From: a virus
DNA length: 46,284 nucleotides
Strand: one strand, 5' to 3'
IMG/VR virus record: IMGVR_UViG_3300020172_002301
Location: 1 to 46,284 of that record
The notes under the pieces are model-generated. The model searched no databases. It saw only the letters and a program-made list of their open reading frames with translations, and was not told where the DNA came from. Below are positions 1-46,284 of the stretch, piece after piece. Each line of letters opens with the position of its first letter. Positions within the stretch are counted from its first letter, which is position 1. The position numbers and the translations under genes are program-made.

Positions 1-72
1 AACACAAGTGGTTGGAGTTTAGATGTGGTAATGGAACGAATGGAAGTGTTTTATAACAAATACACCTCGTAA
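1..72 (+). CDS. C-terminal end of an upstream gene (partial)
   Basis: Reading frame 1 is open from the first base to a TAA at 70-72 and gives a 23-residue tail ending in FYNKYTS. A strong terminator hairpin begins 19 bases later, which supports this as a true gene end. The tail is too short to assign a function. Confidence 0.6.
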   Translation, partial: NTSGWSLDVVMERMEVFYNKYTS

Positions 73-90
73 GTTTGATTGATTTTAACC

Positions 91-122
91 AAACCCTCAC
101 CCAAAAAGGTGGGGGTTTTTTT
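91..122 (+). terminator. Rho-independent terminator
   Basis: A 10-bp stem (AACCCTCACC with GGTGGGGGTT, one G-T pair) around a short A-rich loop is followed by a run of T. It closes the partial gene at the left edge. Confidence 0.85.
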
Positions 123-130
123 GTTTCTAC

Positions 131-176
131 TCAGAACCCTCGACGGGAATTCCATCACGGATTTTGGTTGGCAACC
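131..176 (+). repeat. TTTGGC-family dispersed repeat, divergent copy
   Basis: A GC-rich segment after the terminator ends in GGATTTTGGTTGGCAAC, the signature of a repeat family found about 20 times in the first 11.5 kb. It lies between terminator and promoter, as most other copies do. Confidence 0.55.
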
Positions 177-251
177 GCCAAACTATATTCGGAAGGAGAC
201 TCACATCCGAGATGGTCCGTCAAAAAAATTTTAAAAAAAAGTATAAAAAAA

Positions 252-283
252 TTTGGATTATACTAAAAATTGTTTTATCTTTG
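252..283 (+). promoter_or_regulatory. Bacteroidota-type promoter
   Basis: TTTG at 252-255 (-33 element) and TATCTTTG at 276-283 (-7 element) are separated by 20 bases. The same arrangement recurs ahead of most genes here. It drives the gene starting at 307. Confidence 0.85.
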
Positions 284-306
284 TGTCTCACTAAAACCTA
301 TTAATA

Positions 307-513
307 ATGACAAGACAAGAAGTTGTGGATTTAATCTATCAACACATCCAAACGGAAAATGAAATGGGGTTACCTCCCAATAGAAGTTGGGAAGGAATTT
401 TTGAAGGTGAAGAATGGGTAGATGAATGTATTAAGAGTGGATTTACATTATTCCAATTACAGAATGAATTGTTTAACGAAGCGATTAATTTGTTTTTGGA
501 AAACGAAGAATAG
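307..513 (+). CDS. small phage protein of unknown function
   Basis: A 68-residue acidic protein (MTRQEVVDLIYQ...). It starts at an ATG 24 bases after the -7 box and has its own terminator 6 bases after the stop, so it is a one-gene transcription unit. I see no catalytic or metal-binding motif. The helix-rich composition and isolated cassette are typical of phage early accessory proteins; the function is not recognised. Confidence 0.8.
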   Translation: MTRQEVVDLIYQHIQTENEMGLPPNRSWEGIFEGEEWVDECIKSGFTLFQLQNELFNEAINLFLENEE

Positions 514-518
514 AATAA

Positions 519-545
519 GACCTCAACATTAGTTGGGGTTTTTTA
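519..545 (+). terminator. Rho-independent terminator
   Basis: ACCTCAAC and GTTGGGGT form an 8-bp stem with a 4-base loop, followed by a T tract. It ends the single-gene unit at 307-513. Confidence 0.85.
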
Positions 546-550
546 TTACC

Positions 551-600
551 ACCAGATTCTGATGACCCCAGCTCAGGTGAAAATAGGTTGGCAACAAAGT
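551..600 (+). repeat. TTTGGC-family dispersed repeat
   Basis: It contains CAGATTCTGATGACC, then CTCAGG, then ATAGGTTGGCAACAAAG, matching the family layout (CTCAGG block, GG block, TTGGC end). It sits between the terminator and the next promoter. Confidence 0.65.
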
Positions 601-652
601 TTAAAAAAAGTATAAAAAAAATTTGGTTATACCGAAAATAGATGTATCTTTG
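580..652 (+). repeat. 73-bp perfect direct repeat, copy 1 (promoter module)
   Basis: Bases 580-652 are identical to 5050-5122. The duplicated block runs from the end of the dispersed repeat through both promoter elements and stops exactly at the last base of the -7 box. The same regulatory module was therefore copied recently in front of two unrelated genes. Confidence 0.9.
622..652 (+). promoter_or_regulatory. Bacteroidota-type promoter
   Basis: TTTG at 622-625 and TATCTTTG at 645-652, spacing 19. It drives the group 673-1406. Confidence 0.85.
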
Positions 653-672
653 ATTTATAAAATTAATTAAAA

Positions 673-894
673 ATGATAAAGTCAATTAACAAAAAATCAA
701 AAAAAATTGAAATAGATTTAACCGGTCCCGAAGGTAACGCCTTTGTCCTATTAGGATACGCGGATAGATGGTCAAAACAACTTGGATTAGATTCCAAAAA
801 AATTCAAAAAGAGATGATGAGTGGGGATTACGACAACTTGGTTGGCGTGATGGACAAACACTTTGGTTCTTTTGTAACATTTTACACCAATTAA
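673..894 (+). CDS. conserved-type small phage protein, unknown function
   Basis: A 73-residue protein with a very basic N terminus (many Lys up to residue 12), then DLTGPEGNAFVLLGYA and an amphipathic C-terminal half. The LTGPxGNAF segment resembles small proteins I know from large phages, but no function is established to my knowledge. It is first in a run with the genes at 907 and 1119 (gaps of 12 and 5 bases), all served by the duplicated promoter at 622-652. Confidence 0.8.
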   Translation: MIKSINKKSKKIEIDLTGPEGNAFVLLGYADRWSKQLGLDSKKIQKEMMSGDYDNLVGVMDKHFGSFVTFYTN

Positions 895-906
895 AATAAA
901 ATAGAT

Positions 907-1113
907 ATGTCAAAAAAACAAAAATTCGATGTAATTTCTCCCGATGGATTTTCAATCCATTTCTCTGACACTTACAAAACAAGAGAGGAGGCAATCACTG
1001 CCTTTTGTGAATGGAAAAAAAGGTATGAAACACAAGGGTATTATAGTTCCGCGAAATACGGAAAAATTCCTTTGGATGAATTAGAAAACTATTGTGAAAT
1101 TATTAAAATCTAA
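907..1113 (+). CDS. small phage protein, unknown function
   Basis: A 68-residue protein opening MSKKQKFDVISPDGF, with the pattern of a small beta-sheet followed by a helix. It contains a segment reading YKTREEAITAFCEWKKRY, seen in many short phage and Bacteroidota proteins. No catalytic motif. It is co-transcribed between 673-894 and 1119-1406. Confidence 0.8.
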   Translation: MSKKQKFDVISPDGFSIHFSDTYKTREEAITAFCEWKKRYETQGYYSSAKYGKIPLDELENYCEIIKI

Positions 1114-1118
1114 AACCA

Positions 1119-1406
1119 ATGACAACAACACAATTAATCAAAGGAATTCAAAAGGTATTAAAACGCCGTGGTAACTTAACCACGGCGGATATGGAGATGA
1201 ATTGTTCTCCTATCTACACCTACAATGACAAAAACCATTTCAGTACGATTGAGAGGTTCAATATGGAAGAAGTGGAAGTTGTAACCTATATCCACGAAAT
1301 GGAAGTGGATGTGTTCAAGGTGTCATACAAACACCTCGACTACGATTTACTATTCGAAATCCATAAAGAGTTAACGACCTTCGACAATCAGATGGTCTCA
1401 ATTTAG
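1119..1406 (+). CDS. small phage protein, unknown function
   Basis: A 95-residue acidic protein (MTTTQLIKGIQKVLKRRG...) that starts 5 bases after the previous stop. Its last codons and TAG stop lie inside a copy of the dispersed repeat (CAATTTAGATTGGC), so the repeat may have supplied the present C terminus. No function recognised. Confidence 0.75.
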   Translation: MTTTQLIKGIQKVLKRRGNLTTADMEMNCSPIYTYNDKNHFSTIERFNMEEVEVVTYIHEMEVDVFKVSYKHLDYDLLFEIHKELTTFDNQMVSI

Positions 1407-1416
1407 ATTGGCGAGA
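1389..1416 (+). repeat. TTTGGC-family repeat overlapping a gene end
   Basis: CAGATGGTCTCAATTTAGATTGGCG matches the 3' half of the family consensus with one change. It provides the stop codon of the gene at 1119-1406 and ends 6 bases before the next -33 box. Confidence 0.5.
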
Positions 1417-1421
1417 AAGTA

Positions 1422-1452
1422 TTTGTAAAAAAGAAAAAGTATTATATCTTTG
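1422..1452 (+). promoter_or_regulatory. Bacteroidota-type promoter
   Basis: TTTG at 1422-1425 and TATCTTTG at 1445-1452, spacing 19. It drives 1474-2174. Confidence 0.85.
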
Positions 1453-1473
1453 TATTACTAAATAAAATTAATT

Positions 1474-1722
1474 ATGTCAGTATCAGTAGACCCAAAAATA
1501 CTCGTTCAATGGAGTACCAAAGCGAAAGAAGTCCTAAAAGGAAAAACAATAGTAGATGTCCGTTACTTAAACGACAAGGAAATGGAAATGATGGGTTGGT
1601 ATAAACGACCTATATGTTTCTTCCTAAACGATGGAACAAGTTGTATCTTATCAATGGATGATGAAGGTAACGATGGAGGTTCTTTATTCTACGGAAAGGA
1701 CGGCGTATTACCAACTTTGTAA
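1474..1722 (+). CDS. small phage protein, unknown function
   Basis: An 82-residue protein with the segment MGWYKRPICFFLNDGTSC, followed by an acidic glycine-rich stretch (DDEGNDGG). It reads like a small beta-rich domain with no visible active site. First gene after the promoter at 1422-1452; the next gene follows after 20 bases. Confidence 0.8.
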   Translation: MSVSVDPKILVQWSTKAKEVLKGKTIVDVRYLNDKEMEMMGWYKRPICFFLNDGTSCILSMDDEGNDGGSLFYGKDGVLPTL

Positions 1723-1742
1723 ACCAATTAAAAAAATAAATC

Positions 1743-2174
1743 ATGTCAAAAATTCAAAAAAAAGATGTAGTAGGTGTTTCCCAACACTTGGGTATTTTAT
1801 TAACCGAAGAACAAATCCAATGGGTATTGGATAACTACGATAGTCATGAACAACAAGACCCTAATGGGAATTGGGCTTTGATTGTTGAACAAATGTTGTA
1901 TGACATTCCCGGTGAGAAGTTTGATTTCTACGTTGACCAAAAGGTAACAACTTGGATGAGAACTCGTTTCTCTGTTGTATCACAAAACATAGAGGAAGCA
2001 AGACAATTATCAGTTAATGTTGTTAAAGAGGGTGGAACTTCGGGTTTACCTTGGGATGAGGTTGATGACACAAAAGAAATTATGTCGTTAGTTGATAACG
2101 GAGGTTTCTCAACGGAAGAAATCTTTGAACATGACGGAGTTGTCGTGTATCACAATGGGGACGATATTAATTAA
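1743..2174 (+). CDS. phage protein, unknown function
   Basis: A 143-residue acidic protein. The N-terminal 50 residues (LTEEQIQWVLDNYDSH) look helical; the C-terminal third is Asp/Glu-rich and ends GDDIN. Second gene of the unit begun at 1474. A strong terminator lies 85 bases downstream. No enzyme motif seen. Confidence 0.8.
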   Translation: MSKIQKKDVVGVSQHLGILLTEEQIQWVLDNYDSHEQQDPNGNWALIVEQMLYDIPGEKFDFYVDQKVTTWMRTRFSVVSQNIEEARQLSVNVVKEGGTSGLPWDEVDDTKEIMSLVDNGGFSTEEIFEHDGVVVYHNGDDIN

Positions 2175-2259
2175 AAATACACTTGACAAATTGAAAAGTA
2201 TTCGATAAATTTTAGATATACAATTACAATTTCATAGTTTGTAGTTTGTGTTTGGTTAC

Positions 2260-2289
2260 AAAAAGGGGTAGGTTTCTATCCCTTTTTTT
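2260..2289 (+). terminator. Rho-independent terminator
   Basis: AAAAAGGGGTA and TATCCCTTTTT form an 11-bp stem (one G-T pair) around a 6-base loop, ending in T. It closes the unit 1474-2174. Confidence 0.85.
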
Positions 2290-2320
2290 ATGTCTAAAAA
2301 CCTCTGAAACCCTTGATTTT

Positions 2321-2361
2321 ACTACGCCTGGTCGAAACTGGACGATTTAGTTTGGCAACAA
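2321..2361 (+). repeat. TTTGGC-family dispersed repeat
   Basis: CGCCTGGTCGAAACTGGACGATTTAG... ends in the exact core GATTTAGTTTGGCAACA. It lies between the terminator at 2260-2289 and the promoter at 2386. Confidence 0.65.
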
Positions 2362-2385
2362 ATATTTAAAATATTCTAAAAAAAA

Positions 2386-2417
2386 TTTGGATATTCCGTA
2401 TAAACGTTTTACTTTTG
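2386..2417 (+). promoter_or_regulatory. Bacteroidota-type promoter
   Basis: TTTG at 2386-2389 and TACTTTTG at 2410-2417, spacing 20. It drives the ParB-like gene at 2458. Confidence 0.8.
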
Positions 2418-2457
2418 TATCTCATTTAAATTATTCACTAAAATCAAAAAAAAAAGT

Positions 2458-3216
2458 ATGAAGAATTTTTCAGTTCAACACACGACCAATCTTGGTCAAT
2501 TCAAGTTCCACGATGTTAATCGTGATTTATCTAAAACGGCTTCAAAGACACGTATCAAACGTATCGCTGAGTCAATGATGCAAGACGGACTAATGAAAGT
2601 TCCAATCATCGTAACCTCAAAGTTTATTGTAGTTGACGGACAACATCGTTTGGAAGCAGCAAAAATTGCGGGTAAAGGTATTTGGTTCATCGTTGATACG
2701 TCAATCGTCAACACAAGTAAAGGTGTATTCGACGCCGCTCGTAAATTCAATTGTAATATGAAAGAGTGGAGTAAAGAGGACTACATTCACGGGTTTGTTA
2801 ATCAAGGTAACAAATCTTACGAAATCTTGGACAAGTTCGGTAAGAAGTTTCCAATGTTCTCTTTGACTGAACGTATTATGATGTTGAGTGAGAAACCTGG
2901 TAACTACGTTGAGAAGAATGACTTTGCTTCGGGTAAGTTCGTTGTTCACAATCTTGACAGAGCAAACCAATTAGCAGAAGGTTTCTTGAAACTTCGTCCG
3001 TATTTTGACGGATATAACAAATCAGTATTTGTTCGTACATTACTTTCCTTAATGGAAAAGAAACCCGAATTTATTTTTGAAGAGTTCGTTCACAAAGTAA
3101 GTGTTCGTCCCGACTTGATTAAAGTTTGTGGTGATAAGAAATCGTGTGGTCTTATGGTTGAGGAAATCTACAACTATAAAAGACCAGCATCTAAAAAACT
3201 TAACCTACGTTTTTGA
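2458..3216 (+). CDS. ParB/sulfiredoxin-fold nuclease-domain protein
   Basis: A 252-residue protein. Residues about 20-90 carry the ParB N-terminal pattern: a helix (RIKRIAESMMQDGL), PIIV, then VVDGQHRLEAAK, the conserved GxHR motif that binds or hydrolyses nucleotides in ParB and sulfiredoxin-like folds. The remaining 160 residues are helical and lack a recognisable helix-turn-helix. No ParA neighbour is present, so a partition role is unlikely. Such stand-alone ParB-fold proteins are common in phages, and their functions are mostly inferred (nucleases, modifiers of host factors). Single-gene cassette with its own promoter and terminator. Confidence 0.85.
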   Translation: MKNFSVQHTTNLGQFKFHDVNRDLSKTASKTRIKRIAESMMQDGLMKVPIIVTSKFIVVDGQHRLEAAKIAGKGIWFIVDTSIVNTSKGVFDAARKFNCNMKEWSKEDYIHGFVNQGNKSYEILDKFGKKFPMFSLTERIMMLSEKPGNYVEKNDFASGKFVVHNLDRANQLAEGFLKLRPYFDGYNKSVFVRTLLSLMEKKPEFIFEEFVHKVSVRPDLIKVCGDKKSCGLMVEEIYNYKRPASKKLNLRF

Positions 3217-3240
3217 TTTAGTGAATATGGGTTAGTAATT

Positions 3241-3272
3241 AAGGGGTAGTTCTTCGGAACTCCCCTTTTTTT
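3241..3272 (+). terminator. Rho-independent terminator with TTCG loop
   Basis: AAGGGG-AGTTC pairs with GAACT-CCCCTT (one bulged T) around a TTCG tetraloop, followed by T. It closes the ParB-like gene. Confidence 0.9.
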
Positions 3273-3290
3273 GTGTTCTTTTTTTCTTGA

Positions 3291-3333
3291 GAACCTCGCC
3301 GGGGTCCGAGAATCTGATTTTAGTTTGGCACGG
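3291..3333 (+). repeat. TTTGGC-family dispersed repeat
   Basis: ACCTCGCCGGGGTCCGAG then AATCTGATTTTAGTTTGGCA. It keeps the CTC..GGGGTCC and TAGTTTGGCA blocks of the family and again follows a terminator. Confidence 0.7.
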
Positions 3334-3389
3334 ATATCCACATATAGATGTGAATAATCTAATAAAATGTACACTTTTTTATCTAAATG

Positions 3390-3421
3390 TTTTTTTTAAC
3401 TAAAAAAAGTTTATATCTTTG
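3390..3421 (+). promoter_or_regulatory. promoter with degenerate -33 element
   Basis: A perfect TATCTTTG lies at 3414-3421. At the expected -33 position there is only a T run (TTTT at 3390-3393). It drives the gene at 3446. Confidence 0.65.
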
Positions 3422-3445
3422 TCTAAATCAAATAATCTCAATACA

Positions 3446-3817
3446 ATGATTAAGAAACCTCGAAAGACCACGGTTAATTCTTTGAAGAAGTCTCTTCAAG
3501 AAATTAAAGAATGTCTGAATGAAAGTGTACCTAACCTTAATAGTAGAGATACGGTTGGTTTAAAGTTTTCAAGAGTTGGTACTCGTTATCAAATTGAAAA
3601 CTCTCCAATTCCACCTAATGATACTATTGGGTTACAGCTTGAACGTTCATTTAATGAATTTATGAAAAAGCTTAACGTTAATTATAGTGGTGTTAAGTTG
3701 GAAGGTTCAATGGTTCTCACTACAAAAATTGATATGTTTATGGTTGGATATAACAACTATATTCGTAACGGAAAAAAGATTACGAAATCCACTCATTCTA
3801 TTGATGGTATGTTATAA
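3446..3817 (+). CDS. phage protein, unknown function
   Basis: A 123-residue basic protein (MIKKPRKTTVNSLKKSLQ...). The frame also has an upstream TTG at 3419, but that lies inside the -7 promoter box, so the ATG at 3446, 24 bases after it, is chosen. The first half is Lys-rich and helical, the second half looks beta-rich. No known motif. Single-gene cassette with its own terminator. Confidence 0.75.
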   Translation: MIKKPRKTTVNSLKKSLQEIKECLNESVPNLNSRDTVGLKFSRVGTRYQIENSPIPPNDTIGLQLERSFNEFMKKLNVNYSGVKLEGSMVLTTKIDMFMVGYNNYIRNGKKITKSTHSIDGML

Positions 3818-3845
3818 GCTTTGTTCAAGTACGTTTAATTGGTTA

Positions 3846-3880
3846 AAGTCCCTGGCGAAAGCTGGGGATTTTTTTTGTTT
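3846..3880 (+). terminator. Rho-independent terminator
   Basis: AGTCCCTGGC and GCTGGGGATT pair over 10 positions (three G-T) around a GAAA loop, followed by eight or more T. Confidence 0.85.
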
Positions 3881-3930
3881 ACTGGATTCTGACCTGGATT
3901 CACAGGAGGGATTTTGTTTGGCGTATTGCA
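3881..3930 (+). repeat. TTTGGC-family dispersed repeat
   Basis: GGATTCTGACCTGGATTCACAGG then GGGATTTTGTTTGGCGTA. A further CAGGGTGGGACCTCAGG block at about 3964-3980 looks like a 3'-truncated second copy. Confidence 0.6.
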
Positions 3931-4018
3931 ATAATGTTTAAGTCGGCCAATCTAAATTCGTTCAGGGTGGGACCTCAGGTGTCTTCAGAAAAATTATTTT
4001 AAAATAATTTAAAAAAAG

Positions 4019-4050
4019 TTTGGTATAATGAAAATACTTTTATATCTTTG
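4019..4050 (+). promoter_or_regulatory. Bacteroidota-type promoter
   Basis: TTTG at 4019-4022 and TATCTTTG at 4043-4050, spacing 20. It drives 4073-4837. Confidence 0.85.
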
Positions 4051-4072
4051 TTGAAATATTAAACCAATAGTA

Positions 4073-4837
4073 ATGAACTACAAGAACAAAGCACAAGCAA
4101 AAAGAGAAACGGGAATCAATTATTTAGGTTCCGTAAACCTCACTACTAAACACGCTAAGGCGTACAAGTACGATGAGTTAACCTATAGTCTATATCTTGC
4201 ACCCGCCAAGATGAGTGGATATGAGGTTTGTCCGATGAGAAACAAAGAGTGTACGGCACTTTGTTTGAATGAGTCGGGAATGAATCGAATGAATATGAAC
4301 GGTGATATGATTAACAATTCTAGAATTTTAAAAACTAAATTGTTTTTCGAAAACCGTGAATATTTTATGAATTGGATGGTAGATGAAATTAAGTCGGCAA
4401 AATTAAAAGCCGAAAAGTTGGGGTATAGATTTAGTATACGATTAAATAATACCTCAGACATTTCACCCGAATCATTTCATATGGATGTTAACGGAGAAAG
4501 AAAAAACATTTTACAATTGTTTTCAGATGTGATGTTTTATGACTACACAAAAGTACCGAAGAGAAAAGAGTTAGTTTCAAAATATGAGAACTACGATTTA
4601 ACCTTTTCATTTAGTGGTGACAATTTCACAGAATGTTTAAGTATGTTAGATAACGGAGTAAGAGTCGCCGTTGTTTTCAAAAACAAATTACCCGAAACAT
4701 TTTGGGGTAGAAAAGTAATCGATGGTGACCTTTACGATATGAGGTACAAAGATGAGAAGGATGTTATAATAGGGTTGAAGTACAAAGTAACAAGAAAACG
4801 ACCCGATAAAGAAAGTAGGTTTGTAGTTTCAATTTAA
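4073..4837 (+). CDS. GP88-family phage protein
   Basis: A 254-residue protein with the layout of the phage gene-product-88 family: an N-terminal SLYLAPAKMSGYEVCP segment, the Cys pattern CPMRNKECTALCLNESG, then a conserved RLNNTSDIS stretch and a C-terminal FSGDN region. The four clustered cysteines at about 53-65 suggest metal or iron-sulfur binding, which is an inference. The biochemical role of the family is not established to my knowledge. Single-gene cassette with a strong promoter and an immediate terminator. Confidence 0.8.
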   Translation: MNYKNKAQAKRETGINYLGSVNLTTKHAKAYKYDELTYSLYLAPAKMSGYEVCPMRNKECTALCLNESGMNRMNMNGDMINNSRILKTKLFFENREYFMNWMVDEIKSAKLKAEKLGYRFSIRLNNTSDISPESFHMDVNGERKNILQLFSDVMFYDYTKVPKRKELVSKYENYDLTFSFSGDNFTECLSMLDNGVRVAVVFKNKLPETFWGRKVIDGDLYDMRYKDEKDVIIGLKYKVTRKRPDKESRFVVSI

Positions 4838-4843
4838 ATAAAG

Positions 4844-4868
4844 ACCCCTCAAAAATGAGGGGTTTTTT
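4844..4868 (+). terminator. Rho-independent terminator
   Basis: ACCCCTC and GAGGGGT form a perfect 7-bp stem around AAAAAT, followed by T6. Confidence 0.9.
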
Positions 4869-4900
4869 ATTGCTTGCTAGTTTTGCGCAGCTGTTTGCGC

Positions 4901-4936
4901 CGCACTGTAGCTCAGGTCGGAATTTGTTTGGCGGAG
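4901..4936 (+). repeat. TTTGGC-family dispersed repeat
   Basis: CGCACTGTAGCTCAGGTCGG then AATTTGTTTGGCG. Direct orientation. Confidence 0.6.
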
Positions 4937-4963
4937 ACAAACTCAATAAAATCAAGGGTTTCC

Positions 4964-5001
4964 GAAACGCCAAACTAAATCACCTGGCACTAAGCACCAG
5001 G
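4964..5001 (-). repeat. TTTGGC-family repeat, inverted copy
   Basis: Read on the minus strand this is GTGCCAGGTGATTTAGTTTGGCG, matching the family core. It is the only clearly inverted copy, and with the direct copy at 4901-4936 it could form a stem. Confidence 0.65.
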
Positions 5002-5049
5002 TTTGCTAGTTAAAACTGGCTGTTTGCTGCAACAGCAGCTGCAACAGTA

Positions 5050-5122
5050 AAAATAGGTTGGCAACAAAGTTTAAAAAAAGTATAAAAAAAATTTGGTTAT
5101 ACCGAAAATAGATGTATCTTTG
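5050..5122 (+). repeat. 73-bp perfect direct repeat, copy 2 (promoter module)
   Basis: Identical to 580-652. The identity ends at the last base of the -7 box; sequence on both sides differs. Confidence 0.9.
5092..5122 (+). promoter_or_regulatory. Bacteroidota-type promoter
   Basis: TTTG at 5092-5095 and TATCTTTG at 5115-5122, spacing 19. It drives 5144-5743. Confidence 0.85.
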
Positions 5123-5143
5123 TTTAAAATAAAATAATAAAAA

Positions 5144-5743
5144 ATGGGACAGTACTTTAAACCAGTAATTTTAGGTGATACTCCAAAGGATGGAGAACAC
5201 GAAACAGTTAAGTCGTGGATGTATTCACACAAATACGATAACGGACTTAAACTGATGGAACATTCCTATCAGGGAAACAACTTTGTATCGACCTTTGAAA
5301 AGGAATTGACACGAAGAGGAGAACATTACAAAAGTCGTGTAGTGTGGGCGGGTGATTATGCCGATGAGGAAAGAGGGTTAAAAATTATTCATGAGGAAAA
5401 AGAGTACGATGCAAATTTGTATTCCTTATGTAATGATGAAAACGAAATTTCACCAAAGGAATGTTCAACCAACGATTACCCATACATTGTAAACCACACC
5501 AAAAAATTGTTCGTGGATAAAAACAAAGTATCCGATGTTCCAGATTGGGAAGGTACAAAAATTCACCCTTTACCATTACTAACTTGTGAAGGTAACGGAA
5601 GAGGTGGTGGAGATTTTAGAGGTGAGAACGATTTAATCGGTTCTTGGGCGAGAGATGTCATTTCAGTAGAAAAGGAAAATCCAATGGTAACGAGTGGTAC
5701 TATGGATTATACCGAAATCATTTTTGATTTAATAGAGGGTTAA
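5144..5743 (+). CDS. conserved phage protein (MGQY-type), unknown function
   Basis: A 199-residue acidic protein opening MGQYFKPVI, with SWMYSHKYDNGLKLMEHSY and RVVWAGDYADEE. These segments recur in many phage and bacterial proteins of about this length that start MGQYY/FKP; no function is known to me. Single-gene cassette; the following GC-rich hairpin probably ends transcription. Confidence 0.8.
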   Translation: MGQYFKPVILGDTPKDGEHETVKSWMYSHKYDNGLKLMEHSYQGNNFVSTFEKELTRRGEHYKSRVVWAGDYADEERGLKIIHEEKEYDANLYSLCNDENEISPKECSTNDYPYIVNHTKKLFVDKNKVSDVPDWEGTKIHPLPLLTCEGNGRGGGDFRGENDLIGSWARDVISVEKENPMVTSGTMDYTEIIFDLIEG

Positions 5744-5749
5744 TCAAAC

Positions 5750-5796
5750 AACCCCCCTGAGGTAGGACCGACGGGGGGATTTTGTTTGGCAACAAA
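5750..5796 (+). repeat. TTTGGC-family repeat doubling as terminator-like hairpin
   Basis: CCCCCC at 5752-5757 and GGGGGG pair around the repeat's own TGAGGTAGGACC block and are followed by ATTTTG. The element then ends in GATTTTGTTTGGCAACA. In this copy the terminator and the repeat appear to be the same structure. Confidence 0.6.
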
Positions 5797-5819
5797 CTTC
5801 AAAAAAAGTGAAACAAAAA

Positions 5820-5851
5820 TTTGGTATAAAAGTAAAAGTGTTATATCTTTG
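5820..5851 (+). promoter_or_regulatory. Bacteroidota-type promoter
   Basis: TTTG at 5820-5823 and TATCTTTG at 5844-5851, spacing 20. It drives 5872-6464. Confidence 0.85.
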
Positions 5852-5871
5852 TATTACTAATTAATTAAATC

Positions 5872-6081
5872 ATGGACAAATATCAATGTACTAAATGTGA
5901 GTGGGAGGGAATGGAAGATGAATTAAAAGTTCAAATGAATCCCAATCCACACAACAGTCAAGACAAACACCTATACGAGGAGAATGGGTGTCCCGAATGT
6001 GGTTGTACCTTTTTGGTGAACCTAACGGAAGAAGATTATATTACTAATTGGGCTCGTACCGTAAATCCGAATGACCTATGA
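5872..6081 (+). CDS. small zinc-ribbon protein
   Basis: A 69-residue protein with two metal-binding knuckles: CTKC (residues 6-9, followed by W and G) and CPECGC near residue 40. This is the CxxC...CxxC pattern of rubredoxin-like zinc ribbons, so it probably binds one zinc ion. It may bind nucleic acid or protein; the sequence does not say which. Its stop overlaps the start of the next gene (ATGA), which implies coupled translation. Confidence 0.75.
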   Translation: MDKYQCTKCEWEGMEDELKVQMNPNPHNSQDKHLYEENGCPECGCTFLVNLTEEDYITNWARTVNPNDL

Positions 6082-6464
6082 GTAAAAGTATCAAAGTTCG
6101 TTTTAATCTCGGTAGAGGTAAAAACTTTATGAAGTGGAAAGTTACTTATCCCGACAGAGTGGAGTACCATAATCCTACCGATGTTCAGTTGGTAATGACT
6201 GATTGTGTTTTCAAGAATTACAAGGGTGTTGCCCAAAAGATTTTTGATGGAGGAGAGAAAGTGGTCTGTGCGTGGGTACTATGTAAGGACATTGTAATAC
6301 GTTCAACCGACTTCATTAAAGATGAGAGTAGGAGAGTTCGTTACAACCCAAGAGTTCAACCTAACTGGTTGTATGACGGACACATTATGGACAATGATGG
6401 TGTTCCACAAATACACACGATTGATTATGGGGTTTACATCTCGAAGGGAGATGGTGAACAGTGA
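6078..6464 (+). CDS. conserved phage protein, unknown function
   Basis: A 128-residue protein with FNLGRGKNFMKWKVTYPD near the N terminus and KIFDGGEKVVCAWVLCKD in the middle. I recognise this type from other phage and bacterial genomes but know of no assigned role. It overlaps the zinc-ribbon gene by 4 bases, so the two may act together. Confidence 0.75.
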   Translation: MSKSIKVRFNLGRGKNFMKWKVTYPDRVEYHNPTDVQLVMTDCVFKNYKGVAQKIFDGGEKVVCAWVLCKDIVIRSTDFIKDESRRVRYNPRVQPNWLYDGHIMDNDGVPQIHTIDYGVYISKGDGEQ

Positions 6465-6482
6465 AATTAGTCTGGCAACAAA
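6461..6482 (+). repeat. TTTGGC-family repeat, short copy
   Basis: GTGAAATTAGTCTGGCAACAAA keeps only the 3' end of the repeat and overlaps the stop codon of the gene at 6078-6464. Confidence 0.45.
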
Positions 6483-6494
6483 GTTCAAAATAAA

Positions 6495-6526
6495 TTTGGT
6501 ATAAAAGAATAATTGTTATATCTTTG
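6495..6526 (+). promoter_or_regulatory. Bacteroidota-type promoter
   Basis: TTTG at 6495-6498 and TATCTTTG at 6519-6526, spacing 20. It drives 6548-7428. Confidence 0.85.
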
Positions 6527-6547
6527 TAGAAACAAAAAATAAATAAA

Positions 6548-6862
6548 ATGGATAAGACAAAAGAACTTTACCGAAGTAAGGTACACAAGAGAGATAGTTC
6601 TCACGATGTAGTAATCATCCAAGACACCACAAGAGGTCAACTTGGGAGTAAATTAAAAATGACTTACGAAAGTTACAACGCGGTTGAACGATTTACAGGT
6701 GAACGACTTGTAGGTGGTAAATGGGAGTTTAACTTCTCGATGTCAGATTTGGGAGTATCATCCGATAGGTCTATGTATGTGAGTAGTGAAGAAAAAAGAC
6801 TATCACGAGCAGAGGACTTAATGAAAAAAGGAATAGAATTTTTTAACATTTTAAATCAATAA
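6548..6862 (+). CDS. small phage protein, unknown function
   Basis: A 104-residue charged protein (MDKTKELYRSKVHKRD...). The middle reads as beta-strands and the last 30 residues as a helix (RAEDLMKKGIEFFNIL). No known motif. It is followed after 5 bases by the MGLD-type gene. Confidence 0.75.
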   Translation: MDKTKELYRSKVHKRDSSHDVVIIQDTTRGQLGSKLKMTYESYNAVERFTGERLVGGKWEFNFSMSDLGVSSDRSMYVSSEEKRLSRAEDLMKKGIEFFNILNQ

Positions 6863-6867
6863 AAGTC

Positions 6868-7428
6868 ATGGGATTAGACATGTATCTATCGAAAAAAACG
6901 TATGTGAAAAATTGGTCACATATGTCACCCGAAGACCTTCACAAAGTAAGTGTCAAAAGGAATGGGAAATTGGTTAAGGATATCAAACCCGAAAGAATTT
7001 CACATATAGTGGAAAGTGTGGGGTATTGGCGTAAAGCCAACCACATCCATCAATGGTTCGTTGAAAATTGCCAAGATGGTGAAGACAATTGCAGAGAATA
7101 CTATGTGGGTAGAGAACAACTTCGACAACTTGTTGATGATTGTAAGAAGGTGAAAGAAAGTTTTGAAAATTCACCAAAGGTGAAGAAGATGGTGGAAGTT
7201 GGTTGGCGGAATGGTGAGAAGTTAATGGAGGAAGTTGAACTCCCTTCGGACACATCAGTGGCGGATGAGTTACTACATCCACAACCTGGGTTCTTCTTTG
7301 GTGGAACGGAATACGATGAATACTACATTCAGTGTTTAGATGATACCATCAATCAAATCGAACCTCTATTAAAAGAAGATGAGGATAGTAAAACATCAAG
7401 TGATTACTACTACCAAGCTTCTTGGTAA
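6868..7428 (+). CDS. MGLD-type conserved phage protein
   Basis: A 186-residue protein opening MGLDMYLSKKTY, with YWRKANHIHQWFVENCQDG and EYYVGREQLRQL. Proteins beginning MG[LC]D[MI] and carrying this YWRKAN..H.WFV block occur widely in phages and bacteria without a known role. Two other proteins here (28774-29262 and 31893-32693) share only the MG[LC]DI start. The C terminus is acidic, then Tyr-rich (SDYYYQASW). Confidence 0.8.
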   Translation: MGLDMYLSKKTYVKNWSHMSPEDLHKVSVKRNGKLVKDIKPERISHIVESVGYWRKANHIHQWFVENCQDGEDNCREYYVGREQLRQLVDDCKKVKESFENSPKVKKMVEVGWRNGEKLMEEVELPSDTSVADELLHPQPGFFFGGTEYDEYYIQCLDDTINQIEPLLKEDEDSKTSSDYYYQASW

Positions 7429-7453
7429 ATAAAAAAAAATAATAAGGATATTG

Positions 7454-7485
7454 TTTGGTAAAATGGTATCCTTATTATATCTTTG
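7454..7485 (+). promoter_or_regulatory. Bacteroidota-type promoter
   Basis: TTTG at 7454-7457 and TATCTTTG at 7478-7485, spacing 20. It drives 7508-9154. No TTTGGC repeat precedes this one. Confidence 0.85.
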
Positions 7486-7507
7486 TAAAACTAAAACATT
7501 AAAAATC

Positions 7508-8128
7508 ATGCCAAATTGGTGTTCAAATACAATAACAATCACAGGTACGAAAGAACAAATCGGTCTTCTTACTCGTATCCTTGAGGACGAACCGAAATCA
7601 AAACCTGATGAGTCCATTGTTTTTAGAAGTTTGATTGGTATCGAACCTGGTATATCTCCTGAAGAATACGAAGATGGTGCTTGGTATGGTTCAAACACAA
7701 GTTACTTCGGAACTAAATGGGATGTAGATTTCAATGGTTGTAATTTCATGTTCAGTGAGGAATGTATCACAATGAGTCCCGAAACGGCGTGGTCACCACC
7801 AATTAACTTTGGTGTCGTATTACACAAAATGTACGGAGTGAGTGTGGAGTTATTCTACGCAGAGGGTGGTTGTGATTTTTGTGGTAAAACTATTATCAAT
7901 GATGATGGGATGTTTGAGGAGGATTATGGATACAATGAAGGACACTACCATTTTGATGAGGATTATTTTTGGGAGGGTGTAATTGAATCTCAAATTGAAT
8001 ATAGTGTTGAACAAGAAAGAGATGTGGAAGAATTCTTACGAGATTTTCCATTCCTATCAACCGAAGACAGAGAAGAACTTCGTAAATTATATTTGGAAAC
8101 CTTAAAACTAACGGAAACAAATGAATAG
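7508..8128 (+). CDS. YubB/Api92-like ferredoxin-fold protein (DUF1281 type)
   Basis: A 206-residue protein starting MPNWCSNTITITG, the signature opening of the DUF1281/YubB/Api92 family found on plasmids and phages. The first about 130 residues fit the family domain (WSPPINFG, VSVELFYAEGG). The C-terminal part is acidic and helical (ERDVEEFLRDFPFL). The frame is open upstream to 7451, but that stretch is the promoter, so the ATG at 7508 is used. The role of the family is unknown. It overlaps the next gene by 8 bases. Confidence 0.85.
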   Translation: MPNWCSNTITITGTKEQIGLLTRILEDEPKSKPDESIVFRSLIGIEPGISPEEYEDGAWYGSNTSYFGTKWDVDFNGCNFMFSEECITMSPETAWSPPINFGVVLHKMYGVSVELFYAEGGCDFCGKTIINDDGMFEEDYGYNEGHYHFDEDYFWEGVIESQIEYSVEQERDVEEFLRDFPFLSTEDREELRKLYLETLKLTETNE

Positions 8129-8378
8129 TATGAAAGCACAATCAGTGTGCAACCCCGACAGACAATTACCCTTTAACGAATGGGTAAAGGAACTAAACGT
8201 TTCAAAAACATACACGGAAGACAAGATTGTCCAAATGGTTCTCGAGGATGAGAATCGTAGGATGGAATCTATGAAATATTTGGAGGAAAAAGAAAACCCT
8301 CAGGAGGAGAAGTCGACCTTCCGAATTAGGTTGGCACAAATGGTTAAAAACTTTAAAGAGAAATATGGGACGAATTAA
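8121..8378 (+). CDS. small phage protein carrying a repeat-derived segment
   Basis: An 85-residue, highly charged, helical protein. Its C-terminal third (from ENPQEEKST) is encoded by a copy of the dispersed repeat (8297-8340). It overlaps both neighbours by 8 and 14 bases, as in a tightly coupled operon. No known domain. Confidence 0.7.
   Translation: MNSMKAQSVCNPDRQLPFNEWVKELNVSKTYTEDKIVQMVLEDENRRMESMKYLEEKENPQEEKSTFRIRLAQMVKNFKEKYGTN
8297..8340 (+). repeat. TTTGGC-family repeat inside coding sequence
   Basis: CCCTCAGGAGGAGAAGTCGACC then TTCCGAATTAGGTTGGCACAAA: the CTCAGG block, a GACC block and the TAGGTTGGCA end occur in family order, inside the frame of the gene at 8121-8378. Confidence 0.55.
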
Positions 8379-8859
8379 TAAAACAATCGACGGTGTCTTT
8401 ATCGACATCGTAGGTTCACCAACGGAAATCAGTACATATGACCAATTCATCCAACATGGTGATGGGTTGAAGTCATCTAAAGAACTCGACAGAGCAACTC
8501 ACTTGTATACCGAGTCAATCACATCAATGAAACAATCTTTCGAAAGATTAGCATCATTAGAGGAGATAATCATGCAAATGAGAATCCGTGAGAACTTGGA
8601 GGATATCAAATTGTGTTTGGTTCGTGATTACATTTACGCAAGGGTCCCATTCTATAGAAAGGGTACCAAGTCAAAAGATATTCGTATCATCGTGGACAAT
8701 TTGGAATTCCATCCCGAGGCCACTGAGAATCTGGACATTTTGTTTGGCAACGACGAGTTCATGGACAGAGCCAAAAACAAACTTATCCAAGCCATCGATG
8801 TGGAGATTGCAGAGAATGTTAGAAGTTACAAATTACAGTACTCACAAAAAACGAAGTAA
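8365..8859 (+). CDS. phage protein, unknown function, with repeat-derived segment
   Basis: A 164-residue mostly helical protein (ELDRATHLYTESITSMKQ...). A copy of the dispersed repeat at 8711-8751 encodes about 14 residues around FHPEATENLDILFGN. No motif points to a function. It starts 14 bases inside the upstream gene and the next gene starts 1 base after its stop. Confidence 0.7.
   Translation: MGRINKTIDGVFIDIVGSPTEISTYDQFIQHGDGLKSSKELDRATHLYTESITSMKQSFERLASLEEIIMQMRIRENLEDIKLCLVRDYIYARVPFYRKGTKSKDIRIIVDNLEFHPEATENLDILFGNDEFMDRAKNKLIQAIDVEIAENVRSYKLQYSQKTK
8711..8751 (+). repeat. TTTGGC-family repeat inside coding sequence
   Basis: CCCGAGGCCACTGAGAATCTG then GACATTTTGTTTGGCAAC resembles the intergenic copy at 3291-3333 (GGTCCGAGAATCTGATTTTAG...). 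It is in frame in 8365-8859. Confidence 0.5.
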
Positions 8860-8860
8860 G

Positions 8861-9154
8861 ATGAAAACAAACGATTCTATCACAACGGAAGTAGGTTTAA
8901 CAATCTACAAAGACCAAACGGGTTATTCTATCACAGGTTTCCCGAAGAAAGAAATCCTTAACCACGATTATGATTCGGCGTATGACTTCGAGGAGTGTGT
9001 AAGACGAAACGTAAAGTGTGGAGGTATCGAATTCGACAGTGAGTATTGTCAGTTTTGGGCGTACGCAAAAACCAAAGCTCGTCTTATCAAGTTTGCGGAC
9101 GACATCAAGAAACACTACGAGAAAGCAAAATCAATGAAGGAACAGATGTATTGA
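8861..9154 (+). CDS. small phage protein, unknown function
   Basis: A 97-residue protein. The ATG at 8861, 1 base after the previous stop, is the sensible start, although the frame is open further upstream inside the preceding gene. It has a beta-rich first half (EVGLTIYKDQTGYSITGF) and a Lys-rich C-terminal helix. Last gene of the unit begun at 7508. Confidence 0.7.
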   Translation: MKTNDSITTEVGLTIYKDQTGYSITGFPKKEILNHDYDSAYDFEECVRRNVKCGGIEFDSEYCQFWAYAKTKARLIKFADDIKKHYEKAKSMKEQMY

Positions 9155-9175
9155 TTTTGATTGGCAACAAATACT
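9151..9175 (+). repeat. TTTGGC-family repeat, short copy
   Basis: TATTGATTTTGATTGGCAACAAATA carries only the 3' end of the family consensus, spans the stop codon of 8861-9154, and leads into the promoter. Confidence 0.45.
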
Positions 9176-9183
9176 AGAATTAA

Positions 9184-9215
9184 TTTGGAATATTCTAGTA
9201 AATGACTTACCTTTG
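9184..9215 (+). promoter_or_regulatory. Bacteroidota-type promoter
   Basis: TTTG at 9184-9187 and TACCTTTG at 9208-9215, spacing 20. It drives 9240 onward. Confidence 0.8.
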
Positions 9216-9239
9216 AAATAACCATTAAATTTATATACA

Positions 9240-9821
9240 ATGAACAAAATCAAATTAAACAAGGAGGTCGTGGTATCCGACCCTTGTTACACCATCCCAA
9301 CTTGGTGTCAGGCAACTTTAAGTAATGTATTACCTGGTAACTACGATGTCCACTGTAAAAGTGTTGACTTAGGAGATTGGGGAGTTAGGAACTCTATGTT
9401 ACTTGTAGTACACGAGGACCACAACAATGAGTCACTTGAGTGGGACTCACATCCTGCAACCATCGGTGTTGACTCGGGTCAGTGTGGAATCTTTTCAAGA
9501 GAATCTTACCGTAACGACTCTCACCCAATTGAGAAAGGTCCTGCCGACTTTTCTTGTTCTCGAGGCGAATCAGGAGATGACTTCTACGATAAGATGGGAC
9601 AACGAACTCTTAGTGATAAATCCTTTGGTGTGTATGACGAGGGAGCGGTATGTTCTTCAGGAATTGGAGATGGTTCTTATATGTTGTTCACAGCTCAGGA
9701 TGAGTTTGGAAATGTAATTGCATTGGCGGTGGATTTCTTAATTGAAGGTGATGACGATGAGGAGGATGACACAAATAACTTTATTGACTTTGATTTTTAT
9801 TTAACTGAAATAAATTCGTAA
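9240..9821 (+). CDS. SDPCY-type conserved protein (DUF4241-like)
   Basis: A 193-residue protein with VVVSDPCYTIPTWCQA at the N terminus, TIGVDSGQCGIFS in the middle and SSGIGDGSY in the last third. The SDPCY plus D[SA]GQ.GIF plus GDGSY order is shared with DUF4241-like phage and bacterial proteins, whose activity is unknown to me. The C terminus is very acidic (DDDEEDD). First gene of the unit 9240-10835. Confidence 0.75.
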   Translation: MNKIKLNKEVVVSDPCYTIPTWCQATLSNVLPGNYDVHCKSVDLGDWGVRNSMLLVVHEDHNNESLEWDSHPATIGVDSGQCGIFSRESYRNDSHPIEKGPADFSCSRGESGDDFYDKMGQRTLSDKSFGVYDEGAVCSSGIGDGSYMLFTAQDEFGNVIALAVDFLIEGDDDEEDDTNNFIDFDFYLTEINS

Positions 9822-9830
9822 ACTTGTAAC

Positions 9831-10139
9831 ATGAAAAAAATATTTTTTGTTTTGATAATAGGACTAGCGGTTGGGTGTGGAATCACCCAACCTACAGCTC
9901 GAGCTAATAGTAAATCTTTGAATATTAAACATTCGGAGATTTTAATAGCATCACCAGACACAAGTGTTGTTTGGATTTTAAACAGTGGTCATGGTAAGTT
10001 AATTGCCGACACATGGATATCGGGAGCTTACGGGACGAAGACCAAAGTACATTTAGTTGGACCTGAAGAATTCAAAAAACTATCTGTTACGACGGTACCA
10101 TGTACCTGTGGAACAATGGCCAGAAATAAAACAAACTAA
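9831..10139 (+). CDS. predicted lipoprotein
   Basis: A 102-residue protein with a lipoprotein signal peptide: MKKIFF, a hydrophobic core, and lipobox LAVGC with the modified Cys at residue 16. The mature part is short, ends with CTCG, and is probably periplasmic or anchored to the outer membrane. Phage lipoproteins of this kind sometimes block superinfection; that is only a possibility here. The next gene follows after 16 bases. Confidence 0.75.
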   Translation: MKKIFFVLIIGLAVGCGITQPTARANSKSLNIKHSEILIASPDTSVVWILNSGHGKLIADTWISGAYGTKTKVHLVGPEEFKKLSVTTVPCTCGTMARNKTN

Positions 10140-10155
10140 ATTAAAACTACTTGAG

Positions 10156-10605
10156 ATGAAACCAGTACAAGAACCCCTACACATACTTAAACCCTCTCAG
10201 TGGATTAACGTCGGATGGTACCTGTTACCATTTTGTTTGGCGTACTTTACCCACAATGTATACTTTACCTTAGGTTCATTGGTGGTTCTACTTTATAAGT
10301 ACTATGAAGTGGACTACTGTAGATATTACATCTATGAAGACCGAATGACGGAAAGAAAGGGAATCTTCAACGTAACAGAAGAGACCGTTAACTACTTCAG
10401 GATTAAATCGATTATGTTGGAGGAACCGTTTATCATGAGACTCGTTGGGTTATCAAACGTAAAGATTACAACATCAGAACAATTCAAAATTAACTTCACC
10501 TTCCATGGTGTTGAGAATGGAGATGGTATCCAAGCGTTCTTGCAAGATTGTGCAAGACACGAGAGACAAAAAATGGGAACACGTGAGTTAGATTTATATA
10601 ACTAA
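10156..10605 (+). CDS. bacterial PH-domain membrane protein (YdbS/bPH2 type)
   Basis: A 149-residue protein. The ATG at 10156 is chosen because upstream codons lie within the preceding gene. Residues about 20-55 form one long or two short membrane segments (GWYLLPFCLAYF, FTLGSLVVLLY). They are followed by a bPH2 signature: YYIYEDRMTERKGIF, VNYFRIKSIMLEEP and RLVGLSNVKITTSE. This RIxxI..E....RL.GL..I pattern is characteristic of bacterial PH-like domains in membrane proteins. The function in phages is unknown. A dispersed repeat copy overlaps the membrane-segment codons. Confidence 0.8.
   Translation: MKPVQEPLHILKPSQWINVGWYLLPFCLAYFTHNVYFTLGSLVVLLYKYYEVDYCRYYIYEDRMTERKGIFNVTEETVNYFRIKSIMLEEPFIMRLVGLSNVKITTSEQFKINFTFHGVENGDGIQAFLQDCARHERQKMGTRELDLYN
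10191..10245 (+). repeat. TTTGGC-family repeat inside coding sequence
   Basis: ACCCTCTCAGTGG, GGTACCTGTTACC and CATTTTGTTTGGCGTAC follow the family order within the gene at 10156-10605. The match is weaker in the 5' half. Confidence 0.4.
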
Positions 10606-10835
10606 TGACCATGAAACTAAAGGATATAAGAATGTTTTGTCGGGTATGTAATGTTGAGTTACACCTGTCAGTGTTTCAGAAGACAGGTCTGATGGGTTTA
10701 CATGACCAATATAAGTTTGTTCGTGAGACCTGTGACACATGTTTAAAAAAGTTGAAGGAGGAGAATCCTGACTCAGGGACCTCAGACTCGGGAATTAGTT
10801 TGGCGAAACCTGAAGACGGGGGACCCAACAGGTGA
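10605..10835 (+). CDS. small zinc-finger protein with repeat-encoded tail
   Basis: A 76-residue protein with two knuckles, CRVC (residues 12-15) and CDTC (about 44-47), likely binding one zinc. The start overlaps the previous stop (TAATG). From ENPDSGTSDSG onward the last 24 residues are encoded by two tandem TTTGGC repeats, giving a low-complexity Ser/Gly/Asp tail unlike the rest. This looks like C-terminal extension by repeat insertion. Confidence 0.7.
   Translation: MTMKLKDIRMFCRVCNVELHLSVFQKTGLMGLHDQYKFVRETCDTCLKKLKEENPDSGTSDSGISLAKPEDGGPNR
10764..10806 (+). repeat. TTTGGC-family repeat at a gene's 3' end
   Basis: AATCCTGACTCAGGGACCTC then AGACTCGGGAATTAGTTTGGCG. Complete copy, in frame with 10605-10835. 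Confidence 0.7.
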
Positions 10836-10851
10836 CGATTTAGTTTGGCAA
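10815..10851 (+). repeat. TTTGGC-family dispersed repeat
   Basis: GACGGGGGACCCAACAGG then TGACGATTTAGTTTGGCAAG. It contains the stop codon of 10605-10835 (TGA at 10833-10835). Confidence 0.7.
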
Positions 10852-10856
10852 GATTA

Positions 10857-10899
10857 CCATCTCAGGATGGGCCCACACTGTCAATATAGTTTGGCAAAC
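10857..10899 (+). repeat. TTTGGC-family dispersed repeat
   Basis: CCATCTCAGGATGGGCCCAC then ACTGTCAATATAGTTTGGCAAA. Third copy in a loose tandem with the two before it. Confidence 0.7.
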
Positions 10900-10923
10900 G
10901 CTCATTGAAATTTTATACACGGA

Positions 10924-10955
10924 TTTGGAATTGTGGTTTTTATTATGTATATTTC
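10924..10955 (+). promoter_or_regulatory. probable promoter, imperfect -7 element
   Basis: TTTG at 10924-10927 and TATATTTC at 10948-10955, spacing 20. One mismatch to TAnnTTTG. It would drive 10989-11264. Confidence 0.6.
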
Positions 10956-10988
10956 TATAACAATAATAAACTATTAACGTTCAAAAAA

Positions 10989-11264
10989 ATGGCAACTAAA
11001 AAACCAGCAAAGAAACCGGCAACGAAGCCAGCAACTAAACCTGACCCAAAGAAGTCTACACCTAAGAAAGGTGGAAAGAAAGCTTTGTCTATGATGAGTA
11101 CTTCGAAGAATAGTGTGTACGTACCATTGTCACACCATATCTACTTCGATGGTTCATCTTACAGAGTTCGAGTAGCAATCAAAGGAAGAACAATCTCTCA
11201 GAGTTTCTCTTCTAAGAAGAAGGCCTTCGCTCACCGTAAGGAATTGTTATCTACTCAAGGATAA
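10989..11264 (+). CDS. histone-tail-like basic protein with AP2/Arm-type DNA-binding domain
   Basis: A 91-residue, very basic protein. Residues 1-35 are a Lys/Ala/Pro/Thr tail built on KKPA and TKPA repeats, like histone H1 C-terminal tails and bacterial histone-like proteins. Residues about 50-88 (HIYFDGSSYRVRVAIKG, then SQSFSSKKKAFAHRKELL) match the three-strand plus helix pattern of AP2-like and integrase Arm-type DNA-binding domains. It probably coats or bends phage or host DNA; that is inferred from composition and domain type. Single-gene cassette with its own terminator. Confidence 0.8.
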   Translation: MATKKPAKKPATKPATKPDPKKSTPKKGGKKALSMMSTSKNSVYVPLSHHIYFDGSSYRVRVAIKGRTISQSFSSKKKAFAHRKELLSTQG

Positions 11265-11286
11265 TAAAACCCGAACCAACAACCAG

Positions 11287-11316
11287 ACCCGTGAAATTCC
11301 ATCACGGGTTTTTTTG
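11287..11316 (+). terminator. Rho-independent terminator
   Basis: ACCCGTGA and TCACGGGT form a perfect 8-bp stem around AATTCCA, followed by seven T. Confidence 0.9.
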
Positions 11317-11318
11317 TA

Positions 11319-11458
11319 CCCTCAGGATGGGACCACACTGTCGATTTAGTTTGGCGTATGACACAACCTCCTCAGGGGCCCTGACTCTGGATTTAGTTTG
11401 GCGTATGACACAACATCCTCAGGGTCCCCGACTCTGGATTTAGTTTGGCGTATGACAA
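11319..11458 (+). repeat. tandem array of three TTTGGC-family repeats
   Basis: Three near-identical units start with CTCAGG at 11321, 11371 and 11418 (periods 50 and 47). The last two share GACTCTGGATTTAGTTTGG with following CGTATGACA. This array best defines the family consensus: CTCAGG, GGxCC, GACTCTGGATTTAGTTTGGCGTATGACACAAC. Confidence 0.85.
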
Positions 11459-11489
11459 CCGACAGATATTTATTACTAAAGATTATACA

Positions 11490-12263
11490 ATGATTAGACT
11501 TACGGAAATATTAGAGGGTGATGATGTGAATAACTTTGATTCGGCAACATCAGAGATTCATAGTAAATTGCGTGGTTATAGTGACGGAACATTTACAATA
11601 TTTGATTTAGCAATCAGGGAACCTGTAAAAGGAACCATGGGAGGTGTACCATTTATTTCAGAATGTATTATAGTGTTACATGTTTTCACCAACAGGATTT
11701 ATCCTGAGATGATTCAGGACGTATACATTTTGGTTGGCGGAATGATTCAGGAGATGGGTTACGGAGACTACCCGTTTAAATTTAAAATAGATTACCTTCG
11801 TTATGATAACCATGGGTTAAGTATCCCGATGATTACGGACCTACCACATAACATAGTACAACATTTAAGATATGACGTTCCGACTCTTCAGTCGGTTAAC
11901 ATGGGACAATATCAGTTTGTAATACCTTCGAATGTATTACCTAAGATTTCGGAAGATATAGGTGAGTGGGTTAAAATTAAAAGAAAGAAGGGGACCGTAT
12001 TGTATGACGCACTGAAGAAAGGAAAGGTGGGAGGAATTGAATATACTTTAAGGGACACCCCCGAAGATATTTTAATCTACGCTAACGGAAAAAATATTGA
12101 TTCCCCGAAAGAATTAAATGTATATGTTCAGTCCGGTGTTGTTACCATAAATGGTAAAACCAGAGACGAGTCAGATGACCGTGATGAGTTCTACAGACAG
12201 AAAGAATTTATAATGACCTCCCTTAAAGAGAAGTTTAAAAAGTTAGGTCTTAACCTCATGTAG
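11490..12263 (+). CDS. phage protein, unknown function
   Basis: A 257-residue protein. The ATG at 11490 (MIRLTEILEGDD) is preferred; the frame is open to a TTG at 11445 inside the last TTTGGC repeat. The first about 130 residues look like an alpha/beta domain, and the C-terminal half has a basic helix (RKKGTVLYDALKKGK) and a Glu/Lys-rich end. No known motif. Last plus-strand gene; a terminator follows 23 bases after its stop. No clear promoter precedes it. Confidence 0.75.
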   Translation: MIRLTEILEGDDVNNFDSATSEIHSKLRGYSDGTFTIFDLAIREPVKGTMGGVPFISECIIVLHVFTNRIYPEMIQDVYILVGGMIQEMGYGDYPFKFKIDYLRYDNHGLSIPMITDLPHNIVQHLRYDVPTLQSVNMGQYQFVIPSNVLPKISEDIGEWVKIKRKKGTVLYDALKKGKVGGIEYTLRDTPEDILIYANGKNIDSPKELNVYVQSGVVTINGKTRDESDDRDEFYRQKEFIMTSLKEKFKKLGLNLM

Positions 12264-12286
12264 TACATATATGTATATATAAAATG

Positions 12287-12314
12287 AACCCCGATATAAC
12301 AGTCGGGGTTTTTT
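12287..12314 (+). terminator. Rho-independent terminator
   Basis: AACCCCGA and TCGGGGTT form a perfect 8-bp stem around an 8-base loop, followed by T4-T6. It ends plus-strand transcription before the convergent minus-strand operon. Confidence 0.9.
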
Positions 12315-12545
12315 ATTTTAGGTCAGTTTCTAAAAAATATAAAAATATAATCGTTATTTCGAACAAGGGACAATACCATAGATACCCCCACATTTCTCCA
12401 CTTAGTCCCACTTTTTTCGATTGTAATACGACCAGCCCAAATTCCGGTTATAAATCCATATATATCTGAGAGAAATTCGTTACGACAAAAAATGTCTGGA
12501 TAGGAGGGTTAAAAACAAGGTTTTTTTAAAACATTATCAAATCTA
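12315..12545. other. convergent intergenic spacer
   Basis: No gene, repeat copy or promoter is visible in these 231 bases between the plus- and minus-strand terminators. A stop-rich 61-codon frame across 12284-12469 overlaps the terminator and is not credible as a gene. Confidence 0.6.
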
Positions 12546-12585
12546 TGTAATTTAAAACTACCCCCAAGGGGGTAATTGTATTACA
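12546..12585 (-). terminator. hairpin ending the minus-strand operon
   Basis: TACCCCC AA GGGGGTA forms a perfect 7-bp inner stem, flanked by TGTAAT/ATTACA as an outer stem. It lies 15 bases past the last minus-strand stop. The T tract is weak, so it may terminate or stabilise the 3' end. Confidence 0.6.
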
Positions 12586-12600
12586 TACAGAACTATGTTT

Positions 12601-12933
12601 TTATATAACAACAACCTCATCATGTTCTACATATTCTATATAATTCATTAGGTCATTTAGTATTCTAAAGACATCTTCGTTTACATGATTGTTAACTTCT
12701 GTATATGTGTCAAACAAATTTATTATACGTACACAACTCATTCTATAATTCTCCATATCTTGTGTCATTAGAATTACCTTACACATATGTGATGGTCCTC
12801 TTTCATGTCTTAAAGTTATGTGTATACGCAAACGACAATTACCGATTCTCGATAAATCTATACGGATATACTGGTTCTCCAAGAGGTCAACTTTATCATA
12901 TCCTTTTAATAGTTTAAATCCCCTAATTAACAT
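12601..12933 (-). CDS. small phage protein with FKLLKGY motif
   Basis: A 110-residue protein. The N terminus MLIRGFKLLKGYDKV carries a motif shared with four other small proteins here. The rest is a beta-strand-rich basic part, then a helix-rich acidic end (FRILNDLMNYIEYVEHDE). Last gene of the long minus-strand operon; it overlaps its upstream neighbour by 11 bases. Function unknown. Confidence 0.75.
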   Translation of the reverse strand: MLIRGFKLLKGYDKVDLLENQYIRIDLSRIGNCRLRIHITLRHERGPSHMCKVILMTQDMENYRMSCVRIINLFDTYTEVNNHVNEDVFRILNDLMNYIEYVEHDEVVVI

Positions 12934-13279
12934 TAATCAACATTTTTTTAAATGATTCAAATTCCTTACGTACTTTATTACGGTCCCTTTCTTCCATATT
13001 GTCAGGTATGTTTATATACAATCCTGACTTTACCATATCTTCTATTTTATCTACATAATCATCATATGGAATATTATTCATTACTAAACCATATGTACTT
13101 CTATATAGTACACCATCCTCATTTGTTATTCCCTCATAATATTCAGGTATTGTTGTGATTATTTTTATCTCACATATATAAGGACTATGTTTTGGATTTC
13201 TTATTTCTATTATATAGTTTTTTCCTTTTACCTTTATAGTATCAATTCCTCTTAGTAGTTTAAAAGTTGATATATTCAT
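12923..13279 (-). CDS. small phage protein with FKLLRGI motif
   Basis: A 118-residue protein. The ATG at 13279 (MNISTFKLLRG) is preferred over a GTG nine codons upstream, because it puts the FKLLRG motif at the same distance from the start as in its relatives. The C-terminal half is helical and charged (MEERDRNKVRKEFESFKK). It is adjacent to, and may be a distant duplicate of, 12601-12933. Confidence 0.7.
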   Translation of the reverse strand: MNISTFKLLRGIDTIKVKGKNYIIEIRNPKHSPYICEIKIITTIPEYYEGITNEDGVLYRSTYGLVMNNIPYDDYVDKIEDMVKSGLYINIPDNMEERDRNKVRKEFESFKKMLINVN

Positions 13280-13337
13280 ATTATTAGTTTTATTCGTTGG
13301 GAGCACAGTTATTAGGTTTTATGTGTTTACCCCGGTT

Positions 13338-13385
13338 TTATATTTCGTTCATCCAATCATCTATTTTATACTTTTCGTTATCCAT
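13338..13385 (-). CDS. possible 15-residue micro-ORF
   Basis: ATG to TAA encodes MDNEKYKIDDWMNEI in the gap between larger genes. The codons look phage-like, but the ORF is too short to be confident. It may be a leader peptide or chance. Confidence 0.25.
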   Translation of the reverse strand: MDNEKYKIDDWMNEI

Positions 13386-13413
13386 TTTATTCGTTTTGTG
13401 GTTCCATATTATT

Positions 13414-15453
13414 TTATTTAATTTTTGGAAATAATTCGTCCATTAGTCCATGTTTTTTTACGTATTTGTATGCACCTGATAATTTCTTTTGAAATTCACT
13501 TCTATGTTTAAATCCTTTACTTAGTTTCTTAACCTTCTCATGTGTATAGGTTTCAACTCTGTTCGGTTTCTTTTTCATGTGTTTAGTTACTTCTTTCCAC
13601 CATCCATTTCTCACACAAGCGGAATACATCCCCTTATTCTCTTTCGTAAATTCACTCCTATGTTTATATTTTAAAGCCATTTCCATACAAACTTCTTTTG
13701 TGTATACAGAATAAGGAATTCCTTTCCTTTTTTTGAATTTGATAGGTCCTCTTTTTTCTTTTAAAATCTGAATTATATCTTCCCACCACCCATTTTGTCT
13801 TGCACATGTACAATATCTATAATCAAATTTTTTTATTTCCTCCCCATTCTTAAATCGTAAACACACCTCATATACTTCTTCTTTGGTGAACATGTCTTTT
13901 ACCTTTATTGTATTGGCCCATGAGTCAACAGTAGGTATGTGTTTCAATAAATCGTTAGCCGAAAGAAACTTATATAAACCATTAGCATTTAGTTGGACCT
14001 CTCTTCTTGTTTTATATTTCTTTATTTCTTCCATTGCCAATTCGACCGTCCATTTAGTTCTACCCGTATCATTAACAAGAGGAGTGATAAAATCATCCCA
14101 CCAACCTTTTTTCCTGATAACCGTAAAAACATGTGGGGATAATAAATTCTTGGCCTCGGTCAATGTTTTTACTCCATTTAATTCCTGTTTTATTTTTTCA
14201 TATGACCACTTTACCTTATCACTACCTAAACCACCAGCCTTTGCTTTGTTTAATAAAACCCAACCGTTGTTTTTATAATACCCTATTGCTCGGTCTTCCA
14301 TTTCACCTGCAATATCTTTATGGAATTTTTCATCATATACTTTTTTAAAAACAAAATCTAATCCCGTTTTTTCAATGTGTACTAATACGGGAGACTTTGA
14401 TTTTTTAGTCGTCAAATGGTCAGATAATCTTTTTTCCAAATTATATGTCAATCCAACATAAACGTGGTTATCTGGAAATTCAAATGCATAAATATATCTA
14501 TTTTGATTGGATGCTTTATGTTTAAGGTGCGAAATTAGTTCGGTCCATTTATTTTTTCTTACAGTATGAAGTGCCCCGCCACACTCATTAAGAAAATCTG
14601 AAAGGTATTCATATTTTAATGCATGTTCCTTACAATTTTCATATGTCCAATATCCTTTTGGTTTCTGAATGTACACTAAGTGAGATAATAATTCATCCCA
14701 TTTATTAACCTTTATTCTTTTGTAAGCACCACCAAATTCTGAATCTTCCCTAAATTCTTTAAGTGTTTTAAATTTTTTTGATATCTCCGCACATTTTTGA
14801 TATGTCCAAAACCCATTTGGTTTATAAATGTACTCCATATGACTTATACATTCTAACCAAAATTCCCTTTCTTTACCATTTGGTTTATCATATGTCTTTG
14901 CCGAAATGTAAAATGACTTTTCGGAATTTTTCCAATCCCTTTGATATTTGTATCTTCTAGCGGACTCTAATATTTCTTCTTTAGTGTATCGTTTCTCATT
15001 AGGGGATTTACCCATATGTTTTACCGCCTCAGACATTATATTCAATCTCTTTGCGGCGTTATAGATGCCGGGTGAACCTACTCTAAAACTATCTCTTGTT
15101 TGATACTTTATAGATTCATTTAAAACCTCTTCTACTGTGTATGGTCTATGTTGTGTCCTAATCAAATGGGATGTTAATTCATGGTACCATCCTTCTCTTA
15201 ACATGACATTACTTACACTGGTACCCTGTAATTCACTAAGGTAAGTATACTTTGAGACCTCATCTTTACATCTTTCATATGTCCATTTTGGATTTGTATT
15301 TGAATATATTGGACCAAAGTGAGATAATAGTTCATTCCATTTTTTTTGTTTAACTTTTAATATAATTGAAACATCGTTCTTATATAATTCAGTATAAGAT
15401 TCGTATTTGGAAATTACTTCCTTACATAGTTCGTATGTTAGTTTTCTCGGCAC
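13414..15453 (-). CDS. giant GIY-YIG nuclease with 11 flanking repeats
   Basis: A 679-residue protein starting at GTG. At about residues 317-412 there is a GIY-YIG nuclease domain: YIYAFEFPDNHVYVGLT, the Arg in NLEKRLSDHL, and a Glu in GEMEDRAIGYYK. Six about 50-residue repeats precede it (starting near 1, 55, 104, 155, 214, 267) and five follow. They have the pattern W.YE.CKE.A.KY....F....GAY...RKN.W..EL.SH[LM]. The repeats are probably helical DNA-recognition modules. Phage GIY-YIG proteins are usually homing endonucleases; the many modules suggest a long recognition site. It sits between unrelated small genes with no sign of an interrupted host gene. Confidence 0.85.
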   Translation of the reverse strand: MPRKLTYELCKEVISKYESYTELYKNDVSIILKVKQKKWNELLSHFGPIYSNTNPKWTYERCKDEVSKYTYLSELQGTSVSNVMLREGWYHELTSHLIRTQHRPYTVEEVLNESIKYQTRDSFRVGSPGIYNAAKRLNIMSEAVKHMGKSPNEKRYTKEEILESARRYKYQRDWKNSEKSFYISAKTYDKPNGKEREFWLECISHMEYIYKPNGFWTYQKCAEISKKFKTLKEFREDSEFGGAYKRIKVNKWDELLSHLVYIQKPKGYWTYENCKEHALKYEYLSDFLNECGGALHTVRKNKWTELISHLKHKASNQNRYIYAFEFPDNHVYVGLTYNLEKRLSDHLTTKKSKSPVLVHIEKTGLDFVFKKVYDEKFHKDIAGEMEDRAIGYYKNNGWVLLNKAKAGGLGSDKVKWSYEKIKQELNGVKTLTEAKNLLSPHVFTVIRKKGWWDDFITPLVNDTGRTKWTVELAMEEIKKYKTRREVQLNANGLYKFLSANDLLKHIPTVDSWANTIKVKDMFTKEEVYEVCLRFKNGEEIKKFDYRYCTCARQNGWWEDIIQILKEKRGPIKFKKRKGIPYSVYTKEVCMEMALKYKHRSEFTKENKGMYSACVRNGWWKEVTKHMKKKPNRVETYTHEKVKKLSKGFKHRSEFQKKLSGAYKYVKKHGLMDELFPKIK

Positions 15454-15465
15454 GATATAAATTAA

Positions 15466-15828
15466 TTAATTTTTTTCATTAAACGACCATTTAGTATGTT
15501 CTATATAAATTAAAGGTTCCTCACAGTTTGGACATTCCGTCAACAAAAGTAAATTATTCTTATAGAACGACCAATTTTTAACCATGGTATTTTCTTCAAT
15601 GGTTAATCTGGTATATCCATCCTGATTGGTAACCAACCCATCAATATCATAATACTTCCCTTTGTACTTGGTTATGATATGATTCTTTTTATCATTAATG
15701 TATGGTCGGGCACCGGGATATAGTTTTGATAATAACACATGGAACTTGTAACAACTACCTTGCGTGTAGATGTGACGAATGTATTCATCCGTCTCCTTTA
15801 GTTCATCTATGAATGTTAGTATTTTCAT
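15466..15828 (-). CDS. conserved phage protein with Cys-His-Asp pattern
   Basis: A 120-residue protein with GSCYKFHVLLSKLYPGA, NHIITKYKGKYYDIDG and a CPNC knuckle near the C terminus. The order Cys (SCYKF), His (NHII), Asp (YYDIDG) resembles small papain- or NlpC-like cysteine hydrolases. This is an inference from spacing only; the family, as I know it from phages, is unassigned. It overlaps the upstream gene by 26 bases. Confidence 0.7.
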   Translation of the reverse strand: MKILTFIDELKETDEYIRHIYTQGSCYKFHVLLSKLYPGARPYINDKKNHIITKYKGKYYDIDGLVTNQDGYTRLTIEENTMVKNWSFYKNNLLLLTECPNCEEPLIYIEHTKWSFNEKN

Positions 15829-15997
15829 TTTCTATTATTTGAACTTCTTCATGTCTTGAAAGATATCGTGCGGGTACCATCATGGACACCCTTAATCTTT
15901 CAATTAGATATTGAATGTCAGTTTCATTTATTGGACCTACATCTATATTGAAAATTCTCATTTCCTGATATCCCCTTAGTAATTTGAAATGTCTCAT
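15803..15997 (-). CDS. small phage protein with FKLLRGY motif
   Basis: A 64-residue protein beginning MRHFKLLRGYQEM. The remainder is one or two helices (ETDIQYLIERLRVSMMV) with a polar tail. Its ATG overlaps the previous stop (ATGA). It shares only the motif with the other FKLLRG proteins. Confidence 0.75.
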   Translation of the reverse strand: MRHFKLLRGYQEMRIFNIDVGPINETDIQYLIERLRVSMMVPARYLSRHEEVQIIENENTNIHR

Positions 15998-16428
15998 ATA
16001 TGCAAATAATCTAACGTTTCCATTATGTTAACCATTTCAGGTAATTTCACACCTCTAAACCGATTTAAATCATTTTCAAAATTTGTTGACAAAGTAGTAT
16101 ATGATGATGTTTGATTATATAATTTATCTATTCTCCCCATACCTTCATACAATTCCGTTTGTACCATATAAGTCAACGAGGACCTATCATCAGTTATTAG
16201 ATTCAAACAATTTATTATTCTTAAATTTAGTAAGTTTAACAATACGGGAACGTTAATCTTTTTGTCCGTACAATTTATATACGTCAAATAAGTAAAGACG
16301 TGATTTCTAATTACATGATTAACCTCAAAAACATAACTTCGAGGTAAATTATAACGACCACATGTTCCTATAAATTTATCTGAAAGGTTCTTGGTTAAAA
16401 CAAGTGTTATGAATTGTAGATTCGTCAT
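15994..16428 (-). CDS. phage protein, unknown function
   Basis: A 144-residue protein. The ATG at 16428 (MTNLQFITLVLTK) is chosen because it carries the recurring leader AAATCATAATAAG just upstream and lies 5 bases after the previous stop. The longer frame to 16545 would run through the neighbouring gene. Asn/Leu-rich, possibly helical. No known motif. Confidence 0.7.
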   Translation of the reverse strand: MTNLQFITLVLTKNLSDKFIGTCGRYNLPRSYVFEVNHVIRNHVFTYLTYINCTDKKINVPVLLNLLNLRIINCLNLITDDRSSLTYMVQTELYEGMGRIDKLYNQTSSYTTLSTNFENDLNRFRGVKLPEMVNIMETLDYLHI

Positions 16429-16432
16429 CTTA

Positions 16433-16576
16433 TTATGATTTAAGGTTAATAAAGTAGTCATCACTCTTACCTTCTTTATAAACGGCAATATATATGTCAA
16501 CAACTTTTTCAGGTTCTTCAAGTCCAAAATTATTATTGGCCTCAAGGAATTCTAATAATTCTTTTTTTAAGTCCAT
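16433..16576 (-). CDS. small acidic protein, unknown function
   Basis: A 47-residue protein (MDLKKELLEFLEANNN...) starting at 16576, directly after the leader TTAAATCAGAATAAG. The same frame extends upstream to 16636, but that part overlaps a separate micro-ORF. The conserved leader places the start here. Amphipathic helix followed by a short beta-like tail. Confidence 0.65.
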   Translation of the reverse strand: MDLKKELLEFLEANNNFGLEEPEKVVDIYIAVYKEGKSDDYFINLKS

Positions 16577-16577
16577 C

Positions 16578-16664
16578 TTATTCTGATTTAATTTTCGATT
16601 TTCCATATCTATATCCCACATAAAACCATAAAACAAACCCTATGTGTGCAACTAATATTACCAT
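16578..16664 (-). CDS. 28-residue single-pass membrane peptide
   Basis: MVILVAHIGFVLWFYVGYRY followed by a basic tail (GKSKIKSE). One transmembrane helix with positive residues on the probable cytoplasmic side. It is preceded by the leader TTTAAATCAGAATAAG-ATG, and its last codons encode the same leader for the next gene. Confidence 0.6.
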   Translation of the reverse strand: MVILVAHIGFVLWFYVGYRYGKSKIKSE

Positions 16665-16675
16665 CTTATTCTGAT

Positions 16676-16828
16676 TTAAAGGTTACTTAAATAAAATGCA
16701 AGTATTATAATTCCATTTGTTATTAAAGTTAATGCACCTATAAATAGCACATCTCTATTTGTAACATAAGGTTCATACCACTCACCACCATCTCCTTTGT
16801 CAAGCCAATTTCTGAATTTATTTCTCAT
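16676..16828 (-). CDS. 50-residue membrane protein
   Basis: A charged N-terminal half (MRNKFRNWLDKGDGGEWYEP) is followed by one transmembrane helix near the C terminus (LFIGALTLITNGIIILAFYL). It starts after the leader AAATCAGAATAAG. One of several micro membrane genes in a row. Confidence 0.65.
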   Translation of the reverse strand: MRNKFRNWLDKGDGGEWYEPYVTNRDVLFIGALTLITNGIIILAFYLSNL

Positions 16829-16829
16829 C

Positions 16830-16946
16830 TTATTCTGATTTATTTGTTATCAACTCAGACCAAATTTTAATTACCATATCTCTTTGAGAGGATGGTTTTA
16901 ATTTTGACCATCTAGCAATCCATAGTTTAATTTCATTTTTGTTCAT
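16830..16946 (-). CDS. 38-residue basic protein, unknown function
   Basis: MNKNEIKLWIARWSKLKPSS..., a basic amphipathic peptide with two Trp in the N-terminal helix. The start at 16946 follows a variant leader (AAAACGGAAGAAG) and overlaps the previous gene by 14 bases. The frame is open further upstream but inside the neighbour. Confidence 0.55.
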   Translation of the reverse strand: MNKNEIKLWIARWSKLKPSSQRDMVIKIWSELITNKSE

Positions 16947-17262
16947 CTTCTTCCGTTTTAAATGTGTTATCATAAGTCTCATCCCAGATTTTATCAACCT
17001 GTTCCTTATATTTCTCATCACCATCAATTAGTTTCATTAACTCATGATACATTCTGTACCCGAATTGTAATTCCTTTAGATAGGTTTTACAGTAACTACC
17101 ATCGGGATGTTGTTGACATGTTGTTGCTCGACAACAACCATCCTCACCACATGCTTCACAAATGGGACAATACGGTGAATAGGATTCCTTCTCCGGTTTC
17201 ATACATTCACCGGTACATGTGTCACCACAATTATACATACAACCTTTAGTTCCGAAACTCAT
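16933..17262 (-). CDS. cysteine-rich protein
   Basis: A 109-residue protein with 11 cysteines in the first 58 residues (CMYNC, CTGEC, CPICEAC, DGCCRATTC), suggesting two or more zinc sites. The C-terminal half is a charged helix (YRMYHELMKLIDGDEKYKEQ). It starts 1 base after the ABC-type gene ends. The function may be protein or nucleic-acid binding; it is not recognised. Confidence 0.75.
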   Translation of the reverse strand: MSFGTKGCMYNCGDTCTGECMKPEKESYSPYCPICEACGEDGCCRATTCQQHPDGSYCKTYLKELQFGYRMYHELMKLIDGDEKYKEQVDKIWDETYDNTFKTEEDEQK

Positions 17263-17263
17263 A

Positions 17264-18112
17264 TTACTCTGGTTTGATTGGTGTTTTTAATCTTCCTATC
17301 ACATCTCCCATTCTTGTAAACATTTCCATACCCACAGGGATTGATAATAATGAACCTAAAAATTGATTTATATAAGAATACATTGCAATTGCTTCCCCTT
17401 GGGTTAACTTCACATTGTCATGAGTAAAGATAATCAACGCCAAAACCAAGAAGATTGTCTTAACCGTATACAGTGCGGTCCAATTCTTTCCTTGAAGTGT
17501 GGATGCTGAAATCCAAATCCTTCTTCTCCTTTTGAAGAATGAATCAATTAGTCCCCTGTCGTTTGTATTCAACACATTCATCTTTTCTTCATGTTGGTTG
17601 TGACTAACTCTAGTAGACTGAGCAATCTTACCATAGAACTTCCATACAATGAAAACAATAAACGGTGCACATAACAATACAATAAACCCGGTAACCACAT
17701 GGGATATGAATATAAAAAACAATGTACCAATGATAGTCAGAACCGACATTATATAATAATGTATGTGGTGTTCCAAGAAATCTACAATGTTGTGGGCTAA
17801 ATCCGTTCTACCCAATTTTGTGGACGCGTCCGAATCTTCCGAACTATCCAAATAATTAAACACAATGTCATTATATACGGAGGTGTAAATTTTGGTATCA
17901 AATACCATTCGTTTGTAAACAAAGAAATTGGATAGTAATTCTATAAACAGAAGAATCCCAATCCAATTATAATCCTTCTTTAATAATCCATCTATCGATT
18001 TACCCAAGACATAAGGTTCAACCAAGAAGATAATCTGGGTTATAAAGATATAGATGTAGATTAGTAAGAGTGGTTTCTTATAATTTCCAATGATGTTGTA
18101 TATATATTTCAT
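17264..18112 (-). CDS. ABC-exporter-type transmembrane domain without ATPase
   Basis: A 282-residue protein with about six membrane segments (near residues 12-35, 49-66, 120-140, 141-160, 215-235, 245-265), in the order of an ABC exporter membrane domain. The short EPYVLGKSIDGLL stretch after TM1 and a long cytoplasmic loop with RVSHNQHEEKMN are typical of such domains. There is no Walker A, signature or Walker B motif, and no ATPase gene nearby. It may be a stand-alone six-TM ABC-membrane-like protein or may borrow or inhibit a host partner. The upstream micro-ORF ends 2 bases before its ATG. Confidence 0.8.
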   Translation of the reverse strand: MKYIYNIIGNYKKPLLLIYIYIFITQIIFLVEPYVLGKSIDGLLKKDYNWIGILLFIELLSNFFVYKRMVFDTKIYTSVYNDIVFNYLDSSEDSDASTKLGRTDLAHNIVDFLEHHIHYYIMSVLTIIGTLFFIFISHVVTGFIVLLCAPFIVFIVWKFYGKIAQSTRVSHNQHEEKMNVLNTNDRGLIDSFFKRRRRIWISASTLQGKNWTALYTVKTIFLVLALIIFTHDNVKLTQGEAIAMYSYINQFLGSLLSIPVGMEMFTRMGDVIGRLKTPIKPE

Positions 18113-18114
18113 TT

Positions 18115-18198
18115 TTATTTTAAATTTACCTTTAAGAATAGTACTAACATAATTAAAAGACCCATCACGATTACCATCTCACCTAAAATCCTTAACAT
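18115..18198 (-). CDS. 27-residue membrane peptide
   Basis: MLRILGEMVIVMGLLIMLVL then FLKVNLK: a single hydrophobic helix. Tightly packed between 18200-18391 (1 base gap) and the ABC-type gene. No frame in this gap is longer. Supported by packing and composition. Confidence 0.55.
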   Translation of the reverse strand: MLRILGEMVIVMGLLIMLVLFLKVNLK

Positions 18199-18199
18199 A

Positions 18200-18391
18200 C
18201 TACGCTAGTTTGATAAAATTGAAGTGGACCAACACCATAATACAGATGATAATCAAACTAATGATTGCGGGAATTTTCATAAAGAAATACAGGACCCATT
18301 TTTGAAAACCTGTACCTGTTACCTTTGCCATTATAATAAAAAGTATTGATGGGATTGAGAGTACTGCTGCTAAAATTGCTAGTTTTTCCAT
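18200..18391 (-). CDS. 63-residue two-pass membrane protein
   Basis: Two hydrophobic segments (about residues 4-22 and 33-60) separated by a short polar loop, TGTGFQKW. Unknown function, in a block of micro membrane genes. Possible roles include holin-like or membrane-modifying activity; nothing in the sequence decides. Confidence 0.75.
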   Translation of the reverse strand: MEKLAILAAVLSIPSILFIIMAKVTGTGFQKWVLYFFMKIPAIISLIIICIMVLVHFNFIKLA

Positions 18392-18403
18392 TTTTTGTTT
18401 TAA

Positions 18404-18478
18404 TTAGAATAAAAGATATCCAATAGTGATTCCCGCAAGTAAATGCAAGATAGACCAATAAATTTTACTGTTTTTCAT
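18404..18478 (-). CDS. 24-residue membrane peptide
   Basis: MKNSKIYWSILHLLAGITIG then YLLF: basic start and one hydrophobic helix. It fills the gap between 18391 and 18483 and begins 4 bases after the upstream stop. Confidence 0.5.
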   Translation of the reverse strand: MKNSKIYWSILHLLAGITIGYLLF

Positions 18479-18482
18479 AATT

Positions 18483-18767
18483 TTAGTTTTTAATATTACT
18501 TAATGTATAAATTAATAGTGCAACTTCTTCCGGTGTTTGTCTTGGCATGATTTCGGTATTCCCTTCGGGAAGTTCAATCCATTTACCTTCTTGATATACC
18601 ATCCAATTGTCGTTCTTACTGAATGCCGCAACCTCGGCAGTGGTTTTACCAGCATCGGAGTAAGTTGTTTTACCATACATAATACTGATAAGACAACCAT
18701 TATTGAATTTTATTTGAACTCCGTTGTGAAAAAGGTCATCCTCTCTTATTGTTACAAATGCCGACAT
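18483..18767 (-). CDS. small phage protein, unknown function
   Basis: A 94-residue protein that looks beta-rich (VQIKFNNGCLISIMYG), with TAEVAAF and a C-terminal helix PEEVALLIYTLS. This arrangement is familiar from other phages; no role is known to me. First gene after the promoter at 18823-18854, so it heads the long minus-strand transcript to 12.6 kb. Confidence 0.8.
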   Translation of the reverse strand: MSAFVTIREDDLFHNGVQIKFNNGCLISIMYGKTTYSDAGKTTAEVAAFSKNDNWMVYQEGKWIELPEGNTEIMPRQTPEEVALLIYTLSNIKN

Positions 18768-18822
18768 AAATTAATTATTAAATAAGTTATTCAAATACTT
18801 ATACATTTTGTAGTATTTTAAA

Positions 18823-18854
18823 CAAAGATATGAATTAACCCAGTATATTCCAAA
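18823..18854 (-). promoter_or_regulatory. Bacteroidota-type promoter
   Basis: On the minus strand: TTTG (complement of 18851-18854), 20 bases, TATCTTTG (complement of 18823-18830). It drives 18767 and genes downstream. Confidence 0.85.
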
Positions 18855-18871
18855 TTTTTTTTGAAAAAATT

Positions 18872-19036
18872 TTAATTAAATTTACTTAACGAATCATTAA
18901 TACGACTAAGACCTTCATTCATCTTAATAAGACTTTCGTTATATCTTTCCATGGTTTTACATAAAAGTTCCATAGATATTTGTAGATTAACTAATGGGTC
19001 AGTGTAACCCCTTAATAATTTAAATTCATTTACCAT
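18872..19036 (-). CDS. small protein with FKLLRGY motif and coiled coil
   Basis: A 54-residue protein: MVNEFKLLRGYTDP, then a heptad-like helix (ESLIKMNEGLSRINDSLSKF). The ATG at 19036 overlaps the end of the epimerase gene by 11 bases. The longer frame upstream lies inside that gene. The motif is in the same N-terminal position as in 12601-12933, 12923-13279 and 15803-15997. Confidence 0.7.
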   Translation of the reverse strand: MVNEFKLLRGYTDPLVNLQISMELLCKTMERYNESLIKMNEGLSRINDSLSKFN

Positions 19037-19487
19037 TTGCGTCTTTTTCAGATAAGACAACTTCATTTATTCCCGCATAACTTGAAACCACGTGAAATAC
19101 TTCTTCATTTTTCCACCAAAGTATTGAGTGTTCACTTTCAGGATTGTATTCTCCTTTCGACATATAAACAACAATGGTGTTTGGTACTAACGTTAAAAAA
19201 CCGTGAGCCTTATTATTCGGTACCAACACAGCAGAATTTTCATCCATAATTAGATATTCCGTTTCACCTGTTTCCAAGTCAACCATGAAATCAATTATCT
19301 TTCCTTTGATAACTTTAACGTACTTTGTTTGATATGGATTTGTTTGATAGTGGAGTCCTCTAAATGTATATTCCATATCATTAACCGATATGGAACATTG
19401 GTCCCATTCCATCCCTAAGACATTGGTTGGGATTGGTGTGTATGAACCTCTATTATCTCTAAATGTTTTATGTTCAATCTTTTCCAT
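19026..19487 (-). CDS. RmlC-like dTDP-sugar 3,5-epimerase / cupin
   Basis: A 153-residue protein with the RmlC pattern: FRDNRGSYTPI, then QCSISVN, TFRGLHYQTNPYQTKYVKV (the catalytic His in GLHYQ), DFMVDL and NKAHGFLTL. RmlC converts dTDP-4-keto-6-deoxyglucose to the rhamnose form. The protein is about 30 residues shorter than bacterial RmlC and no other sugar-nucleotide gene is visible. It may modify a host pathway, decorate virions, or be a diverged cupin. Confidence 0.85.
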   Translation of the reverse strand: MEKIEHKTFRDNRGSYTPIPTNVLGMEWDQCSISVNDMEYTFRGLHYQTNPYQTKYVKVIKGKIIDFMVDLETGETEYLIMDENSAVLVPNNKAHGFLTLVPNTIVVYMSKGEYNPESEHSILWWKNEEVFHVVSSYAGINEVVLSEKDANGK

Positions 19488-19518
19488 AATAAATTAAATA
19501 TAAAATAAATGAACGAAT

Positions 19519-19884
19519 TTAGAAATAGTAATTATATATTTTACAATCAGGATTTAAATTAGATAAATCAGGAAAAGTAACATCTCCGATTTGATTATCG
19601 TCAATATGTGAAATGTGTAGTTCGGTGAAATGTGGTGCGTACTTTTCGTAGGTCTTCTTACCACCAATACACCAATGTGGTGTTAAATTAAAACTATCTC
19701 GTTCATCTAACATCACCGTTCTACTCGGTAATGGCGGTAGTTCTGAGTTGGTGTTATAACCAACCAATAAAACTTGGTCGAGAGTAAGTTCTTTAAAGTG
19801 TTGCAGGTCCTTTTTATTCCTCCATAATAAAGTGTTACCTTTACCAATAAATCCTAAATTGTTAACCGCGATTATCGCTTTCAT
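19519..19884 (-). CDS. folA: dihydrofolate reductase (short form)
   Basis: A 121-residue protein, shorter than the usual 160 or so. Family blocks are AIIAVNNLGFIGKGNTLLW, KKDLQHFKELT (with the active-site acidic residue), VLLVGYNT, LPSRTVML and CIGGKKTYE. It reduces dihydrofolate to tetrahydrofolate, supporting thymidylate synthesis during phage DNA replication. Truncation is mainly in the C-terminal beta-strands. No thymidylate synthase is visible in this window. Confidence 0.85.
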   Translation of the reverse strand: MKAIIAVNNLGFIGKGNTLLWRNKKDLQHFKELTLDQVLLVGYNTNSELPPLPSRTVMLDERDSFNLTPHWCIGGKKTYEKYAPHFTELHISHIDDNQIGDVTFPDLSNLNPDCKIYNYYF

Positions 19885-19999
19885 CTTCTTCTTTTAATAG
19901 TTCTTTACTTAACCATTCGGGGTCGTTTTTAAACTCCTTCCAAGTATCAAAGTCTTTTAGTTTTTCAAATATCGATATTAATTTATCAATCATTTCCAT
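19862..19999 (-). CDS. 45-residue acidic phage protein
   Basis: ATG at 19999 to TAA at 19862-19864: MEMIDKLISIFEKLKDFDTW..., ending acidic. It fills the gap between nitrilase and DHFR, starts 1 base after the nitrilase stop and overlaps the DHFR start by 23 bases. Phage-like codons; function unknown. Confidence 0.6.
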   Translation of the reverse strand: MEMIDKLISIFEKLKDFDTWKEFKNDPEWLSKELLKEEDESDNRG

Positions 20000-20000
20000 A

Positions 20001-20762
20001 TTACAGTAAATTAAAGTTATCGGCATCTTTTAAAAACGGATACTGACTTCTATAACTATCTAAGTTTTCCTTATCTATTGAACAGGTATTGGTCCAATGA
20101 GTTTCAGATAATTTCATTAAGACCATTCCTGACGGGTTAATCACCATTGAACGTCCATTATATTTCAATCCGTTCCCATCTTCCCCAATTCTATTTACCC
20201 CAATAACATAAGATTGGTTTTCTATCGCTCTTGCCTGTAATAGATTAACCCACGTTTCACTTCTAACTGATGGCCAGTTTGCAACATAAAGTAAGATATC
20301 ATAATCACCGGTATTTCTTGAGAACACAGGGAACCTTAAATCATAACAGATTTGTGGACAGATTCTAAATCCTTTGTAATTGATAATAACTTTTTCTGTA
20401 CCCGGTGTGTAGTTTACATCCTCACCAGCATAAGAGAAAAGATGTTTCTTATCGTAGTGTTTAATTGTTCCATCAGGTTCTACCCAAATGAATCTGTTAT
20501 AGTACTTACCATCTTCTTCAATGATAATGGAACCACAGATTGATGCGTTTGATTTAACCGACATAAGTAACATCCATGCAACAGTTTCCCCATCCATAGT
20601 TTCGGATAGGTTTTGTGGTTTCATGGTGAAACCTGTAGTAAACATTTCAGGTAAAATAATGAGGTCAGTATTAACTAGTTCCTCAATTTGAAAGTGAAGG
20701 TTATTTCGGTTATATATTTTGTTTTCCCACTCAAGGTCTGTTTGAAGTAATGTGACGTTCAT
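20001..20762 (-). CDS. carbon-nitrogen hydrolase (omega-amidase/YafV-like)
   Basis: About 253 residues from the ATG at 20762 (MNVTLLQTDL). It carries the nitrilase-superfamily triad in order: Glu in LPEMFTTGF, Lys in YDKKHLF, Cys in PQICYDLRFP. The SETWVNLLQARAIENQ block is typical of the omega-amidase branch, which hydrolyses alpha-ketoglutaramate or similar amides. Such an enzyme is unusual for a phage. The aminotransferase at 38340-39449 could supply its substrate. Confidence 0.85.
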   Translation of the reverse strand: MNVTLLQTDLEWENKIYNRNNLHFQIEELVNTDLIILPEMFTTGFTMKPQNLSETMDGETVAWMLLMSVKSNASICGSIIIEEDGKYYNRFIWVEPDGTIKHYDKKHLFSYAGEDVNYTPGTEKVIINYKGFRICPQICYDLRFPVFSRNTGDYDILLYVANWPSVRSETWVNLLQARAIENQSYVIGVNRIGEDGNGLKYNGRSMVINPSGMVLMKLSETHWTNTCSIDKENLDSYRSQYPFLKDADNFNLL

Positions 20763-20787
20763 GTATAAAATATACAAAATTATCTCG

Positions 20788-20982
20788 TCATTTCAAAACT
20801 TCAGAATAAAATAATTTTCTACCTTCGCAAACGTCTTTATCGTTGACGTTCCAAATATCTTTGTTAACCATGTTACAATTGTGGGACTTATCCGTTTTCT
20901 TTGAAAAACTAATGATTGAATCATTATGTTTATTACGGACAACCCACGGACATTCCTTACATGGTTTTTTATTCTTCTCCAA
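20788..20982 (-). CDS. DUF6283-like cysteine protein
   Basis: A 64-residue protein with PCKECPW near the N terminus, HNCNM in the middle and CEGR near the end. The CxxCPW...H.C...C.G order matches the DUF6283 type found in phages and actinobacteria. It likely binds a metal; its role is unknown. It overlaps the upstream gene by 14 bases. Confidence 0.7.
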   Translation of the reverse strand: MEKNKKPCKECPWVVRNKHNDSIISFSKKTDKSHNCNMVNKDIWNVNDKDVCEGRKLFYSEVLK

Positions 20983-21553
20983 ATTTAAAAATGTTTAACT
21001 GAGACGATTTCCCACTGTTATCCAAAAAATCTGAAGGTTCAATTTCTTTACCTTTGAAATATATCCTGTCAATATAATCCCAATCCCCGTCAGGAAAATC
21101 AACTGAACCATTACAATATGTAAAGTCTTCAACTGTCGGTACCTCATCTGATTCAAATTCATATTCAAAGATACCTCCCTTGTTCTCATCAACACTCACA
21201 AAGATATTATCACCCTCCTCGTTTGGGATTGCGTCGTGTGATTTATAATCATCCCAATCCTCATCAACCGATGTTATATCTCGTAAATCTTCAATCTTAA
21301 ATTCAAGAACAACAATTCCATTCTCATCTTCCAATTCAAATATCATTGTATCATTATCCAATGCTTTGTTTACATGAAACAAATCACCATCATAGATATC
21401 GATATCCAATTCTTCTAAATCAAATCTAACCTCCCACAACTCATCGTAACCTTTTTCTTCTTTAAGTTGTTCGATTTGTTCTACCTGTTCATTGGTTAAT
21501 TTCTTACCAATAAATTCAGCACTCCAACCATACGATTTTAATTTGTAGACCAT
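20969..21553 (-). CDS. acidic phage protein, unknown function
   Basis: A 194-residue, strongly acidic protein (many Asp/Glu, e.g. SVDEDWDDYKSHD). Mixed alpha/beta pattern, no catalytic motif. DNA mimicry is conceivable from its charge but is only a guess. Its start overlaps the lipoprotein stop (TAATG). Confidence 0.75.
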   Translation of the reverse strand: MVYKLKSYGWSAEFIGKKLTNEQVEQIEQLKEEKGYDELWEVRFDLEELDIDIYDGDLFHVNKALDNDTMIFELEDENGIVVLEFKIEDLRDITSVDEDWDDYKSHDAIPNEEGDNIFVSVDENKGGIFEYEFESDEVPTVEDFTYCNGSVDFPDGDWDYIDRIYFKGKEIEPSDFLDNSGKSSQLNIFKFGEE

Positions 21554-21807
21554 TAATTGTCTGTTTTTGGATTAGGTACTGAAAACACAAACGTGTCACC
21601 CAACTTGTATTTGTCGTTATCATCAATTAAAATAATTGTTCCTTTTAAATTTGATGATGGTGTTCCTTTAAGTCGATAATGACATAGTCCATTATCACCG
21701 GGCGAAACACAAATGACTTCAACAGTTGGACACTTCATTGTGTTCTTGTGGGTGACACAAGATACAAATGAAATTAAAATTAGGAGTACTAATGTGATTT
21801 TTTTCAT
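21553..21807 (-). CDS. predicted lipoprotein
   Basis: An 84-residue protein with signal peptide MKKITLVLLILISFVSC, the lipid-modified Cys at residue 17. The small mature domain has further cysteines (KCP, ICV, LCH) and reads as beta-rich. One of four predicted lipoproteins in the window. Confidence 0.8.
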   Translation of the reverse strand: MKKITLVLLILISFVSCVTHKNTMKCPTVEVICVSPGDNGLCHYRLKGTPSSNLKGTIILIDDNDKYKLGDTFVFSVPNPKTDN

Positions 21808-21818
21808 ATGGTTTTATT

Positions 21819-21935
21819 TTAGTTCATGAATATTTTTACCATTAATAAAAATAAATTTCCAATAATTGCAAATACACCTACTATTACCGCAAATGCGTAT
21901 AATACATCACCAAATGGGTCGCTAGTTCTTCTCAT
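21819..21935 (-). CDS. 38-residue membrane peptide
   Basis: MRRTSDPFGDVLYAFAVIVG followed by a long hydrophobic stretch ending MVKIFMN. It begins directly after the leader AAATCAGAATAAT-ATG, the same leader found at 16.4-17.3 kb, and lies just 15 bases downstream of the tRNA-like element. Confidence 0.6.
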   Translation of the reverse strand: MRRTSDPFGDVLYAFAVIVGVFAIIGNLFLLMVKIFMN

Positions 21936-21949
21936 ATTATTCTGATTTG

Positions 21950-22038
21950 TAGTCAGGACAGGATTCGAACCTGTTTTCAGGGACTTAAAGTAAATAACCC
22001 TCTAAGTTTGTGTAACGACCAAAATACGCCACCTGACC
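21950..22038 (-). tRNA. tRNA-like element, type II length, isotype unclear
   Basis: On the minus strand an 88-nt segment has a 7-bp acceptor pair (GGTCAGG with CCTGACT), T8, A14 and GG in the D loop, and a perfect T arm (ACAGG, TTCGAAT, CCTGT). Its length fits Leu/Ser/Tyr tRNAs. The D stem and anticodon stem are poor: the best anticodon loop has only three pairs, so I do not assign an amino acid. CCA is not encoded, in keeping with the phage CCA-adding enzyme at 39455. It could be a diverged tRNA or a tRNA-like 3' domain of the adjacent RNA. Confidence 0.6.
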
Positions 22039-22640
22039 ATAAAGAAAGGTTCTGAATCATCCCCACGCCACTTTGGGAGAACCTTTCAAGTTTAATAGTA
22101 GTTGGCAACATAATATCCCACACCGATATGCCTAAGATTCGTTAGACAATAGTAACCATCCACGGTGGGTTTCTACTTTCACACTCCGTCTTTGTTCTAT
22201 CTCACCATCAGTGCGGGTGGAATCAAACTCAGCGTTCAGTGCTATCCTCAGAACATCTTCACCCTACCCCCAAAGTTACGTGGTGAGTCTCACTCGGAAG
22301 CTGAGTGTGTATTGTAAGATTGTTCAGTGTTCTTACAACTTGTGGATTCTATTACGACTAATTAAAGCCCCTTACCCCCTCAATCCATAATGGGGAACTC
22401 TTGTTTTGAGTTTCCAACATATCTGACAGAACTTCCCTTGTCAGTAAGCCTCGCTCATTGGAGGTTATATGAGTTTCACTCTTTGTGTATCCTCCCCCAT
22501 AGCCTTGAAGACTTCAAGTCAGGTTCACACACCATAACGGACGAGTACCTCCGTTAATCGTGGGGTCTAAAAGTGGAGTGTGACGTATGCTCGTCCTATA
22601 GTTGTTTCCATCCGCGGACTCACGGTTCTCTCCACTAATC
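22039..22640 (-). ncRNA. large structured non-coding RNA candidate
   Basis: A 600-nt stretch without any credible ORF, with GC near 50% in sampled parts against about a third in the neighbours. Perfect stems: 22572-22578/22630-22636, 22536-22541/22550-22555, 22504-22509/22513-22518, 22423-22428/22439-22444, 22312-22318/22332-22338 and 22044-22052/22079-22087. Several weaker ones add to these. The first stem starts right after the predicted start site, and the last one abuts the tRNA-like element. Size, phage context and tRNA adjacency recall the GOLLD and ROOL giant RNA classes; I cannot confirm membership. Confidence 0.7.
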
Positions 22641-22645
22641 TTTTA

Positions 22646-22677
22646 CAAGTATAAGAAATAATTTTTAATATTCCAAA
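22646..22677 (-). promoter_or_regulatory. promoter of the structured RNA locus
   Basis: On the minus strand: TTTG (complement of 22674-22677), 20 bases, TATACTTG (complement of 22646-22653), one mismatch to TAnnTTTG. Transcription would start near 22640, just before the first stem. Confidence 0.7.
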
Positions 22678-22683
22678 ACTTTT

Positions 22684-22869
22684 TTAAAATAATTTCAAGT
22701 TTGTGTCGTTAACCTTGGTGTAAAGTTTCATGACCTTGGTAACTGTAGACTTGGAACAGTGAACTGACTTTGAAATAGAGTCATAACTCCTTCCTCGTCT
22801 AACCAAATTAATGATTTCAACTGAACGAGGTTTCTCTAAAAATGTTTCGACGGTTTCTTTTTTTCTCAT
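22684..22869 (-). CDS. small helix-turn-helix DNA-binding protein
   Basis: A 61-residue basic protein. The core IINLVRRGRSYDSISKSVHC then SKSTVTKVMKLY is a classic helix-turn-helix of the resolvase/transposase-like type. It is probably a transcription regulator. It lies immediately upstream of the structured-RNA promoter and could regulate that promoter or its own operon. Confidence 0.75.
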   Translation of the reverse strand: MRKKETVETFLEKPRSVEIINLVRRGRSYDSISKSVHCSKSTVTKVMKLYTKVNDTNLKLF

Positions 22870-22876
22870 GATTTAA

Positions 22877-23170
22877 TTATTTAGATAATCTTCTTGTTGG
22901 TATGCAGTGGTCATCATAATATCTATGATGCCTTATATCAATTTTTCTTGGGTACAAATTTTTAAATATTTCCTGTCTCTCAATCAGTGTTAAGTTTTCA
23001 GTACAATCCTCACCAAACATAATGAACAACTCATCATCGGTAATTAGTTCGTGTGCGAACTTTTCAACACTGGTTAATTTCTTGTCTCGAAAATATTCCC
23101 GGTCGATACCCAAGTTCTCGTACCAATTAAGGTATTCTCTGTATGCGGTTTTTATTTGTTTTGTAATCAT
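22877..23170 (-). CDS. phage protein, unknown function
   Basis: A 97-residue helical protein (YREYLNWYENLG, SVEKFAHELI, LTLIERQEIFKNLYP). Segments of this type occur in other large phages. No catalytic motif. Overlaps its upstream neighbour by 4 bases. Confidence 0.75.
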   Translation of the reverse strand: MITKQIKTAYREYLNWYENLGIDREYFRDKKLTSVEKFAHELITDDELFIMFGEDCTENLTLIERQEIFKNLYPRKIDIRHHRYYDDHCIPTRRLSK

Positions 23171-23628
23171 CTTAAAAATTTGAATTTTGGGAGTAGTAAT
23201 CCGGTAACTCTAAGGTATGCACCTAAATCCTTTTTATATTCCACCACACTTTCGTCCTCGTCGTTATTTCGTTTTAAAGTAAATTCCATCATCGGGATAC
23301 CATCAGGTAATCCACTTTTAATTATTGTTGGGAGAGCAATAAAAGGTGACATTAACGCTTCCCTACATTCAAGTGTGAGTAAACCATAAGGATTGTCTTC
23401 CCGAATGTCCAACCTTATTTGTTGATTTATTTCCAAAAAACGATTAACACTACTGGAGGTCTCGACAAATACTTCATTAAAGGTACTTGGACTCAAAGCA
23501 ATTGTATCAATATTTTTAAAGGAGTTTTTAGATACTAAGTTTTTTAGACGCTGAAGTTTATTAAATAATATTACACCATCATCATGTGATGTTCCGTAAT
23601 TCCAAGTATCTACGACGTTATAATACAT
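23167..23628 (-). CDS. phage protein, unknown function, possibly leaderless
   Basis: A 153-residue protein from the ATG at 23628 (MYYNVVDTWNYG); a TTG three codons earlier lies in the -7 box. The ATG is only 6 bases past the -7 element, so the mRNA probably has almost no 5' leader. Alpha/beta pattern; PSTFNEVFVE and GLLTLECREALM are notable but unassigned. It heads the unit that runs into the helix-turn-helix gene. Confidence 0.75.
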   Translation of the reverse strand: MYYNVVDTWNYGTSHDDGVILFNKLQRLKNLVSKNSFKNIDTIALSPSTFNEVFVETSSSVNRFLEINQQIRLDIREDNPYGLLTLECREALMSPFIALPTIIKSGLPDGIPMMEFTLKRNNDEDESVVEYKKDLGAYLRVTGLLLPKFKFLR

Positions 23629-23634
23629 TCGTGA

Positions 23635-23666
23635 CAAATATAAGAATATATTTCGAATATACCAAA
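23635..23666 (-). promoter_or_regulatory. Bacteroidota-type promoter
   Basis: On the minus strand: TTTG (complement of 23663-23666), 20 bases, TATATTTG (complement of 23635-23642). It drives the gene starting at 23628. Confidence 0.85.
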
Positions 23667-23667
23667 A

Positions 23668-23696
23668 ATAAAAAACCCCTTTTTTGAAGGGGTTTG
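23668..23696 (-). terminator. Rho-independent terminator
   Basis: AAACCCCTT and AAGGGGTTT pair perfectly around a short T-rich loop; on the minus strand a T run follows. It ends the unit 24247-23702 directly before the next promoter. Confidence 0.85.
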
Positions 23697-23701
23697 TATT
23701 T

Positions 23702-24247
23702 TTATATTGTAACTATTAAAGTTGCGGGTTTTGTTTTAAAGAAGTTGGTCCTATCTATTTTTAGATTAGACAACAATCGTGGGGTTACTGTAACAATAAA
23801 CTTATTTGTTTTACCTGAGTTTGAAGTTTGTTTGATATTATTTAATAGTTCTGAGTTATCACCATAAACGTCGTAGTAAACTATGTCACCACCGATTACT
23901 TCCTTCATACCAAAAGAACGGTTTCCACCTTGAGCTATTTTCTCACCACCAATATCTTGGTAAACAGATTTACCATCAATAGTCACAACATTTACCTGTT
24001 CTATTATATTTTTTGCCATCTCATAGTAAGAACTTTTTTCCTCAACATATGGTGATATTTTAACACCAATCTTTAATTCTCCACCATTATATGGATTTGG
24101 GGCAACAAATGCAGATATTACAACCGTTTCTAACCAATTCATAAATTCTTGGTCTTCCTCTACGGTTTTTACAGATTGTTCATTAACCAACCCATACATT
24201 TTACGGATTTGGTCTTTCTCACTTTCAGATATAATAAATTTTCCCAT
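23702..24247 (-). CDS. phage protein, unknown function
   Basis: A 181-residue protein whose N terminus, MGKFIISESEKDQIRKMYGL, resembles the short ISExEKxxIRxMYGL helix seen at the start of many proteins in large Bacteroidota phages. The rest is beta-rich (VKISPYVEEKSSYYE, KFIVTVTPRLL). Possibly structural or virion-associated; not assigned. Confidence 0.7.
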   Translation of the reverse strand: MGKFIISESEKDQIRKMYGLVNEQSVKTVEEDQEFMNWLETVVISAFVAPNPYNGGELKIGVKISPYVEEKSSYYEMAKNIIEQVNVVTIDGKSVYQDIGGEKIAQGGNRSFGMKEVIGGDIVYYDVYGDNSELLNNIKQTSNSGKTNKFIVTVTPRLLSNLKIDRTNFFKTKPATLIVTI

Positions 24248-24271
24248 CTTTATAAATATCCAAAAAATCGT

Positions 24272-25129
24272 TTAAAAATTTCTACCGCCAGTCATTCCTA
24301 ATTTCTGCATGATGGATAAGATTGAATTAACATCCATATCTCGACCATAATCACATTCGGCAATATCGGTTAAAATTTGGTGTCCACCATATGACTCCGA
24401 AATTTCGGTCAATAAATTTCCATTCCAAATTTTAACATCCATTTCTACTTTACCACTATGAATTGATTTATACTCCGGCATGTCAGTGATTGAATCCATC
24501 ATTCTAATTTCATCGGTAATGATTGCCAGGATGTTACTTGGGATTGGAATCATGAAAGGATTAATGGGGTCGTCATTTGCTTTCCATCCTTCAATTAATG
24601 ATTCACTATCTTTACTTGATATTGCCCATTTTTTATCGTCCTTTTTACTGATAATGTAAATGATTTTATATTCAGGGATGTATTGGTCCCAATATTTTTG
24701 TTGGGTCACACACCATTTAGTATTCGCACCATACATCTTTGCCGACTCATAACTTAAAGGAATTAATATTGACCAATCATCATCGTTATAAATCTTCTTA
24801 ACCTGTTTCTCAAATTTTTTTAAACGGACCAACTCATCCGCTTCATGGACCTCATCCGCAATTTGTTTGAAGCTGGTATACATACCAATATCATTGTTCT
24901 TAATTCGATTTGCAATCAAATGCTCTTCAAACTTATGTAGATTATTTAGATTGTCTCTTTGAAACAAATGACGAAGAATGTCACCATCCGTAGTGAAGTT
25001 TGATTTAAACATCTTGATAAGAAACGGTAGGTATTTGTACGTACCACTTGGGTCCGCCTTTGACAACAAATCAATTAGATTAACATTTAAATCCTTGTGT
25101 TGTTCTTTAAGTTTGTCTAATCTTGACAT
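24272..25129 (-). CDS. phage protein with GAxTKWC motif, paralogue of 41821-42813
   Basis: A 285-residue protein. N-terminal helical region; central block QVKKIYNDDDWSILIPLSYE then SAKMYGANTKWCVTQQKYW and IIYIISKKDDKKWA. The order (KVIY.DD.W..L.PL.Y..S..YG..TKWC) is shared with 41821-42813, so the two are paralogues; the N- and C-terminal parts differ. I know similar KWCT-containing proteins in large phages but not their function. Confidence 0.75.
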   Translation of the reverse strand: MSRLDKLKEQHKDLNVNLIDLLSKADPSGTYKYLPFLIKMFKSNFTTDGDILRHLFQRDNLNNLHKFEEHLIANRIKNNDIGMYTSFKQIADEVHEADELVRLKKFEKQVKKIYNDDDWSILIPLSYESAKMYGANTKWCVTQQKYWDQYIPEYKIIYIISKKDDKKWAISSKDSESLIEGWKANDDPINPFMIPIPSNILAIITDEIRMMDSITDMPEYKSIHSGKVEMDVKIWNGNLLTEISESYGGHQILTDIAECDYGRDMDVNSILSIMQKLGMTGGRNF

Positions 25130-25130
25130 A

Positions 25131-25280
25131 TTAAATTGTTTTTCCGGATTTGTTTAATAAATGATTATTATTTCTAATAATTTTATTAATCTCTTTTGTT
25201 GTAAGTCCGTTTTTCCAATCCTTTGATGATGGTAAAGGAAAAATTAAACTGAATTCGTATTGGTCTTTTAATCTTGACAT
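25131..25280 (-). CDS. 49-residue basic protein
   Basis: ATG at 25280: MSRLKDQYEFSLIFPLPSSK..., ending in a basic Asn/Lys-rich helix (TTKEINKIIRNNNHLLNK). It fills the gap between 25283 and 25129, and its stop nearly touches the next ATG. The opening MSRLK resembles the MSRL/MSRI starts of the two KWC proteins. Confidence 0.65.
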   Translation of the reverse strand: MSRLKDQYEFSLIFPLPSSKDWKNGLTTKEINKIIRNNNHLLNKSGKTI

Positions 25281-25282
25281 GA

Positions 25283-25582
25283 TTATCTTTTCTGTAAAAT
25301 TCTTTTTGTCATCTCATCTCTGATACCGTAGTTTTCTTTATCAAACTCATGTTGTTTGATGTACTCGCCGTTTCGACTTCTAAATCTACAGTAAATCTCA
25401 TCGGATTCCAAAAAGAAAAAGTTCTCTTCCAAATAGGAAATCAATTTTTGTCGGTCGTATGTTGGACAAACAGGATTGATGATTACATATAACATTCTGT
25501 CGGCAAATGAACAATTGGCTCTTCCGTTTCCGTAAAAGTCATCAATGTGTTGCATCACCTGTAAATTCGTTTGGATTTGCAT
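25283..25582 (-). CDS. phage protein, unknown function
   Basis: A 99-residue protein with strand-helix alternation (MLYVIINPVCPTYDRQKLIS) and a charged C terminus. No motif recognised. In a run with membrane genes upstream and the KWC protein downstream. Confidence 0.7.
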   Translation of the reverse strand: MQIQTNLQVMQHIDDFYGNGRANCSFADRMLYVIINPVCPTYDRQKLISYLEENFFFLESDEIYCRFRSRNGEYIKQHEFDKENYGIRDEMTKRILQKR

Positions 25583-25588
25583 ATATTA

Positions 25589-25834
25589 TTAGTTTTGTTT
25601 AGTGTCTTCTTCGGTTTGACTCTCCAACTCTTTCTTCGCAATATATTTGTGTAAAATAATGATACTAATTAATAAAACAACAAATGGTATCGTGGGAATG
25701 TGAGACAAAATAAGTAACACAATACAAATTCCATATAGGAAATCATTCCATCTACTACGAACCAATGATATGAGAATATATAATCCCCATATAACCATTA
25801 AAATTGTGTCTATTACATTAATTAATATATCCAT
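25589..25834 (-). CDS. 81-residue membrane protein
   Basis: Two to three hydrophobic segments (about residues 5-24, 33-47 and 49-63), then a polar Glu/Thr-rich tail. Adjacent to two more membrane genes (gap 0 and overlap), perhaps a small membrane complex. Function unknown. Confidence 0.75.
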   Translation of the reverse strand: MDILINVIDTILMVIWGLYILISLVRSRWNDFLYGICIVLLILSHIPTIPFVVLLISIIILHKYIAKKELESQTEEDTKQN

Positions 25835-26191
25835 TTATTCTAATTTCAATTTTTCTTTTTCAGTTGGTTCGTGATGTTGGTAACCTGAAAATATTTTATC
25901 AAGAGTGTCGGCCGATTTATACCAGTATGGAACCATACCAACCCCATCGACTCTATACTTGAATAACCAACCATGAATGAACGTAGTTTTTGTGATATAA
26001 GGTAATATTCCAATCTGTACCATGTCTCCCTTTGAAAACTCATTAAATTTAATTTCTCGAACTCTTTCTTTTTTGATTGCCTCTAAAAGATATTCATCAG
26101 TTAGAACACCGTGAGAAAAATATGATACCACATTACCAATTGACATCAATAACAAAAACCACATTACCACTACAAACCAAAACCCTCTCAT
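25835..26191 (-). CDS. 118-residue single-pass membrane protein
   Basis: One N-terminal helix (FWFVVVMWFLLLMSIGNVV), then a soluble domain of about 90 residues with beta pattern (VREIKFNEFSKGDMVQIG). The short basic start before the helix suggests an inside-N topology with the domain in the periplasm. It overlaps 26188-26406 by 4 bases. Confidence 0.7.
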   Translation of the reverse strand: MRGFWFVVVMWFLLLMSIGNVVSYFSHGVLTDEYLLEAIKKERVREIKFNEFSKGDMVQIGILPYITKTTFIHGWLFKYRVDGVGMVPYWYKSADTLDKIFSGYQHHEPTEKEKLKLE

Positions 26192-26406
26192 TTTACAATA
26201 AATTTAAATAATAAACCAAGTCCTGCCCAAATAAAATAAAGACCAATAAGGATAAATGTTGAACTCATTAATCCTGTATACCATACATTAAATGATTCAT
26301 TATTATCTTTTATTTTGAATACTCTATTGACAATTTTACCTACTATAAATGGTAACCCTACCATAAAAAATAGTATATACACAAAATCAAGTAACTTTAA
26401 TTCCAT
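26188..26406 (-). CDS. 72-residue two-pass membrane protein
   Basis: Hydrophobic helices at about 5-24 and 43-70 with a polar linker (KIKDNNESFNVW). It overlaps the next gene by 4 bases (ATGA). Unknown function. Confidence 0.7.
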   Translation of the reverse strand: MELKLLDFVYILFFMVGLPFIVGKIVNRVFKIKDNNESFNVWYTGLMSSTFILIGLYFIWAGLGLLFKFIVK

Positions 26407-26410
26407 GATG

Positions 26411-26590
26411 TTAATTTTTATCTTTTTCTTTTGTTTTTTTTATTTCAATAAAAACATCGTACGCAACCACAGACCTTTCTGCCTTTGGGTATTTGTTCAT
26501 TTTTTCCGATACTTTTTCTCTCCACTCCTCAAAAAATCCTTCGTTATGCGCTTTCCATCCATAATACTCATGGAGTTCTTCGTTTGTCAT
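26411..26590 (-). CDS. 59-residue charged protein
   Basis: ATG at 26590: MTNEELHEYYGWKAHNEGFF, followed by EEWREKVSEKM and a Lys-rich tail. Its start overlaps the stop of 26587-26994 by 4 bases (ATGA), and 4 bases separate its stop from the next ATG, as in neighbouring coupled genes. Small soluble helical protein of unknown function. Confidence 0.7.
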   Translation of the reverse strand: MTNEELHEYYGWKAHNEGFFEEWREKVSEKMNKYPKAERSVVAYDVFIEIKKTKEKDKN

Positions 26591-26994
26591 TTTACATACT
26601 TGTATTTCGTCTTCATTATGGTGTGTAACTTCCTTAACTCTTCGTGATGTGGTCCACCAGCCGACATTCCCCTTAATAATTGAAAGTCTTCTGTAAATAG
26701 TATATCCAATGTTTCTTTATCCTCAGCACTTTCTATCTTTTCTTCTAAGATGTGTGCGTGTTCCCAAAACTTCTCACTTTGTCTCAACAAATAATTGAAA
26801 AGGGTTAGGATTAAACTACAAACAATACTAAGAAACAATGAAGTATTAGTTAAAAGTTTAAAAGATGCTGGGTTATTCAACGTTAACGATGCTCCCCAAA
26901 GTATCATTAAAATAATAACAAAAAAGAAAAATCCGATAGCAATAAACAACTGCCATAATTTTGCTTCAGAAAAAAATAATTTTATTGTCTTCAT
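26587..26994 (-). CDS. two-pass membrane protein with C-terminal FQLLRGM motif
   Basis: A 135-residue protein. Helices at about 12-35 and 47-67, a coiled-coil-like linker (FWEHAHILEEKIESAEDKE), then DFQLLRGMSAGGPHHEE near residues 107-123. This is the only member of the FKLLRG group with the motif near the C terminus, presumably on the cytoplasmic side. Confidence 0.75.
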   Translation of the reverse strand: MKTIKLFFSEAKLWQLFIAIGFFFFVIILMILWGASLTLNNPASFKLLTNTSLFLSIVCSLILTLFNYLLRQSEKFWEHAHILEEKIESAEDKETLDILFTEDFQLLRGMSAGGPHHEELRKLHTIMKTKYKYVK

Positions 26995-27013
26995 TTTATA
27001 TAATCTTTAATTG

Positions 27014-27172
27014 TTATTCTCCAAATGTAAAATCATTTTTAGAATATTCCAAATGATTTTTTAAAAATATTTTTTCATAATATTCACACCACAACATTTC
27101 TTCTTGTTCTGGTGTGAAATTATTTTCCTGTGTTGCAGGGACAGTGTCCTGCGTGTGTGATTCCTGACCCAT
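27014..27172 (-). CDS. 52-residue acidic phage protein
   Basis: ATG at 27172: MGQESHTQDTVPATQENNFT, then PEQEEMLWCEYYEKIF and ending FTFGE. It overlaps the 3' end of the lipoprotein gene in another frame, and its own 3' half contains the promoter of 26994. The amino-acid pattern (TPEQEEMLWCEYYEK) looks genuinely coding. Confidence 0.5.
   Translation of the reverse strand: MGQESHTQDTVPATQENNFTPEQEEMLWCEYYEKIFLKNHLEYSKNDFTFGE
27022..27053 (-). promoter_or_regulatory. Bacteroidota-type promoter
   Basis: On the minus strand: TTTG (complement of 27050-27053), 20 bases, TACATTTG (complement of 27022-27029). It drives the gene at 26994 and the membrane cluster after it. Confidence 0.8.
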
Positions 27173-27350
27173 GTGACCTCTCGACAATTAAATAAACGTG
27201 ACCTTTATGTTCCCATTCAGATACATAATAACTATAATCATTAGTTTTAACCGTCATGGGTATGTGACTTTTTCCATCGTACACCGGTTTTGTATTTTTG
27301 TTTCCACAACTAACAAAAAAAAGTGCCACAATGAATAGGATTTTATTCAT
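27120..27350 (-). CDS. predicted lipoprotein
   Basis: A 76-residue protein starting MNKILFIVALFFVSC, with the lipobox Cys at 15. The frame is open eight codons further upstream, but the signal peptide fixes the start at 27350. The mature part ends HAGHCPCNTGK. It overlaps the dioxygenase gene by 8 bases. Confidence 0.7.
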   Translation of the reverse strand: MNKILFIVALFFVSCGNKNTKPVYDGKSHIPMTVKTNDYSYYVSEWEHKGHVYLIVERSHGSGITHAGHCPCNTGK

Positions 27351-28236
27351 TAATATTATCAATCGGTAGTTCAATGGTTATGGGTTCAACCGCCTCAATT
27401 ATAATATCATGACCACTACGTTCTCTGTATATTTTTGTTAATACATACAACGGCTTATCATTGTTACCACTGTGAGAATATTTGGTGTAAGGGTTTTCAC
27501 TACCATCATTATAAAGGTTTTTCCAAATTACCGCATCCCCTTTAATAGGTTTGATTTCTTTTTCGATACTTTTGAAATTAACGTATCCACCTTCATTTAA
27601 GTTATTTAAGAATAACTTCACTGACCAAACTCTTTGACCTTTATCATCCAATTCAGATTGGATTGATTTGTCGTTATTCATAAAGAAATCATATCTTTCT
27701 TTATGTTCAAAACCCGGTACAAATTTTTCGATGTAAAGATTGTCACCAAGTGAATAATCCATACCAACGATTCTATTGATTTTTGAATCTATGTCACTAT
27801 AAAATTGACTACCCGGTTTCAAAGAAAGTTTAAGTTCTCTTTGAAGTTCTTTTGATTTGTCAGTTAATGGTTTTAACTTTTTAAAATGGGTGTCAGCAAT
27901 TTTAATTAACTCATCACATTGCTCGTGAGTCAATAATTCAGGTGCGGTATACATCTCAACAAAATTACTTTCCATACGATATACGTTTCCATTATCTGAA
28001 AGTGATTTATTGAACGGGTACAACTCAACCTCGTAAGGAACATTTAACGCTTCTTGAGAGTATTGTCTTTGCCATATCAATGTATTGGCAGGTTCAATCT
28101 CCAATTCATTTTTGACCAAGTTATAGTCAAATCCGTTATTTAAAAGGATATTGAACAAAGATTCTTTGTCAAATCCGTTTACAACATTGCTCCAAATCCA
28201 AAGCTTCCATTCAGGTGTGAAATTTTTAATTGTCAT
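27343..28236 (-). CDS. prolyl-4-hydroxylase-like 2OG-Fe(II) dioxygenase
   Basis: A 297-residue protein. After a helical N terminus, residues from about 95 on fit the P4H fold: LLTHEQCDELIKIA, YIEKFVPGFEHKERYDFF, KLFLNNLNEGGYVNF, IKPIKGDAVIWKN, SHSG and LTKIYRER. The distal His (SHSG) and a basic residue for 2-oxoglutarate are present. The usual HxD is replaced by a longer H-K-E-R-Y-D, so the metal site may be altered. The family hydroxylates proteins or nucleotides; the substrate is unknown. Confidence 0.75.
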   Translation of the reverse strand: MTIKNFTPEWKLWIWSNVVNGFDKESLFNILLNNGFDYNLVKNELEIEPANTLIWQRQYSQEALNVPYEVELYPFNKSLSDNGNVYRMESNFVEMYTAPELLTHEQCDELIKIADTHFKKLKPLTDKSKELQRELKLSLKPGSQFYSDIDSKINRIVGMDYSLGDNLYIEKFVPGFEHKERYDFFMNNDKSIQSELDDKGQRVWSVKLFLNNLNEGGYVNFKSIEKEIKPIKGDAVIWKNLYNDGSENPYTKYSHSGNNDKPLYVLTKIYRERSGHDIIIEAVEPITIELPIDNINE

Positions 28237-28504
28237 ATTCTGTTTTTGTTTTTTTTATTACTTTTTTTATTACTTCAATCGTGTCCCCAACATTGTATTT
28301 TCGGTAACTTGTTACTCGAACTGTTTCACCAACTAAACGAACCTTCCAATAGGGTGTGGTTTGTAATGTGTTATCGAAACCAATCGGATGGTACTCAACC
28401 GAATCCACAATTTTTAATTCATGTGTTTCAATAACCTGAAGGTTATCGTTATTACATGAAAAAAGAACAACGGATGTTACTAATATAATGAAAATTTTTT
28501 TCAT
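28226..28504 (-). CDS. predicted lipoprotein
   Basis: A 92-residue protein starting MKKIFIILVTSVVLFSC, with Cys 17 as lipid site. The mature domain is small and beta-rich (VRLVGETVRVTSYRKY) and ends in a Lys-rich tail. It overlaps the dioxygenase start by 11 bases. Fourth lipoprotein of the window. Confidence 0.75.
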   Translation of the reverse strand: MKKIFIILVTSVVLFSCNNDNLQVIETHELKIVDSVEYHPIGFDNTLQTTPYWKVRLVGETVRVTSYRKYNVGDTIEVIKKVIKKTKTEYDN

Positions 28505-28511
28505 AATCAAA

Positions 28512-28763
28512 TTAATTTACAAAACAATTTCGTTTTGCTAGTGTTATTATTTTTAAATTCTTTAAACAATCGTTGTCACCTCGAGTCACCGCATCGTAAA
28601 GGTCGTTGTTAACAATTGATTGAACAAAACTCCCACCCATCGGACCTATACCATCTCTAGTTCTCATTACTGAAACGATAATGTCAATGATGTGGTCACT
28701 TACCTCAACATCGTATCTTTTAACGAAGTCTCTCGCCGTTTGATATAGTTTTTCGTCTGTCAT
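28512..28763 (-). CDS. conserved phage protein, unknown function
   Basis: An 83-residue protein with DGIGPMGGSFVQSIVNNDLY in the middle, a segment I recall from other phage proteins of this length. Helical flanks, no catalytic residues evident. Gap of 7 bases to the lipoprotein start. Confidence 0.75.
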   Translation of the reverse strand: MTDEKLYQTARDFVKRYDVEVSDHIIDIIVSVMRTRDGIGPMGGSFVQSIVNNDLYDAVTRGDNDCLKNLKIITLAKRNCFVN

Positions 28764-28773
28764 AGTTTTATAT

Positions 28774-29262
28774 TTAATTGTCGAACCAAAAAATTACACG
28801 AAATTTTTTTTCAAAGTCTTTATTACGTTCTTCTTCAATAAGAAAAAATTCTCGGTAGAATCTTTCTTTAATTCCGTTTAAAAAATAGTCTAAAGTTTCT
28901 TGATGTTTCTTTTTTTTCTGATAAAAATCCAACAGTTCATCCAACGTAAAATACGTTGCACTATGTGCGTCTTGTTTCCATTGTTCATGTTCTTTACGAG
29001 TCACATCTGAAATGTCGTTAGGAATACCTCTTGGGTCGTCAATTGGTGTCATTGAGTTATCTCTTACACCGGCAAGGATACCAAATAGTTCATAGTTACG
29101 ACCAAAATAAACAGGAACATGTTCGAATTCTCTTTCCCCATCCCAATCGCTGTTTTCGTTATTGAAATAAGGATTAATTTGCCAATGGTCAACATTAACC
29201 CATCGTTCTTCTCCGTTAATGTTTTTCTTTGATTCTAAATAAATGTGTATATCGCAGCCCAT
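28774..29262 (-). CDS. MGCDIH-type conserved protein
   Basis: A 162-residue protein opening MGCDIHIYLESKK, then NYELFGILAGVRDN and a C-terminal coiled-coil-like stretch. Proteins starting MGCDIH are common in phages and bacteria; no role is known to me. It has its own promoter inside the sigma-factor gene. Confidence 0.8.
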   Translation of the reverse strand: MGCDIHIYLESKKNINGEERWVNVDHWQINPYFNNENSDWDGEREFEHVPVYFGRNYELFGILAGVRDNSMTPIDDPRGIPNDISDVTRKEHEQWKQDAHSATYFTLDELLDFYQKKKKHQETLDYFLNGIKERFYREFFLIEEERNKDFEKKFRVIFWFDN

Positions 29263-29278
29263 AATTTTATTATCTGTT

Positions 29279-29310
29279 CAAATATATTGAATTATTTTTG
29301 ATTTTCCAAA
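29279..29310 (-). promoter_or_regulatory. Bacteroidota-type promoter
   Basis: On the minus strand: TTTG (complement of 29307-29310), 20 bases, TATATTTG (complement of 29279-29286). The -33 box lies inside the last codons of the sigma-factor gene. It drives 29262 onward. Confidence 0.8.
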
Positions 29311-29798
29311 AACTTTTTAAGATTTTCTCTGGCATTTGTTAGTTCTCGATTAACGTCTTGAGTGTCAAATTCTAATAAAGAAGAGATATCTTCAATAGTT
29401 AACCCCTCAACCACATGTAAATTAAAGATTAACTTCTGAGATAAATGTAAACGGTTTATCATCTCAACCATTTCTTTACCACTTAAAGATATGTTCTTTA
29501 CAGTGTCATTTGAAACACTTAACTCTTGGTCCGATAACTCAATTTGCTTATCGTATTTAATATAATTTACACAATAGGTTGCAACAAAAACCCTTAACCA
29601 GTCCATTACCGGTTTATCTTCATTAATCAACTTAAAGTTATTAAAAACGTGTCTGAAGACATCAAGAATAATATCATCACTGTTACCGCAGTAACGAATG
29701 ATAATCGCATTAACTTTTTTTGAGTATTGGTTAAAAAATTCTTTTTGATGTGTTCTATTGTTCGATAAACATCCTAGAGTTATTTCTTTCTCGGTCAT
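29292..29798 (-). CDS. ECF-type RNA polymerase sigma factor
   Basis: A 168-residue protein. Region 2 spans about residues 20-80 (DIILDVFRHVFNNF, WLRVFVATYCVNYI). Region 4 spans about 110-165 (MINRLHLSQKLIFNLHVVEG, LTIEDISSLLEFDTQDVNRE, RENLKKFLEN), ending in the helix-turn-helix that reads the -35. It has no region 3, which defines the ECF group. It would direct host RNA polymerase to a subset of phage promoters. Overlaps the deoxyribosyltransferase-like gene by 4 bases. Confidence 0.85.
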   Translation of the reverse strand: MTEKEITLGCLSNNRTHQKEFFNQYSKKVNAIIIRYCGNSDDIILDVFRHVFNNFKLINEDKPVMDWLRVFVATYCVNYIKYDKQIELSDQELSVSNDTVKNISLSGKEMVEMINRLHLSQKLIFNLHVVEGLTIEDISSLLEFDTQDVNRELTNARENLKKFLENQK

Positions 29799-30253
29799 GT
29801 GTCAGGTAGTAGTTTTTTTATTAATTCATCGATAGAATTGGTTAATGGAATATTATAGTAGTTACATACGATTTCGACATTACCTTTACGCCAGAAACCA
29901 TCGGGACATACAACATGTAATTTACCTGAAGTTGCGTACAAACCCATTTCTAATAATGAAATAGGTGATTGTGTTCCGGGTGCAAAGTACATGATAACAA
30001 TATCAGATTGTTCCAAAGCGTTCAGTTCCCAATTAACTTGTTGATAGAACTGTGGGTTTTCAAACTCCTGTGTCCAAGATGAATCCCAATCATCTCTACG
30101 TGGGTTGAACACATTCCACCCATTGTCGTTAAAGAAAGTTGAAAGATTTGTTTGCCAATCTTCCGCCTTACCCATCTCGATTGAACCGGCTAAGAATACC
30201 GATTTCATCATAGTGTTCCTATGTGCAATGTTATGTGGTGGTTTAAATATCAT
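29795..30253 (-). CDS. nucleoside 2-deoxyribosyltransferase-like protein
   Basis: A 152-residue protein with VFLAGSIEMGKAEDWQ, FNPRRDDWDSSW and SPISLLEMGLYA, where the LEMG Glu is the expected nucleophile of this fold. The family transfers deoxyribose between bases or hydrolyses nucleotides such as dNMPs. In a phage it could salvage or degrade nucleotides, or counter nucleotide-based defence; the specific substrate cannot be read here. Confidence 0.85.
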   Translation of the reverse strand: MIFKPPHNIAHRNTMMKSVFLAGSIEMGKAEDWQTNLSTFFNDNGWNVFNPRRDDWDSSWTQEFENPQFYQQVNWELNALEQSDIVIMYFAPGTQSPISLLEMGLYATSGKLHVVCPDGFWRKGNVEIVCNYYNIPLTNSIDELIKKLLPDT

Positions 30254-30353
30254 CTCTATATTTCTTTATATCTTTTTTATGTTTTAAAAAACTCAATAGT
30301 AAAACACTAAGGATTATTGAAACTGTTATTATTCCAATTGTTACTTCACTCAT
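30243..30353 (-). CDS. 36-residue membrane peptide
   Basis: ATG at 30353: MSEVTIGIITVSIILSVLLL then a basic tail (SFLKHKKDIKKYRDDI). One transmembrane helix. It fills the gap between 30366 and 30253 and overlaps the next start by 11 bases. Confidence 0.6.
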   Translation of the reverse strand: MSEVTIGIITVSIILSVLLLSFLKHKKDIKKYRDDI

Positions 30354-30365
30354 TTTTTTTATTCT

Positions 30366-30812
30366 TTAGAAGTCAAATCCTCCTGATGACCTACTACCTC
30401 TAATTCGGTACATTGCCATCTCAAGGATGTTTAATGATTCATTTAAACCTGCTCTATCATCTATGAACACGTTTGCATAAATCTTTTTATCATTACCATA
30501 AGGTAAATCGATTGGTGTTTTGTTGATACCGTCAATCTCAAGTCCGTTATCTAAGCAGTACTTAATGATTTCAGGGTAACGGTCTTCTTTACATGCGGTG
30601 AAGATTACAACATATGCACCTGTTTGTTTTGCTGTATTAAGAACTTCAAACACTCGTTTGAAATCTCTGTTCTGCATTTTCCAAGGTGAAATGGTATCAT
30701 CGTAATCACATGCAATGATTATCTTACCGTATGTTCTCCATTCTTCTTCTAATCTTTCAAGATAAGGAAGTGACTCAGGATTCTTGTCGAAGTATTCTTT
30801 CATTGTACTCAT
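30366..30812 (-). CDS. HAD-superfamily phosphatase-like protein
   Basis: A 148-residue protein. Motif I is CDYDDTISPW (two catalytic Asp), motif II the Thr in VVIFTACKEDRY, and motif IV the acidic pair in VFIDDRAGL. The NKTPIDLPYGNDKKIYANVF stretch is typical of small phage HAD proteins of the hydrolase type. Substrate unknown; nucleotide or sugar phosphate is likely from context. The C terminus is Gly/Ser-rich (GSRSSGGFDF). Confidence 0.85.
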   Translation of the reverse strand: MSTMKEYFDKNPESLPYLERLEEEWRTYGKIIIACDYDDTISPWKMQNRDFKRVFEVLNTAKQTGAYVVIFTACKEDRYPEIIKYCLDNGLEIDGINKTPIDLPYGNDKKIYANVFIDDRAGLNESLNILEMAMYRIRGSRSSGGFDF

Positions 30813-30814
30813 GA

Positions 30815-30925
30815 TTAATTTTTTTTGTCAAAAAATGTTGTTAATGCAGATAAAATTAACACACATGCACAAATTCCGATTACTATTATTGCAGTTACTT
30901 GTGCTACAGGATGTAATTGTTCCAT
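30815..30925 (-). CDS. 36-residue membrane peptide
   Basis: ATG at 30925: MEQLHPVAQVTAIIVIGICA, continuing hydrophobic to ALTTFFDKKN. Single helix with two Cys. It exactly fills the space between PRPP synthetase (gap 1 base) and the HAD gene (gap 2 bases). Confidence 0.6.
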   Translation of the reverse strand: MEQLHPVAQVTAIIVIGICACVLILSALTTFFDKKN

Positions 30926-30926
30926 G

Positions 30927-31886
30927 TTAAAATATATTTAATTGTTTAACTAATGAATGGATTGTTTTATGTCTTGAGAAAGTATTAGATATTGTACCGT
31001 CAGTAATATCTTTAACTGAGTTCGTACAATAGATTCCATCAAAGTATTCACCAATCCAATCAAATCCCGCACTGAAAATACCGTGAGTGACAACCAAATA
31101 GTTTTTACCATATTGTTCTGGTTGAACTGAACTCGATAGTTTTCTAATTTCATTAACCGATTTAGCAATCTCAATGAATGTTCGTCCACCATCACAGATG
31201 TCATCGATAATAAAGATATCCTTATCGGCATCATCTACTGACATCGGTACGTGGGTATAATCAATCTTACCGGTTTCGAGGTTACGATGTTTAGATGCAA
31301 TAATAATTTCACCATTATAACCAATAGACTCCGCAACATGAAATACTTTCTTCAATGCACCCGCGTCAGGTGAAACCAATCTTATCTTTTTAAAATTATT
31401 TCTATTCCATGTTTCATCTCCTTTTGATAGGAAATACTCTCTTAATGCAAATGTGACAATTTGTGTATTATCAACCTTAACAAAGTTATTAATACATGCC
31501 TCAAGAACATCCGAGTGTGGGTCCAAAATCGTTACCTTTTCATAACCTTGTGAGTTAATGATTGGTGCAATTACAGTCTTAACATAATTAAAACCACCGT
31601 CCATAAACTTACGGTCACTTCTTGCTCCAATACAATAAGGAATGTAAAGACGAATTTTATTTACACCAATCTCTTTAAGTGATTGAGTTGCACAAATAAT
31701 AATCTCCAAGTCCTGAAATGTGTTTAAACGAGATTTAATTGTTACACCATTTGGTCTATCTTTAAGTGAATCGAAAGTGTTGTAACCTTCTTCAATTAAT
31801 CTTAAAGATTGTTGACCATCAGGAAAACGACTGATTTCATATTTGAACGATAAAATGTCGTTAGGGTTTACTAAATTTAATTCCAT
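30927..31886 (-). CDS. prs: ribose-phosphate pyrophosphokinase (PRPP synthetase)
   Basis: A 319-residue protein. RFPDGQQSLRL near the N terminus; YCIGARSDRKF and ILDPHSDVLEAC in the middle (substrate region); SPDAGALKK; and IIDDICDGGRTFIEIA, the PRPP-binding loop. It makes PRPP from ribose 5-phosphate and ATP. Two genes away lies NAMPT, which consumes PRPP to make NMN, so the two probably form one phage NAD+ salvage route. Confidence 0.9.
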   Translation of the reverse strand: MELNLVNPNDILSFKYEISRFPDGQQSLRLIEEGYNTFDSLKDRPNGVTIKSRLNTFQDLEIIICATQSLKEIGVNKIRLYIPYCIGARSDRKFMDGGFNYVKTVIAPIINSQGYEKVTILDPHSDVLEACINNFVKVDNTQIVTFALREYFLSKGDETWNRNNFKKIRLVSPDAGALKKVFHVAESIGYNGEIIIASKHRNLETGKIDYTHVPMSVDDADKDIFIIDDICDGGRTFIEIAKSVNEIRKLSSSVQPEQYGKNYLVVTHGIFSAGFDWIGEYFDGIYCTNSVKDITDGTISNTFSRHKTIHSLVKQLNIF

Positions 31887-31892
31887 AATTTT

Positions 31893-32693
31893 TTAAGCTG
31901 ACCAATGTAAATAATATTTTTCTTTATCTTCCTTTGAAAGAACGTATTTGATTGTCTCTTTAACAATCTCCAACGCAGTAACGTACCAATCGTTATCACT
32001 TTCGGTGACGATGTAAACACATGGAAGACTTCTTGCCAACATGTTATAATCGCCAGGTATCATTGCAAGAACTTTAACAGGTTCATCAATATTAAAATCA
32101 CCATGTTTATTGGAGTAATTATACCTATTGCCGTTATCTTTCCTTTTGTTGTGTTGGTTAAGTTCCTCCAAGAAAACGTCTAACGCTTCTTTTTCTGAAT
32201 GAATTTCAGGTTCGGAAAACATGTTTTGTGAAACATGATGTACTCGGTAAGGACCAATTTTTTTAAAGTCCTCAATCAACTTTTCACAACGAACTAAAGA
32301 CTCTTCCCAATTTGGTTGGAATTTATAATCGTCATCCGTTCTACCAAAAATATCTTCTAATCTTGGTAATCCGAAATTACCTAAGATTCTGTTGATACCT
32401 GAAGAATTGTAAGAACTTCTAAAGTAACCTATCTTGAAATAGTGTTCAGGCTTCTTTTCATAATCCATTTCAATTGAAGTTTTACCTTCTTCTTGTTCTC
32501 CATATTCATCTAACCCAAGTGAATGTGCAAACTCTTTAATTTTTGCATTTATTTCGTCTTTTTGTTCTTGAGTTAAAAGTTCATATTCACCAGCATCCTC
32601 CCACAATTTTGTAGAATGTTCCTCGTATTTTGATTCGAGTTCTTGTGATTTTTCAAAATCGTCGTAACGATATAAATAAATGTCTAGTCCCAT
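31893..32693 (-). CDS. MGLDIY-type conserved phage protein
   Basis: A 266-residue acidic protein opening MGLDIYLYRYDDF, with IGYFRSSYNSSGINRIL and, near the C terminus, SDNDWYVTALEIVKETI. It lies between PRPP synthetase and NAMPT (gaps of 6 and 1 bases), so it is co-expressed with NAD salvage. The start resembles 6868-7428 and 28774-29262, but the bodies differ. Function unknown. Confidence 0.8.
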   Translation of the reverse strand: MGLDIYLYRYDDFEKSQELESKYEEHSTKLWEDAGEYELLTQEQKDEINAKIKEFAHSLGLDEYGEQEEGKTSIEMDYEKKPEHYFKIGYFRSSYNSSGINRILGNFGLPRLEDIFGRTDDDYKFQPNWEESLVRCEKLIEDFKKIGPYRVHHVSQNMFSEPEIHSEKEALDVFLEELNQHNKRKDNGNRYNYSNKHGDFNIDEPVKVLAMIPGDYNMLARSLPCVYIVTESDNDWYVTALEIVKETIKYVLSKEDKEKYYLHWSA

Positions 32694-32694
32694 G

Positions 32695-34242
32695 TTATAG
32701 TTTGTTTAAACGTTCACGAATTTCACCAAGAGATGTTTCATTATCGAATCTTCCCTCTTCATAGATTGTTTGTAGGATACCTTGACCTTCTTGTTCCCAA
32801 GTACATTGAGTTAATACCTCATGGTCTTCGGTTACACAGATTAAACCCTTCAAAGATTTCTTGGTACCATCATCGGTAACAGGGTCTTTGTAAATGTCGT
32901 ATCCGACTTTAACTCTGACAGGGACTTCGGTTCCTGGGTTACCATAATCAGTCGTTTTGGTTTCCAATACCTCAAACCATGCACCTTTAGCAGCAAAACC
33001 GAATGTGTCACGGGTATTCATTTGGTAAGTGAATGAACCAACACCCAATACGATGTTTGTTGATGCGAACCCTTTTGCTTCCAATCTCTGATAGATTTGG
33101 ATTTGACGGTCTAATGTGATTGAGTCACCATAGATTGCTCCGATGTGTGGGTCAAGAACTTTGTAACCTTGTTCGTTGATTGTTCCACCGAAGATTTCCC
33201 AAAGTAATTCGATTACACCTTTTTCTTCTGAAGTTAAGATAGTTTCTCTGTCTAATTCATAATCATTATAGTGGTCCCCGTCTTCAAATATCTGTGTGCC
33301 ACAAATAATATCCACAGGGTTTCCAGAGTCAGGACGGATAACCAATTTACCATCACGAGCCATGATTGCCTCTTTGTTTGCTGGTAAGTATTCAGTAACC
33401 AACTTCCACAAGTCAAATGTATCGGATACAATTGATAAGATTCCTTTAGGGAAATCCACCAACCAATCGGCAATCATTTGTTGTTCACCAACCGTAAAGA
33501 TTTTGGTTGTTGATACAGAGTGTTCAGATGCGTTCACTGAATAGATTGACACTTGGTCCTGTGGTTCGTTGTAGTAATAACGTGCACCGGGAATACAAAT
33601 GATGGTATCTGAACCTAAGAACGAAGATGCGTGACCCAAACCACTTGACAACATATCCCATGGGGATAAACCACGAGCAGAGAAGTCATGACAAAGGAAA
33701 GGAATTAACCATGCATTTGTTGGGTCTGTTTTCATTACCCATTCAACAACATTACGTTTGTATTGTAATGCGATTGTTGCAGATGTGGATGGTTTCCATG
33801 CTAATGAACTGATGATTGTCTCCAAGTACAATGTTAACCACGCAAAACCATCAACCGTGTTGATGAAGGTCATGTGGGGAACGTTTGGATTTGTTTCAAT
33901 ACCTTCAGGTAATGATTTAACACGAATAGGTAAGTAACCTAATTTGTGAAGGTCAACGAAGTGTGATGAGTCGTAATCCATTCCAAGATACAATGACATA
34001 TCTTTTCCAAAGTTAACGGCAACTTCCTCAGGTAAACTAAAGAAGTTCTCTTGGAACTCGTCATGTAACCATTTAACAACCAATTGTTGTCCGAATGATA
34101 CGATTTTTGACACACCTTTAGGTGCGTACTTAACACTACGTGGAATCCATGTACCATACAAACGAGTGGTACCGGGTGCTAACATTTTTTTGTGACCGAT
34201 TTTATATCCGTCAGTGTAAAATAAACTTGTTGGTTTAAACAT
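32695..34242 (-). CDS. nadV: nicotinamide phosphoribosyltransferase
   Basis: A 515-residue protein close to the usual NAMPT length. FYTDGYKIGHKKM at the N terminus; FLCHDFSARGLSP; VNASEHSVSTTK; SIVSDTFDLWKLV and LVIRPDSGNPVDI, all diagnostic of NAMPT. It forms NMN from nicotinamide and PRPP, the limiting step in NAD+ rebuilding. Phage NAMPTs are known to restore NAD+ after NAD-depleting immune systems act; no NMN adenylyltransferase is visible in this window. Confidence 0.95.
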   Translation of the reverse strand: MFKPTSLFYTDGYKIGHKKMLAPGTTRLYGTWIPRSVKYAPKGVSKIVSFGQQLVVKWLHDEFQENFFSLPEEVAVNFGKDMSLYLGMDYDSSHFVDLHKLGYLPIRVKSLPEGIETNPNVPHMTFINTVDGFAWLTLYLETIISSLAWKPSTSATIALQYKRNVVEWVMKTDPTNAWLIPFLCHDFSARGLSPWDMLSSGLGHASSFLGSDTIICIPGARYYYNEPQDQVSIYSVNASEHSVSTTKIFTVGEQQMIADWLVDFPKGILSIVSDTFDLWKLVTEYLPANKEAIMARDGKLVIRPDSGNPVDIICGTQIFEDGDHYNDYELDRETILTSEEKGVIELLWEIFGGTINEQGYKVLDPHIGAIYGDSITLDRQIQIYQRLEAKGFASTNIVLGVGSFTYQMNTRDTFGFAAKGAWFEVLETKTTDYGNPGTEVPVRVKVGYDIYKDPVTDDGTKKSLKGLICVTEDHEVLTQCTWEQEGQGILQTIYEEGRFDNETSLGEIRERLNKL

Positions 34243-34278
34243 ATCTTTAGGTTTTTTGTATCATTTATTGGGTTTATT

Positions 34279-34310
34279 AAAATATAAAAAAAATTTTTGG
34301 TTAATCCAAA
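34279..34310 (-). promoter_or_regulatory. probable promoter of the NAMPT unit
   Basis: On the minus strand: TTTG (complement of 34307-34310), 20 bases, TATATTTT (complement of 34279-34286), one mismatch to TAnnTTTG. It precedes NAMPT by about 37 bases. Confidence 0.6.
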
Positions 34311-34411
34311 TTATGTGTGTAATTCTTTACCAACTAAATTACATAAAAAGGTACTAAGTGTTTCCATCTCAGGATTTCTCCAAGCGTGGTTTAAATATAC
34401 GTCAGCAAGAT
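34311..34411 (-). other. coding-like stretch in the -1 frame after 34412-35059
   Basis: Past the stop of the upstream gene, the -1 frame stays open to a TAA at 34311-34313 and reads like protein (ADVYLNHAWRNPEMETLSTF, then LVGKELHT). It has no ATG before residue EM. The upstream gene holds A-AAA-AAG at 34451-34457, the heptamer known for -1 frameshifting in bacterial dnaX. Either a frameshift extends the upstream protein, an ATT start is used, or this is a decayed gene. Confidence 0.4.
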
Positions 34412-35059
34412 TTAACTTAATGAGTTTGGTAAATAAAGTAAAGTTGGGTTCTTTTTTTGAATATCAAGTTCAGGGTACTTCTCCTTGAACTTCATTACAT
34501 CAAATTTTTTGGTGATTAAATGGTGACCGTTCTTTGTTGGGATAATTGATTCAATCTTCGGACCAACCTTGTATCCGATTGGAAATCCGGCTTCATCGAA
34601 TTCAACTTCGGTAAATGGTTTACATTCATATTCAATGTATGCCATCATCAACGGACTTGCCTCTTTAATGTCATCAACATCAATAATCCATCTCTTCTCT
34701 TGAGTTTTGATTTGACCAACAACAGAATCAAATAATCCTTTCTGATTGTGTTGTCCATTTTGAATACGTTGAGCCAGGTCAACCATCATGTTTAATGAAA
34801 CATCAAAATGGTTTTGTTTCTGAACATGAATATACGCACGAGCTTTAAACATTTCACATAGTTGTTTAATCTCATCATATCTACGTTCAAGATGTTCAAT
34901 ACTTTCAATACAATATGTTTTGATTGTCCTAACCGATTGGTGGTTATCTCTTTCACCTTCTGGTTGGTCCTTCTTGCGTTTGAAAACATACAGCATGTAA
35001 AAGTCTCCCGTCTTTTCAAAGTTAAGGAGACCTTTAATTATATCTAAATTGTCAATCAT
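34412..35059 (-). CDS. phage protein, unknown; weak primase-like features
   Basis: A 215-residue protein from the ATG at 35059 (MIDNLDIIKGLLNF); the frame upstream crosses the promoter. Blocks: FYMLYVFKRKKDQ, RWIIDVDDIKEA and IIPTKNGHHLITKKFD. The DxD pair followed by a TKNGHHLIT stretch is reminiscent of archaeo-eukaryotic primase-type active sites, but the spacing was not tested and this is only a suggestion. It sits directly downstream of the helicase unit. Confidence 0.75.
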   Translation of the reverse strand: MIDNLDIIKGLLNFEKTGDFYMLYVFKRKKDQPEGERDNHQSVRTIKTYCIESIEHLERRYDEIKQLCEMFKARAYIHVQKQNHFDVSLNMMVDLAQRIQNGQHNQKGLFDSVVGQIKTQEKRWIIDVDDIKEASPLMMAYIEYECKPFTEVEFDEAGFPIGYKVGPKIESIIPTKNGHHLITKKFDVMKFKEKYPELDIQKKNPTLLYLPNSLS

Positions 35060-35077
35060 TTTATGTTTGTTAGGACA

Positions 35078-35108
35078 CAAAGATAACAATTAGATTCGAA
35101 TATCCAAA
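35078..35108 (-). promoter_or_regulatory. Bacteroidota-type promoter
   Basis: On the minus strand: TTTG (complement of 35105-35108), 19 bases, TATCTTTG (complement of 35078-35085). It drives 35059 onward. Confidence 0.85.
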
Positions 35109-35134
35109 AAAATTTTTATTTTTTTCTAGTATTT

Positions 35135-37042
35135 TTAATACTGACTGATTTTACCCAATTGGGTCGTCTTGTTACCTCTAAATTCTGAATGTGATTTAAT
35201 CACACCATAGAAAGAAACTCTTGAATCTACATTAACTTCGTCACCGCGACCAATAAGATAATCGTCACTGATTTCTCCAAACTTGGACAGGATATTTCCT
35301 TCTTTGTCCATCATTTCGTAAACAAGTGTTTTACCAAATTTACCATCAATCTCTCTTATGTCAAGAACTTTTAAATCACCAAAGAACATTTTCATTCCCG
35401 GTTGACCAATATGTTTACTTACATTTACTTTTTGTAAATTATCACTTTGAGACTTGTGACTTTTAAATGCGTCGTAATCACTAATGAAACCTAAAGTTGT
35501 TTTTGCTCTGGTATAAGCAACATACTCTAAGTTTCTTTCTTGTTCCATTTCCCATGGTAATCTTGCAAACTTAGACGGCATCAATTCAGAATGTAGAATG
35601 AAAACCCTATCTGCCTCCAACCCTTTTGATTTGTGAATGTTACTCAAACAGATTCCTGATTTTTTATCGTCAGAAAATAAATCATTAATTTTTGTAACCA
35701 CTTCATTTGGGTCTGTGATTCCATTTGATAGTGCTTCAATAACCTGAATCTTTTCTGTAAAGGTAATTACTTGATTGTCGTCAGCGGCTTCACTCTTTGA
35801 GAGTTTATGATTTGCCATGACCTTCTCAACTAATTTTTCTTTCTCATGATAAAGTCTTGAGAACACATTAACCATGGTGAACTCTTCTGTTTTTCTTTGA
35901 CAACCTAAAATCATGTTCTTCAAAGATAAACCAATGTCCGAACCAATGATAAATGCTTTTTTACCCTCACTCAAATATTTGATACATAATGAGACAACCG
36001 GAAATGTATTTCTACAAAGAACCATGTCACCATCCTGTACGTTTTTATATGAGAAAGAATCGTGAACCTGACCCACTTTGTTTTTTGGGTGAGGTTTTAT
36101 TATTGGGTTAATATGTTTAACCATATTAACAATGACAGATGCGGTTCTATATGTAAATGATAATGGTAATTCTATTGTGTTCGGAATGTTTTTTAGTTTC
36201 TGATACGATTCGTAATCTGCACCGGCGAACGCGTAGATTGCTTGTTTAGGGTCACCCACCGCAATAAACCTACCTGTTTCAGGTTTGATTGCTCTTTCCA
36301 TTAACAACCTTTGGCACGTATTCAAATCCTGACACTCATCAATGAATACAAAGTCATATGTTTCCGTCTGTAAATTCATTAGGTTAGGAAGTACAATCAT
36401 ATCGGTGTAGTCAATTGACTTCGTATGGAAAAGACCTAACTTAGCAAGGTACCATGCAACAGTGGATTCGTTATCTTCGTTTGATATTGAATGGATGTCA
36501 GCAAGTTTGTTTAAGTCACTTACACCAATTGGTTTGATATCGAAGTTAATCAAGTGAAGTCTTGCCAAATTACATAAGTTTACTACGTCGGTAATAAATT
36601 TGTAAATGTCAACACTTTCAGATTTAACTGACGACATCATCAACTCAATGTATCTTAAATATTCTTTATCAAAACCATATTCATCCAATGAGGTTTCATC
36701 CTTACCAGAACTAAAATTAATAGTATCCCATAATAGTTTACGGTACTTACCGTTGTCAATCTTAGGATTGTTTAATCGAGATAATGTTAAAAAACCAAAC
36801 CCATGTACAGTCTTCACATCGATGTTCCTACCTTCAGGAACTCGTTCTTTTAATTCCTTGGCGATACTTTTATTAAATGCAAGAAACAATACCGACTTAT
36901 CTGCCGGTATTATCTCGAGTGATTTGAGTAGTGTTGTTGTTTTTCCACTACCGGCAACCGCAGAAATAACTGCATTGCGAGTATCGTTTAATATGAAATT
37001 AAAAATGTCTTTCTGATATTTGCTTGGTACAAACTTACCCAT
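35135..37042 (-). CDS. UvrD/Rep-type superfamily 1 DNA helicase
   Basis: A 635-residue protein. Q-like motif near KYQKDIF; Walker A AVAGSGKTTTLLKS (about residues 28-41); motif II VFIDECQDLN; motif III VGDPKQAIYAFAGAD; later SNIHKSKGLEADRVFIL and VAYTRAKTTLG. It unwinds DNA with ATP, moving 3'-5' by family rule. Likely functions in phage replication, recombination or repair. A C-terminal about 90-residue extension after the helicase core is beta-rich. Its stop lies 75 bases before the 35059 gene. Confidence 0.92.
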   Translation of the reverse strand: MGKFVPSKYQKDIFNFILNDTRNAVISAVAGSGKTTTLLKSLEIIPADKSVLFLAFNKSIAKELKERVPEGRNIDVKTVHGFGFLTLSRLNNPKIDNGKYRKLLWDTINFSSGKDETSLDEYGFDKEYLRYIELMMSSVKSESVDIYKFITDVVNLCNLARLHLINFDIKPIGVSDLNKLADIHSISNEDNESTVAWYLAKLGLFHTKSIDYTDMIVLPNLMNLQTETYDFVFIDECQDLNTCQRLLMERAIKPETGRFIAVGDPKQAIYAFAGADYESYQKLKNIPNTIELPLSFTYRTASVIVNMVKHINPIIKPHPKNKVGQVHDSFSYKNVQDGDMVLCRNTFPVVSLCIKYLSEGKKAFIIGSDIGLSLKNMILGCQRKTEEFTMVNVFSRLYHEKEKLVEKVMANHKLSKSEAADDNQVITFTEKIQVIEALSNGITDPNEVVTKINDLFSDDKKSGICLSNIHKSKGLEADRVFILHSELMPSKFARLPWEMEQERNLEYVAYTRAKTTLGFISDYDAFKSHKSQSDNLQKVNVSKHIGQPGMKMFFGDLKVLDIREIDGKFGKTLVYEMMDKEGNILSKFGEISDDYLIGRGDEVNVDSRVSFYGVIKSHSEFRGNKTTQLGKISQY

Positions 37043-37045
37043 GTC

Positions 37046-38116
37046 TTAATCGTTGTCTAATAAAAATTTGTTACTAATTGCTTTAAAACTAATTGTGTTG
37101 TCGTGTGAACGAACAACCACACCTTCACGTTCAGTGTTGTCATTTAGTTTTGATTTACCTTCTGCATACTTCAACATGTCTTCAACCGTATTAGGTAATG
37201 CGAATGGTGTTTCAAGAAATGGAACATAATCCAAATCTAATTTTTCCATAAATTCCACAAACTTTGGCATTGAGATTCTTTGTTGTGAATCAATATCGAA
37301 AGCATTGAAGAATTTAACTGTCTGTCCTTTAATTTTGTATGGGTTACCTTGGATACCCTCACCAATTAATTCTCCTTGGAAACAAATGTTAATCCCTAAA
37401 GATTCCATTTTGTTTTTCAAGTCAAGTTCACGGGCAACTTTCCAAAATGTATTCTCTTGTTTTGGTCTTTCAATACCATCATCACACAACTCCATACCGG
37501 GAACAAATGGTTCAGGTTCTGCAAGTTCAAGATTCCTTGAACATACACCAAAGGTACCATCATTAATGTAGTATGTAGATGACGACCCATCCAACTTCTC
37601 TGTTACATAGAACAAGTGTTTAGATTGTAGTCGATATTCTTCATACTCCTTTGTTAAGTTTTGTACACGTTCTTCATCCGTTTTACGAAGGAACGACGGG
37701 AAGTAACCTTTAACCTTACCAGAAAGTTCTGCCGGAATTGGTGGTTCGTATTTAACAATACCCAATCTTTCGGTAACGTCTAAACCTTCATACGCCGTCC
37801 AACCAAAATCACCAAAGACACTCATCGGTAAGATAAGTCCTTGTGAAACTTGTCCACGAAGTTTAATTGTTTTTAAACGGAATCCTTCTTGGTCTCCCAT
37901 TTTTTTGTAGGAACTTTTGCGTAAGAATTCAAAGTCTTCTTTGATTGGAAGAAAAGAATCTATCTCACAGTAAACAACGTGGTCACCAATTTTGTGTTCC
38001 ACGTTTTTTGCTACCACGACTTTCCATCCACCAACAATGGCAAGTTCAATCATATCCGCACCCTCAATAGGTTGGATATCACTAATCACTCTAATTGATG
38101 CGAGTTTTCTTTCCAT
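37046..38116 (-). CDS. ATP-dependent RNA ligase (DraRnl/Rnl5-like)
   Basis: A 356-residue protein. The N-terminal about 110 residues form an OB-like domain (VGGWKVVVAKNVEHKIGDHV, LRGQVSQGLILP), as in the Deinococcus-type RNA ligase. The nucleotidyltransferase follows: TEKLDGSSSTYY with Lys174 as AMP acceptor, FGVCSRNLEL, FQGELIGEGIQ, and the C-terminal EGVVVRS motif V. It seals RNA nicks; in a phage it probably repairs tRNA cut by host defence nucleases. It overlaps 38116-38325 by 1 base. Confidence 0.88.
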   Translation of the reverse strand: MERKLASIRVISDIQPIEGADMIELAIVGGWKVVVAKNVEHKIGDHVVYCEIDSFLPIKEDFEFLRKSSYKKMGDQEGFRLKTIKLRGQVSQGLILPMSVFGDFGWTAYEGLDVTERLGIVKYEPPIPAELSGKVKGYFPSFLRKTDEERVQNLTKEYEEYRLQSKHLFYVTEKLDGSSSTYYINDGTFGVCSRNLELAEPEPFVPGMELCDDGIERPKQENTFWKVARELDLKNKMESLGINICFQGELIGEGIQGNPYKIKGQTVKFFNAFDIDSQQRISMPKFVEFMEKLDLDYVPFLETPFALPNTVEDMLKYAEGKSKLNDNTEREGVVVRSHDNTISFKAISNKFLLDND

Positions 38117-38325
38117 TACTTTTCGATTAACATGTTTGTGTTTGAAATTGGTACTCTTAATACCGGAACCGCCGTGTCAAGTGATTTTCTCATTACTTCA
38201 TAGTATCCCTTTTCAACCTTCACTGTAGGGACCTCATCGAATATTGTAATGAGTTTAGATTCTGATTTAGAACCTTCGTAAAGTTTTACTGTTTTGTCTG
38301 TTGTGTTAAAAACTAATGTTTGCAT
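38116..38325 (-). CDS. small phage protein, unknown function
   Basis: A 69-residue protein starting MQTLVFNTTDKTVKLYEGS. The longer frame to 38415 lies within the aminotransferase gene. Beta-strand-rich with a hydrophobic Leu/Pro/Val C terminus. It shares one base with the ligase ATG (TAATG), so translation is likely coupled. Confidence 0.65.
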   Translation of the reverse strand: MQTLVFNTTDKTVKLYEGSKSESKLITIFDEVPTVKVEKGYYEVMRKSLDTAVPVLRVPISNTNMLIEK

Positions 38326-38339
38326 TTTTTTGTTTTTTT

Positions 38340-39449
38340 TTAGATTATGTTTATTATAAATTTTTTGAATGTCTGATGGTCGACTGACACACAAAGTCTT
38401 GCATATGATGACCAAAAATCTTTGTCATGGTATACGAACTTATCTAAACCAACCGCACCAATTTTATGTTGGAATAGAAAGTCTTCTGATTTATTAATCA
38501 CCGCGAAGATTCCCATAGGTTCACCATCACCATATATCTCTTTAACTAAAAGATTATTATCTTTAAGGTATTGGATATTTCTTTTTATGTTCTCGGTTGT
38601 TATTCTTCTGAATGTCGTATGTGCTTCTTTACCTTCAGGTGTTGATATTACTTTCTCAACTATCATTTGTGAAGGGGACGAAACCGCATTGAATTCGTAT
38701 AGTAACCTGATGTTTAATTCTGAATTAAAATCTTTGTTATTACAATAGATGAAACCCATTCTTAAACCAGATAACCCAATCCATTTAGAAAACGATTCGG
38801 TGATGATTACATTATCTAAATGTGCAACCTTATCAAAGAAATCATCTTCATAGAATAACTTACGATAAGGTGAATCAAAGATAACAATTGCACCTGTCAT
38901 TGATATCTCATAGATTTTACGGAACAACTCATGGTCATCCATCTTAACACCTGTAGGATTATTTGGGTCACAAATAAAGATACAAGAGGATTCATTCATC
39001 TTTGACATATCCAAGTTCTCAAATGAATCGTAAAAAGAGAATGACTTCTGTCTAATTGTTGCCATCTTTGAATATGAACCCCAATAGAATTTAGGGAAAT
39101 AGATATTCTCCACGTTCAACAATTGGATAACTAAATCCAAAGCGGGCATACCACCCGGTGTAATGGCGATGTTATTTTCAAACCCCGTTGTCTTTGCAAA
39201 CGATGGGAAGTATTCATTCGCGATTGCCTTTCTAAATGATTCAATACCCAAGTTAGGTGCGTAGACTTGGAACTCTTTAGAATTAAAATCAATTTGTTTC
39301 ATTACTTCAGCCAAATCAATTTCAGTAACCGCATTAACACCACGGTTTAATTCAAGATAGTGTTCACCACTTTCTTTTGCTGCTCGTTTTACTTTCTGAC
39401 CAATTCCGACTATCGATGAAAAGGTTGCGTTTGATATGTTAATTTTCAT
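38340..39449 (-). CDS. class I/II PLP-dependent aminotransferase
   Basis: A 369-residue protein from the ATG at 39449 (MKINISNATFSSI), 5 bases after the previous stop. Fold-type I blocks: YAPNLGIESFRKAIA, ITPGGMPALDL, ICDPNNPTGVK, VIFDSPYRKLFY, and ITESFSKWIGLSGLRMGF with the PLP Lys. It transfers amino groups between an amino acid and a keto acid. Rare in phages; it might feed a base- or sugar-modification pathway, or pair with the omega-amidase-like nitrilase. Confidence 0.88.
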   Translation of the reverse strand: MKINISNATFSSIVGIGQKVKRAAKESGEHYLELNRGVNAVTEIDLAEVMKQIDFNSKEFQVYAPNLGIESFRKAIANEYFPSFAKTTGFENNIAITPGGMPALDLVIQLLNVENIYFPKFYWGSYSKMATIRQKSFSFYDSFENLDMSKMNESSCIFICDPNNPTGVKMDDHELFRKIYEISMTGAIVIFDSPYRKLFYEDDFFDKVAHLDNVIITESFSKWIGLSGLRMGFIYCNNKDFNSELNIRLLYEFNAVSSPSQMIVEKVISTPEGKEAHTTFRRITTENIKRNIQYLKDNNLLVKEIYGDGEPMGIFAVINKSEDFLFQHKIGAVGLDKFVYHDKDFWSSYARLCVSVDHQTFKKFIINII

Positions 39450-39454
39450 ATATA

Positions 39455-40186
39455 CTATTGTTCCATTGTTGGTTTTAACCAAAGAATGTTATTTTTAAAG
39501 ATATAGTTTCTAAGTGCAGGATACTCGTGAAGAGTTTTTAATGTTCTAACCGTATCATGTTTGAAACATTTAAACATCTCTTCTCTAATTCTTTCAGTAG
39601 ATACTACACCCATTTTATTTTCGTAATCGTAATCTTGCATGATACCATCCATTGCAGGTCCAATCCAAAAACCTTTGGTTATACAAAACCTGATTGCTCT
39701 CAGAATACGAAGTGGGTCATCATCAAATGTAACATTACATGGTAATGGTGTACGGAGATAACCTCTCTTCAAATCCTCAAGTCCATTGAAGTAGTCAATA
39801 ATTTTACCATCACCATCTTTTGCTAACGCATTCAATGTGAAATCTCTACGTTCTAAATCATCGAACAAACTACCGGGTTTAATAATTGGTTGTCTTGTTC
39901 CTGGTATGTAACCAATTTCTTTACGTGCCATTACGAAATCTGCCACACCAGAATATTTGTGTTCTTTAGGGAACTTCGCTCTAATGGTGAAGCAATCAGA
40001 AGTCACTAAGAAGATTTCAAAACCTTCTTCTTTGAGATATCCCTCAAGTATGTTGAACATAGAATGTGCTGAGTCAATGTCTTTAAGTAAATCCTCACCG
40101 GGTACCGCAACATAGTCCACATCCTTAGATTCTAAACCTAAGATTTCATCTCTAACTTTCCCACCTACTTCATAAAATGTAAACAT
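39455..40186 (-). CDS. cca: CCA-adding tRNA nucleotidyltransferase (class II type)
   Basis: A 243-residue protein. YEVGGKVRDEILG, the DxD in KDVDYVAVPG, RRDFTLNALA and DDPLRILRAIRF are the conserved motifs of class II CCA-adding and poly(A) polymerases. It is shorter than host enzymes, with little of the C-terminal body and tail domains. It likely adds or repairs tRNA 3' CCA. The tRNA-like element at 21950-22038 does not encode CCA. Confidence 0.88.
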   Translation of the reverse strand: MFTFYEVGGKVRDEILGLESKDVDYVAVPGEDLLKDIDSAHSMFNILEGYLKEEGFEIFLVTSDCFTIRAKFPKEHKYSGVADFVMARKEIGYIPGTRQPIIKPGSLFDDLERRDFTLNALAKDGDGKIIDYFNGLEDLKRGYLRTPLPCNVTFDDDPLRILRAIRFCITKGFWIGPAMDGIMQDYDYENKMGVVSTERIREEMFKCFKHDTVRTLKTLHEYPALRNYIFKNNILWLKPTMEQ

Positions 40187-40203
40187 AACTTGTCGATTTG
40201 TTT

Positions 40204-40235
40204 CAAAGATAAGAAATTAATTTGAATATTCCAAA
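40204..40235 (-). promoter_or_regulatory. Bacteroidota-type promoter
   Basis: On the minus strand: TTTG (complement of 40232-40235), 20 bases, TATCTTTG (complement of 40204-40211). It drives the CCA enzyme, aminotransferase, ligase and helicase unit. Confidence 0.88.
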
Positions 40236-40256
40236 AAAAATCCCCTTTCGGGGATT
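40233..40256 (-). terminator. Rho-independent terminator
   Basis: AATCCCC and GGGGATT form a perfect stem around TTTC; on the minus strand T8 follows. It ends the glucosaminidase gene (stop at 40262) and overlaps the next -33 element. Confidence 0.88.
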
Positions 40257-40261
40257 AATTT

Positions 40262-40828
40262 TTAAAATTTATCTTTTAATTTTTCTGTACTTATTATGTC
40301 CTTCAGGAGTTTAATATATCCATTACCTGCTTCTGCATATGAAGAAGAAAGGTAAAGAAAATATTCTTCTTCGGTATTAATATTAGAAAGATATCTACAT
40401 TGATAGAACGCATAATCATAAAGAGATTGATACCAGTTATCATAAAACGCATGTCCGTTCTCTGTACCCTTTGCGGTATTGATTCTAACGGTTGCCTGTT
40501 TCATCCCAAATAGGTTATGGTTCTCTTGGAAGATTTGACTCTTGAAGTGACCTGTTTCTGCAATGGACTGTGCCATTACAATATATGGGTACTTAACATT
40601 TAGACGTTTTAATTCGTTGATTAATTTATCTTCGGTGAATTTGTTTTTTTCTTTCTCTAAAGAAATGACAACGAGTTCTTTTTCATATTCATCAAGTGTT
40701 TGAAACTTTGCAAACCTACCTAAGATGAAAGATGCAAACATCAATACAAGGACAACAGAAACCGCAACTTTTGTTTTCTTCCAATCCTTTTTCCAAACTA
40801 ACGAGTTTTTATCAAATTTATAAAACAT
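40262..40828 (-). CDS. membrane-anchored glucosaminidase (lysin-like)
   Basis: A 188-residue protein. A basic N terminus and one transmembrane anchor at about 21-40 are followed by a glucosaminidase domain: IVMAQSIAETGHFKSQIF with the catalytic Glu, NLFGMK, and AFYDNWYQSLYDYAFYQ. The family cleaves peptidoglycan glycan strands. The N-terminal anchor could act as a signal-anchor that delays lysis, or keep the enzyme at the membrane during infection. Own terminator; no holin is evident next to it. Confidence 0.88.
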   Translation of the reverse strand: MFYKFDKNSLVWKKDWKKTKVAVSVVLVLMFASFILGRFAKFQTLDEYEKELVVISLEKEKNKFTEDKLINELKRLNVKYPYIVMAQSIAETGHFKSQIFQENHNLFGMKQATVRINTAKGTENGHAFYDNWYQSLYDYAFYQCRYLSNINTEEEYFLYLSSSYAEAGNGYIKLLKDIISTEKLKDKF

Positions 40829-40866
40829 AACATTTATTTTTAGGGTTAGACAATTACTATACCAAA

Positions 40867-41241
40867 CTACATTTGCATTAACGAATCAATTATCATTCTT
40901 GCACTTGAGTAATTTGTGGCTAATGCAACTTCATGTACATCACAAACTCTCATTAACATTTGAACATCAGGTTCATGTGGATGTCTATCTAATGGGTCTC
41001 TAAAGAATATAACCGCATCAATTTGTTTTCTTGAAACCATGGATGCAATTTCAGCATCACCACCCATTGGTCCTGAATTAACTTGTTCAACTTTAGTTAT
41101 ACCGGCAAACATAATTCGTTTACCTGTGGTTCCTGTTGCGACGATTTCAACATCCTCTCGATTAAAAAAATCTAATCGTTTCATAACGAAAGCGACCATG
41201 TCTGCTTTCTTTCCGTCGTGGGCAATTAATGCAATTTTCAT
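40867..41241 (-). CDS. mgsA: methylglyoxal synthase
   Basis: A 124-residue protein from the ATG at 41241 (MKIALIAHDGKKADM). ATGTTGKRI is the phosphate-binding loop. GPMGGDAEIASMV holds the catalytic Asp (residue 62), and FFRDPLDRHPHEPDVQML carries His89 and Asp92. All expected residues are intact. It converts dihydroxyacetone phosphate to methylglyoxal and phosphate, a bypass that releases phosphate and makes a toxic aldehyde. Very unusual cargo for a phage. It starts 1 base after the outer-membrane protein gene ends. Confidence 0.92.
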   Translation of the reverse strand: MKIALIAHDGKKADMVAFVMKRLDFFNREDVEIVATGTTGKRIMFAGITKVEQVNSGPMGGDAEIASMVSRKQIDAVIFFRDPLDRHPHEPDVQMLMRVCDVHEVALATNYSSARMIIDSLMQM

Positions 41242-41242
41242 A

Positions 41243-41713
41243 TTAAAAGATATATATTTTAGCACCAATCATAAAATATGATTTGGTTGTTTGATAATAG
41301 TGAAGTGAAAGATAAAGTGGGTACGATATTTGGAAATCTACTCCTGTTCTAAAAATAAAGTTTCGATTACTGTCTACCGAACAACCAAGTCCTCCAATTA
41401 AAAACAATCTGTTATGTTCTTTTGAACGATAAACATAGTTTCCGGTTACAAAAGTTTCTGATAAACTACTATTAAGTTGAAATTTATTTGGGTTGAACAT
41501 TAATAACCCCAACATAATTGGTCCTCCACCGACTTCAATTGTTGCGTTAGAACCATTAACACCAAATCCATATCCCATAGAATAGTATAGGTTTTTGTTC
41601 CTTGGACCATAAGACAAAGAGTAGTTAAATAATCTTTGTGGTATCCTCAAATTAGTTTGACTGAAACTCATTTGAGATATGAACGATAAAAATACTAATA
41701 TTATTGTTCTCAT
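41243..41713 (-). CDS. secreted outer-membrane beta-barrel-like protein
   Basis: A 156-residue protein. Signal peptide MRTIILVFLSFISQMSFS with a likely cut before QTN, then alternating hydrophobic strands (LYYSMGYGFGVNG, LFLIGGLGCSV, FMIGAKIYIF), ending in an aromatic Phe as barrel proteins do. It is probably inserted in the host outer membrane, where it could change surface receptors and block superinfecting phages. Transcribed first, with methylglyoxal synthase directly after it. Confidence 0.75.
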   Translation of the reverse strand: MRTIILVFLSFISQMSFSQTNLRIPQRLFNYSLSYGPRNKNLYYSMGYGFGVNGSNATIEVGGGPIMLGLLMFNPNKFQLNSSLSETFVTGNYVYRSKEHNRLFLIGGLGCSVDSNRNFIFRTGVDFQISYPLYLSLHYYQTTKSYFMIGAKIYIF

Positions 41714-41731
41714 ATTTTTTAGAATATGTTA

Positions 41732-41763
41732 CAAATATAGTACTAGTATTTAGAATATCCAAA
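41732..41763 (-). promoter_or_regulatory. Bacteroidota-type promoter
   Basis: On the minus strand: TTTG (complement of 41760-41763), 20 bases, TATATTTG (complement of 41732-41739). It drives 41713 onward. Confidence 0.85.
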
Positions 41764-41772
41764 TTTTTTTAC

Positions 41773-41801
41773 AAAAAAAAGAGGGACCAAAATCCCTCTT
41801 C
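41773..41801 (-). terminator. Rho-independent terminator
   Basis: AGAGGGA and TCCCTCT pair around CCAAAA; on the minus strand a T8 tract follows. It ends the unit at 41821. Confidence 0.88.
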
Positions 41802-41820
41802 ATATTTTAATAGTTATAGT

Positions 41821-42813
41821 TTACCAATTTGCCGGTCCTTCGGATTCTGACATCGGCATCGATTCACTCATAACCGATTCGGTATATCGACCTTCTTCTG
41901 ACATTGCCATATCATGATGACCTATTGGTGGTTCTTCCATTGCAACCTCCATATCTGATGGTTCCTCCACATAAACTGCTCGTTCCTCGTTCATCTTTCT
42001 ATTTTTACCGTTAACGATGTCTTCCAATTTTTTCGCATCCTCCACACTTAATAATGAGTAGTTTGTTACAGAATTAGAATTGACTTCATCCCTAATTACG
42101 TTCATAATAAAATCAGGTAAACCACTTTCCATTGAATCAATTCTTGCATCGACTTGGTTCCAAAAAGAAAACTCAGGTTCACTGCTGTCTAATGATTTGA
42201 AACAAGCAACTTTCAATCCGTTTACTTTGTTAACCATGTAAAGTAAGATACCACGTTTAACGTAACGTAAGAAGTAATCGGGATTATTTTCAGATGCGGT
42301 ACACCATTTTGTTGATGAACCATATTTCAATGATGAGTGATAAGTTAATGGTCGAAGAACAACCCATTCATCATCAGAATAAATAACTTTGATTTGTTTT
42401 TCCAAATCCTTTTCGTTTGCTTTCATCTCAGCCATACCTGTTGCTGTCATGATGTCTTCAAAACTTGAAAATCTTGTTAAATCATTATTTGAAATCAATC
42501 CTCTCTCATTGTATTCACAGAATTTTTTATAAAGTTTCAAATCCGAGAAATTGAAACTTTGGTCCAAGAATCTGTATGCCATCAATAGTTGGAATGGAGT
42601 GAAGTTATTCATTGCTTCGTCCGTTAAACCCAAATTTTCTTTTAGATTTTCTTTTACCTCATCAATAAATCTATCAATGTTTTTAGTTTGTTTTGTCAAT
42701 CTTAATAAAAGTTCGACATACTTAGATTTACCTTCAGGACAAATCAGTTGGAAGACATCAACCAAGTTAAGGTTATTGTCAGGGTTAGTTTTTAATTCTT
42801 TGATTCTTGACAT
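41821..42813 (-). CDS. phage protein with GSSTKWC motif, paralogue of 24272-25129
   Basis: A 330-residue protein. Helical N-terminal half; central KVIYSDDEWVVLRPLTYH then SSLKYGSSTKWCTASENN and ILLYMVNKVNGLKVACFK, the same block as in 24272-25129. The last 60 residues are acidic, Met/Ser-rich and low in complexity (AMSEEGRYTESVMSES), and absent from the paralogue. Possibly virion-associated or a host-interaction protein; function not recognised. Confidence 0.78.
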   Translation of the reverse strand: MSRIKELKTNPDNNLNLVDVFQLICPEGKSKYVELLLRLTKQTKNIDRFIDEVKENLKENLGLTDEAMNNFTPFQLLMAYRFLDQSFNFSDLKLYKKFCEYNERGLISNNDLTRFSSFEDIMTATGMAEMKANEKDLEKQIKVIYSDDEWVVLRPLTYHSSLKYGSSTKWCTASENNPDYFLRYVKRGILLYMVNKVNGLKVACFKSLDSSEPEFSFWNQVDARIDSMESGLPDFIMNVIRDEVNSNSVTNYSLLSVEDAKKLEDIVNGKNRKMNEERAVYVEEPSDMEVAMEEPPIGHHDMAMSEEGRYTESVMSESMPMSESEGPANW

Positions 42814-42836
42814 ATTATTGGTTTTTATTGTGTTAC

Positions 42837-43505
42837 TTAATAATGTTTTCTTAATAGTTCAATCACATCCCACGCATCTTCAAGTGCGTTGTGTGTGACT
42901 ATACCTTCGATGTTGGCACGTTCTTTACATTTAGTAAGTGATGGAAGTGCATTATCATTTGACCAATCAACAAATAGAACAGATGGGTCAATAACTCTTG
43001 AGCGAGTTCTAATTAATTTCTTCCACCATGGTAACTCTTCTAAAAATAACTTGTCGAAAGTACCGAAGTTCTTTCCTGCAACATTTATTGTAATCGGTTT
43101 GGTGTTACTACCAATCATTGGTAAAGTTTTACCATCGACTCTTCTTATGGTTGGTGCTCCGGTAATTAAATCATAACCAAACCCATTAACAAAAAGAAAA
43201 TCAAAGAAATGTTTTACCACTTCATCTTCAGTATAGAATTTATATCCACTATTATTATTTAATAGTTCTCTAACTACATCCGTCCCTTCAAGATAATCAC
43301 CCATTAAAGATATGATTTCTTTATTCATAGTTATCGCCCTTGGGGAACCTTGAATGTTATTTTGAAGGACAATTGCGTTGAACTTAGGGAGTTCTTCGTA
43401 TGGTAACTTCTTAGTGGTGTCTTCGATGATTGCACCGATAGACAACACATGGTTTGAATCTGAATTTAAACCGGATGTTTCTATGTCAATTGATACGTAC
43501 AACAT
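42837..43505 (-). CDS. DEDDh 3'-5' exonuclease
   Basis: A 222-residue protein. Exo I YVSIDIETSGL (Asp and Glu), Exo II NVAGKNFGTFDKLFLEEL, Exo III HNALEDAWDVIELL (His and Asp). The full DEDDh set is present, as in DNA polymerase proofreading subunits, RNase T and oligoribonuclease. The substrate, DNA or RNA, cannot be decided. It shares one base with the next start (TAATG). Confidence 0.9.
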   Translation of the reverse strand: MLYVSIDIETSGLNSDSNHVLSIGAIIEDTTKKLPYEELPKFNAIVLQNNIQGSPRAITMNKEIISLMGDYLEGTDVVRELLNNNSGYKFYTEDEVVKHFFDFLFVNGFGYDLITGAPTIRRVDGKTLPMIGSNTKPITINVAGKNFGTFDKLFLEELPWWKKLIRTRSRVIDPSVLFVDWSNDNALPSLTKCKERANIEGIVTHNALEDAWDVIELLRKHY

Positions 43506-43699
43506 TAGTCAAGCACTTTAATGATTGCAACAATAAGGACCACAATAAAGATGAGAGCGAACCCACCCCACAAAGGTGCTGTGACCCACCACCAAGACCA
43601 ATCAATGTAGTTGGTTAGTTTAAGGGTCATTAGGATTAAAAACATCAGACCGAAGAATCCTACTCCTCCTGATGACGATGATGAACTATTATTTGACAT
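43505..43699 (-). CDS. 64-residue two-pass membrane protein
   Basis: A Ser/Gly-rich N terminus (MSNNSSSSSSGGVGFFG), then helices at about 14-33 and 42-62 flanking a Trp-rich loop (DWSWWWV). Small membrane proteins of this kind are common in phages. It overlaps the deoxyribonucleotidase-like gene by 11 bases. Unknown function. Confidence 0.75.
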   Translation of the reverse strand: MSNNSSSSSSGGVGFFGLMFLILMTLKLTNYIDWSWWWVTAPLWGGFALIFIVVLIVAIIKVLD

Positions 43700-44183
43700 G
43701 TTCTTTAAAGTTATATTTTTTAATTAGAGTATCTATTGTTTCTGCGGCAGATGTGTGTAAGATACCAATACCACCCGCATCATTCCAACCGTCAACATTA
43801 TCTTTTCTGTCGTCAATTAAAATTGAATTTGGTTCCGCAAATTCTTTCTTATGTTTCGCACTTCTTAAAATAAGATGTGTTCCCGGTAATTCTCTTTGAA
43901 CCCAATCAAATTTAGCAACACGAGATTCGGGTTGTCTTGATGGTGCAGATAGGATTATTGGGTTGTATGGTGAAATAAACTTCCATAGAGTATGTCCATC
44001 GGGTTTAATCCATTCTAAGTTAATCCAAAAATCATAACCCGCTCTATTAATTGGGTCCCAAAAGGCTGTGTCATTTCGATGTTCACCATCTAACTCATCT
44101 CCGGTTAAGTCTTTATAACCTTTCGCGAAATCGATAAGTACACCATCTAAATCACAATATATTTTATACTCTTGTTTGTCCAT
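43689..44183 (-). CDS. HAD-family 5'(3')-deoxyribonucleotidase-like protein
   Basis: A 164-residue protein. Motif I is CDLDGVLIDFAKGYK. LEWIKPDGHTLWKFI and IILSAPSRQPESRVAKFDWV match the small phage nucleotidase pattern, and motif IV is ILIDDRKDNVDGWNDAGG. It probably removes phosphate from deoxynucleoside monophosphates, tuning dNTP pools. Overlaps the methyltransferase gene by 20 bases. Confidence 0.82.
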   Translation of the reverse strand: MDKQEYKIYCDLDGVLIDFAKGYKDLTGDELDGEHRNDTAFWDPINRAGYDFWINLEWIKPDGHTLWKFISPYNPIILSAPSRQPESRVAKFDWVQRELPGTHLILRSAKHKKEFAEPNSILIDDRKDNVDGWNDAGGIGILHTSAAETIDTLIKKYNFKEHVK

Positions 44184-45102
44184 TTTTTTCTTTTAACCCA
44201 CATTTAAAGATATGAGAAATCATATCGATTGTCCATCCATTACCAATCATTTTGAATCTAGACGCGTTTGTTATTCCTTTGATGTCTGTGTAACCTTTAG
44301 GAATTGTTTGAAGGATTTCCGCTTCCTCGGGTGTGATTGTTCTCAATTTACCATCCACCTCAATTAAGTTGGTTCTTGATGGGTTTGTAACTAAACAATT
44401 TGATTTGTTATCTTTTCTATATGTCAACATAACATTCCAAACTTTTTTACCGTCTTTGGTTCTTTCACCGGTGTCTCGACCTCTTTTACCCGCAGAAACT
44501 GCGTTTGGTATCAAGTCAGTCAATAAGATGTTGTTATCCTTTGGTGGTTGAACATTTGGAATGTTTGTCCAATAAATTCTCTCTCTGTTTTGTGCGGAGA
44601 TTAATGAGGAGTTCATTTTTATACCAACAACACCAAGTTCTTTATTGAAAATATCCAACCATTTTTTTGACATCGTTGTATTCTCACAAAGGAATTTAAC
44701 ATCAGGGTTGATTTCTTTCAATTCATTTAAGATTCTTAACGCTTCCCAAAACAAATATGACTGACCAACAAATTTCTTTTTTAATTTCTTTAACTTCAAG
44801 TATTGTTTTAAACTTTCAACCTCAATACCGTCAGTGGTTGCCATTCCAACCTTTTTACCTGCACGACTTAGGTCTGTACATGGACTACCGAACATTAATA
44901 AATCTATTTTTGGTAGTTCCTTTACATTAATTACCCTTACATCACCTCGATAATCTGTTCTCGGGAAATTGGAGGAACCAACTCGAATTGCTTCGTAGTC
45001 AACCTCAGAAGCGTAATAGTTTTCATATTTGATACCCGCCTTCTTCAAGGCAATTTGACCACAGCTCATGCCGTCGAATAGTCCTAAAATGTTTTTGTAC
45101 AT
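44164..45102 (-). CDS. DNA (cytosine-5) methyltransferase
   Basis: A 312-residue protein. Motif I LGLFDGMSCGQIAL, motif IV GSPCTDLSRAG with catalytic Cys, motif VIII QNRERIYW, motif X FKMIGNGWTIDMISHIF. Motif VI is CENTTM instead of the usual ENV; the Glu is kept. The short target-recognition region is typical of stand-alone phage enzymes. It methylates cytosine, probably to shield phage DNA from restriction. First gene of its unit. Confidence 0.88.
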   Translation of the reverse strand: MYKNILGLFDGMSCGQIALKKAGIKYENYYASEVDYEAIRVGSSNFPRTDYRGDVRVINVKELPKIDLLMFGSPCTDLSRAGKKVGMATTDGIEVESLKQYLKLKKLKKKFVGQSYLFWEALRILNELKEINPDVKFLCENTTMSKKWLDIFNKELGVVGIKMNSSLISAQNRERIYWTNIPNVQPPKDNNILLTDLIPNAVSAGKRGRDTGERTKDGKKVWNVMLTYRKDNKSNCLVTNPSRTNLIEVDGKLRTITPEEAEILQTIPKGYTDIKGITNASRFKMIGNGWTIDMISHIFKCGLKEKNGQTRV

Positions 45103-45125
45103 GTCGTTTATTTTTTTGATATATA

Positions 45126-45153
45126 CAAATATACGAAAATATTTTGAAACAAA
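45126..45153 (-). promoter_or_regulatory. possible promoter of the methyltransferase unit
   Basis: On the minus strand: TATATTTG (complement of 45126-45133). A TTTG (complement of 45150-45153) lies only 16 bases away, shorter than the usual 19-20, so the -33 element is uncertain. Confidence 0.5.
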
Positions 45154-45177
45154 AAAAAAGCCCGAGAGCTTTTTTTT
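45151..45177 (-). terminator. Rho-independent terminator, bidirectional form
   Basis: AAAAAAAGC CCGAGA GCTTTTTTT gives a 9-bp stem with T/A tracts on both sides. It ends the gene at 45192-45527. Confidence 0.85.
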
Positions 45178-45191
45178 AAATTTTTTTTTGA

Positions 45192-45527
45192 TTACCAGTT
45201 TTCGTCTGTGTCCCCATCCTCTTCCTCGTCAAAATCATCGTAGAGTTCGTCGTCCTCTTCTTCCTCATAATCCTCCTCTAAATCTTTAATTAACGAATCG
45301 TAAACCAAATCTTCGGTCACCCATTCAGGTAGTTCATCTTCGGTGTCTGATTCGTAATGTTTGATATCGACATCTTCGGGAACAAATGGTGAATCATTAA
45401 ATAACTCATCGTTTGTGTTTTCATCGACAAATTTTTCGTATGTTACATAAACTTCGAAATCATCTCCCGTCTCGGGATTTGATACGGTTATTACTCTTGT
45501 AAGTAAACCTCTTTTAGAATTTCCCAT
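45192..45527 (-). CDS. highly acidic phage protein
   Basis: A 111-residue protein. A folded-looking N-terminal part (RGLLTRVITVSNPETGDDFE, VYVTYEKFV) and a C-terminal half almost wholly Asp/Glu (EEDYEEEEDDELYDDFDEEE). Such tails can mimic DNA or sequester basic proteins; no family is recognised. Confidence 0.75.
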   Translation of the reverse strand: MGNSKRGLLTRVITVSNPETGDDFEVYVTYEKFVDENTNDELFNDSPFVPEDVDIKHYESDTEDELPEWVTEDLVYDSLIKDLEEDYEEEEDDELYDDFDEEEDGDTDENW

Positions 45528-45582
45528 AATTTGAATATAATATTGTTATAACAACAATAATTATATCAATTATGGTCAAAAA

Positions 45583-45837
45583 TTACTTAACCCCTAAGAT
45601 TTCTCCTGACTCAACATCGGTAACGTAGATTTTACCATCTTCACCTTTACCAATCGCAACATTACGTGTAGGTTCCTTTTGTTCAGGTTCATCTGACATT
45701 TGGTCTTCATAATCTTGTGCTCCCGGTAATTCTTCGGGTTGTATTTGTGTGTCGAAATCATCGAATTCAGATTCTTTAATAGTCTTTCTAACTATATTCT
45801 CGATGTCGCTTAATTTTAATTTTACTATTTTAGACAT
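45583..45837 (-). CDS. small acidic phage protein
   Basis: An 84-residue protein: N-terminal basic helix (KLKLSDIENIVRKTIKES), an acidic Gln/Pro/Glu-rich linker, then a short beta hairpin (VAIGKGEDGKIYVTDVESGE). The N-terminal helix type is frequent at the start of structural or scaffold-like proteins in large Bacteroidota phages. Not assigned. Confidence 0.75.
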   Translation of the reverse strand: MSKIVKLKLSDIENIVRKTIKESEFDDFDTQIQPEELPGAQDYEDQMSDEPEQKEPTRNVAIGKGEDGKIYVTDVESGEILGVK

Positions 45838-45869
45838 AATTTAATGTTTATAATAAATATCGATAGACA

Positions 45870-45897
45870 TAAAAAAACCCCTTACGCTGGGGTTTTT
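45870..45897 (-). terminator. Rho-independent terminator, bidirectional form
   Basis: AAAAAACCCC and GGGGTTTTTT form a perfect stem. The loop contains the stop codon of the gene at 45882-46214, so termination is placed exactly at the gene end. Confidence 0.88.
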
Positions 45898-46214
45898 TGT
45901 TTTCTATTGGATTGTTTATATTTTCTTTTAACTTTTTTATCTTTACCAATCAAGAAATCGGGGTTATAATCCAATTCAGTTTCAGGTTCCTTTAACTCAT
46001 CAAATGAAAACAATTCAAAATCATCTTCTCTATATAACATGTACTTTAAATAAAAGTATCCAAATAGTATTGACATAATACCAATAAAACTTGAACCAAT
46101 GTTAATGTATTGGTTATCACAGTTCAATCCGGGGATGACCGCAAGTGAGAATAGAAGGAGAATTAGTACACTTACATATATGCAAGAAAGTACTTTTTTG
46201 TTTATGTTTTTCAT
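45882..46214 (-). CDS. 110-residue two-pass membrane protein
   Basis: Helices at about 8-27 and 38-60, then a cytoplasmic-looking tail that begins acidic (REDDFELFSFDELKEPETE) and ends very basic (KVKRKYKQSNRKQK). Unknown function. No clear promoter is visible upstream before the window edge. Confidence 0.75.
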   Translation of the reverse strand: MKNINKKVLSCIYVSVLILLLFSLAVIPGLNCDNQYINIGSSFIGIMSILFGYFYLKYMLYREDDFELFSFDELKEPETELDYNPDFLIGKDKKVKRKYKQSNRKQKTPA

Positions 46215-46284
46215 GGGTAGGGTTATTCTTAAATATAATAATAAAATCGTTATTTTTAAATACTAACCAACAATATTTTTCATA

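Follow-up and report, generated by a model that had tools for sequence, protein, structure and literature searches.

To our knowledge, few giant ornate RNAs are known; the cages formed by two of them, GOLLD and ROOL, are ribosome-sized. Both are phage RNAs that occur near tRNA islands and form nanocages, and their function is unknown (PMC12286853). Here we describe a third tRNA-linked giant phage RNA beside GOLLD and ROOL, which represents a new RNA family common to some fifty jumbo-phage sequences. It was found in a viral DNA of 46,284 nucleotides (IMG/VR record IMGVR_UViG_3300020172_002301; hereafter the window), in which a first-pass annotation, made from the letters alone, had read positions 21950-22640 as one GC-rich, heavily structured RNA locus with a tRNA-like end, and as belonging either to the known ornate RNAs of this kind or to a new class of them. 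The new-class form of that proposal is supported, whereas membership of GOLLD or ROOL is not, as neither model matches. The proposed extent holds for the structured RNA but not for its end: the RNA proper stops near 22042, and 22038-21950 is a separate element.

Results

The RNA gene occupies window positions 22640-22042 on the minus strand, and its product is a noncoding RNA. With a GC content of 44.8% at 22040-22640, against 33.9% for the whole window, the region exceeds all of 914 sampled 601-base windows, in agreement with its earlier description as GC-rich. The lack of a credible ORF over about 690 bases, also claimed before, was borne out: no ORF longer than 59 aa is present in the region on either strand, no reading frame is conserved across the homologues, and the longest open frame in 35 homologues comes to 73.9 codons, compared with 73.6 in shuffled sequence. 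Indels relative to the window sequence are multiples of three in 19 of 242 cases. Protein coding of 22640-22042 is excluded by these indel lengths and by open frames equal to those of the shuffles.

A promoter with 20-base spacing, previously placed at 22646-22677, is indeed found in the sequence upstream of the RNA.

22674 to 22677, minus strand: TTTG, the -33 element of a promoter of Bacteroidota type; 20 nt separate it from the -7 box
22646 to 22653, minus strand: -7 element TATACTTG (consensus TANNTTTG)

TTTG ends at 22674 and is followed, after 20 nt, by TATACTTG at 22653-22646, which departs from the Bacteroidota consensus at one position. Where a homologue has no tRNA upstream, a perfect TATATTTG/TACATTTG box is often found, at the constant distance of 12-14 nt from the RNA start motif. 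The host very probably belongs to the phylum Bacteroidota, an inference from the promoter type and from resemblance to the 225-kb Tenacibaculum phage PTm1, which infects a member of the Bacteroidota: the nicotinamide phosphoribosyltransferase (NAMPT) of the window is 59% identical to that of PTm1, although a Leptolyngbya phage scores higher (68%). The NAMPT gene and a neighbouring phosphoribosyl-pyrophosphate-synthetase-like gene, the latter recognized by eye, lie at 30927-31886 and 32695-34242 (minus strand); such NAD-synthesis pairs are found in many large phages. Elsewhere in the window, an ORF of 679 aa (13414-15453, minus strand) contains repeated modules and a GIY-YIG-like stretch (YIYAFEFPDNHVYVGLTY), and, as read by eye, it probably encodes a homing-endonuclease-like protein.

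Homologues were sought by scanning for 16-17-mer DNA patterns from the conserved parts, followed by a profile search. In this way nhmmer identified about 55 loci; once near-identical copies are removed, 42 distinct ones remain. The loci lie on viral contigs, which reach 304 kb. A search with neighbouring genes led to L002, a syntenic copy with 84-88% DNA identity. Cultured phages searched by BLAST with the locus, and phages and plasmids searched with the homologue L048, yielded no homologue. Of 21 matches to the 17-mers in 84,980 prokaryote species genomes, none was a homologue by nhmmer. No description of this RNA was found in the openly licensed literature, and the family is previously uncatalogued. 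Computational surveys of structured phage RNAs do exist, and unnamed candidates in them might include fragments of this RNA.

The genes around the RNA vary among homologues while the RNA is retained, and the RNA itself can be missing from close relatives of the window.

21554 to 22876, no strand assigned: optional block consisting of a helix-turn-helix gene, the RNA, the tRNA-like element and an 84-aa gene; absent from L003-L017
22684 to 22869, minus strand: gene for a 61-aa helix-turn-helix protein, next to the RNA on its upstream side; syntenic in L002, with 97% identity

In L003-L017, the closest relatives as judged by a flanking 194-aa gene, the RNA is missing, and the homologues of 22877-23170 and 20969-21553 adjoin each other; the four features between them therefore constitute an optional block. 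L002 keeps the helix-turn-helix gene, the RNA and the tRNA-like element, with different genes downstream. The 61-aa product shows weak matches to HTH_23 and to transposase helix-turn-helix domains. Possibly, this gene regulates or moves the RNA cassette.

The fold of the RNA was derived from the core alignment A3 of 35 sequences. The first consensus contained 87 pairs, 46 of them with compensatory double changes; three further helices were then added, found by a search for covarying complementarity in loops and by eye. The final core has 100 consensus pairs in 19 helices, with 97.2% of cells paired. Three of these helices (PK1, PK2 and PK3) are pseudoknots or kissing loops, and all three show double changes.

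22571 to 22640, minus strand: optional 5' domain, closed by the stem AGTGGAG (22636-22630)/CTCCACT (22578-22572)
22042 to 22570, minus strand: conserved core of 19 helices, including 3 pseudoknots or kissing loops (alignment A3)
22266 to 22566, minus strand: helix 1, the long-range closing helix, ACCC (22566-22563)/GGGT (22269-22266), nearly invariant
22397 to 22546, minus strand: pseudoknot PK3, ACTC (22546-22543)/GAGT (22400-22397), double changes at 4 of 4 pairs
22402 to 22484, minus strand: optional peripheral module of about 70-80 nt, seen in the core alignment
22311 to 22339, minus strand: helix 9, GTTGTAAGA/TCTTACAAT, double changes at 7 of 9 pairs
22118 to 22169, minus strand: helix 14, CCCACCG/CGGTGTGG, double changes at 6 of 7 pairs
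22147 to 22130, minus strand: hairpin helix 15, inside helix 14
22054 to 22140, minus strand: kissing loop PK2, hairpin loop GAATC (22140-22136)/GATTC (22058-22054), double changes at 5 of 5 pairs
22066 to 22107, minus strand: pseudoknot PK1, TGCCA (22107-22103)/TGGCG (22070-22066), double changes at 4 of 5 pairs
22044 to 22087, minus strand: 3'-terminal hairpin, helices 18 and 19, double changes at 13 of 13 pairs

Compensatory double changes occur at 59 of the 100 pairs. They amount to 370 cells, compared with 94.6 in shuffles, and the covariation score is 0.373; shuffles score 0.171, and sliding the pairing partners, a control that covers the whole structure, gives no more than 0.095. Under a self-written, phylogeny-aware null, eight column pairs reach E<0.05, seven of which are 97-100% Watson-Crick or wobble. 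Covariation thus exceeds the controls and supports a consensus structure, as required of a new structured RNA family. Two reservations apply to the pseudoknots: PK1-PK3 were picked on the same alignment, so that their counts lean somewhat towards them, and covariation cannot separate intramolecular from intermolecular kissing loops. The stems first noticed by eye are real, although the support comes from covariation among homologues, the check proposed with them, and not from folding energy. The 9-bp stem seen just before the tRNA-like part corresponds to the 3'-terminal hairpin.

Structure arising by chance in GC-rich intergenic sequence, or a cis-acting leader belonging to the gene that follows, would agree with the single-sequence folding energy, which is unremarkable (z = -0.67; 3 of 20 shuffles fold equally well). 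Energy alone would therefore not have supported a claim of structure, and it was set aside as uninformative. Both ideas are refuted by the covariation counts, and a leader is further contradicted by neighbour genes that differ among homologues in which the RNA is kept; we regard either as having practically no chance of being correct.

Outside the invariant parts, the RNA is modular. The 5' domain, whose stem shows compensatory changes at three pairs in 14 homologues, is missing or replaced in many homologues; the module at 22402-22484 is present in the window, L002, L057, L093 and others and absent from most homologues; and the region around 22233-22196 is missing from several sequences of the core alignment. 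Peripheral modules that come and go are typical of large structured RNAs.

Immediately downstream of the core lies the element that had been taken for the 3' end of the transcript.

21950 to 22038, minus strand: tRNA-like element, from ARAGORN, the Rfam tRNA model and its fold

The observation of a tRNA-like structure was correct: it has a 7-bp acceptor (GGTCAGG/CCTGACT), the discriminator A and a perfect T arm, ACAGGTTCGAATCCTGT. ARAGORN reports a tRNA-Ser(aga) at 21949-22038, and the Rfam tRNA model (RF00005) scores 27.4 bits, below its gathering score of 29. Compared with a tRNA, the element shares the acceptor, a D arm (here of 3 bp), the T arm and the discriminator, whereas the anticodon arm gives way to a third arm of 8 bp with a 9-nt loop. 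Of the features that define a tRNA, the 7-bp acceptor and the 5-bp T arm with a TTCGANT loop are thus met, and the 5-bp anticodon stem with a 7-nt loop is not.

This element belongs to a widespread, repeated family of 239 distinct elements at 148 loci, 61-259 nt long (median 105). Its members have a near-fixed acceptor, AGTCAGG/CCTGACT, the T arm ACAGGTTCGAATCCTGT, a Leu-like D region (GTGGCGGAAT) and a hypervariable middle, and most lack a canonical anticodon arm; ARAGORN calls a tRNA in 50 of the 239 and none in the other 189. An exact 25-mer of T arm plus acceptor matched at least 120 viral stretches, and L057 carries eleven elements within 13.9 kb (7289-12183 is cited for this record). A subset in L036, L038, L040, L059, L072 and L079 has its own shared middle, which includes another T-arm-like motif, GGTCGGTTCGAGTCCGATGG, and its T arm proper is altered to AGAGGTTCGATTCCTCT; from the shared middle and changed T arm it follows that at least one variant is a conserved sub-family. 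With its fixed scaffold and hypervariable middle, the family is a second uncatalogued feature.

It had been suggested that the odd arms of the element might reflect its participation in the fold of the RNA. A single RNA with a tRNA-like end, comparable to tmRNA or to the tRNA-like 3' structures of viral RNAs, is indeed what the window and L002 bring to mind, as in both the element directly follows the RNA with acceptor and T arm intact. Yet in other homologues its place is taken by ordinary tRNAs (Asp, Thr, Ile, Phe, Glu or Met), six loci (L048, L080, L082, L085, L086 and L109) have no recognizable tRNA there, and many copies of the element lie away from the RNA. The suggestion was rejected on these grounds, and a single composite RNA is very unlikely. 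Given its family membership and its separate copies, the element is a neighbour of the large RNA, and probably its processing signal, but not one of its domains.

In relatives of the window the RNA sits among tRNA genes, usually fitted exactly between them, and the junctions are precise. At many loci a tRNA or tRNA-like element on the upstream side ends with its discriminator 5 nt ahead of the core or 8 nt ahead of the 5' domain; this spacing is kept with different tRNAs, and a downstream tRNA or tRNA-like element begins 2-9 nt past the terminal hairpin. Release of the RNA by tRNA-type processing is accordingly an inference in which we have good confidence, although the enzymes, too, are inferred and nothing shows the cleavage directly. 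There must be other routes as well, since in some homologues one end of the RNA, or each of them, lacks a recognizable tRNA; in L048 the place of the downstream tRNA is taken by a terminator-like hairpin and a T run. Other structured RNAs share or adjoin these arrays: freshwater-1 RNA (RF02979) in L032 (3348-3409) and L111 (6397-6459), and tmRNA in L029 (8000-8377), L032 (13563-13958), L037 (8549-8942) and L085 (3881-4263). A group I intron match overlaps or abuts the tmRNA of L037. These tmRNA and group I intron matches are genes separate from the new RNA.

The same setting raises the possibility that the RNA is catalytic, such as a ribozyme, RNase P-like or of another kind, with which the phage processes the tRNA array that it encodes. 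Its position inside arrays with precise junctions, its size, its pseudoknots and its long invariant unpaired stretches would all fit. However, the models of RNase P RNA and of group I and group II introns find nothing in the window at E<=10, and the window and L002 each have a single tRNA-like element and no array. A resemblance to RNase P RNA in a few motifs, noticed by eye, was discarded, since the motif order differs and the covariance model does not match. A catalytic role is in our judgement unlikely.

The covariance-model search proposed at the outset, with GOLLD, ROOL, tmRNA and RNase P, was run and gave no match at E<=10. More broadly, none of the Rfam 15 models except tRNA gave a meaningful match in window 21900-22700, even at E<=10; the few matches at E 1-10 (BtsR1, snoRNAs and RAGATH-11) are far below their gathering scores and were treated as chance. 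A very divergent GOLLD or ROOL missed by these models would share the habitat of the new RNA (phages and tRNA islands) and its similar size, and GOLLD occurs in many of the same genomes. Against this, the model of the conserved 3' domain of GOLLD (RF02032, gathering score 150 bits) has no match at E<=10 in 21900-22700 or in the diverged homologue L096, that of ROOL (RF03087, gathering score 99.1 bits) has none at E<=10 in the window, and the Rfam 15 scan of L096 found neither. Moreover, 25 of the 44 records with the new RNA also encode GOLLD at a locus of its own (E of about 3e-91 or better), which largely refutes this idea for GOLLD; overall, it is extremely improbable. No ROOL was found in the 44 records, in a scan that had no positive control.

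The GOLLD-bearing records comprise L032, L033, L037, L038 and 21 others, and in the four named it follows the new RNA on the same strand, at a distance of about 4.5-6.5 kb. Among control records GOLLD was found in 5 of 37, or 5 of 36 without L150, a control later found to carry the new RNA but no GOLLD. The difference is significant by Fisher's test (p = 8e-5; for distinct loci, 18 of 37 against 5 of 36, p = 0.002). It is confounded by phage relatedness and fragment length and is reported as an association only.

Discussion

The explanation that we favour, and hold to be likely as a whole in the absence of transcript data, is a new RNA family of jumbo phages, whose members are large (about 450-600 nt), noncoding and multi-pseudoknotted. 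The RNA would be transcribed from its own Bacteroidota-type promoter, as proposed for the window, or within the transcript of a tRNA array. Its 3' end would most likely arise when RNase P cuts at the tRNA or tRNA-like element a few bases downstream and, where a tRNA lies upstream, its 5' end most likely through 3' processing of that tRNA; the other ends may be set by transcription start or stop. The freed RNA is predicted to fold into a compact particle, held by the long-range closing helix and at least three kissing-loop or pseudoknot contacts, and most likely has the role of a stable structural RNA while infection proceeds, as GOLLD and ROOL may, large ornate RNAs that share its genomic habit and form nanocages. 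Such a particle might be a homo-oligomer or an RNA-protein assembly and might serve translation or the tRNA economy. There is no direct evidence on these last points. A particle-like function is an inference for which we see the chances as even, while an oligomer or cage, equally inferred, is a possibility about which we remain doubtful.

A different role has been considered for the same molecule, that of an anti-defence decoy or sponge that protects the phage tRNAs or titrates a host nuclease or some other factor. The linkage to tRNA arrays and tRNA-like elements would suit such a role, as would the patchy presence of the cassette and its swappable peripheral modules. Yet conservation of the core goes far beyond what a decoy seems to require, and we know of no partner. 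We consider a decoy unlikely without dismissing it, and prefer the stable structural RNA described above.

As a third, unrelated RNA linked to tRNA arrays and often accompanied by GOLLD, the new family leads us to suggest that jumbo phages are equipped with a toolkit of large RNAs. Its co-occurrence with GOLLD and a shared, inferred route of excision lead to concrete hypotheses on the function of these RNAs, and the 35-sequence alignment, in which helices and kissing loops are marked, can already serve for in vitro folding, SHAPE and cryo-EM. On a more speculative note, an RNA that is cut from tRNA arrays by tRNA-processing enzymes and coexists with GOLLD in a multi-RNA toolkit may act jointly with a large, hypervariable repertoire of tRNA-like RNAs, built on one acceptor/T-arm scaffold, on host translation or defence in the course of jumbo-phage infection, and would then amount to a categorically new class of phage RNA machine; at present this seems to us rather unlikely.

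Among known systems, OLE RNA, RNase P RNA, tmRNA and the group I and II introns share with the new RNA the size class of large structured RNAs, but none has a match at E<=10 in the window. The resemblance is closer with ROOL (RF03087; a model of 574 positions), which is likewise large, found in phages and prophages near tRNA islands, and rich in pseudoknots (PMC12286853); the new RNA has these traits of location and multiple pseudoknots, yet does not match the ROOL covariance model at E<=10. GOLLD (RF02032) is also a large, ornate, noncoding phage RNA near tRNA islands, with pseudoknots and with one conserved and one more variable domain (PMC12286853). The new RNA is phage-borne and, in its homologues, placed near tRNA islands (the window itself has only one tRNA-like element); unlike GOLLD, it has other conserved sequence, occupies a separate locus and has no match to the GOLLD covariance model. 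What it has in common with GOLLD and ROOL is not sequence or structure but habit, size and an ornate fold.
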